Shown here piece by piece: positions 1-33,208 of a stretch of DNA of 33,208 nt. Position numbers and translations under genes: made by a program. The notes beneath the pieces were generated by a model. It made no database searches, was not told the DNA's origin, and worked only from the letters and a program-made list of their open reading frames with translations. Source of the stretch: Bacteroidia bacterium (GTDB taxonomy: Bacteria > Bacteroidota > Bacteroidia > Flavobacteriales > Flavobacteriaceae); assembly GCA_030429835.1 (NCBI GenBank), contig JAUIGC010000017.1, positions 1-33,208 on the forward strand. Reading direction: 5' to 3'. The number at the start of each line of letters is the position of its first letter. The first letter of the stretch is position 1.

Positions 1-1
1 T

Positions 2-478
2 AAAGGTGTTTTACCCCAAATGAGGAGACAAGGTTCCGGTCTTATTATCAACATTACCTCTATAGCGGGTTATATGGGATTACCTTATCGTGGAATTTAT
101 TCCGCCACAAAAGGTGCATTAGAACTTATCACAGAAAGTCTAAGGATGGAAATCAAGGATTTTGGGATAACATGCACTTGTTTGGCCCCTGGTGATTTTG
201 CTACCAATATCGCCGCAGGTCGGTATCATGCACCTATAAAGAACGATTCTCCTTATAAAGAATCTTATGGAAAGACATTAAACACCATTGATGAAGATGT
301 GGACAAAGGAGGAGATCCGGAAGAAGTAGCAAAAAAGGTTTTGCAAATAATCAATACGGAAAATCCGAAGGTACATTATAAGGTGGGTGCTCCACTTCAA
401 AAATTTTCAATTGTCCTTAAAAAAGTACTTCCCGATACATGGTACGAACAACTCTTATTAAATCACAGTAAGAAGTAG
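2..478 (+). CDS. SDR-family short-chain dehydrogenase/reductase (5' end outside window)
   Basis: The reading frame is open to the window edge, so this is the C-terminal part of a longer gene; the ATG at 20 is internal. Visible are the SDR catalytic serine in NITSIAG and the YSATK motif (Tyr-x3-Lys), followed by the helix and the CLAPGDF segment that closes the cofactor site. Classical SDRs are about 250-280 residues with an N-terminal TGxxxGxG NAD(P)-binding motif, so roughly 120 residues lie upstream. The family catalyses NAD(P)-dependent alcohol/ketone interconversion, usually in the cytosol. The substrate cannot be told from this fragment. It converges on the lipoprotein gene that ends 22 bases downstream. 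The family call is firm; the specificity is unknown. Confidence 0.9.
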   Translation, partial: KGVLPQMRRQGSGLIINITSIAGYMGLPYRGIYSATKGALELITESLRMEIKDFGITCTCLAPGDFATNIAAGRYHAPIKNDSPYKESYGKTLNTIDEDVDKGGDPEEVAKKVLQIINTENPKVHYKVGAPLQKFSIVLKKVLPDTWYEQLLLNHSKK

Positions 479-499
479 GAGGACAAAGTTCGAATTCAA

Positions 500-1885
500 T
501 TAAAGGTTATTCCAATAAATATTGGAAAAGGCATCCACGATTATAGCATCCTTAGTAATAATGCATTTATTCATGGGATAGAGGATAAGCTTTTCGGTAA
601 GCTGTTCCAAATCGTCCGCTTTGTATTGGCTATGAGCATCAAAACCAAACTTATTAACTATGGTCTTCCAATTATTGGTTTCAGTCCTAAAATTAATACC
701 GATAAAATCATAGTCCGGTTTAAGCGCCTGCAACTCTTTAACACGGCTAAATATATTTTCATAATGGTTTTTATCCGTAGCGGACCAAAAGTAAAAGACA
801 ACTTTTTTATCCTTACTTAAAGAAGGAAGGGAGACCAAAGTATCGTTCATCGATACCACATTAATCTCAGGTATCGGACTATTGGGCTGAATATTACTAA
901 TACCGCTATACAACCTTTCAATCTCCTTAATATGCATATTGTTTCCAGATATCCTCTGGAATTTCTCTATAAATACTTTATTGCTGTCTGCATCGTGTTC
1001 TCGTAACAAATAGTTAAAGGCAACGTTCCTAAAAAGATTGTCCTTGAGTTCTTTTTCACCCACTAGACTATCAATAATAGCCAATTTATGTTGGTTAAAA
1101 TGTAATTGGTTATGGGCAGTACCAGCTTTTTTCCCGCAGAAATGAGAGCAGTTCATATAAGAAAGGTTTCCCATATGAGACTTCATAAAATTATAGTAGG
1201 GTCTAAGATAGATTAAGTTTTTGTTGTTATAATCTATTCCTTTTCTATAGGCATAAAAATCACTTGGTAAATCATGAAGTTCATCTTCACGTAAGGCACC
1301 CCTATGCTTAAATGGATAAATCTCCTTGAACCTGTAAAAGGTATAATTAATGCTTGCCTTGGCAATTTCGTAAGCGGTATTGGAAAGTTTGGCTTCCTTA
1401 TTTAATTCTTCGAGAGCTTGTAGCTTTTCATTTCGTAATTTCTCGATCTTTTCAGAAAAATCATCTCCTTCTAATTCATAAAGCTCAGAATACATTAATT
1501 GTTCCACCTCCTCATCTTCTAAAAAAACCTCTAATAGAAAATTATTTAATTCTTCATTTGTTCCTGAAAAAACCAATGATTCATCAAAATAGAGCGTATT
1601 TAAACGTATCCATACACTATCGCCTTTTTCTAAGTATACATACTGCTGCTCAGGATAGTGGTTGAAGTGGTATAAGCCATCACTTACGTTATCAAATTGG
1701 AAGGAGAACCGATTATCTTTGTCAAGTTTAGCAGAATCCAGAGCATCGCTTCCTTTGAAAAGCACTACATACTCACTTGTTGGATTGACAATTTCCCCAG
1801 CGAAGAAAACACTCTGATCATTGCTTTCAGGTGTATTACATCCAATTAAACATAAAGCAAGAGCAATAGGTAAAAATTTATCCAT
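500..1885 (-). CDS. Lipoprotein with C-terminal thioredoxin-like domain lacking the CxxC motif
   Basis: The protein is about 461 residues. A short signal peptide ends in the lipobox LIGC, so it should be lipid-anchored to an envelope membrane. An N-terminal beta-rich region (about residues 20-100) recalls the domain found before thioredoxin folds in Bacteroidota TlpA/ResA relatives. A long charged helical region follows, and the last 120 residues have a thioredoxin-like pattern: VVFYFWSA strand, helix, DFIGINF strand, and a YPMN loop at the cis-Pro position. The usual WCxxC is replaced by WSATDKNH, so normal disulfide chemistry is not expected. I chose the ATG at 1885 over the one at 1903 because it starts MDKF with a proper signal peptide and because the predicted -7 box at 1910-1917 would start transcription close to 1903. 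Function unknown. Confidence 0.8.
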   Translation of the reverse strand: MDKFLPIALALCLIGCNTPESNDQSVFFAGEIVNPTSEYVVLFKGSDALDSAKLDKDNRFSFQFDNVSDGLYHFNHYPEQQYVYLEKGDSVWIRLNTLYFDESLVFSGTNEELNNFLLEVFLEDEEVEQLMYSELYELEGDDFSEKIEKLRNEKLQALEELNKEAKLSNTAYEIAKASINYTFYRFKEIYPFKHRGALREDELHDLPSDFYAYRKGIDYNNKNLIYLRPYYNFMKSHMGNLSYMNCSHFCGKKAGTAHNQLHFNQHKLAIIDSLVGEKELKDNLFRNVAFNYLLREHDADSNKVFIEKFQRISGNNMHIKEIERLYSGISNIQPNSPIPEINVVSMNDTLVSLPSLSKDKKVVFYFWSATDKNHYENIFSRVKELQALKPDYDFIGINFRTETNNWKTIVNKFGFDAHSQYKADDLEQLTEKLILYPMNKCIITKDAIIVDAFSNIYWNNL

Positions 1886-1909
1886 ACACAAAATGGGCAA
1901 CATTTAGAC

Positions 1910-1917
1910 CAAAAATA
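1910..1917 (-). promoter_or_regulatory. Candidate -7 promoter box of the lipoprotein gene
   Basis: On the minus strand this reads TATTTTTG, matching the Bacteroidota -7 consensus TAnnTTTG. It would start transcription near 1906, giving a leader of about 20 bases to the ATG at 1885. No good -33 TTG was found at the expected distance, so the call is tentative. Confidence 0.4.
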
Positions 1918-2009
1918 AGGATACCACACTTCGCTCCTTGTTAATACCTAGTTAAAAATTAAAGGATTAGGGTGAAAGGCAGGTTGAAGGGGATGATATG
2001 TAATGTTTA

Positions 2010-2041
2010 TTGGTTTTCGCCTTTAAAATTCTGTATTTTTG
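2010..2041 (+). promoter_or_regulatory. Candidate promoter of the ABC-F gene (-33 TTG, -7 TATTTTTG)
   Basis: TTG at 2010-2012 and TATTTTTG at 2034-2041 are separated by 21 bases, within the spacing reported for Bacteroidota sigma-ABfr promoters. Transcription would start near 2045, about 20 bases before the ATG at 2065. This supports that start over the in-frame ATG at 1972, which would lie upstream of the promoter. Confidence 0.55.
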
Positions 2042-2064
2042 CACGGATTTTTAAACAGCACCTT

Positions 2065-3693
2065 ATGTTATCAGTATCCAATTTATCAGTTCAGTTTGGA
2101 AAAAGAATCTTATTCGATGAAGTCAACGTGTCCTTTACGGAGGGCAACTGCTATGGGATAATTGGAGCCAATGGAGCAGGGAAATCTACCTTTTTAAAAA
2201 TATTATCGGGACAGATGGACCCTACATCCGGACATGTACATCTGGAGCCTGGTAAAAGAATGTCCATTTTGGAGCAGGACCATAATGCTTCAGACGAATA
2301 CACCGTTCTGGAAACCGTGGTCAAAGGCAATAAGCCACTCTATGATATAAAAAAAGAAATTGATGCCTTGTATGCCGATTACAATGATGAAAATGCCGAT
2401 AGGATAGGGGAGCTGCAAGTGCAATTCGAAGAAATGAATGGGTGGAATGCAGATAGTGACGCCGCCGCTCTATTATCTAATTTGGGCATTGGTGAAGAAA
2501 TGCACTATACATTGATGTCCGAAATGGATTCCAAACTCAAGGTTAGGGTACTTTTGGCCCAGGCCCTTTTTGGTAGTCCCGATGTTTTGATCATGGATGA
2601 GCCCACCAACGATTTGGATTACGAGACCATCAATTGGTTGGAAAATTTTTTGGCCGATTATGAAAATACGGTAATCGTAGTCTCACATGACCGTCATTTC
2701 CTAGATACAGTCTGTACCCATATTGGGGATATTGACTTTGGTAAATTGAACCTTTATTCCGGTAATTACACTTTCTGGTATGAAAGTAGCCAGTTGGCGG
2801 CAAGACAAAGGGCGCAACAGAATAAAAAGGCAGAGGAAAAGGCCAAGGAGCTACAGGAATTCATTATGCGATTCAGTGCCAACGTGGCAAAAAGCAAGCA
2901 GGCCACCTCCAGAAAGAAAATGCTATCCAAATTAAAGGTGGATGACATAAAACCTTCCAGTAGAAGATATCCTGCCATTATTTTTGAGAGGGAACGTGAG
3001 GCCGGTGATCAAATATTGAATGTGGATGGTCTAAAAGCTACCACTGAGGAAGGCGAAGTTTTGTTTGACAATGTCAACATCAACTTGGCAAAAGGAGATA
3101 AAATAGCAGTTATTTCAAGGGATTCGAGGGCAACCACAGCCTTTTATGAAATCATCAACGGAAACAAAAAAGCGGACGAAGGAAATTACAATTGGGGAGT
3201 TACTACCACTCAATCCTATTTACCTGCGGACAATTCCAGTTTTTTTACCCAAGATATCAACTTGGTAGATTGGTTAAGACAATGGGCAAAGACCGAGGAG
3301 GAGCGCGAAGAAGTTTATATCAGGGGGTTTTTGGGTAAAATGTTGTTCAGTGGAGAAGAGGCCCTTAAAAAGTGTACCGTACTCTCTGGAGGAGAAAAAG
3401 TAAGGTGCATGTTAAGTAGAATGATGATGCTTAGAGCGAACGTGCTTATGTTGGATGAACCTACGAACCATTTAGATCTGGAAAGTATCACGGCATTCAA
3501 TAATTCCTTAAAGAATTTTAAGGGAACTGTGCTCTTCACCACCCATGATCACGAGTTTGCACAGACTGTTGCCAACAGAATCATAGAATTGACACCCAAA
3601 GGCAACATTGACCGATATTCTACGTTTGATGAATATATGTCGGACAAGGCATTGAAGGAACAGAGGGGCAAGATGTATGCTGTTCCAGCGTAA
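2065..3693 (+). CDS. ABC-F family ATPase (YbiT-like), with one degenerate composite ATP site
   Basis: The protein is 542 residues with two ABC ATPase domains in tandem and no membrane segments, as in the ribosome-associated ABC-F family. Domain 1 has an intact Walker A (GANGAGKST, 34-42), Walker B (LIMDEPTNDLD, about 175-185) and a switch His (VSHDRHF), but at the LSGG signature position it reads MDSK (154-157). Domain 2 has an intact signature (LSGGEK, 440-445), Walker B (LMLDEPTNHLD) and His (TTHDHEF), but its Walker A position reads SRDSRATTA (351-359) without the phosphate-binding Lys. A charged helical linker (about 240-300) joins the domains. The start at MLSVSN fits the family and the upstream promoter. 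ABC-F proteins act on translating ribosomes or confer antibiotic protection; which applies here is unknown. The lipoprotein gene 26 bases downstream may be cotranscribed. Confidence 0.95.
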   Translation: MLSVSNLSVQFGKRILFDEVNVSFTEGNCYGIIGANGAGKSTFLKILSGQMDPTSGHVHLEPGKRMSILEQDHNASDEYTVLETVVKGNKPLYDIKKEIDALYADYNDENADRIGELQVQFEEMNGWNADSDAAALLSNLGIGEEMHYTLMSEMDSKLKVRVLLAQALFGSPDVLIMDEPTNDLDYETINWLENFLADYENTVIVVSHDRHFLDTVCTHIGDIDFGKLNLYSGNYTFWYESSQLAARQRAQQNKKAEEKAKELQEFIMRFSANVAKSKQATSRKKMLSKLKVDDIKPSSRRYPAIIFEREREAGDQILNVDGLKATTEEGEVLFDNVNINLAKGDKIAVISRDSRATTAFYEIINGNKKADEGNYNWGVTTTQSYLPADNSSFFTQDINLVDWLRQWAKTEEEREEVYIRGFLGKMLFSGEEALKKCTVLSGGEKVRCMLSRMMMLRANVLMLDEPTNHLDLESITAFNNSLKNFKGTVLFTTHDHEFAQTVANRIIELTPKGNIDRYSTFDEYMSDKALKEQRGKMYAVPA

Positions 3694-3719
3694 GGAAGTA
3701 TAACCCAAATCGATACATC

Positions 3720-4844
3720 ATGAAGACCTACACCTACAAGGTCGGCATATTGCTGATGGCTTTCTTGGCCGCATGCACTAAACCTGCCGCAGAGCCCCAA
3801 GAGATTGATACTCCATTAACTTTTGAATCAGACTATACCCTTTTGATGGACCAAAACAGTGTTTTGACCACCCAAAGTGTCTTATCATCCGAAAGTGGAA
3901 TGGTATCAGAAACTCATGATTTGAATTTCCCGTCATTTCCCTCAACAGAAATTTCTTATTCGGATGGAAATACATTTAGCTTTTTTGAAGTCACATCGGA
4001 TTGTAAGGGAAAGATCTTACGATATGATTTTGATTCTGGTGACTATCAAATGATAGAAACCTTTTTGAATCTAGATGCGTGTGACTTAAATATTACGTCC
4101 ATCGCACACGACAACACCCATGTTTTTCTAAGCTTTATTAAAAGTGAAGTGGGTAAATCCGATTCGTATTTCGTTAGGATTATCAATTTGAACGATACCG
4201 AAAGTGCAGTAGATGTAGAACTTGGTTTAAAACCAATGTTTATGGTTCCCAATCAGGAAAAACTATTTGTACTTGCCCATGATATTGAAATTACAGATGA
4301 AAATGGAATCATTGTTATAGACATTAATGGTCAATCTACTGTTTATGAAAAGCTGATTGGATTTAATGCGAAGAAAATCTTTAAGGCAAAAGATGGAAAT
4401 ATTGTAATTAGTTACCCAGAACTACATACAAAAATGAACAGCAGTACTTTTGAAGAGCTTTATACTCAATATGGAGAAACACTTCGCCCTAATTTATATG
4501 CATCCGCATACTATAAATTTGATTCTACCAATAAGTTGTACTATATAATGAACACGGAAGAAGGCCAAGTGATGAAAATTCCTGCCGTTTATGATTTTCA
4601 AGCCAATAAGGCTACGTTGTACTATTTCAACAACTTTTTGTCTGAAGCAAAAGCTACTGAACTGAACATTAAATCAGCCTCGGCCGTGGGATATGATGAG
4701 AAGAACGGATTCATTCTAGTGGGATACCAAAAAAACGGGAACGATAATACAGGTGGTTTGCTTCGCTTAACCCCATCGCCAAATTTCACCTATGTTGATA
4801 ACATAAATTTGAGCGCCGTTCCAAAGGCCATCATAGTACAGTAA
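3720..4844 (+). CDS. Hypothetical lipoprotein, beta-propeller-like
   Basis: The 374-residue protein begins with a signal peptide ending in the lipobox LAAC (Cys19), so it is expected to be a lipidated envelope protein. The rest is rich in alternating beta-strand segments with aspartates and glycines, such as GKILRYDFDSGDYQM, NGIIVIDINGQ and NGFILVGYQKNG, spaced like blades of a beta-propeller. I recognise no catalytic motif or named family. It follows the ABC-F gene by 26 bases in the same direction and has no -7 box of its own that I can see, so it may be read through from it. The next gene is convergent and ends 9 bases away. The propeller fold is inferred from pattern only. Confidence 0.75.
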   Translation: MKTYTYKVGILLMAFLAACTKPAAEPQEIDTPLTFESDYTLLMDQNSVLTTQSVLSSESGMVSETHDLNFPSFPSTEISYSDGNTFSFFEVTSDCKGKILRYDFDSGDYQMIETFLNLDACDLNITSIAHDNTHVFLSFIKSEVGKSDSYFVRIINLNDTESAVDVELGLKPMFMVPNQEKLFVLAHDIEITDENGIIVIDINGQSTVYEKLIGFNAKKIFKAKDGNIVISYPELHTKMNSSTFEELYTQYGETLRPNLYASAYYKFDSTNKLYYIMNTEEGQVMKIPAVYDFQANKATLYYFNNFLSEAKATELNIKSASAVGYDEKNGFILVGYQKNGNDNTGGLLRLTPSPNFTYVDNINLSAVPKAIIVQ

Positions 4845-4852
4845 AAAACTCC

Positions 4853-5578
4853 TTAGGCATTAAAGTATTTACTATTCCATATGGCGGGACTAAAATTTTT
4901 CCCAAGGGCAAAACCATAGAAAATTGCAACGGCAACTATGCTTTTGAACATAAAGAAAAATAATATTCCAAACTCGGCCACCGAATTCGATTTTGAAAAT
5001 AGCCCGTTCGGAATTAAAAGAGTGGCAAGGTAACTGATAAGAACAATTACAAAAATTAGGTTTCCCACGTTCTTAAAAGGCCACATCATCATTTTCCTGA
5101 AAGGATGCAGATCATTGCCCCATTTATGGATTAGATAGTAATAACCATTACCTATAGGTGCAAATAAAAGTGGGTCGTCCTTATCTTGCAGTTTAAAAAG
5201 CCTTGAAGGTGCAATTATTTTAAATCCTTTGATTTCCATGGCATGTTCCCGTTCCAGCTTTCTAATTTTGGATAAGGCTTCCACAGGAATCTCACCTTTA
5301 AAGTATTTACTGTCCAAGAACCTAAGTCGGTAATCAATGCAAAGATTTTTTATCTGATCGATGTGAAAGATTTTATCGGAATCTAAAAGTTCAAAATCAA
5401 AGAAATTTACCTCTGGAGAAATGTTAGTCTGGGAAAGGTTGTCTTCTATACGGGAATAGGTTTTGTCCAGTTGATCAAGGATATTTTTTACCTCCCCCAG
5501 TACTTTATCTTCTGACTGCTTTTGCTTTTCTTTCTCTAAATGTAACTTTTGTAAAAGATTCGTTTTTGGAAATAGCAT
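4853..5578 (-). CDS. Hypothetical membrane protein with N-terminal coiled-coil region
   Basis: The protein is about 241 residues from the start MLFPKTNLLQK. The N-terminal third is strongly charged and helical (residues about 5-50, many K/E/Q), probably a coiled coil. A soluble middle part with IAPSRLFKL and APIGNGYYYLIHKWGNDLHPFRKMMMWPFKN follows, then two hydrophobic segments (NLIFVIVLISYLATLLIP and GILFFFMFKSIVAVAIFYGFAL) near the C-terminus, suggesting a cytoplasmic head on an inner-membrane hairpin. The ATG at 5578 is preferred over the one at 5638 because a TAnnTTTG box at 5602-5609 lies between them, and because the extra 20 residues look like translated leader. No recognised family. 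It lies back to back with the fasciclin gene. Confidence 0.7.
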   Translation of the reverse strand: MLFPKTNLLQKLHLEKEKQKQSEDKVLGEVKNILDQLDKTYSRIEDNLSQTNISPEVNFFDFELLDSDKIFHIDQIKNLCIDYRLRFLDSKYFKGEIPVEALSKIRKLEREHAMEIKGFKIIAPSRLFKLQDKDDPLLFAPIGNGYYYLIHKWGNDLHPFRKMMMWPFKNVGNLIFVIVLISYLATLLIPNGLFSKSNSVAEFGILFFFMFKSIVAVAIFYGFALGKNFSPAIWNSKYFNA

Positions 5579-5601
5579 ATTCTTTTTTTTAGCAACTTTC
5601 T

Positions 5602-5609
5602 CAAAGTTA
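5602..5609 (-). promoter_or_regulatory. Candidate -7 promoter box of the hypothetical membrane protein gene
   Basis: The minus strand reads TAACTTTG, an exact match to TAnnTTTG. It would start transcription near 5598 and give a leader of about 20 bases before the ATG at 5578. No convincing -33 element is visible at the expected spacing. Confidence 0.4.
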
Positions 5610-5783
5610 GACAATAAATGAACCCGAGGGAAGGGCAATAATTTTTTGAAAACGTTAAAAATATGTTAAATAGAATTTACACGCTTTTTTATACTATGGA
5701 TTTTGGACCTAAGATTGTATATTGTCGACGATTGATGGCCGTTCATCGATCAATGCCCATTGCCCCAACCAAGAACCTTAAAA

Positions 5784-6347
5784 ATGAAAACCTGGACACT
5801 CCCCCTGTCTCTCTTAATAGGATTTTTTTTTGCATTTAGCAGTGCTCAAGAACCTCAAAAGGAACAGTCTTCAACGCACCTTGTTGATTTTGGGAATTCC
5901 ATTTTATCGAATACGGAAAACACAACCAGTCACAGTGTATTATTGGCGGCACTCAGGGCTTCGGATTTAGATTGTCTTTTGGACTACGACGCCCAATTCA
6001 CAGTTTTCGCCCCTTCCAATGCTGCCTTTAACAAGCTTTCCGATGTCACCAAAAAATTACTTCTAAACCCGGACAATAAAGAAAAGCTTAAGGCTATAAT
6101 GTCCTATCATATCATTGCCGGCAAGTTATCGGCCTCCAATATTTTAAGGGCTATGTGCCGGGGAAACGGCCAGGCCTCCTTTACTACTATTTTAGGTGAA
6201 AAAATAACGGCCACTATGAACGGAATAGATATTGTCTTAACCGATAACAAAGGTAACAAGGCTAAGATAGTTACCGCAGATTCCGAACAGAGCAACGGAT
6301 TCATACATGAAATAGACAGTGTATTCTTTCCAGTGAACTTATTTTAA
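5784..6347 (+). CDS. Fasciclin (FAS1) domain protein, secreted
   Basis: The protein is 187 residues from ATG 5784. A Sec signal peptide (MKTWTLPLSLLIGFFFAFSSAQ) is followed by a single FAS1 domain filling the rest. Recognisable FAS1 elements are the FTVFAPSNAAF box, the YHIIAGKLSASNI segment with the conserved YH, and the C-terminal NGFIHEIDSVFFP strand. FAS1 domains act in extracellular or periplasmic adhesion and matrix binding; bacterial single-domain versions have no assigned enzymatic role. The in-frame TTG at 5760 was rejected as a start because the signal peptide begins at the ATG. The stop lies 2 bases from the end of convergent pheT. A near-match to the -7 box (TATATTG, near 5718-5724) lies upstream but is not convincing. 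Confidence 0.9.
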   Translation: MKTWTLPLSLLIGFFFAFSSAQEPQKEQSSTHLVDFGNSILSNTENTTSHSVLLAALRASDLDCLLDYDAQFTVFAPSNAAFNKLSDVTKKLLLNPDNKEKLKAIMSYHIIAGKLSASNILRAMCRGNGQASFTTILGEKITATMNGIDIVLTDNKGNKAKIVTADSEQSNGFIHEIDSVFFPVNLF

Positions 6348-6349
6348 CC

Positions 6350-8782
6350 TTACCTAAGTTCTGCCCCAAGCTCCCTTTCATAGTTGTTTTGGAGCTTGTT
6401 CATAATTTTATCTATTTGCTTATCCGTCAAGGTACTGGACGTGTCCTTTAGCGTAAAACTTACCGCATATGATTTTTTTCCAGCGGGTAGTTTATTACCC
6501 TGATAAACATCAAATAAACTTATGTTTGTTAACAGCTTTCTTTCCGTCTTGAAGCCTAAATCGTATACTTCTTTAAATGTGGTGGAATCGTCCAACATAA
6601 GTGCAAAATCCCTTTTGACTTCTGGATATTTGGAAATTTCCTTAAATTCAATCCCCGATTTGTTCAGGTTGTTTAAAATATCATCCCATTTAAAGTCGGC
6701 AAAGAAAATTTGTTGTTTTATATCAAAGTGCTTGGTAATACCTTTTTTAATAATCCCAAAGGATACTAGGGTAGTACCTTCCATGTTTTTATAGGAAATT
6801 CCCTCGGAGAACAATAAAGATTCATCCGGCCCACTGTAAAAATCCAATATTCCCAAACGCTCAAGAATTGTATCTACAATGGACTTTAATTGGAAGAAAT
6901 CAGTTTTTTTGGCTGGTTCGGTCCAACTGTTTTCGTTCATTTCTCCACTAAGTAAAACACTTAAAAACTTTTCTTCGATATGTTCATTATTTCCTTCGTG
7001 GTACGTCTTACCAAACTCGAACAACTTTAAATTTTGACGTTTTCTATTGATATTGAAACTCGCCGATTCCAATACGGAAAACAGGGAAGATTTTCTAAGC
7101 ACGGATAATTCACCGCTAAGAGGGTTTATTATGTTGACATGCTTTCTTTCTTTTAAATCACCTTCCATTAAATTACTATAGTCTGGAGAGGTCAAACTAT
7201 TGGTCAATGTTTCAAAGTAACCCCTAGAGGCGAGCAAATCTCCAATGATGTGTTGAATTTTATAATCTTCAAAAGGACTGGTAGAGGCCACAGAAGCATT
7301 GAGTTTCTCGCTAAATGCGACATTGTTATAACCATAAACCCTAAGGATTTCTTCAATAACATCCACCTGACGTCGAACATCCACCCGATAGGATGGGACT
7401 GTTAATCCCATACCTGCTTCCGTCACGTTCTTGACCTTGATATCCAAGGATGCCAAAATCGATTTTATGGTATCTTGCGGAATGTTTTGCCCAATGAGCT
7501 TATTAATTTTTTCGAAGGCCAAAAATACTTCAAAGTCTTTATGCTTGTTGGGATAAAGGTCAATAATATCCGAAGTGATTTCGCCTCCCGCTATTTCCTT
7601 GATCAATAATGCAGCGCGCTTAAGGCTGTATTCAACATTTTCAATATCGATACCCCTTTCAAATCTAAAGGAGGCATCTGTATTGAGTCCATGTCTTTTT
7701 GCGGTCTTACGAATGGATACAGGATCAAAATAGGCGCTTTCCAAGAAAATGGAGGTCGTATGTTCCGTGACCCCAGAATGTATTCCTCCAAAGACACCCG
7801 CAATACACATAGGTTTTTCAACATCACAAATCATGAGGTCATCCTCGTGCAATTCTCTTTCTATACCATCAAGTGTTGTAAACTTGGTTCCTTTTGGAAG
7901 TGTTTTTACCTCAATTTTATTCCCCTTTATTTTGTTGGCGTCAAATGCATGTAAGGGCTGTCCCAGTTCGTGCAAAACATAATTTGTAGCATCAACCACA
8001 TTGTTTTTTGGAGTGAGACCTATAGCCTTTAATCGGTTCTTAAGCCAATCGGGAGAAGGTTGCACAAGAATATTGCTTAAGGTTACTCCACAATATCTTG
8101 GGGCCAAGCTATTGTTTTTCACATCTACATCAATTCTTAAAGATCTGTTGGAAACATTGAAATGGCTTACCGGGGGAGTAATTAATTCCTTGTTTATTTC
8201 CTTCTGTTTTAAGCCGGCCTTTAAATCCCTGGCAACACCAAAGTGGCTCATGGCATCTGCTCTATTGGGTGTTAGGCCAATCTCAAAAACCTCGTCTTTT
8301 TCTACCTTAAACACTTCAGAAGCCAAGGTTCCCGGTTTTAGGCTATCCTCCAAGATCATAATCCCATCATGGCTTTCCCCTAGACCAAGCTCATCCTCGG
8401 CACAAATCATCCCATGGCTTTCCTCCCCTCTAATCTTTCCCTTTTTGATTTTCCAAGCTTCTCCGTCTTTTGTGTATAAGGTGGTACCTATAGTGGCTAC
8501 AGGTACTTTTTGTCCTTTTGCTACATTAGGAGCTCCACAAACAATCTGCAAAGGCTCATCACCACCAATATCTACTTTGGTAACTTTTAAGCGATCGGCA
8601 TTGCCGTGTTGCTCACAGCTCAATACATGACCGACTACTATACCGTCCAATCCACCCTTTACAGATTCAAAGGCCTCAATACCTTCTACTTCCAATCCTA
8701 AATCTGTGAGGAGTTCCCCTGTTTTTTGGGAGTTCCAATCTATATTGATAAACTGTTTAAGCCAGTTGTAAGAAATCTTCAT
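6350..8782 (-). CDS. pheT: Phenylalanine--tRNA ligase beta subunit
   Basis: The 810-residue length is normal for bacterial PheT, which pairs with PheS to charge tRNA-Phe. In order there are an N-terminal tRNA-binding EMAP/OB domain (about 40-150, with IVCGAPNVAKGQKVPVA), the B3/B4 editing domain (about 215-390, with GVTLSNILVQPSPDWLKNRL and ATNYVLHELGQPLHAFD), the B5 domain (about 400-470), the catalytically inactive class II core (about 480-690) and the C-terminal anticodon-binding FDX-ACB domain (about 715-810, starting KYPEVKRDFALML). All parts look complete. The gene stands alone here; pheS is not in the window. A promoter-like pair lies 20-50 bases upstream. Confidence 0.98.
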   Translation of the reverse strand: MKISYNWLKQFINIDWNSQKTGELLTDLGLEVEGIEAFESVKGGLDGIVVGHVLSCEQHGNADRLKVTKVDIGGDEPLQIVCGAPNVAKGQKVPVATIGTTLYTKDGEAWKIKKGKIRGEESHGMICAEDELGLGESHDGIMILEDSLKPGTLASEVFKVEKDEVFEIGLTPNRADAMSHFGVARDLKAGLKQKEINKELITPPVSHFNVSNRSLRIDVDVKNNSLAPRYCGVTLSNILVQPSPDWLKNRLKAIGLTPKNNVVDATNYVLHELGQPLHAFDANKIKGNKIEVKTLPKGTKFTTLDGIERELHEDDLMICDVEKPMCIAGVFGGIHSGVTEHTTSIFLESAYFDPVSIRKTAKRHGLNTDASFRFERGIDIENVEYSLKRAALLIKEIAGGEITSDIIDLYPNKHKDFEVFLAFEKINKLIGQNIPQDTIKSILASLDIKVKNVTEAGMGLTVPSYRVDVRRQVDVIEEILRVYGYNNVAFSEKLNASVASTSPFEDYKIQHIIGDLLASRGYFETLTNSLTSPDYSNLMEGDLKERKHVNIINPLSGELSVLRKSSLFSVLESASFNINRKRQNLKLFEFGKTYHEGNNEHIEEKFLSVLLSGEMNENSWTEPAKKTDFFQLKSIVDTILERLGILDFYSGPDESLLFSEGISYKNMEGTTLVSFGIIKKGITKHFDIKQQIFFADFKWDDILNNLNKSGIEFKEISKYPEVKRDFALMLDDSTTFKEVYDLGFKTERKLLTNISLFDVYQGNKLPAGKKSYAVSFTLKDTSSTLTDKQIDKIMNKLQNNYERELGAELR

Positions 8783-8801
8783 TCGTTCAATTTAAAGCCC
8801 G

Positions 8802-8832
8802 TAAAGATAAAACAATGGTGTAAGAGATTCAA
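8802..8832 (-). promoter_or_regulatory. Candidate pheT promoter
   Basis: On the minus strand, TTG (8832-8830) is followed after 20 bases by TATCTTTA (8809-8802), one mismatch from TAnnTTTG. Transcription would begin near 8798, leaving a leader of about 16 bases. The mismatch makes it tentative. Confidence 0.35.
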
Positions 8833-8908
8833 CAGGGATGGGATTGTTTTATCCTTAATTTTAAAAAGAGGTTTTTAAGTTGTTAATTCGCAAAAGAATC
8901 CACAGACT

Positions 8909-10132
8909 ATGAGAAAAACTCTAATTCCCATTTTATTTTTTTTGGTATTTGGTTGTGCGCCAAAGGAAGACCACAAGAAACCTCAAGAAGGTCATTGGCA
9001 AGCTAGACTCAAAGTGAAGGATAACCAGATATTGCCTTTTAATTTTGAATTGAATACTTCCAAAGATGAAGCAATTAGTATGAAAATATTGAATGGAGAA
9101 GAAACCATCCTTGTGGATGAAATTTCCATAAAGGATGATTCCATCTTAATTAAAGCACCAGTATTTGAAGGCTATATATCCGCAAAATTTTCGGAACAAC
9201 ACATGAAAGGCAAGTTTGTCATTGAAAGTTTAAACCGAGTGGTACCTTTTGAGGCCGTTTTTGGAATAGAAGAACGATTTTCAAATACCGAAGATGGTAT
9301 AACCGATGTATCCGGTATTTGGGAAACCGAATTTAGTCCTGACACGGAAGATAGTTATATGGGAAAGGGTATTTTCACTCAAAAAAATGGTGTAGTATCT
9401 GGAACCTTTAGAACGACCACAGGGGATTACAGATTTTTGGAAGGGGTTATGGATAAGGATTCCCTCAAGATATCGGCATTTGATGGAGCACATGCATTTT
9501 TATTCCAAGCTAAGGTAACAGATAGTTCCATGAATGGGATCTTTTACTCTGGAAATCATTTTAAAGAGCCATTTGTTGCCATAAGAAATGAAGATTATGA
9601 ACTTCCCAATCCGGATTCCTTGACCTTTATAAAAAAGGGCTATGATAAACTTGCTTTCACATTTCCAGACATGAATGGAAAGCAGGTTTCCTTATCAGAT
9701 CCGGTATTCGACAACAAAGTGGTCATCGTACAGCTTATGGGGTCTTGGTGCCCCAACTGTTTAGATGAGACCAAATTTTTAGTCAATTATTTAGAAAAAA
9801 ATAAAAATAAGGATTTGGCCGTCATAGGATTGGCCTTTGAGCAGGCCAAAACAAAGGAGAAGGCCGAAAGAAGTGTTCAAAGACTCGTAGACAGAATAGG
9901 CATTACGTATCCCATTCTATTGGCACAATACGGTTCGTACGACAAGAAAAAGGCTCAGGAAAAATTACCTATGTTGAACCATGTACTATCTTACCCCACT
10001 ACTATTTTTGTGGACAAAAAAGGGGAGGTTAGAAAAATACATACTGGATTCAACGGACCGGCAACAGGAGAGAAATACATAGAATTTAAGTCGGAATTCG
10101 ACAGTTTCCTGGATGAATTATTGTCAGAATAG
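8909..10132 (+). CDS. TlpA/ResA-type thioredoxin lipoprotein with duplicated N-terminal beta domain
   Basis: The 407-residue protein starts with a signal peptide and lipobox VFGC (Cys16), so it is a lipid-anchored envelope protein. Residues about 27-120 and about 134-230 look like two copies of one beta-rich domain: both open with G-x-W, pass a DSxxI segment, a DG/EG turn and an M-x-G-x-F, and end near PF-x-A. The C-terminal part (about 245-405) is a TlpA-like thioredoxin domain with an intact WCPNC (Cys281 and Cys284) and a cis-Pro loop in SYPTTIFVDKKGEV. Relatives reduce periplasmic disulfides, for example in cytochrome c maturation or metalloprotein assembly. No partner gene adjoins it: pheT diverges and leuB converges 9 bases away. 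Confidence 0.9.
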   Translation: MRKTLIPILFFLVFGCAPKEDHKKPQEGHWQARLKVKDNQILPFNFELNTSKDEAISMKILNGEETILVDEISIKDDSILIKAPVFEGYISAKFSEQHMKGKFVIESLNRVVPFEAVFGIEERFSNTEDGITDVSGIWETEFSPDTEDSYMGKGIFTQKNGVVSGTFRTTTGDYRFLEGVMDKDSLKISAFDGAHAFLFQAKVTDSSMNGIFYSGNHFKEPFVAIRNEDYELPNPDSLTFIKKGYDKLAFTFPDMNGKQVSLSDPVFDNKVVIVQLMGSWCPNCLDETKFLVNYLEKNKNKDLAVIGLAFEQAKTKEKAERSVQRLVDRIGITYPILLAQYGSYDKKKAQEKLPMLNHVLSYPTTIFVDKKGEVRKIHTGFNGPATGEKYIEFKSEFDSFLDELLSE

Positions 10133-10141
10133 GAGTAGTTG

Positions 10142-11260
10142 TTAAATGATGGTAGATTTCCCCAAGTCTATATTTTCATCGTTCATGTTGAAATTATCGT
10201 CCAGTTCCATAATATTGTCCGCAATGAAGTCACCTACATAATTGGTACCATATTTACTACTTCCCATAATATCTGGGGTAACTATTTTTTTTGTAAACGA
10301 TTTTAGTACTGCAGCTACTAGGGCATCGGCCTCCTCATTGAGCTTAAAGTGTTGTAACAGCATACCGGCACTTAGGATTGCAGCCACGGGATTCGCTATA
10401 TTTTTATCCCTAGCATCTGGATAAGACCCATGAATAGGTTCAAACATAGCATGTTCCGTTCCAACGGAAGCGGAGGGAAGAAGTCCTATAGATCCTGCAA
10501 GGACGCTGCCTTGGTCAGACAATATATCGCCAAACATATTATCCGTTAGGATCACATCAAATTGTGAGGGGTTAAGAATCATTTGAACCGCTGCGTTGTC
10601 AATGAACAGGGTTTCCAATTCAATTTCAGGATAGCTTTTTGCAATGGACCGTACGACCCTCCTCCACAAACGTGAAGTTTCCAGTACATTGGCCTTATCC
10701 ACTAAAGTGACCTTTTTCCGTCTACTTTTGGCAGCTTTGAAGGCCAAATGTGTAATTCTGCTAATTTCATCCTCGGAATAAGTGCATGTATCTGTAGCGA
10801 TATTGGTACCTGAATCCATGGACTTGTTCCCATAATAAATCCCTCCGGACAACTCCCTGTAAATGACCAAATCGGTATGTTGTACCACTTTTTTATTTAG
10901 GGGCGATTGTCTTATTAGGGCGGGAAAAACTTTTACCGGGCGTATATTGGCAAAAAGGTCAAGCTCTTTTCTAAGTTTTAATAATCCCTGTTCCGGCCAA
11001 ATTTTAGCATCTGGGTCACCATCGTATTTTGGCATTCCAATGGCTCCAAACAAGATAGCATCAGAATTTTTGCAAAGTTTTAGGGTATCATCTGGCAATG
11101 GAGTACCCTTTTTATCAATAGCCTCAGCACCTATTAGCGCTTTCTTGAATTTGAAGGTATGACCGAATGTTTCTTCAAGGGAGCGCAGACATTTTAAGGA
11201 TTGGGCAACGACCTCAGGGCCAATTCCATCCCCGCCAAGTACAGCAATTTCCAAACGCAT
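10142..11260 (-). CDS. leuB: 3-isopropylmalate dehydrogenase
   Basis: The 372-residue protein carries out the NAD-dependent oxidative decarboxylation of 3-isopropylmalate in leucine synthesis. Visible are GDGIGPEV near the N-terminus, the substrate-binding RELSGGIYYG, DKANVLETSRLWRRVV, the metal-binding DNMFGDILSDQ and the NAD-loop FEPIHGSYPDARDK...ANP. RELSGGIYYG, close to the LeuB form RELTGGIYFG, argues for LeuB over isocitrate or tartrate dehydrogenases. A short acidic tail of about 18 residues after the family core looks non-essential. It follows leuA by one base, so the two are certainly one transcript. leuC and leuD for the intermediate step are not in the window. Confidence 0.97.
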   Translation of the reverse strand: MRLEIAVLGGDGIGPEVVAQSLKCLRSLEETFGHTFKFKKALIGAEAIDKKGTPLPDDTLKLCKNSDAILFGAIGMPKYDGDPDAKIWPEQGLLKLRKELDLFANIRPVKVFPALIRQSPLNKKVVQHTDLVIYRELSGGIYYGNKSMDSGTNIATDTCTYSEDEISRITHLAFKAAKSRRKKVTLVDKANVLETSRLWRRVVRSIAKSYPEIELETLFIDNAAVQMILNPSQFDVILTDNMFGDILSDQGSVLAGSIGLLPSASVGTEHAMFEPIHGSYPDARDKNIANPVAAILSAGMLLQHFKLNEEADALVAAVLKSFTKKIVTPDIMGSSKYGTNYVGDFIADNIMELDDNFNMNDENIDLGKSTII

Positions 11261-11261
11261 G

Positions 11262-12434
11262 TTAAGGTATACTTTGAAGATTTACCTTGCTCGCCTCGAC
11301 AATATCATGAATATCCTCATCAAGGATTTCCTTTTTCCTATCCGCAAATTTTAAAAATTCCTCATAAACCCTGTCCAACTGAAGTTTGGTAAGTTCATAA
11401 CCCACAAGTTTTGCACGGTAAGCTAGGGCGGCCCTACCACTTCTAGCCGTAAGAACAATAGAGGATTCCGTGACCCCAACATCGGCAGGATCTATGATTT
11501 CATAGGTTTCCCTATTTTTTATCACGCCATCTTGATGTATTCCAGAGCTGTGAGCAAAGGCATTGGCGCCCACAATAGCCTTATTTGGTTGAACTATCAT
11601 GCCCATTTTATTGGAAACCATTTTACTGGTATCGAACAGCAATTGGCTATTTATAGTGGTATCCAAGTTTAGGCTTGGGTGTTGTCTCATAATCATAACC
11701 ACTTCTTCCAAAGAGGTATTGCCAGCACGTTCACCAATGCCATTAATGGTACATTCGATTTGCCTGGCTCCATTAATCACCCCGGCAATGGAATTTGCGG
11801 TAGCTAGCCCAAGGTCATTGTGGCAATGACAGGAAAGTACGGCCTTTTCAATGCCTTTTACATTTTCTTTTAAATATTTCATTTTGGCACCATATTCCTC
11901 AGGAAGGCAATATCCTGTAGTATCCGGAATATTTAAAACGGTGGCCCCGGCTTTGACAACTGCTTCACAAACCCGCGCCAAAAATTCATTATCGGTTCTA
12001 CCGGCATCTTCTGCATAAAACTCAACGTCTTCAACAAAGGTCTTCGCATAACTTACCGCATCTACTGCCCTTTCTATGATGGCATCCCTGTTGGAGTTGA
12101 ATTTATGTTTAATATGGGAGTCCGAAGTTCCAATTCCCGTATGTATTCTAGGCTTTTTTGCATGTTTCAGGGCTTCCGCAGCCACTTCAATATCCTTTTT
12201 AACCGCCCTGGTCAATCCGCATACCGTTGCATTTTTAACTAATTTGGCGATACTTTCCACCGATTTGAAATCACCGGGACTAGAAATCGGAAAACCCGCC
12301 TCAATAATATTTACACCAAGTTCATCTAACCTTTCAGCTATCACTAACTTTTGTTCCATGTCCAGTTTACAACCTGGAACCTGTTCTCCATCCCTAAGTG
12401 TAGTATCAAAAATTTGTACTATATCTTTGCTCAT
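11262..12434 (-). CDS. leuA: 2-isopropylmalate synthase, short form without the regulatory domain
   Basis: The 390-residue protein is a DRE-TIM metallolyase that condenses acetyl-CoA with 2-oxoisovalerate, the first committed step to leucine. [12 protein letters not shown] lies at the N-terminus, the metal-binding HCHND in the middle, and the [12 protein letters not shown] loop after it. The protein stops after the catalytic barrel and a short helical subdomain; the C-terminal LeuA dimer domain that binds leucine in the roughly 500-residue enzymes is absent. The context, one base ahead of leuB, supports the leucine assignment over homocitrate or citramalate synthase, which share the fold. Feedback control by leucine would have to work differently or be absent. 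Confidence 0.92.
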
Positions 12435-12462
12435 TATAATTATGTAGTTTTAGCTAGTTAAA

Positions 12463-12495
12463 CGAATATATAACCCTGATAACGAAAAAAGCAAA
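12463..12495 (-). promoter_or_regulatory. Candidate leuAB promoter
   Basis: On the minus strand, TTTG (12495-12492) is followed after 21 bases by TATATTCG (12470-12463), one mismatch from TAnnTTTG. The predicted start near 12459 leaves a leader of about 25 bases, too short for an attenuator peptide. No operator was recognised. Confidence 0.42.
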
Positions 12496-12580
12496 TTTTG
12501 TAACAACATTTACAACGTTAATATACTTTTTGATAATAACAACCTATTGATATACAACAATTTAAATACACATTTTTACG

Positions 12581-14125
12581 ATGACAAATGCTCATAAAGA
12601 TGCTTTGTTCGTTTTGGTAAAATCGCTTTCAAAATCTGAAAAGCGTCAATTTAAGCTTTATGTAGGTCGCTTGGGCGTAAATACCGATGCCAAATTCCTT
12701 GCACTCTTCAATTTATTGGATAAAATTAAGCGATATGATGAAAAAACCATACTTTCTAGCGGAATAGTTAAAAAAGCACAGCTTTCCAACTTAAAGGCCC
12801 ATCTATATAAGCAGATATTGGTTAGTCTTAGATTGAACCCCGTGAACCAAAATATACGGGTTCAGATAAGGGAACAATTGGATTTTGCCACAATTCTTTA
12901 TCAAAAGGGATTGTATAAGCAGAGTCTAAAAATCTTGGACAAGGCGAAATCCACCGCAATCGATAATGAGGAGAAGAATATTGCCTATGAGATAGTGGAG
13001 TTTGAAAAAATTATAGAGACACAGTACATTACCCGAAGTATCCCGGATAGGGCGGATGAGCTTGCCGTTCAGGCCAAGGAACTATCGGGCCAGAATGTAA
13101 TTACGAGTAAACTGTCCAACCTTTCCTTACAATTGTACTCCATGATGTTGAAGGTAGGCTATGTGCGTAGTGACGAGGACCTGCAAAAAGTCAAAAATTA
13201 TTTCTCAAGACATTTACCCAAAGTTGACGTGGATACACTTGGGTTCAGGGAAAAATTATGGTTGTACAAAGCCCATTTATGGTACAGTTTTTTGATTCAA
13301 GACTTTCTTTCGTCCTATAAATATGCAAGTAAATGGGTGGATTTGTTTTACGATTATAAGGAGATGATATACCTAAATCCCGTCTTTTTTCTAAAGGGAA
13401 ATCATTACTTGTTAGAATCGTTATTTTACGTTAAGTATAGCTCTCAATTTAAAGAAACACTTCAAAAAATGGAAGTAGTTTTAAAAGAGAAAGATTTTCC
13501 TAAAAACGATAATATAAATTCCCTTGCCTTCCTGTACTTGAATGCCAACAAATTAAACCTTCACTTTCTGGAGGGTACTTTTGAAAAGGGATTATATCTG
13601 GTCAAGATCATTGAGTATGGCATCAATAAACATAGGGATAGGATTGATGCCCACCATGTCATGGTGTTGTATTATAAAATAGCCTGTCTTTATTTCGGAA
13701 TAGGAGATAATAAGACCTGCATTGTTTACCTGAAGAAAATAATTAACAACAAGAACCTGAAAATGCGCGAAGACCTCATGTGTTTCGCCCGAGTCTTAAG
13801 CTTGGTAGCGCATTACGAGGCAGGAATGGACTATCATTTGGAAGTACAGCTGAAAAGTACCTATAAGTTCTTGTTGAAAATGAACGATATGCATGCGGTA
13901 CAGAAAGAAATGATCAAGTTCTTAAGAAACTTGGGGAATATCTATCCAAATCAATTGCGAAACGAGTTTGAAAAATTACACACCGAATTAAAAAAGTATG
14001 AGGACCATCCTTACGAAAAACGTGCTTTTCTTTATTTAGACATTATTTCATGGCTAGAGAGTCATTTGGAAAACAAACCGGTATCGGAAATCATTAGGGA
14101 AAAAGCCCTGAAACAGGTTAGATAA
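12581..14125 (+). CDS. Conserved hypothetical protein, all-helical, TPR-like
   Basis: The 514-residue protein has no signal peptide or membrane segment, so it is probably cytoplasmic. Composition and periodicity suggest paired helices throughout, with TPR-like stretches such as the FATILYQKGLYKQSLKILDKA region (about residues 107-128) and the HHVMVLYYKIACLYFGIGD region (about 362-380). The N-terminal SLSKSEKRQFKLYVGRL region is the kind of segment shared by Bacteroidota proteins of unknown role. No enzymatic motif is seen. It is followed after 13 bases by the EamA transporter gene in the same direction, which may be cotranscribed. TPR proteins usually act as scaffolds; no partner can be named here. 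Confidence 0.8.
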   Translation: MTNAHKDALFVLVKSLSKSEKRQFKLYVGRLGVNTDAKFLALFNLLDKIKRYDEKTILSSGIVKKAQLSNLKAHLYKQILVSLRLNPVNQNIRVQIREQLDFATILYQKGLYKQSLKILDKAKSTAIDNEEKNIAYEIVEFEKIIETQYITRSIPDRADELAVQAKELSGQNVITSKLSNLSLQLYSMMLKVGYVRSDEDLQKVKNYFSRHLPKVDVDTLGFREKLWLYKAHLWYSFLIQDFLSSYKYASKWVDLFYDYKEMIYLNPVFFLKGNHYLLESLFYVKYSSQFKETLQKMEVVLKEKDFPKNDNINSLAFLYLNANKLNLHFLEGTFEKGLYLVKIIEYGINKHRDRIDAHHVMVLYYKIACLYFGIGDNKTCIVYLKKIINNKNLKMREDLMCFARVLSLVAHYEAGMDYHLEVQLKSTYKFLLKMNDMHAVQKEMIKFLRNLGNIYPNQLRNEFEKLHTELKKYEDHPYEKRAFLYLDIISWLESHLENKPVSEIIREKALKQVR

Positions 14126-14138
14126 TAACCATTCCATT

Positions 14139-15017
14139 ATGCATCGTTCCCATGTTTCGCACTTATTGGAAATAAACCTGGCCATGCTGTTCATTGCCAC
14201 ATCCGGTCCCTTGGGGAGGTATGTGGATTTGCCTGTCCCGGTCACCACTGGAATACGGGGTATCATCGCTTTTGTGTTACTTGTCCTATTCAGTAAATGG
14301 AGGAAAACTTCCTTAAAAATAAAGAGCGGGGATATTCCTGTTGTCCTTTTTACAGGTGTCCTTATGGCTGTACACTGGCTTTTTTATTTTTATGCCCTTC
14401 AGTGGTCCAATGTGGCCATTGGTATGTTGTCTTTGTTTACCTATCCTGTAATCACAGCATTTTTAGAACCACTTCTTTTAAAGTCAAAACTTCAAAGGAT
14501 GCATTTGGTTTTGGGCGGACTTGTATTATTGGGAATTTATTTTTTAAGCCCCAATTTTAATCTGGAGGACTCGAATACTTTGGCGATAGGTATGGGCCTA
14601 ATTTCAGCCTTGGCGTATGCGCTACGGAATATTATTTTAAAACTTAAGGTGGAGAAATATCAAGGAACTACGTTAATGGTCTACCAAACGGGAACTATTG
14701 GAATGCTCATGCTACCTGCCCTATTTTTTGTTTCAATCGAAACGGTGCTCAACCAATGGGAGGGACTTCTGGCGCTTGGAGTAATAACAACGGCCATAGG
14801 GCACAGTCTTTTTTTAATGACTTTTAAACATTTCAGTATTACTACCGTCAGTATTTTAAGCAGTATACAGCCAATCTATGGCATTGTAATCGGAGTGATA
14901 TTTTTACATGAAATTCCTAAGAGCACCACTTTGATCGGCGGCGCACTGATACTTAGTTCCGTAATCATTGAAAGCTTTAGGTCCTCAAAAAGGAAAATGG
15001 TCAATTCTCAGGACTGA
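14139..15017 (+). CDS. DMT superfamily (EamA) inner-membrane transporter
   Basis: The 292-residue protein has about ten hydrophobic segments arranged as two EamA repeats of five helices, the usual form of drug/metabolite exporters. Typical features are the GxxRY near helix 1 (GPLGRYVDLP), WLFYFYALQW in helix 3, the SLFTYPVITAFLEPLLLK motif, and, in the second half, SILSSIQPIYGIVIGVIFLHEIP, the hallmark EamA helix 9 with its Glu. Family members export amino acids, nucleotides or other metabolites by proton antiport; the substrate here is unknown. The last 17 bases overlap the end of the convergent DUF4252 lipoprotein gene. It probably shares a transcript with the preceding helical-repeat gene. 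Confidence 0.93.
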   Translation: MHRSHVSHLLEINLAMLFIATSGPLGRYVDLPVPVTTGIRGIIAFVLLVLFSKWRKTSLKIKSGDIPVVLFTGVLMAVHWLFYFYALQWSNVAIGMLSLFTYPVITAFLEPLLLKSKLQRMHLVLGGLVLLGIYFLSPNFNLEDSNTLAIGMGLISALAYALRNIILKLKVEKYQGTTLMVYQTGTIGMLMLPALFFVSIETVLNQWEGLLALGVITTAIGHSLFLMTFKHFSITTVSILSSIQPIYGIVIGVIFLHEIPKSTTLIGGALILSSVIIESFRSSKRKMVNSQD

Positions 15018-15522
15018 TATTCGGAAGATATTCATTCATAACATTGTTTCCCAGTGTCTCAAACTCGTTGTTTTTCACCATTTCCCTCACTTTTACGGGA
15101 TCAAAATCCCCATTGAAATAAAGAAAGGAGGCGGATTCTGCATTGTTGTTATAAATCAATATCTCCTTTACACTGTTTCTTTTTTCCCTAATGGAAACTA
15201 CATTTCGCTTTAAATCATCGTTCTTTCTATACACCTCGATGAAAGAATTACCCGTAATGCCATTCATTTGCTGATTTAAAAACTGGGTTCTTGCAGGGGT
15301 CGAACTCGGAAATTGCATATATCTTAAATCCCTAGTATTTCCGATTAAGGATTGCATTTCCGGAGAAATACCACTAATCAAAGTTAACATGAATTGGGGA
15401 ACCCTAACAGCGGTTACTTGGTCGTCATTTTTATGGGCATTATAAAAGGTGTCAATGGAATTATAAGTACCGCAACTATAGAAAAGAACGAATATGAAAA
15501 GTATACTGATTTTATTATACAT
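15001..15522 (-). CDS. DUF4252-type lipoprotein
   Basis: The 173-residue protein starts with a signal peptide ending in the lipobox FYSC (Cys17). The mature part resembles the DUF4252 family common in Bacteroidota: an N-terminal TAVRVPQFMLTLISG segment, a strand-helix middle with MQSLIGNTRDLRYMQF, and a C-terminal half with FIEVYRKNDDLKRNVVSIREKRNSVKEILIYNN. The family has no known function; its fold looks like small ferredoxin-like repeats. It lies 33 bases downstream of the RluA gene and could be the last gene of the panB-lspA-rluA transcript. Its own end overlaps the convergent EamA gene by 17 bases. The family assignment is from memory of motif pattern. Confidence 0.78.
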   Translation of the reverse strand: MYNKISILFIFVLFYSCGTYNSIDTFYNAHKNDDQVTAVRVPQFMLTLISGISPEMQSLIGNTRDLRYMQFPSSTPARTQFLNQQMNGITGNSFIEVYRKNDDLKRNVVSIREKRNSVKEILIYNNNAESASFLYFNGDFDPVKVREMVKNNEFETLGNNVMNEYLPNISPEN

Positions 15523-15555
15523 GGTTTAGTGTTTAAAAATCCTAATGTACAAAAT

Positions 15556-16260
15556 TTAGGAACAGGCATCCCAAATAGGGTCTTTGGGCAAGGGCGCCAA
15601 GATAGAAAGGGGTTTGTTTTGAACGGGATGTTCAAATTCAAGTTTACGCGCATGGAGATGAATGCTGGCATCCTTGTTACTTCTTGGAAATCCATATTTA
15701 AGGTCTCCCTTTATAGGGCAGCCGATGGCGGAAAATTGTGATCTAATTTGATGATGCCTTCCTGTCTTTAAATCAATTTCCAATAAATAATAGGAGTCCA
15801 ACTTTTTTAGAATTCGATACTGGAGTATAGCTTTTTTACTGTCGGGTACTTCCTTGTCGTGGGCGTACGACTTATTTTGTTTTGGATTCCTCTTAAGCCA
15901 GTGAACCAAGGTATCCTCTGTTTTTGAAGGAACTTCTTTTATAATTGCCCAATAGGTTTTTTTCGCCTTTTTATCCGAAAAAAGTTTGTTCAATCGAGGT
16001 AGGGCTTTGGATGTCTTGGCAAAAACAACCAATCCGGATGTAGGGCGGTCCAAACGATGTACAACTCCTAAATAAACATTGCCGGGCTTTTCATACTTTA
16101 TTTTGAGATATTCCTTAACCACTTCGCTCAACGGCATATCTCCGGTCTTGTCTCCCTGTACAATGTCGCCAGGTCTTTTGTTCACAATAATGAGGTGATT
16201 GTCCTCATAAAGCACTTGAAGGTTTTTTGGGGTAGAAAGTACTTTGTCTATGTTTCCCAT
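15556..16260 (-). CDS. RluA-family RNA pseudouridine synthase
   Basis: The 234-residue single-domain enzyme converts uridine to pseudouridine in rRNA or tRNA. The catalytic motif HRLDRPTSG is intact with Asp71, preceded by VLYEDNHLIIVNKRPG and followed by KTYWAIIKEVP and the LKTGRHHQIRSQFSAIGCPIKGDLKYG motif typical of the family. There is no N-terminal S4 domain, which puts it closer to RluA/TruC-like short members than to RluC/RluD. It starts 4 bases after the lspA stop and belongs to the panB-lspA-rluA operon. The target nucleotide cannot be assigned from sequence alone. Confidence 0.93.
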   Translation of the reverse strand: MGNIDKVLSTPKNLQVLYEDNHLIIVNKRPGDIVQGDKTGDMPLSEVVKEYLKIKYEKPGNVYLGVVHRLDRPTSGLVVFAKTSKALPRLNKLFSDKKAKKTYWAIIKEVPSKTEDTLVHWLKRNPKQNKSYAHDKEVPDSKKAILQYRILKKLDSYYLLEIDLKTGRHHQIRSQFSAIGCPIKGDLKYGFPRSNKDASIHLHARKLEFEHPVQNKPLSILAPLPKDPIWDACS

Positions 16261-16264
16261 ACCC

Positions 16265-16768
16265 CTATACCGTGATTTTTTTTCCGATCAGGCCAAGAAA
16301 CAAAATTAGTAAAACTCCCGTAGTTACGGCAACATCGGCCATATTGAAAATACCCGTTCTAAAAAAACCCAACCGAATTTGAAAGAAGTCGGTTACAGAC
16401 CCAACGGCTATCCGGTCTATTAGATTACCTATTCCGCCACCAATGACAAAGGCAAAGGCCAGTAGCATCCACGTATTGGTTTGCCTCCTGGTCAATAACC
16501 TATAGAGTAATATCAATAGAACCAGCAAGGGTAATACTTGAAATAAAATCAATTTGATGATAGGAGGGAAGTTGGCTCCAAAGCCCAACATGGCACCCGT
16601 GTTTTCCACATTGGTAAGTATAAAATGATGTTTTATTAAGGGAATAAATTCTTGATGTGATACATTCTCACGCACCACCCTTTTTGAAACTTGATCACAG
16701 CCAATGTTCAAAAGTACCAGAACGACCACGGCAAGCCGACTAAACATTATGTTTCTTCCAAGATTCAT
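16265..16768 (-). CDS. lspA: Lipoprotein signal peptidase (signal peptidase II)
   Basis: The 167-residue inner-membrane aspartic protease cleaves the signal peptide from prolipoproteins. Four hydrophobic helices are visible. The family boxes are present: CDQVSKR (24-30), VENTGAMLG (54-62), GGIGNLIDRI (111-120) with catalytic Asp118, and FNMADVAV (141-148) with catalytic Asp145. The first Met (16768) leaves a 5-base gap after panB; an internal Met at residue 8 is the alternative start. In many Bacteroidota the housekeeping lspA sits near ileS and a dksA-like gene, so this copy between panB and rluA may be a second paralogue or the sole copy in a rearranged place. At least eight lipoprotein genes in this window would be substrates. 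Confidence 0.93.
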   Translation of the reverse strand: MNLGRNIMFSRLAVVVLVLLNIGCDQVSKRVVRENVSHQEFIPLIKHHFILTNVENTGAMLGFGANFPPIIKLILFQVLPLLVLLILLYRLLTRRQTNTWMLLAFAFVIGGGIGNLIDRIAVGSVTDFFQIRLGFFRTGIFNMADVAVTTGVLLILFLGLIGKKITV

Positions 16769-16773
16769 GAAAA

Positions 16774-17592
16774 CTAATATTGCTCGTCATCATTGGGGAA
16801 ATCCATGCTCTTTACATCCTTGACATAACTGGATATGGCATTCCCCATTTCCTCATAGAGGTTCATATATCTCCTTAGGAACCTTGGATTGAACTCATGT
16901 GTCATACCCAATAAATCGTGAACGACCAAAACTTGGCCATCCGCATATTTTCCACCCCCGATGCCAATTGTGGGGATAGTTAATTTTTCCGATACCATTT
17001 TGGTGAGATTTGCTGGTATTTTCTCAAGAACAATACCAAAACATCCTAATTTTTCCAACATTTCGGCATCCTCAATTAACTTCTTGGCTTCCTCTTCCTC
17101 CTTGGCCCTTACGGTATAAGTACCAAATTTGTAAATGGATTGGGGAGTTAAACCTAAATGGCCCATCACTGGGATACCTGCAGCCAGAATACGTTTTACC
17201 GATTCCTTAATTTCAAGTCCGCCCTCAACTTTAACGGCATGTGCGCCGCTTTCCTTCATGATTCTAATGGCGGATCGAAGGGCTTCCTTGGGGTCGCTTT
17301 GATAGCTTCCAAAAGGCAGGTCAACCACAACAAGAGCTCTTTCCACAGCCCGTATTACAGAGGAAGCATGGTAAATCATTTGATCCAGTGTAATGGGTAA
17401 GGTGGTTTCATGCCCTGCCATAACATTACTTGCAGAATCCCCTACCAGAATAACATCTACTTTTGCAGCATCCACAATTTTTGCCATAGAATAATCATAG
17501 GCGGTAAGCATGGATATTTTTTCCCCATGGCTTTTCATTTCCACCAATGATTTTACGGTTATTCTTTTGTATTCTTTCTTAGCAGTAGACAT
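16774..17592 (-). CDS. panB: 3-methyl-2-oxobutanoate hydroxymethyltransferase
   Basis: The 272-residue TIM-barrel enzyme transfers a hydroxymethyl group from methylene-tetrahydrofolate to 2-oxoisovalerate to give ketopantoate, the first step to pantothenate and CoA. Family motifs are all present: [14 protein letters not shown], the metal-binding [58 protein letters not shown], and [25 protein letters not shown]. It leads a tight minus-strand operon with lspA (5-base gap) and rluA. A -7 box matching TAnnTTTG lies 21 bases before the ATG. It uses the same 2-oxoisovalerate pool as leuA nearby. Confidence 0.97.
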
Positions 17593-17612
17593 ATGTTTAG
17601 TTTTGGTCCCAG

Positions 17613-17620
17613 CAAAAGTA
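17613..17620 (-). promoter_or_regulatory. Candidate -7 promoter box of the panB-lspA-rluA operon
   Basis: The minus strand reads TACTTTTG, an exact TAnnTTTG match. Transcription would begin near 17609, leaving a leader of about 17 bases. No -33 TTG is visible in the A/T-rich stretch upstream. Confidence 0.42.
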
Positions 17621-17720
17621 ATGAGTTTTGTCGAGAAATTTTTTTAAGGCAGATTTCACTGCTTTGGCCTTTGAATGGGTCATAATCATTATTTTTAGCC
17701 AACCATAATTTATTTGAGTG

Positions 17721-18215
17721 ATGCTAAAAAAATTAATGCCTTTTGTGTTTCCGTTTATTTCCATGGTTCTGCCGGCCCAATCCAACGAAGAAACGGCCAT
17801 AAGAAAAACGGTAGATGAATTTTTTAGGGCTTTCCATGCACAGGATTCCACCGGTATGGCGAATGTTCTTCGCGAAGATGTTGTATTGCAGACCATTGGT
17901 ACCGATAAGCAAGGAAAGACCATCTTAAAAACGGAAAATATCAAGGATATGATTCGCTCTATTGTGAGCATTCCCGATACGGTTAACTTTCAGGAAAAGC
18001 TATTGGATTATTCCATACAAGTCGATGGGGCAATGGCCAATGCTTGGACACCCTATGAGTTTTGGTATAAAAATAAATTTAGCCACTGTGGTGTAAATTC
18101 CTTTCAACTACTGAAACAAGAAGGCACGTGGAAAATCATTTATTTAATCGATACCAGACGGAAGGAGGGATGCCAGACCGACCCGATAAGCCAACCCGAC
18201 CAAGAATCCAATTAG
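17721..18215 (+). CDS. NTF2-like/SnoaL-type small exported protein
   Basis: The protein is about 164 residues. An N-terminal hydrophobic signal peptide (MLKKLMPFVFPFISMVLPAQS) is followed by one cone-shaped NTF2-like domain: the opening helix EETAIRKTVDEFFRAFHAQDSTGMANVLREDVVLQTIGT, central strands, and WTPYEFWYKNKFSHCGVNSFQLLKQEGTWKIIYLIDTRR, the usual closing strands of DUF4440-type proteins. The family includes lyases, isomerases and ligand binders; no catalytic residue set lets me choose. The C-terminal tail EGCQTDPISQPDQESN is disordered and its last codon overlaps the convergent ThuA gene by 4 bases. The window reads a GTG one codon before the ATG; I used the ATG. The secreted location is inferred. 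Confidence 0.85.
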   Translation: MLKKLMPFVFPFISMVLPAQSNEETAIRKTVDEFFRAFHAQDSTGMANVLREDVVLQTIGTDKQGKTILKTENIKDMIRSIVSIPDTVNFQEKLLDYSIQVDGAMANAWTPYEFWYKNKFSHCGVNSFQLLKQEGTWKIIYLIDTRRKEGCQTDPISQPDQESN

Positions 18216-19261
18216 CCCTTCCACTTTCTAGAGGATGTGGAACCTTCAGTTGGGAAATCCTCAGGCACTTCTTGTGTTACATTTCCCGTTGCCGCCCACT
18301 CTGTGCCCCTTTGTAAGGTGGTGATAAAGCCGACACATTCCATGGAATAATCAAAATGTCCCAAAGTGGTATGAAAAATATGTCCTTTTCCATAGTCTAT
18401 GGCCATTAACTGTGGTACATGTTGACCAAGACCTTTTACTTTTGGATTCCAAGGTGGAGCATTCCTTTCCACATCGGCATAAGCAGTTGCCAAAACAACG
18501 GCATTCTCAAAAGGTCCGCGCATACGCTCGTATAATTCGTCCTGGGTATGCATCCAAGTTTTGGGAAGACCTCTCATTATTGGGTGTTCAGGTGCTCTTG
18601 TCGTAACGGGAAATTCATATTCGGGTCCATGGGAGCCGCAGACACCTTCAGAATCATCCTTAACAAGCTCCCCTGAATCGTTATAATAAACATAGGTCCC
18701 AGTACTTTCATCACGACCTCCCCAGGCGCCCAGCGCTATCATTTTGTTGAACTCCGGCCAGTCACCCCAAGCATTATTGGCCGCATGTACCACAACAAGT
18801 CCACCACCATCGGCAATATATTTTTCGAAATTCTTTCTTGTCGCATCCGGCCATAATGGTGAATCCGCACCTAGATTAGATAATACCACATCATACGGAG
18901 TAAAATCAAAAGTAAAGTCGGAGGATTGGATGGGCTCGCTAGAAGTACCGTATTTAGTGGAATCCATCGGATATTTTTCAATGAAGTATGTATAAGCCTG
19001 CGGACGGGATTGATTATATTTTCTGCCCAACCAAACGGAATCCATTCTATGGATGTCCACATCAAAAAGTTCGGTTTGCTCCAAATAGTCCTTCATCATC
19101 ATCGTAGTCTTGGGCCATACATAATGATTATTTTGACCGTCTAGAATCAGTACTTTTAATTTCATAGGATTCTTGTCTTCCACGATTTCACTCTTTTTCG
19201 CTTCTTCTTTGCAGGCCGTCGCCAAGATGGCGACAAACACTAACCATTTTAAGTTGTTCAT
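18212..19261 (-). CDS. ThuA-domain lipoprotein
   Basis: The 349-residue protein begins with a signal peptide and lipobox LATAC (Cys17), so it is lipid-anchored. The mature part is a ThuA domain, a class I glutamine-amidotransferase-like fold: MKLKVLILDGQNNHYVWPKT at the start, YDVVLSNLG, then GGGLVVVHAANNAWGDWPEFNKMIALGAWGG with the characteristic HAA in place of the amidotransferase nucleophile, and GKGHIFHTTLGH near the end. ThuA was named in rhizobial trehalose use, and relatives occur in carbohydrate degradation loci, but no sugar genes adjoin this copy. The motif TRAPEHPIMRGLPKTWMHTQDELYERMRG is family-typical. The substrate is unknown. Confidence 0.9.
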   Translation of the reverse strand: MNNLKWLVFVAILATACKEEAKKSEIVEDKNPMKLKVLILDGQNNHYVWPKTTMMMKDYLEQTELFDVDIHRMDSVWLGRKYNQSRPQAYTYFIEKYPMDSTKYGTSSEPIQSSDFTFDFTPYDVVLSNLGADSPLWPDATRKNFEKYIADGGGLVVVHAANNAWGDWPEFNKMIALGAWGGRDESTGTYVYYNDSGELVKDDSEGVCGSHGPEYEFPVTTRAPEHPIMRGLPKTWMHTQDELYERMRGPFENAVVLATAYADVERNAPPWNPKVKGLGQHVPQLMAIDYGKGHIFHTTLGHFDYSMECVGFITTLQRGTEWAATGNVTQEVPEDFPTEGSTSSRKWKG

Positions 19262-19412
19262 TTTGTGCGTTTATATCGATGTTTAAATGTACAGGAAGTT
19301 CTTGAAATGAACAACTACGGGTTAAGTTGAATAATATAGGTTAAAAACGAACTATAAACTTCGCTTGGAAGAAAATATTGGTCGCACTAAATTAGCGTCG
19401 ATATTAAAAAAC

Positions 19413-19946
19413 ATGAATATGCAATTATTGGGTATAGGTTCCCGCATAGAACATGCGGAATATGGCTTAGGGGTTGTGACCAACGTGTCTTCCAAGCACT
19501 ATTGGGTCACGTTTATGGATAAAGGATTAGAAACCATAAACATTGATGACGATTTTGAAATCATTGAAGCTTTGGAGAACGATGTGGACACCGTAAGTTT
19601 TCTGGAAGTAGAAACTTCCTTAATGTCCATCTTAAAACGATGGAGCGATGTTACCGAACAAGTAGCCATAGCGGATAAATGGAAAGGGGGCAACCTCGTA
19701 TTGGAGCCTGGTCAAGCCGGACTAAGCAATAAAGAGATTCCGATAGACACCTTTTTTCATAAAATAGTTATGGTACGCGACCGTATTCGTGTAATGGAGC
19801 AGAAAATAAACTCCAGTAAGAACTTGGATGATCAGGAAAAAGTAGACCTGCAGCAATACATTACCCGTATTTATGGAAGTCTTACTACGTTTAACATACT
19901 TTTTAAAAACAAAAGCGACCAGTTTGTAGGTGAGACCTCGAAATAA
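19413..19946 (+). CDS. Hypothetical protein with N-terminal Tudor/SH3-like domain
   Basis: The protein is 177 residues from the first ATG of the frame (19413; 19419 is also possible). Residues about 5-50 (GIGSRIEHAEYGLGVVTNVSSKHYWVTFMDKGLETI) look like the small beta-barrel seen in CarD/TRCF and in the C-terminus of UvrD/PcrA helicases, where the pattern G-x-x-V-x-H-x-x-(F/Y)-G-x-G-x-V recurs. A hydrophilic helical part of about 110 residues (TFFHKIVMVRDRIRVMEQKINSS and QYITRIYGSLTTFNILF) follows, probably a helical bundle or coiled coil. No membrane segment or signal peptide is present, so it is cytoplasmic. Binding of RNA polymerase or a nucleic-acid enzyme is a possibility by analogy only. 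It is a single gene between divergent ThuA and convergent amidohydrolase. Confidence 0.75.
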   Translation: MNMQLLGIGSRIEHAEYGLGVVTNVSSKHYWVTFMDKGLETINIDDDFEIIEALENDVDTVSFLEVETSLMSILKRWSDVTEQVAIADKWKGGNLVLEPGQAGLSNKEIPIDTFFHKIVMVRDRIRVMEQKINSSKNLDDQEKVDLQQYITRIYGSLTTFNILFKNKSDQFVGETSK

Positions 19947-20009
19947 TTTCGCGGTATTTTTTAAACTTCAAGAAATAGTATGAATGTGTGAGGTAGCAAT
20001 TTCTACAGT

Positions 20010-20044
20010 TCGGAAAATGAACTTTATAGTTTTTATTTTTCCGA
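20010..20044. terminator. Possible bidirectional terminator hairpin
   Basis: TCGGAAAA (20010-20017) can pair with TTTTCCGA (20037-20044) around a 19-base loop in which a shorter inner stem can also form. It lies between two convergent genes and overlaps the last codons of the amidohydrolase gene. The stem is A/T-rich and the loop long, so the call is weak. Confidence 0.3.
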
Positions 20045-21760
20045 TTTGTCGTAAACCACTTTACCGTTGAAAATTGTCATTTCTATTTCGGTCCCTAAAA
20101 AATCATCTTCGGGCACGGTCATCAGATCTTGGTTATATATGGTGAAATCAGCCAACTTGCCTGGGGAGATGGAACCTTTAATTTCTTCCTCAAAGGCACC
20201 ATAGGCGGCATCAAGTGTATAGGAACGTAAGGCTTGTTCACGGGTCATTTTTTGCTCAGGTTCATATCCGCCTTCCGGGGTTCCTTTTAAGGTTTTCCTG
20301 GTGAAACTTGCATATAAGCTGGCAATCGGATTTAATGGTTCCACGGGTACATCGGTGCCGTTTACAATGGGGATTCCTGATCTTAACAATGATTGCCACA
20401 TATAAGCTCCTTCTTTTATCCGTTTCTCCCCTAAACGATCAATCGCCCAAGGTCTATCCGATGACATATGCACCGCTTGCATGGCAGGAATTACCTGCAA
20501 TTGGGCAAAGCGTGGAATATCATCGGGGTGCAAATGTTGCGCATGCTCAATTCTAAATCTATGATTCTCAGCCATTTCGGGTAATTCCGTAAACGCAGCT
20601 TCGTAACGGTCCAATATTTCTTTATTAGCACGATCACCAATGGCATGGGAACATACTTGAAAACCATGTTGCAATCCGTTTAGAGCAGTTTCTTTTACAA
20701 ACTCCATTGGAAGGGTCTCATGCCCAAAATGCCCAGGTCGGTCCGTGTACTCTTCTAAAAGCCAGGCACCTCTTGACCCCAACGCTCCGTCACAGTTTAA
20801 TTTTACGGAGCGAATGGTAAAAAGATTGTCCTCATCAATACTTGGACCCCTTGAGTACCAATCATTCAGTAGTTCTTTGTCCCAACCGGTCAACATAGCG
20901 TACATACGAACATTCATTTCGCCCTCACTTTTCATTTGATTATAAAGTTCTATAGTCTCCTTACCGATACCCGCATCGTGGAAACCTGTAATTCCGTTTT
21001 TGTGACAGGCATCAATGGCCAATTTAAAGGCCTGAATATTCTTTTCTGGAGTGGTTTCAGGAATGTGTTGCGTAATTAGGGTCATAGCTCGTTCATTGAA
21101 AATACCGGTAGGTCTTCCTAAACCATCTCGCATTACTTCGCCACCTTCTACCTCCAGTTTATCGACTCCGTCCTTAGAAAGTTCCAAAACACCGGCAATT
21201 TCCATGGCTTTGGCATTGGCGAAACCTGCATGGCCACTTGCATGTCTCAAATAAACGGGATTATCCGGTGATACTTCACTTAACAAATCATGAGTTTGAA
21301 AACCATTTACGGTATCACTTGGCATTTCTTCCCATTTACTTTGATGCCAGCCTCTTCCCGTTATCCATTCACCAGGAGCCACTTTCTTTACTTGTTCTGC
21401 CACCGCATCTACAATTTCCTGATAACTCTTTGTATTCATCAGGTCCAAATTCAATTCGTTATAGCCCAAACCCATAAAATGGCCATGGCCCTCAATTAAA
21501 CCAGGTGTCATGGTTCTACCTTTTAGGTCAATAACTTTTGTTGTTTCACCTTTATATTTTTCCGCATCTAATAAATTCCCCGCAAAAAGGATTTCATCTT
21601 CCTTAACGGCGACAGCTTCAACAATGGGTTGAATGGAATCCACAGTATAAATAGGACCACCATAAATGAGCAACGAAGCGGTAGTTTTTGGTTTTTCATT
21701 ACACGACAGTAAGAAAGCCGAAAGAATAAGGAAACTTACTAATGACGTTTTGGAAATCAT
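20033..21760 (-). CDS. Amidohydrolase lipoprotein (YtcJ/Amidohydro_3 family)
   Basis: The 575-residue protein has a signal peptide ending in LLSC (Cys20), so it is a lipid-anchored exported metallohydrolase. The catalytic barrel shows the first metal-binding motif GHGHF (His92 and His94), GFHDAGIG, QVCSHAIGDRAN and RIEHAQH with the further metal-binding histidines, and the closing NGTDVPVEPLNP with the catalytic Asp. The beta-sandwich made from both termini is present (LLIYGGPIYTVDS; KLADFTIYNQD). Relatives include the N-substituted formamide deformylase and many exported imidases/amidases; the substrate is unknown. It is a single gene downstream of the DUF4130 gene, with 133 bases between. 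A one-mismatch -7 box (TAATATTG) lies at 21793-21800. Confidence 0.93.
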   Translation of the reverse strand: MISKTSLVSFLILSAFLLSCNEKPKTTASLLIYGGPIYTVDSIQPIVEAVAVKEDEILFAGNLLDAEKYKGETTKVIDLKGRTMTPGLIEGHGHFMGLGYNELNLDLMNTKSYQEIVDAVAEQVKKVAPGEWITGRGWHQSKWEEMPSDTVNGFQTHDLLSEVSPDNPVYLRHASGHAGFANAKAMEIAGVLELSKDGVDKLEVEGGEVMRDGLGRPTGIFNERAMTLITQHIPETTPEKNIQAFKLAIDACHKNGITGFHDAGIGKETIELYNQMKSEGEMNVRMYAMLTGWDKELLNDWYSRGPSIDEDNLFTIRSVKLNCDGALGSRGAWLLEEYTDRPGHFGHETLPMEFVKETALNGLQHGFQVCSHAIGDRANKEILDRYEAAFTELPEMAENHRFRIEHAQHLHPDDIPRFAQLQVIPAMQAVHMSSDRPWAIDRLGEKRIKEGAYMWQSLLRSGIPIVNGTDVPVEPLNPIASLYASFTRKTLKGTPEGGYEPEQKMTREQALRSYTLDAAYGAFEEEIKGSISPGKLADFTIYNQDLMTVPEDDFLGTEIEMTIFNGKVVYDKSEK

Positions 21761-21893
21761 AATCTCTTTTTTAGGAAAGGTAAATCAAGTTACAATATTA
21801 TTAATAGAAACTGATTATTATTATTTGAACGATATGCATTTAAAATAGGTCACCTAATAATATTCATTAAAGTAATTCAAATCATATAAGTAA

Positions 21894-22673
21894 CTAAACC
21901 GCCTCTTTCTTTTCACTGAGGTATTTCCAATAGCGTTTAGGCACATGCTGGTTATGTAATTTTTTATTGATACGGGATTTAATATTGGTGCTTTTAAAAT
22001 AGTTGCTCCATAATTGTTGATAATCATGCTCTTCATGTGTTAATAAAGAACTTTTCTGAATACTGTTCATCAAATTTTGGGATAAATCCATCGATATGAT
22101 TTCAACGCCGTTTAAATCATAATAAAGCCCGTATTTTCGCTTTATGTCATAGATAATCCATGGCTGGTCGGCATAGCGGTTCCTAAAATGTCTTGAAATG
22201 AGAGGAAGTACGTCAAAATCAGGTTCAATATTGGCAAAATAGATACCATCCTTGGTAAGCTGAAACCGTACAAAAGCTTCCATACGATGTTTTTCCCTAC
22301 TTACTTTTTGGGCAATTTGGTTTATCCTTAAAATACAGCTGTCAGAGAAATCCACACCGGCCTGTTTGGCCCCCATGATTTTTCTAATGTATTGATAGAG
22401 TAGGGGCTCCAAACCTTTTTCCCCGCTTAAAAAGGAAAAATAAATATGCTTTATAGCATTACTGTTACGGTCTTTTATTCCATTCCAAACCCTCTTGGCG
22501 GTGGCAATATTGGTAAAAATGGTTTCCGTCTCGGAAAAAAGACCGTTTTGGGCCATGCGTTCCTTTTGGATATCAACAACCATCAATTTTTGATCAAAAC
22601 CGGAAAATACGGCTGTCAAGAAACCATTGAAGCTTCCATCATAAATAAATGTTTTTGTAACGTTCGTAGTCAT
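21894..22673 (-). CDS. DUF4130 / TIGR03915-type putative DNA metabolism protein
   Basis: The 259-residue protein has the family's features: an opening YDGSFNGFLTAVFSGF (11-26), the KVSREKHRMEAFVRFQL stretch (123-139), DGIYFANIEPDFDVLPLISRHFRNRYADQPWIIYDIKRKYGLYYD (142-186), and a C-terminal YxxLWxxYFKSTNIKSRINxKxxxxHVPKRYWKYLSE. It is cytosolic. From established family knowledge, these proteins occur together with the radical SAM partner found just upstream here, and some versions are fused to a uracil-DNA glycosylase-like domain; this one is not fused. The start is 5 bases after the radical SAM stop, so the two are translated from one transcript. The activity is unproven; a DNA repair or modification role is the standing prediction. 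Alternative start codons were not seen. Confidence 0.9.
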   Translation of the reverse strand: MTTNVTKTFIYDGSFNGFLTAVFSGFDQKLMVVDIQKERMAQNGLFSETETIFTNIATAKRVWNGIKDRNSNAIKHIYFSFLSGEKGLEPLLYQYIRKIMGAKQAGVDFSDSCILRINQIAQKVSREKHRMEAFVRFQLTKDGIYFANIEPDFDVLPLISRHFRNRYADQPWIIYDIKRKYGLYYDLNGVEIISMDLSQNLMNSIQKSSLLTHEEHDYQQLWSNYFKSTNIKSRINKKLHNQHVPKRYWKYLSEKKEAV

Positions 22674-22678
22674 ACCAT

Positions 22679-23938
22679 TTAGTTAAAAAGTGATAATTGA
22701 TTGGAATATGAATTCCTAAACTTTCCGTAGGATGTGCTTAAAATCAATCCTTTAATACGTTCCGCATCCAAATCCCTTCTTTCCCAGTACCTGGAATCAC
22801 AAAGGATAAAATATTTGGCCCTGTTTAAGGCTACGCCCATTTTCTTTAAGTGGTCCCAATCCAACTTTCTAAACTTTCTGGCATTTAAAATCTTATTGAC
22901 GGAATTCATACCTATGCCGGGAATACGTGCCAAAAGTGATTTATCAGCCCTATTGATATCCACAGGAAAATGTTGAAGGTTTCTAAGGGCCCATCCCAAT
23001 TTTGGATCTATGTCCATATCGAGATTGGGGTATTCATTGTTAAGTATCTCGTTCACGGAAAATCCATAAAAACGCAACAACCAATCGGTTTGATATAGTC
23101 TGTTCTCCCTCAACATGGGTACCTGGGTACCGATTGCAGGGAGGCGATTATCTTTCATTACCGGCACATACCCGGAATAATACACCCTTTTCATGTGGAA
23201 ATTTTTATAAAAATGGGTGGCAGAGTACATAATATCCTTGTCAGATTCACCCGTTGCACCCACTATCATTTGGGTACTTTGGCCAGCAGGCGCATAAGTG
23301 GGCGTGCTTTTTATCAATTTTTTCTCTGATTTATAACGCAGGATTTCGTCCTTCACCTTGCGCATGGGTTTGGCAAAATCCTCATGATTTTTATCGGGAG
23401 CCAAAAGTTTTAGGCCGGATATTGTGGGGATTTCAATGTTTACCGACAAGCGGTCCGCATATAATCCGGCCTCATACATCAATTCGTCACTAGCTCCGGG
23501 AATCGACTTTAAATGAATATAACCGTTAAAATTTTCCTCGGTACGTAATTTTTTGGCCACGGTAATAAGACGTTCCATGGTATAATCTGGATTCTTAAAA
23601 ATACCTGAACTTAAAAAAAGGCCTTCGATATAATTTCTTCTGTAAAAATTTATGGTCAGGTCCACCACTTCCTGAATTTTAAAAGCAGCGCGTTTTACAT
23701 CATTGCTTTTTCGGGTGACACAGTAAGCGCAATCATAAATACAGTGATTGGTCAATAGAATCTTTAAGAGGGAAATACACCTTCCATCTTCCGCATAACT
23801 ATGACAGATACCGTTGCTGGCATTGCCAAGACCGTTATTTTTATTCTGCCTATTACTGCCACTGCTAGAGCAGGATACATCATACTTGGCGGCATCCGCC
23901 AAAATATTGAGCTTCTCCTTGATTCGGTTATAATCCAT
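22679..23938 (-). CDS. Putative DNA modification/repair radical SAM protein (TIGR03916-like)
   Basis: The 419-residue protein has a radical SAM cluster motif CIYDCAYC (Cys66, Cys70, Cys73) preceded by three further cysteines in GICHSYAEDGRC and near residue 23, which could hold a second cluster. A partial TIM barrel follows (LFLSSGIF, GYIHLKSIPGAS, RLSVNIEIPT, TQMIVGATGE). Residues about 327-352 form a helix-hairpin-helix DNA-binding element (DINRADKSLLARIPGIGMNSVNKIL). The C-terminus is QLSLFN, whose QLSLF (414-418) is the consensus for binding the DNA polymerase sliding clamp. The domain order fits the family called a putative DNA modification/repair radical SAM protein. It is the first gene of a two-gene operon and diverges from a LexA-like repressor. 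The chemistry is unknown. Confidence 0.93.
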   Translation of the reverse strand: MDYNRIKEKLNILADAAKYDVSCSSSGSNRQNKNNGLGNASNGICHSYAEDGRCISLLKILLTNHCIYDCAYCVTRKSNDVKRAAFKIQEVVDLTINFYRRNYIEGLFLSSGIFKNPDYTMERLITVAKKLRTEENFNGYIHLKSIPGASDELMYEAGLYADRLSVNIEIPTISGLKLLAPDKNHEDFAKPMRKVKDEILRYKSEKKLIKSTPTYAPAGQSTQMIVGATGESDKDIMYSATHFYKNFHMKRVYYSGYVPVMKDNRLPAIGTQVPMLRENRLYQTDWLLRFYGFSVNEILNNEYPNLDMDIDPKLGWALRNLQHFPVDINRADKSLLARIPGIGMNSVNKILNARKFRKLDWDHLKKMGVALNRAKYFILCDSRYWERRDLDAERIKGLILSTSYGKFRNSYSNQLSLFN

Positions 23939-23955
23939 GTTTATTGTAATAATTC

Positions 23956-23963
23956 CAAAATTA
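23956..23963 (-). promoter_or_regulatory. Candidate -7 box of the radical SAM operon
   Basis: The minus strand reads TAATTTTG, an exact TAnnTTTG match. The predicted start near 23952 leaves a leader of about 14 bases, in line with other genes here. The repeat at 23965-23975 abuts it and the next repeat lies about where a -33 element would be. A second match, TAAATTTG at 24000-23993, is possible but would give a leader of about 50 bases. Confidence 0.5.
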
Positions 23964-23964
23964 T

Positions 23965-24016
23965 GGAAATATTCCTAATTATGGAAATAATCCAAATTTA
24001 TTTTTGGAAATAATCC
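23965..24016. promoter_or_regulatory. Operator array: three GGAAATAWTCC repeats
   Basis: GGAAATATTCC is at 23965-23975, GGAAATAATCC at 23983-23993 and again at 24006-24016. Each has dyad symmetry (GGA-N5-TCC; the last two extend to TGGA-N5-TCCA). The first two lie on the radical SAM promoter and the third between the -33 and -7 boxes of the repressor. A looser copy, GGTTATAATCC (23926-23936), overlaps the radical SAM start codon. The arrangement fits a repressor acting on both sides; the binder is inferred to be the adjacent XRE-S24 protein. Confidence 0.7.
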
Positions 24017-24032
24017 ATAATGAGTATATTTG
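24003..24032 (+). promoter_or_regulatory. Promoter of the XRE-S24 repressor, probably leaderless
   Basis: TTTG (24003-24006) and TATATTTG (24025-24032) are separated by 18 bases and both match the Bacteroidota consensus exactly. The -7 box ends 3 bases before the ATG at 24036, so transcription should begin at or next to the start codon. The third operator copy occupies the spacer, which suggests autorepression. Confidence 0.6.
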
Positions 24033-24035
24033 AGT

Positions 24036-24800
24036 ATGGAAAACGAACTGACACTCAAAAGATTTACCGATCTGCGAAGGGATTTGGGGTATACCCAAGC
24101 GGAATTCGCTGAACTTCTTGGTGTAAAAAATACCACTGCAGATATTGAAAGGGGACGAACCAAACTTTCCGGGAAAGTGGTTTCGGAGCTTCTGAAACAA
24201 TTCAAAATAAACCCTCTATGGTTATTTGGGGAAAGCGACAATCAGTATTTGGAAACTTCCCAGGTCAGTGTCATTCCCAAAGTGGTTACTGTAGATAGCG
24301 CCGACCGTGACAATATGGTTCTAGTTAACGCAAAGGCCGCCGCCGGATATCCCCAAAACATATCCGATACAAGTTGGTACCAGCAACTACCCGCATTTGA
24401 TTTGCCCATACCGGAGTTTAGAAATGCTACGTATCGCGGTTTTCAAGTGGAAGGAGATAGTATGCTTCCCAATCTAAGACCTGGCGAGTGGGTTTTGGCC
24501 AGGGCCATTGAACACATAGACCACGTGAGTGCCAACAAAATGTACGTGGTGGTTTTACAGGATTCCGTCATGGTCAAAAAAATTGAAAAAAGACCAAATT
24601 CCAATAACATTACTTTGGTATCCCTGAACGAGGCTTACCCGCCTTATGACATTAAACCATTTTTGATACAGGAAATATGGGAAGTAAGTAGCAAGATTAC
24701 ATTCAACGTAGATGCAACCACTGATAGTGGCCTTTTACGACAGCTACAGGAATCCATGCAAGAGCTTAAAAGCCAATTGCAGCACGTTAAAAAAGTATAA
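24036..24800 (+). CDS. LexA/CI-like XRE-family repressor with S24 peptidase domain
   Basis: The 254-residue protein has an N-terminal helix-turn-helix of XRE type (about 7-60, FTDLRRDLGYTQAEFAELLGVKNTTADIERGRTKLSG). A linker leads to an S24/LexA-like C-terminal domain with a potential autocleavage Ala103-Gly104 (KAAAGYPQ), the nucleophile Ser142 in EGDSMLPNLRPG and the general-base Lys181 in VMVKKIEKR. The spacing of these three is close to that of LexA and CI. A coiled-coil tail (about 232-254) may help oligomerise. Such proteins dimerise on operators and cleave themselves when RecA filaments form after DNA damage. The ATG at 24036 is required for the helix-turn-helix; a TTG at 24030 is the alternative. 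It diverges from the radical SAM operon across the operator array, and overlaps the convergent GNAT gene by 14 bases. Confidence 0.93.
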   Translation: MENELTLKRFTDLRRDLGYTQAEFAELLGVKNTTADIERGRTKLSGKVVSELLKQFKINPLWLFGESDNQYLETSQVSVIPKVVTVDSADRDNMVLVNAKAAAGYPQNISDTSWYQQLPAFDLPIPEFRNATYRGFQVEGDSMLPNLRPGEWVLARAIEHIDHVSANKMYVVVLQDSVMVKKIEKRPNSNNITLVSLNEAYPPYDIKPFLIQEIWEVSSKITFNVDATTDSGLLRQLQESMQELKSQLQHVKKV

Positions 24801-25227
24801 GATTTAATTTTTTAATATAAAGTCCGCTGTTCTTCAAGGTAAAGCCGAGACTTTTATAAAGACTGATAGCGGCAGTTCGATGATGCCCACTGAAAAGGAG
24901 CACATCATTAAGCTCCCTTTTTTCTGCCTGTTGAAGTAATTTTTCCATTAGTTTTCTCCCGATTCCCTTGCCCCTATGGGATTCCGAAACAATAACATCC
25001 TCAATCATTCCTTTATAACCAGATACGACCTTGTAATTTGCCATCATTGCAATACCAACCAGTTCTTTATTATCAAAACAGGCACCTATATCAATAAATT
25101 CTTCATCATTCAATATTTCTTCCAAGGAAAGTTGTTTCAGTTCGGAATTAAGTTGCAGATATAACTTGGATAGTTGTTCCTGTACATCCCGGGTTAAATC
25201 CTTTTTAGCTAAAAGTTTAATTTCCAT
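24787..25227 (-). CDS. GNAT-family N-acetyltransferase
   Basis: The 146-residue enzyme transfers an acetyl group from acetyl-CoA to an amine. The GNAT pattern is complete: ELVGIAMM strand, GMIEDVIVSESHRGKGIGRKLM with the acetyl-CoA pyrophosphate-binding R-G-K-G-I-G (85-90), NDVLLFSGHHRTAAISLYKSLGF as the closing motif B, and a terminal strand. I chose the Met at 25227 because the upstream in-frame extension runs through the hexamer repeat and the neighbouring gene and contains no GNAT sequence. The substrate is unknown; similar proteins acetylate small amines or glucosamine-type substrates. The last 14 bases overlap the end of the repressor gene on the other strand. Confidence 0.9.
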   Translation of the reverse strand: MEIKLLAKKDLTRDVQEQLSKLYLQLNSELKQLSLEEILNDEEFIDIGACFDNKELVGIAMMANYKVVSGYKGMIEDVIVSESHRGKGIGRKLMEKLLQQAEKRELNDVLLFSGHHRTAAISLYKSLGFTLKNSGLYIKKLNLILF

Positions 25228-25264
25228 TGTTTTGGCAGTTGGAATTTTTAATTTGTTTATTAGG

Positions 25265-25294
25265 ATTTGTACTTGAGTTTGAATTTGTATTTGA
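25265..25294. repeat. Degenerate hexamer repeat block 1 (RYTTGA-type)
   Basis: Five units in perfect 6-base register read ATTTGT, ACTTGA, GTTTGA, ATTTGT, ATTTGA. The block begins 10 bases past the stop of the minus-strand gene 25304-26011. Related units form block 2 at 26111-26172. In the mRNA sense it reads as G-poor TCAARY repeats. Confidence 0.7.
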
Positions 25295-25303
25295 TTTTTT
25301 AGA

Positions 25304-26011
25304 CTACCGATTATACCCTCTAACATCACCCATGGAAAGTTCCAAAGGGCCCATTTCGTGTGATTTGGGCAGAAAGGCACCACTATCGGTAACCAACCAT
25401 TCGTCCCATGTAGCCTCAACACCTCCAATGGGTATTATTTTCACCCACATTTTAAAACTCTTTGGAAAGCCACTAGGTTGTAAAATCCACAGGTAAGAAT
25501 CCCCAGGAGTAGTGCCTCCACTACCGAAAGTGACCAATAAGCCCTCGGAGCCATCTTCCAAGGTCACAATTTGTCTCTGGGTACCCTCATCAAAAACCTT
25601 ATAAGGGGCCACCAACCAAAAGGAATCGTTATTGAACATTTCTATGGCTTGCTCGACCACATCCATATTTTCATTGGCGTTTAAGCGTTCCCCATTTTTA
25701 TAACCTATGCTGGAATCGGTGTTGATCAAGTCCAATTCCACTCTGTAGGCATCCCATTGCACTTCAGCTTTTCTTAATTGTCTGTCCCATTTGTAAAGGT
25801 GGGACCCATTTCTAAAGGTCCATTCAATAAACCGCGTGTTTTGATACTGTTTGTAATTCAAGGAGGTAAGCATTTTTTGGGCCAAAGCATCCGCCTCCGG
25901 ACCTGACCTTCCCTCAGGCAAGGGTTCGTTGTATATAGCATAAATTACTCCGAAGGCAATGACAATTACCAAAACGATAATACCTAAGATTCGTAATAAT
26001 TTTTTAAGCAT
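25304..26011 (-). CDS. Hypothetical membrane-anchored protein
   Basis: The 235-residue protein has one N-terminal transmembrane helix (LLRILGIIVLVIVIAFGVIYAIY, about 5-27), probably an inner-membrane anchor, and a soluble domain of about 200 residues. The soluble part is beta-rich, with a helix EGRSGPEADALAQKMLTSLNY and strands such as TRFIEWTFRNGSHLYKWDR, KAEVQWDAYRVELDL, SEGLLVTFGSGGTTPGDSYLWIL and PKSFKMWVKIIP; this recalls lipid- or lipoprotein-carrier folds (LolA/LolB-like), but no defining residue supports that firmly. It is not recognised as a named family. The gene is bracketed by two blocks of the same hexamer repeat and follows ggt after 157 bases. Confidence 0.75.
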   Translation of the reverse strand: MLKKLLRILGIIVLVIVIAFGVIYAIYNEPLPEGRSGPEADALAQKMLTSLNYKQYQNTRFIEWTFRNGSHLYKWDRQLRKAEVQWDAYRVELDLINTDSSIGYKNGERLNANENMDVVEQAIEMFNNDSFWLVAPYKVFDEGTQRQIVTLEDGSEGLLVTFGSGGTTPGDSYLWILQPSGFPKSFKMWVKIIPIGGVEATWDEWLVTDSGAFLPKSHEMGPLELSMGDVRGYNR

Positions 26012-26021
26012 AATTTTTATT

Positions 26022-26095
26022 ATTCGATATTCGATGTTAGTTGGTTGTTGGAAAAATAAAATTTCTCCTTAAACTTTTCACTTAGAACTTTGCAC
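26022..26095. repeat. Short tandem repeats in the spacer upstream of gene 25304-26011
   Basis: ATTCGAT is tandemly doubled at 26022-26035. Further on, TTAAACTTTTCAC (26069-26081) and TTAGAACTTTGCAC (26082-26095) are a degenerate pair. Together with hexamer block 2 they make this 157-base spacer almost wholly low-complexity. No promoter box or coding frame was found in it. Confidence 0.5.
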
Positions 26096-26110
26096 TCTTA
26101 ACTTAATCCA

Positions 26111-26172
26111 TCTTGAACTTGACATTTGAACTTGAACTTGTACTTGAATTTGAGTTTGACACTTGAATTTAA
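26111..26172. repeat. Degenerate hexamer repeat block 2 (RYTTGA-type)
   Basis: About ten units of ACTTGA, ATTTGA, GTTTGA and close variants run from TCTTGA (26111) to the ggt stop codon, with two single-base insertions (26123 and 26160). It lies directly 3' of ggt, just as block 1 lies 3' of the next gene. Confidence 0.75.
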
Positions 26173-27854
26173 TATCCAACTGCCGCATCGTCACCGCGTT
26201 TATCCGCACCACCTTCCAATTTTCCATCGGGTAGTACCCGAATGGCATCCACTTTTCCTATTATTGGAGTTCTTTCTTCATTAATGATATATCCTTTGGA
26301 TTTCATTTCTTCCTTAAGGGTATCCGGGAATCCTTCCGGTTCAAAAATGACCATATCCGGCAACCATTGATGGTGAAAACGGGGTGCGTTTACAGCTTCC
26401 TGCATACTCATATCAAACTCATAGGCGTTCAAAATGGTTTGGGCCACTGCAGTTATTATGGTAGAACCTCCCGGAGTACCTACTACCACCCAAAGTTTAC
26501 CATCCTTTTCCACTATAGTAGGAGTCATACTGCTCAACATACGCTTTTCAGGGGCAATACTATTGGCTTCCGCACCAATTAGTCCAAACATATTGGGAAC
26601 GCCGGGTTTTGCGCTAAAATCGTCCATTTCATTGTTTAGAAAAAAACCAAGTTCATCAGAATATAGTTTGGACCCATAAGCTCCGTTTAATGTGGTAGTC
26701 ACCGAAACGGCATTGCCTTCGGCATCAACGATAGAGTAGTGGGTGGTCTCCATACTTTCTACAATCTCTACATTACCACGTTCTACCTCCGAGGATTTAG
26801 TGGCCTTTTCAAAAGAAAAGTTCTTCATGCGTTCCTCCAAGTAAGCATGGGATAATAGTACATCCAAAGGTATATCCACAAAATCAGGGTCTCCAAGATA
26901 ATAGTTTCGGTCGGCATACGCTCTACGTGCAGCTTCGGTAAATAATTGAACGGTCTTAGCGGAATTATGTCCAAAATCGGAAACATCATAGGGTTCTATC
27001 ATCTTGAAAATTTGATTGATGGTAACCCCGCCACTACTTGGGGGACTCATGGAAATGATTCGTAGATCCTTATAATTGAATATAATAGGTTGTCTCCATA
27101 CCGCTTGGTACTTTTCTAAATCCTCTTCGGTAATAAATCCTCCATTTTCCTGAATGAAGGCCGCCAATTTTTGAGCGGTTTCCCCTTTGTAGAATCCGTC
27201 CCGTCCCTGTTCAGCAATCTTTCGCATAGTATTGGCAAGAGCCGGATATTTGATAATATCTCCTTCCTTGTAAACTGTTGCAAATTTGGTGCTATCGCCA
27301 TTGACTTCTATAAACTTGTCTCGTTGGCTGGCTAATCTTTTTTCTTGGTTTGCCGTAACCGCAACCCCTTTTTCAGCTAAGGCGATTACAGGTTCAAAAA
27401 TTTCCTCCAAGGGTAAGGAACCGAATTTTTTGTGGACTTCAATAATGCCGGCTACGGTTCCTGGAACACCTACGGCGGTCGCTCCTACGGTACTCATGTT
27501 TGGGATAACATTGCCCAAGGAATCCAAGTACATGTCCTTGTGGCCTGCTAACGGTGCTTTTTCCCTGTAATCCAAACCCCCTACATCACCATCGACTTTT
27601 CTATATACCATAAAACCTCCTCCACCGAGATTTCCGGCAAAAGGATAGGCCACGGCCAAGGCCATTTCAGTTGCCACCATGGCATCAAAGGCATTGCCTC
27701 CCTTTTTCATGATGTCCACACCAATTTGGGAAGCCTCCTCCCGCGCGGATACCACCATAGCCTTCTCAGTAACCAGTCCCGTAGCTGGGGCTGGTCCTTT
27801 TTTACAGTTTACAAATAATAAAATAGGTAGAAAAAGAAGTGTAAAATTCTTCAT
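26169..27854 (-). CDS. ggt: Gamma-glutamyltransferase lipoprotein
   Basis: The 561-residue Ntn-hydrolase transfers or hydrolyses the gamma-glutamyl group of glutathione and related peptides. A signal peptide ends in the lipobox FVNC (Cys17), so it should be envelope-anchored. The proenzyme cleaves itself before the catalytic Thr of TTHYSIVD (Thr370-Thr371); the large subunit carries YREKAP and VGVPGTVAG, and the small subunit carries LNNEMDDFSAKPG, SSMTPTIV and GTPGGSTIITAVAQTILN. Complete. The start at 27854 (second Met) was chosen to give MKNF with a proper signal; 27860 is possible. It follows acpH by about 10 bases in a shared transcript. A hexamer repeat block abuts its 3' end. Confidence 0.95.
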   Translation of the reverse strand: MKNFTLLFLPILLFVNCKKGPAPATGLVTEKAMVVSAREEASQIGVDIMKKGGNAFDAMVATEMALAVAYPFAGNLGGGGFMVYRKVDGDVGGLDYREKAPLAGHKDMYLDSLGNVIPNMSTVGATAVGVPGTVAGIIEVHKKFGSLPLEEIFEPVIALAEKGVAVTANQEKRLASQRDKFIEVNGDSTKFATVYKEGDIIKYPALANTMRKIAEQGRDGFYKGETAQKLAAFIQENGGFITEEDLEKYQAVWRQPIIFNYKDLRIISMSPPSSGGVTINQIFKMIEPYDVSDFGHNSAKTVQLFTEAARRAYADRNYYLGDPDFVDIPLDVLLSHAYLEERMKNFSFEKATKSSEVERGNVEIVESMETTHYSIVDAEGNAVSVTTTLNGAYGSKLYSDELGFFLNNEMDDFSAKPGVPNMFGLIGAEANSIAPEKRMLSSMTPTIVEKDGKLWVVVGTPGGSTIITAVAQTILNAYEFDMSMQEAVNAPRFHHQWLPDMVIFEPEGFPDTLKEEMKSKGYIINEERTPIIGKVDAIRVLPDGKLEGGADKRGDDAAVGY

Positions 27855-27864
27855 ATACATTCAA

Positions 27865-28470
27865 TTAGGATTGGTTTTTTAACGGTTTTAGCGAATTGAA
27901 CTTGTGTTTGGAAAAGATAACCAATTCCTCAAAAAATAAGGTAAATTCTTTTTCAAAATCAGCGTAGTGTTCCTCAAGGTCCATTATGGCAAAGTTCATT
28001 TTGGACTTGTTTTGGGTTCGACGGTTCATCCCGTTTAGCACTTTACCAATTCCCGCCAAATGGGAATAATTGAGCAACCAGTTGTCCGAAATCATATAGG
28101 GCATCATACGCTTTGTGCCTTCGGGTAAAAAATCATAATATTCTTCCAGATTATCATAAAAATTGTTTACAAAGACATCGAGGGGGATATCGGAATAATC
28201 CGTCCAATTCTTAGCCAAAAAATGGTCATAGAAAATATCCACGATAACCCGGCTATAGTGACTGTAGTTCTTATGAAGTCGCTTGCTGCTTATTTTGGGA
28301 ATTTTATGGGAATCGGTATAGGTGTCTATGGCCCGATGCAATTTTATCCCCTGCTGAATTCTATGGGGCAGATGCTGAAACTTATTTCCCCGAATGCTAT
28401 CCGCAATAAAATTACCAATGGTAATTTCCTTATCATTAAAGGAAAGATAAATATGGGCCAAGAAGTTCAT
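27865..28470 (-). CDS. acpH: Acyl carrier protein phosphodiesterase (AcpH family)
   Basis: The 201-residue protein matches the AcpH/DUF479 family: MNFLAHIYLSF at the start, TIGNFIADSIRG, GIKLHRAIDTYTDSH, then SRVIVDIFYDHFLAKNWTDY. These histidines and aspartates form the HD-like metal site. In E. coli AcpH hydrolyses the phosphopantetheine arm from acyl carrier protein; relatives in other phyla are annotated the same way but some may act on other substrates. It begins at the conserved MNFLAH start and is followed by ggt within about 10 bases. It diverges from glmM across a 94-base spacer. The family is certain; the exact ACP substrate is inferred. Confidence 0.9.
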   Translation of the reverse strand: MNFLAHIYLSFNDKEITIGNFIADSIRGNKFQHLPHRIQQGIKLHRAIDTYTDSHKIPKISSKRLHKNYSHYSRVIVDIFYDHFLAKNWTDYSDIPLDVFVNNFYDNLEEYYDFLPEGTKRMMPYMISDNWLLNYSHLAGIGKVLNGMNRRTQNKSKMNFAIMDLEEHYADFEKEFTLFFEELVIFSKHKFNSLKPLKNQS

Positions 28471-28495
28471 TGAGCTAATATTATTCTATAAAAGT

Positions 28496-28523
28496 CGAAT
28501 TTACGAATTGGTAAACATTCAAA
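28496..28523 (-). promoter_or_regulatory. Candidate acpH-ggt promoter
   Basis: On the minus strand, TTTG (28523-28520) precedes TAAATTCG (28503-28496) by 16 bases; the -7 box has one mismatch to TAnnTTTG. Transcription would start near 28492, leaving a leader of about 22 bases. It lies back to back with the glmM -7 box. Confidence 0.38.
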
Positions 28524-28537
28524 TAACCTTAGAGCTT

Positions 28538-28545
28538 TATATTTG
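28538..28545 (+). promoter_or_regulatory. Candidate -7 box of glmM
   Basis: TATATTTG matches TAnnTTTG exactly and would start transcription near 28549, 16 bases before the ATG at 28565. This excludes the in-frame ATG at 28508. The -33 region has only a poor TTC. Confidence 0.5.
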
Positions 28546-28564
28546 CAAAAACTTAATTCAGATA

Positions 28565-29953
28565 ATGACACTAATAAAATCAATTTCAGGAATACGAGGA
28601 ACAATTGGAGGCAAACCGGGCGATAACTTAACTCCTATAGACGCGGTTAAATTTGCCGCTTCTTATGGTATATGGCTTAAGGACTATTCCAAAAAGGACA
28701 AATTAAAGGTGGTAATTGGCCGTGATGCCCGACTTTCTGGTGAAATGATCCAGAATTTGGTTGTTTCTACCCTTGTGGGACTCGGAATCGATGTCATAGA
28801 CTTGGATTTGTCCACCACCCCTACCGTTGAAATAGCCGTTCCTTTGGAAAAGGCGGATGGGGGAATCATACTTACTGCCAGTCATAACCCAAAACAATGG
28901 AATGCCCTAAAGTTGTTGAACGAGCGCGGAGAATTTTTGGATGCAGCCCAAGGTGCTAAAATTTTGGAAATAGCAGAAAAGGAGGATTTTGATTTTTCCG
29001 AAGTGGACGAATTGGGAGAAATTATCAAAAATGATAGTTATATCGATATACATATCGATGAAGTCCTAAACCTATCCCTAGTGGATGCAGATGTCATCAA
29101 AAAAGCAAAATTTAAGGTTGTTGTAGATGGGGTCAATTCTACAGGGGGAGTTGCCATTCCAAAGCTTTTAAAGGAATTGGGAGTAGAGGTCGTAAAATTG
29201 TATTGTGAGCCTACAGGCCACTTTCCCCATAATCCGGAGCCTTTAAAGGAACACTTGGGAGATATATGCCAATTGGTCGTTGAAGAAAATGCGGATTTTG
29301 GTATCGTAGTAGATCCGGATGTTGACCGATTGGCCTTTATCAGCAATGATGGTGAAATGTTCGGTGAGGAATATACCTTGGTAGCCTGTGCGGATTATGT
29401 TCTGGGAAAAACAAAAGGAAATACGGTTTCCAACCTATCCTCATCCAGGGCGTTAAGGGATATTACTCAAAAACACGGGGGTACATACGAAGCCGCGGCG
29501 GTTGGAGAAGTCAATGTGGTGACCAAAATGAAAGCCAATAATGCGATTATTGGTGGAGAAGGAAATGGAGGTATCATTTATCCTGAAAGCCACTATGGTA
29601 GGGATGCCTTGGTAGGTACGGCTTTATTTCTGATGTTGATGGCTGAAAAAGGGGGAACGGTGGCCGAACTTAGGGCCAGCTACCCAAGTTATTTTATGAG
29701 CAAAAAGAAAATTGAACTTACTCCAGGACTTGATGTTGACGGAATATTAAGTGCGATGGCCGACAGATATAAAGATGAAGAAATTTCCACCATTGATGGG
29801 GTGAAAATTGATTTTGCGGAAAACTGGGTACATTTAAGAAAATCGAATACGGAGCCCATCATCAGAATTTATACCGAAGCGAAAAGTCAGACCGAAGCGG
29901 ATTCACTGGCAGACCGAATTATTGGTGAAATAAAGGAAGTGGCAGGAATCTAA
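28565..29953 (+). CDS. glmM: Phosphoglucosamine mutase
   Basis: The 462-residue enzyme interconverts glucosamine-6-phosphate and glucosamine-1-phosphate for UDP-GlcNAc and peptidoglycan synthesis. It has the four phosphohexomutase domains: the N-terminal SGIRGTIG phosphate loop, the catalytic Ser106 in TASHNPKQWNALK, the Mg-binding DPDVDRLAF, the sugar loop GGEGNGG, and the C-terminal phosphate-binding LRKSNTEPIIRIY. The length and the MTLIKSISGIRGT start match the form typical of Flavobacteriia. The substrate call (glucosamine rather than mannose or glucose) is by family resemblance. The stop overlaps the end of the convergent hydroxylase gene by 4 bases. Confidence 0.88.
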   Translation: MTLIKSISGIRGTIGGKPGDNLTPIDAVKFAASYGIWLKDYSKKDKLKVVIGRDARLSGEMIQNLVVSTLVGLGIDVIDLDLSTTPTVEIAVPLEKADGGIILTASHNPKQWNALKLLNERGEFLDAAQGAKILEIAEKEDFDFSEVDELGEIIKNDSYIDIHIDEVLNLSLVDADVIKKAKFKVVVDGVNSTGGVAIPKLLKELGVEVVKLYCEPTGHFPHNPEPLKEHLGDICQLVVEENADFGIVVDPDVDRLAFISNDGEMFGEEYTLVACADYVLGKTKGNTVSNLSSSRALRDITQKHGGTYEAAAVGEVNVVTKMKANNAIIGGEGNGGIIYPESHYGRDALVGTALFLMLMAEKGGTVAELRASYPSYFMSKKKIELTPGLDVDGILSAMADRYKDEEISTIDGVKIDFAENWVHLRKSNTEPIIRIYTEAKSQTEADSLADRIIGEIKEVAGI

Positions 29954-30936
29954 GTCTTTCCTGTTAAATATTCAGATCTTACAATTTTAGATGTTTTATG
30001 TTCCCCTGTATGGCTCCATCCAGGGGGCATAAAAATATAGGCGAGCTTATTCTTAATTCCTGGGGCCTTCACTATATCCCTGCCTAAAGCTATAAATTCA
30101 CCAAAATATACATCCATAAAATTACCAGAATTTACCTTCCGGGTAATGCCATATTCTGGTGTGGTATCGGGTTGTTCTTCTTGATAGGTACCAAAAACCC
30201 GGTCCCAGATATTCAATAGGTTACAAAAATTGGTATCCATATACAGCGGGTTTCTTGCATGATGAACCCTATGGTGGGAAGGCGTCAGCATAATTTTGTT
30301 CAAAAATCCGAATCGGGCGTCTTTGATCATGTTTTCGCCCACATGTATAAAAGCGCCATAGGTACCATCTATGAACATGATCAAAAACAACATAGCGGGT
30401 TCTACGCCTAATAGTAAACACACGGTCGTACGTATAACATCCGCATAAGGTGCTTCAAGAAAAAAATGGGCATACGTGACCGATAGATTCATATCCTCCG
30501 GGGTATGGTGTGTGGCATGTAAACACCAAAACAATCGAACCTTATGTCCTAAATAGTGATAAATAAAATGTCCGAACTCCCATACAATATAGGCATATAT
30601 AAACCAGTACCATGTAGGGCCAGTTTTAATCAAGGCATAGGGCTCAAACCAACCAATACAAAGGGTCACCATCGCGATTGCGATAAACCTGCCGACGAAT
30701 CGGTTAAAAACATAAATTAAAAAATTGACCTTGTACACCTTGGTCTGTGGCTTTTTATAAACAAGACCTAAAATGAACTCCAATAATACCAATAATGGGA
30801 TAATAGGGAAAATCAGGCTTTGTACACCCTCAAAAGTTCTAAAGGAACGATAGTCACCTGATTTAATGATTTCCCAAGCCTGGGAAATTCCCAAAAAACC
30901 AATGATTTCATTGTAAATTGTTTCAAGAAATTCCAT
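29950..30936 (-). CDS. Sterol desaturase/fatty acid hydroxylase family membrane protein
   Basis: The 328-residue integral membrane di-iron enzyme has four or five hydrophobic segments and the histidine clusters of the family: HFIYHYLGHK (123-132), HATHH (140-144), a His in FIHVGE, and HHRVHH (221-226). These bind two irons that insert oxygen into an alkyl chain. In Bacteroidota such proteins hydroxylate fatty acyl groups of lipids such as ornithine lipids, or carotenoids; this one has no neighbour to decide. It lies downstream of an LpxL-type acyltransferase gene in the same direction (91 bases), so lipid modification is a sensible guess. The C-terminal GKT ends inside the overlap with glmM. 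Confidence 0.9.
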   Translation of the reverse strand: MEFLETIYNEIIGFLGISQAWEIIKSGDYRSFRTFEGVQSLIFPIIPLLVLLEFILGLVYKKPQTKVYKVNFLIYVFNRFVGRFIAIAMVTLCIGWFEPYALIKTGPTWYWFIYAYIVWEFGHFIYHYLGHKVRLFWCLHATHHTPEDMNLSVTYAHFFLEAPYADVIRTTVCLLLGVEPAMLFLIMFIDGTYGAFIHVGENMIKDARFGFLNKIMLTPSHHRVHHARNPLYMDTNFCNLLNIWDRVFGTYQEEQPDTTPEYGITRKVNSGNFMDVYFGEFIALGRDIVKAPGIKNKLAYIFMPPGWSHTGEHKTSKIVRSEYLTGKT

Positions 30937-31027
30937 ACCTTAAAATTCTGTTGGTAAAAATACCTCTTAAATATAAGATTTTAACAGAATAATTCTTTAG
31001 TACGAAGAACATAAAAAGAGGATTTAG

Positions 31028-31924
31028 CTAAGTCACCTTGGCAAAGTGTGCTGGGGTTTTATCCCTGTGTTTCCACCTTTTGTGCGTCCATAAGTAGTGC
31101 TCGGGTCTTTCTTTTATTTGTTGTTCCGTCAACCTTAGAAAAGCTTCGGTAATTTCATTTTCTTCGGTATCTTTCCCGTTTTCGGTAATGGGGATGAACT
31201 CCGCCTGGTAGTAGCCCCGTTTCACCTTACTGACCTTTAGAAAAACAACGGCCAGTCCTAATTTCCGTGCCATGGTTTCGGCACCGTTAAAAATGGGAAC
31301 CTTAATGCCCATAAATTCCGACCAATATTGAGCCCGGTGGGCCTGAGGGGATTGATCACTGACCATACCGAAAATACCAATGACCCCATCTCGTTTATCC
31401 CTAACTACCGTTTTAACCGTTTGTTGCTGAGTGATTAAAGTAGTGTTCCATCGTTCCCTCACCTTTTTAATGAACCGATCAAAATATTTGTTACCTATTT
31501 TTTGATAAACGGCGTAACCCTTGGCTTGTACATAATTGTTCATGCTCACATTCCATTCCCAGTTGGCATAATGTGAGCAAACCACTAAAATACTGCGCTT
31601 TTTTTCAAGCTCCTTGATTACTTCAATATTGATCACATTGTATTTTTTTTTGATTTGGTCTTTGGTCAAATTCATGGTCTTTACCATTTCCAGAAACATG
31701 TCACACATGTGTTTATAGAATTTCCGTTCTATGCGATGAATCTCATCTTGGTCTTTCTCCGGAAACACAAGATTCAGGTTTTCCTGAACCACCTTTCTTC
31801 GGTATCCAATTACTTTATAGACCAAAAAAAACATGACATCGGAAAATCCATAAAATATTCGATGGGGTAGAATGGAAATTAACCATAAAAACGGATAGAC
31901 TAAAAGAAAAACCAGTAGTTGCAT
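31028..31924 (-). CDS. LpxL/HtrB-type lysophospholipid acyltransferase
   Basis: The 298-residue protein has an N-terminal membrane anchor (MQLLVFLLVYPFLWLISILP) and the LABLAT fold of the late lipid A acyltransferases. The catalytic H-x4-E is present as HYANWE (His118, Glu123). SDQSPQ and the IPIFNGAETMARKLGLAVVFLKV stretch are also family-typical. It probably adds a secondary acyl chain to lipid A precursor or to an aminolipid in the inner membrane. The start at 31924 is chosen over 31969 because the predicted -7 box at 31942-31949 lies between them. It shares a bidirectional promoter with the rhomboid gene. Confidence 0.9.
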   Translation of the reverse strand: MQLLVFLLVYPFLWLISILPHRIFYGFSDVMFFLVYKVIGYRRKVVQENLNLVFPEKDQDEIHRIERKFYKHMCDMFLEMVKTMNLTKDQIKKKYNVINIEVIKELEKKRSILVVCSHYANWEWNVSMNNYVQAKGYAVYQKIGNKYFDRFIKKVRERWNTTLITQQQTVKTVVRDKRDGVIGIFGMVSDQSPQAHRAQYWSEFMGIKVPIFNGAETMARKLGLAVVFLKVSKVKRGYYQAEFIPITENGKDTEENEITEAFLRLTEQQIKERPEHYLWTHKRWKHRDKTPAHFAKVT

Positions 31925-31941
31925 ACCTTCTAATATAAGGG

Positions 31942-31969
31942 CAAATATAGCTATATTTGAAACCAACAA
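31942..31969 (-). promoter_or_regulatory. Promoter of the acyltransferase gene
   Basis: On the minus strand TTG (31969-31967) is followed after 17 bases by TATATTTG (31949-31942), an exact -7 match. The predicted start near 31938 leaves a leader of about 14 bases. The -7 box forms one arm of a perfect 18-base palindrome shared with the rhomboid promoter. Confidence 0.6.
31952..31959 (+). promoter_or_regulatory. -7 box of the rhomboid gene
   Basis: TATATTTG on the plus strand matches the consensus exactly and lies 2 bases from the oppositely oriented -7 box. Transcription would begin near 31963 and leave a leader of about 18 bases before the ATG at 31982. No -33 TTG was found at the normal distance. 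Confidence 0.55.
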
Positions 31970-31981
31970 TAATGGAATTAC

Positions 31982-32635
31982 ATGTATAACTTGGACATTG
32001 CCACAATAGCTGTTTTAGCCGCGAACATCATTGTATCCTTCAAAGGATTTAATGATACCTTTTTCTTTGACCGTTATAAATTCAGTATAGGTGCAATTAA
32101 AAGCGGTCAAAAGGAAAGAATGCTTACCTCTGGATTTTTGCACGTGGATTTGGCACACCTGTTCTTTAACATGTTTACGCTGTACTTCTTTGCCAACGTA
32201 GTTATTAACTGGTTTGGACAAACGCAATTTTTGATTATCTATTTTGTAAGCCTTTTGGCAGGAAGCCTTTTGGCCCTGTTCTTTCATAAAGATGAACCCT
32301 ATTATAGTGCTGTCGGTGCCAGTGGTGCCGTAACGGGAATTCTTTATGCGGCGATTCTCTTGCAGCCCGATATGCAACTGGCCTTAATGTTCATTCCAAT
32401 TCCCCTGCCTGCCTATATTTTGGGAATAGGATATTTATTATATTCTATATACGGAATGAAAAGCCGTTTGGGGAATATAGGACATACCGCACATTTTGGT
32501 GGTGCAATTGGTGGTTATATCACAACATTGATTTTTATGCCAAGTCTGTTAAGGACGGATACGGTAATGGTCTTGCTTTTGGCACTGCCCATAATTCTTC
32601 TTTTTATTTTGGCCAAAATGGGAAAATTAAATTGA
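31982..32635 (+). CDS. Rhomboid-family intramembrane serine protease
   Basis: The 217-residue protein has six hydrophobic segments and the catalytic dyad of rhomboids: Ser114 in VGASGAVTG and His171 in HTAHFGGAIGG. The conserved loop HVDLAHLFFNMFTLYFF (54-70) carries the His/Asn pair of helix 2. Rhomboids cut membrane proteins within the bilayer; substrates in Bacteroidota are largely unknown. The short form without an N-terminal cytosolic domain is typical of bacteria. It diverges from the acyltransferase gene. There are 131 bases with no recognised element before the next gene. Confidence 0.95.
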   Translation: MYNLDIATIAVLAANIIVSFKGFNDTFFFDRYKFSIGAIKSGQKERMLTSGFLHVDLAHLFFNMFTLYFFANVVINWFGQTQFLIIYFVSLLAGSLLALFFHKDEPYYSAVGASGAVTGILYAAILLQPDMQLALMFIPIPLPAYILGIGYLLYSIYGMKSRLGNIGHTAHFGGAIGGYITTLIFMPSLLRTDTVMVLLLALPIILLFILAKMGKLN

Positions 32636-32766
32636 AGTAATATTATTCCTACAAAATAGAATATTCTCATCATTAATTGGTGCAGTTCATCGAAAAACTG
32701 TTTACAAATGTATGACATAGGGAGTTGGTCCGTTGTTAAGAAGCTAAAAAACCAAATCCTTACCCC

Positions 32767-33208
32767 ATGTTAAGAAAGTTTTACTTATTAATCGCTGCAA
32801 TGACCACTTTAATATTATCCTGTAGTGATGAAACGACTGTTTATGAAGACCCCAACAATAAAGAAAATTTAAGACTGGAGTCCAATGAAGTAATTTTAGA
32901 AAAAAGTATCATTTATGATAAGGCCGGCGTACTTGATATATTGGATGAAGCTACCATTACAGGTAAGTTTGCATCGAATGCAAAAGCACAACCCGCTGGC
33001 GATTATCCATTAACCTTGGTAGCCCAAGTAGATGTTCCCTCGTTTCAGGGTGGCGAAAATCTAACGGCATCCCATGTTGTTGTTGATGGGGATTATGCTT
33101 ATGTATCTTATAATACGGTTGATGCGGGCTTTGTAGGAGCAGTAGATATCATTAATGTAAAAAACCCAAGGAATCCACGGGTTACATCACGTTTGTATTA
33201 CACAAATG
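32767..33208 (+). CDS. LVIVD-repeat lipoprotein (3' end outside window)
   Basis: The reading frame is open to the window edge; about 147 residues are visible. The signal peptide MLRKFYLLIAAMTTLILSC ends in a lipobox with Cys19. The residues after it, SDETT, resemble the flavobacterial lipoprotein export signal (SDDFE in F. johnsoniae), so surface exposure is possible. The stretch HVVVDGDYAYVSYNTVDAGFVGAVDIINVKNPRNPRVTSRL is a clear first blade of an LVIVD repeat: V-x-x-x-D-x-x-A-Y-V, then V-D-I-x-N-V-x-x-P. Such proteins form beta-propellers on the cell surface with unknown ligands. The number of blades and any C-terminal domain are outside the window. Confidence 0.85.
   Translation, partial: MLRKFYLLIAAMTTLILSCSDETTVYEDPNNKENLRLESNEVILEKSIIYDKAGVLDILDEATITGKFASNAKAQPAGDYPLTLVAQVDVPSFQGGENLTASHVVVDGDYAYVSYNTVDAGFVGAVDIINVKNPRNPRVTSRLYYTN

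Follow-up and report, generated by a model that had tools for sequence, protein, structure and literature searches.

Predicted operators shared by a LexA-like S24 regulator and a radical SAM-DUF4130 repair pair in a marine flavobacterium

Introduction

How is a radical SAM protein with an adjoining DUF4130 partner controlled, and does such a pair need a uracil-DNA glycosylase (UDG) of its own? The question is raised by a window of 33,208 bases (the whole stretch of DNA analysed here) from a marine flavobacterial genome, whose assembly is 82.55% complete. An earlier note on this DNA had proposed that the pair forms an SOS-like regulon of its own under a LexA-like repressor and that the missing glycosylase acts in trans.

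Much of the regulatory background is available in Sanchez-Osuna 2021 (PMC8565304). As described there, GGA-N5-TCC is the operator of the Flavobacteriaceae 'non-canonical LexA', CTAA-N5-TTAG is a second non-canonical LexA motif, and operator binding (EMSA) and mitomycin C induction are reported for relatives of the present organism. The predicted regulon comprises the regulator itself, a COG1573-COG4277 operon, SplB, SRAP and DinB, and recA is reported as not induced in S. agarivorans. We infer that COG4277-COG1573 in that description is the TIGR03916/TIGR03915 pair found here. Because that paper gives both the motif and the repair operon, damage-inducible control is well supported and is not new, control of the operon by a non-canonical LexA being already in print for the phylum; two leads that we did not find in the open-licence PMC papers searched are the absent UDG domain and the predicted DHH fold of DUF4130.

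Organization of the locus and its shared spacer

Profile matches and coordinates bear out the gene order given in the earlier note, with the DUF4130 gene downstream of the radical SAM gene on a common strand, separated from it by 5 bases (22674-22678), and the XRE-S24 gene diverging from both (Table 1). As listed, the XRE-S24 ORF opens at TTG 24030; the real start is likely the ATG at 24036, since homologues begin MENE.. at that point.

The spacer between the radical SAM and S24 genes spans 97 bases (23939-24035) and holds a direct repeat, D1, in three copies. The repeats, previously described only as operator-like, are three exact GGA-N5-TCC sites, which by their letters match the non-canonical LexA motif proven by EMSA in PMC8565304. 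Among 200,000 first-order Markov sequences modelled on the spacer, none contained three such sites, 42 contained two and 4,295 contained one. The whole window has 11 sites; the spacer's three fall within 52 bases, and no other two lie less than 300 bases apart. Sequences resembling the -7 box (consensus TAnnTTTG; PMC9723704) flank the operators on either side, and that of the putative S24 promoter keeps its place beside operator 3 in four related loci (L027-L030) despite a longer leader.

Table 1. Genes, predicted operators and promoter-like elements of the locus (window coordinates)
Feature	Position	Strand	Remarks
TIGR03915/DUF4130 protein	21894..22673	-	259 aa, UDG domain absent
TIGR03916 radical SAM protein	22679..23938	-	419 aa, C-terminal helix-hairpin-helix
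XRE-S24 repressor, most likely a non-canonical LexA of the GGA-N5-TCC class	24036..24800	+	254 aa
-7 box-like TAATTTTG, putative radical SAM promoter	23956..23963	-	consensus TAnnTTTG
Operator 1, GGAAATATTCC	23965..23975		predicted site, GGA-N5-TCC dyad
Operator 2, GGAAATAATCC	23983..23993		predicted site, GGA-N5-TCC dyad
Operator 3, GGAAATAATCC	24006..24016		predicted site; TTG (24004-24006) on one side, -7 box of the putative S24 promoter on the other
-7 box-like TATATTTG, putative S24 promoter	24025..24032	+	beside operator 3 in L027-L030 too

The regulator and its operator in relatives

The S24 protein matches HTH_3 (PF01381, 34.0 bits) and Peptidase_S24 (PF00717, 49.7 bits), both above cut-off. 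In the alignment, the scissile bond A103-G104 and S142 are present in 24/24 regulators and the dyad Lys181 in 23, the exception being the distant L065. Its N-terminal domain resembles the phage C2 and 434 repressors. A canonical LexA can be rejected, the winged HTH PF01726 being absent and only Peptidase_S24, HTH_3 and HTH_19 matching (E up to 0.001). RecA is encoded in the assembly. The protein is most likely the LexA substitute of these bacteria, a non-canonical LexA of the GGA-N5-TCC class.

Both the S24 neighbour and the upstream repeat that the earlier note expected in relatives are found. The motif GGA-N5-TCC precedes the radical SAM gene at 27 of 58 related loci (76 sites), against 0-2 loci for six control patterns at the same 58 (reversed dyad 2, N4 spacer 0, N6 spacer 1). 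An S24 gene adjoins the pair at 23 of these loci; GGA sites occur in 22 of their spacers and CTAA-N5-TTAG in the remaining one (L065).

Regulator class and operator vary together. Five of 22 genomes checked encode a GGA-type regulator away from the pair (60.6-62.5% identity to the window's protein), in each case with at least two GGA-N5-TCC sites in the regulator's own 300-base upstream region, and the GGA operator is present at the pair in 5/5 of these genomes versus 0/17 without such a regulator (Fisher 3.8e-5 over 22 genomes, relatedness not corrected). Five genomes without a regulator match have neither GGA-N5-TCC nor CTAA-N5-TTAG at the pair, and 12 have only a distant regulator (26-34% identical). 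Six of the 12 carry CTAA-N5-TTAG at the pair and six (L037, L047, L049, L050, L051 and L052) carry neither motif, even though the genome of L052 has a CTAA-autoregulated regulator (L154). Control of the pair by an S24 regulator is thus not universal, and of the 96 Bacteroidota genomes with TIGR03915, 57 come from a single family, f24, which lies outside the window's class and outside the regulator survey. The proposal that a LexA-like S24 repressor controls the pair, already published in PMC8565304, gains support from this covariation.

The regulon beyond the locus

In this genome, paired operators stand upstream of SRAP (two sites) and of L018, a PA0069-family radical SAM gene (two sites; family match 462.6 bits, cut-off 360). 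We take the latter to be the gene called 'SplB' (COG1533) in the published regulon. In congeners, paired operators precede the Y-family polymerase in 4/4 and SRAP in 3/4. The earlier supposition that the pair forms an SOS-like regulon of its own is not supported. No operator was found upstream of DinB (L097) or recA (L176) of this assembly.

The paired-site pattern gave 0 matches in five genomes when reversed. It misses the sites at SRAP and at the PA0069-family gene here, whose inner letters or order fall outside it, and thus undercounts. One paired-site place (L135) precedes a 101-aa ORF without a family match. Single-site patterns are noisy genome-wide. The pattern WTGGAAATANTCC occurs at 10 places in this genome, five of them accounted for by the three spacer sites and the two at SRAP; L001, L003, L004 and L010 lie within ORFs and L002 falls some 200 bases ahead of an ORF without a family match. 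A second single-site pattern occurs at six distinct places, the PA0069-family gene among them; L015, L016 and L017 are within ORFs, L014 is just upstream of a thioredoxin-like gene, and L013, a single site, lies some 120 bases ahead of an ORF of the DNA polymerase III alpha type with exonuclease and PHP domains, an uncertain member of the regulon.

The two proteins of the pair

The radical SAM protein matches TIGR03916 (673.2 bits, cut-off 343.5) and PF04055, with HHH_3 exactly at cut-off (27 bits). It carries CX3CX2C at C65/C69/C72 and three further invariant cysteines (22, 44 and 53). Operators also precede another radical SAM gene here, L018 of the PA0069 family. The DUF4130 partner within the pair matches TIGR03915 (265.2 bits, cut-off 112.25) and PF13566 (DUF4130; 179.2 bits, cut-off 27). 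PDB sequence searches returned no close solved relative of either, the DUF4130 profile giving chance-level matches only (S100-A6, E at least 0.33).

An AF2 model of the DUF4130 protein (pLDDT 84.4) resembles, over residues 1-210, the DHH (RecJ/Cdc45) fold. With this model, Foldseek gave a best E of 1.1e-3 (none at or below 0.001) with a query TM of 0.44, and VIA a best Z of 9.1 (rmsd 4.2 over 178). Among the 50 matches listed, 1-49 are DHH proteins by title or replisome/replication chains, the latter presumably Cdc45 or GAN. The DHH superfamily is characterized by the DHH catalytic motif and the acidic residues of motifs I-IV, neither of which was found in the DUF4130 alignment. Only D11 and G16 are invariant in residues 1-100, and no His reaches 90%. 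DHH homology gains no support from sequence profiles, although the control was weak: no DHH Pfam model matches the DUF4130 proteins, and hhalign against NrnA and RecJ sets gave a probability below 1%, while the positive control, NrnA versus RecJ, itself reached only 11.8%. The model thus predicts for DUF4130 a RecJ/Cdc45-like (DHH) fold that lacks the DHH motif, a link that we did not find in the open-licence PMC papers searched. If the prediction holds, it would give this domain the structural foothold that the searches did not provide.

Is a glycosylase missing?

The DUF4130 protein matches neither TIGR03914 nor PF03167 (E up to 0.001), and PF03167 is found in 0/40 aligned DUF4130 members (E up to 0.01). 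Among 296 Bacteroidota genomes surveyed, the TIGR03915 frame is of unfused length in 95 of the 96 that have it; the glycosylase is thus not simply 'missing' here. In this organism, a UDG domain is absent from the protein that the published operon lists as a 'UDG', a point of which we found no mention in the open-licence PMC papers searched. Since the radical SAM partner in sampled Bacteroidota is nearly always without a UDG domain, the published view of UDG as a common SOS output deserves a second look, and a correction to it is suggested.

One alternative is that the pair belongs to a uracil-DNA base-excision system, with a UDG encoded elsewhere performing the glycosylase step. This is the published reading of COG1573-COG4277 (PMC8565304), and two further observations favour it: some PF03167 protein is present in 47/48 surveyed genomes, and of 37 plasmid records matching DUF4130, 21 have it within genes annotated as UdgX, a cross-linking UDG (PMC10359453, PMC10776899), all in Alpha- and Betaproteobacteria as judged by names. 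On the other side, the window's own assembly (82.55% complete) has no PF03167 match, the UdgX model exceeds its cut-off in 0/296 Bacteroidota genomes (weaker matches in 218), and in the 300 bases preceding each of 20 free-standing UDG genes (best 20 places) no A/T-core operator occurs. Together these results give no support to the trans-acting glycosylase of the earlier note or to one under common control, and make the base-excision reading as a whole unlikely; a general-purpose UDG, given the 47/48 count, may nevertheless act downstream. At the UDG gene L095, a dyad match with a non-A/T core lies 275 bases upstream, within an adjacent ORF.

It is highly improbable that the pair modifies undamaged DNA or serves defence, damage control being incidental. 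The label 'putative DNA modification/repair' that NCBI gives to the radical SAM protein would allow it, and no substrate of the pair was found in the open-licence PMC papers searched; however, PADLOC matches neither repair protein (E up to 0.01), which rejects a defence system, and the operators are common to SRAP, polymerase and PA0069-family genes. Least probable of all is a phage-derived repressor of itself and the neighbouring pair only, which the divergent adjacency and shared spacer kept at 23/58 loci and the phage-like N-terminal domain might suggest, but against which stand the operators at the other operons here and in congeners and the GGA operator at the pair in 5/5 genomes with non-adjacent GGA-type regulators.

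Proposed mechanism

We thus consider it very probable that the S24 protein is a flavobacterial SOS repressor placing itself, the repair pair and other operons under damage-induced control, and that the pair repairs a lesion without a dedicated glycosylase. The S24 protein would bind the three spacer operators, which overlap or abut predicted elements of both divergent promoters, and would on that account hold down transcription of the radical SAM-DUF4130 operon as well as its own. Upon DNA damage, RecA would be activated and its filaments would trigger self-cleavage of the S24 protein at A103-G104, a step that we infer for this organism. Both promoters would then open along with the regulon's other operons, those of SRAP and the PA0069-family gene here and, in congeners, those of SRAP and a Y-family polymerase. 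Of the induced pair, the radical SAM enzyme with its helix-hairpin-helix would attack a damaged nucleotide by SAM-dependent radical chemistry, with the DUF4130 protein as its DNA-binding partner.

A more specific reading, offered tentatively and with somewhat more doubt than belief, is that in Flavobacteriaceae the SOS-controlled operon credited with a 'uracil-DNA glycosylase' encodes none, but a two-protein, glycosylase-independent repair machine. A DNA-binding radical SAM enzyme, whose three extra invariant cysteines may hold a second metal centre, and a catalytically degenerate RecJ/Cdc45-like (DHH-fold) DNA-binding subunit would act at stalled forks to reverse or trim a lesion, UdgX having joined in only some Proteobacteria.

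The locus sets a repair pair that is still little understood firmly inside the bacterial SOS response. A repressor and its target sharing operators is the simplest arrangement, which makes this small locus usable for asking what the pair repairs.

Comparison with known systems

Four families offer points of comparison for the pair. First of all, both proteins are far above the cut-offs of the TIGR03916/TIGR03915 pair (rSAM_link_UDG / SAM_7_link_chp) and are adjacent on the same strand, whereas the UDG domain is not fused here. Second, the DUF4130 module is common to the UdgX-DUF4130 proteins of Proteobacteria, which, unlike the protein here, are annotated as UdgX. Third, SplB (spore photoproduct lyase) has radical SAM chemistry and a DNA-damage context in common with the pair, but belongs to another NCBI family, and the protein here has a C-terminal HHH and three extra invariant cysteines. 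Fourth, the DHH superfamily (RecJ, Cdc45, PAP phosphatase, NrnA) is alike in predicted fold, although DUF4130 lacks the DHH motif and, in comparisons whose positive control was weak, gave no sequence-profile match.

For the regulator, the closest likeness is to the GGA-N5-TCC class of non-canonical LexA in Bacteroidetes, as described in PMC8565304 (S. agarivorans DSM 23515 protein WP_075324850.1), with HTH_3 and S24 domains, Ala-Gly bond and Ser-Lys dyad, GGA-N5-TCC autoregulation and a regulon that takes in the COG1573-COG4277 operon, DinB and SRAP. Here, on the other hand, the regulator gene diverges from and adjoins the repair pair over three common operators, an arrangement of which we found no description in PMC8565304.

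Probable LexA-like control of the radical SAM/DUF4130 pair

That the pair is under LexA-like damage control, as the earlier note proposed, is a sound observation, correctly read and already published: the GGA-N5-TCC sites of the spacer match the operator of a class of regulator that is in print (PMC8565304). Two classes of non-canonical LexA are described in Bacteroidetes by Sanchez-Osuna et al. 2021 (PMC8565304), who report that the GGA-N5-TCC class occurs mainly in Flavobacteriaceae, binds its dyad in EMSA and is induced by mitomycin C together with its targets. The regulon predicted there contains DinB, SplB, SRAP, UmuDC, the regulator itself and COG1573-COG4277, a two-gene 'UDG base excision' operon. 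Furthermore, a 2013 paper tied DUF4130 to uracil glycosylases and to radical SAM proteins resembling SplB (PMC3765255). The core of the proposal is thus right and known, its two bolder extensions (a separate regulon, a glycosylase in trans) fail, and the chemistry of the pair is the part that remains interesting.

Features of the locus and their coordinates in the window
Feature	Position	Strand	Length	Remarks
TIGR03915/DUF4130 protein	21894-22673	minus	259 aa	5 bases from radical SAM gene
Radical SAM protein, TIGR03916	22679-23938	minus	419 aa	helix-hairpin-helix at C-terminus, exactly at Pfam cut-off
Spacer	23939-24035		97 bases	separates the pair from the S24 gene
GGA-N5-TCC site 1	23965-23975
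GGA-N5-TCC site 2	23983-23993
GGA-N5-TCC site 3	24006-24016
XRE-S24 protein	24036-24800	plus	254 aa	divergent from the pair
GNAT acetyltransferase gene	24787-25248	minus		converges on S24 gene

The draft genome that carries the window (as contig C301) comprises 3.56 Mb in 337 contigs and is 82.55% complete; the window's radical SAM protein is most similar to proteins of Maribacter and Allomuricauda/Flagellimonas. None of 200,000 first-order Markov draws from the spacer held three or more GGA-N5-TCC sites. A TTG, a putative −33 promoter element, lies on one side of site 3 and a TATATTTG box on the other, just ahead of the S24 start; towards the radical SAM gene, site 1 is adjoined by a TAATTTTG box. 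In Flavobacterium psychrophilum the mapped −7 consensus is reported as TAnnTTTG (PMC9723704). Four relatives with a longer S24 leader (L027-L030) keep the TATATTTG box beside the operator, not beside the start codon; this placement speaks for a genuine promoter. Similar small proteins occupy the position of the GNAT gene in four congeners (L138, L143, L144, L145).

Conservation and covariation of regulator and operator

Scanning genome contigs with the window's radical SAM protein yielded 58 loci, and the layout that the earlier note expected in related genomes does recur. DUF4130 lies downstream of the radical SAM gene in 55, within 324 bases apart from one case (L047, 890 bases); a divergent S24 neighbour is present in 23, and 22 of these have a spacer with two, three or four copies of GGA-N5-TCC. 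Across all 58 loci, this motif occurs upstream at 27, with 76 sites in total, and CTAA-N5-TTAG at six, with nine; six control patterns were found in 0 to 2 loci each. Spacer length varies, yet 18 of the 22 keep their sites no more than 4 bases away from −80, −57 and −39 relative to the radical SAM start. A locus on a contig titled Saccharospirillaceae (L035, CATLPG010000082.1) has the S24-radical SAM-DUF4130 order, two GGA-N5-TCC sites and a radical SAM protein 78% identical to the window's; it is misbinned or transferred.

The divergent layout is also kept in a Marinilabiliaceae MAG (L065, JAFGBR010000039.1), where the operators are CTAA-N5-TTAG instead and the regulator is 26% identical; this family lies within Bacteroidales. 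Binning error could alternatively account for that placement. According to Sanchez-Osuna et al., Bacteroidales have neither class of regulator (PMC8565304).

We searched whole genomes with an S24 profile (E up to 1e-10) for 21 of the 35 loci lacking an adjacent S24 gene, plus L065. Five of these 22 genomes (L038, L039, L042, L058, L071) encode a GGA-type regulator elsewhere, 60.6-62.5% identical and in every case with at least two GGA-N5-TCC sites upstream of its own gene, and the same five have the GGA operator at the pair, compared with none of the remaining 17. Twelve genomes with a distant regulator only have CTAA-N5-TTAG (six) or neither motif (six) at the pair, and the five without a regulator match (L036, L040, L043, L045, L072) have neither. 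The association gives a Fisher P of 3.8e-5 when the 22 genomes are treated as unrelated, a value to be read with the kinship it ignores, three of the five GGA-regulator genomes being Salinimicrobium.

The regulon beyond the pair

The suggestion that the pair forms an SOS-like regulon of its own is contradicted by paired operators elsewhere. In the window's genome, SRAP (L005) and a radical SAM gene of the PA0069 family (L018) are each preceded by two further GGA-N5-TCC sites. In four congeners (97-100% complete), paired sites mark the pair/S24 locus and a Y-family polymerase in all four and SRAP in three, and the reversed pattern gave no match. Operators at these SRAP, PA0069-family and Y-polymerase genes argue strongly against a separate regulon. 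The draft's DinB (L097) and RecA (L176) genes have no site within 300 bases upstream. Some 120 bases ahead of an ORF of the DNA polymerase III alpha type, whose N-terminal part has exonuclease and PHP domains, lies a lone GGA-N5-TCC palindrome (L013, G000:C36:21625-21641); the ORF may belong to the regulon, the single site being ambiguous.

At one further place in the congeners (L135, G053:C1:571859-571888), paired GGA-N5-TCC sites lie just ahead of a 101-aa ORF free of Pfam or NCBIfam matches, a candidate new SOS gene. The assembly's one other Peptidase_S24 match is the C-terminal domain of a Schlafen-group-3 helicase (PF09848; L012, G000:C38:8708-12088, about 1447-3381 minus); this domain has the Ala-Gly and GESM motifs, the protein weakly matches AbiO and Nhi in PADLOC, and it may be a damage-cleavable helicase.

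The glycosylase question

A missing glycosylase acting in trans, also proposed earlier, finds no support in the genomes examined: UdgX reaches cut-off in none of 296 Bacteroidota genomes (218 have UDG matches of lower score), the window's own 82.55%-complete draft has no PF03167 match, and an A/T-core operator is absent from the 300 bases ahead of each of the 20 PF03167 genes examined. A PF03167 protein is present in 47 of 48 surveyed genomes. DUF4130 matches all 40 aligned proteins and PF03167 none; with UdgX below cut-off, the label 'UDG' in the COG1573-COG4277 operon may therefore be an effect of the COG naming. TIGR03915 occurs in 96 of the 296 genomes, and in 95 of them its open frame is no longer than 371 aa; the sole other case (G298:C1:402739-403605), matched in two pieces in a 478-aa frame, is a possible fusion or insertion. 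DUF4130 matched a gene in 37 plasmid records, where the annotation reads UdgX family in 21 and TIGR03915 in six; a fusion of DUF4130 with UdgX in Proteobacteria would be consistent with this.

Predicted structures and comparison with the DHH superfamily

At Z values of about 14-16, the modelled radical SAM protein (pLDDT 77.7) resembles HydE, lipoyl synthase and biotin synthase. Besides C65/C69/C72, cysteines 22, 44 and 53 are invariant in 40 of 40 sequences, which hints at a possible second metal centre.

The AlphaFold2 model of DUF4130 (pLDDT 84.4, pTM 0.73) resembles DHH-superfamily proteins. In Foldseek, PAP phosphatase came first (E 1.1e-3), followed by RecJ2, RecJ and Cdc45, with no match at E 0.001 or less. 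In VIA the best match had Z 9.1 (rmsd 4.2 over 178 residues) and RecJ Z 8.3, and the first 49 of 50 matches read as DHH proteins, some replisome chains among them being presumably Cdc45. Since models that match nothing clearly often reach a best Z of 7-8, the predicted DHH-like fold is a good lead, supported by the uniform match list and short of proof; profile comparison with DHH gave no support, its control being itself uninformative. In residues 1-100, D11 is the sole invariant acid and His is nowhere conserved, which means that the metal site of DHH proteins is not kept. DUF4130 is thus predicted to share the fold of the DHH superfamily but not its metal site.
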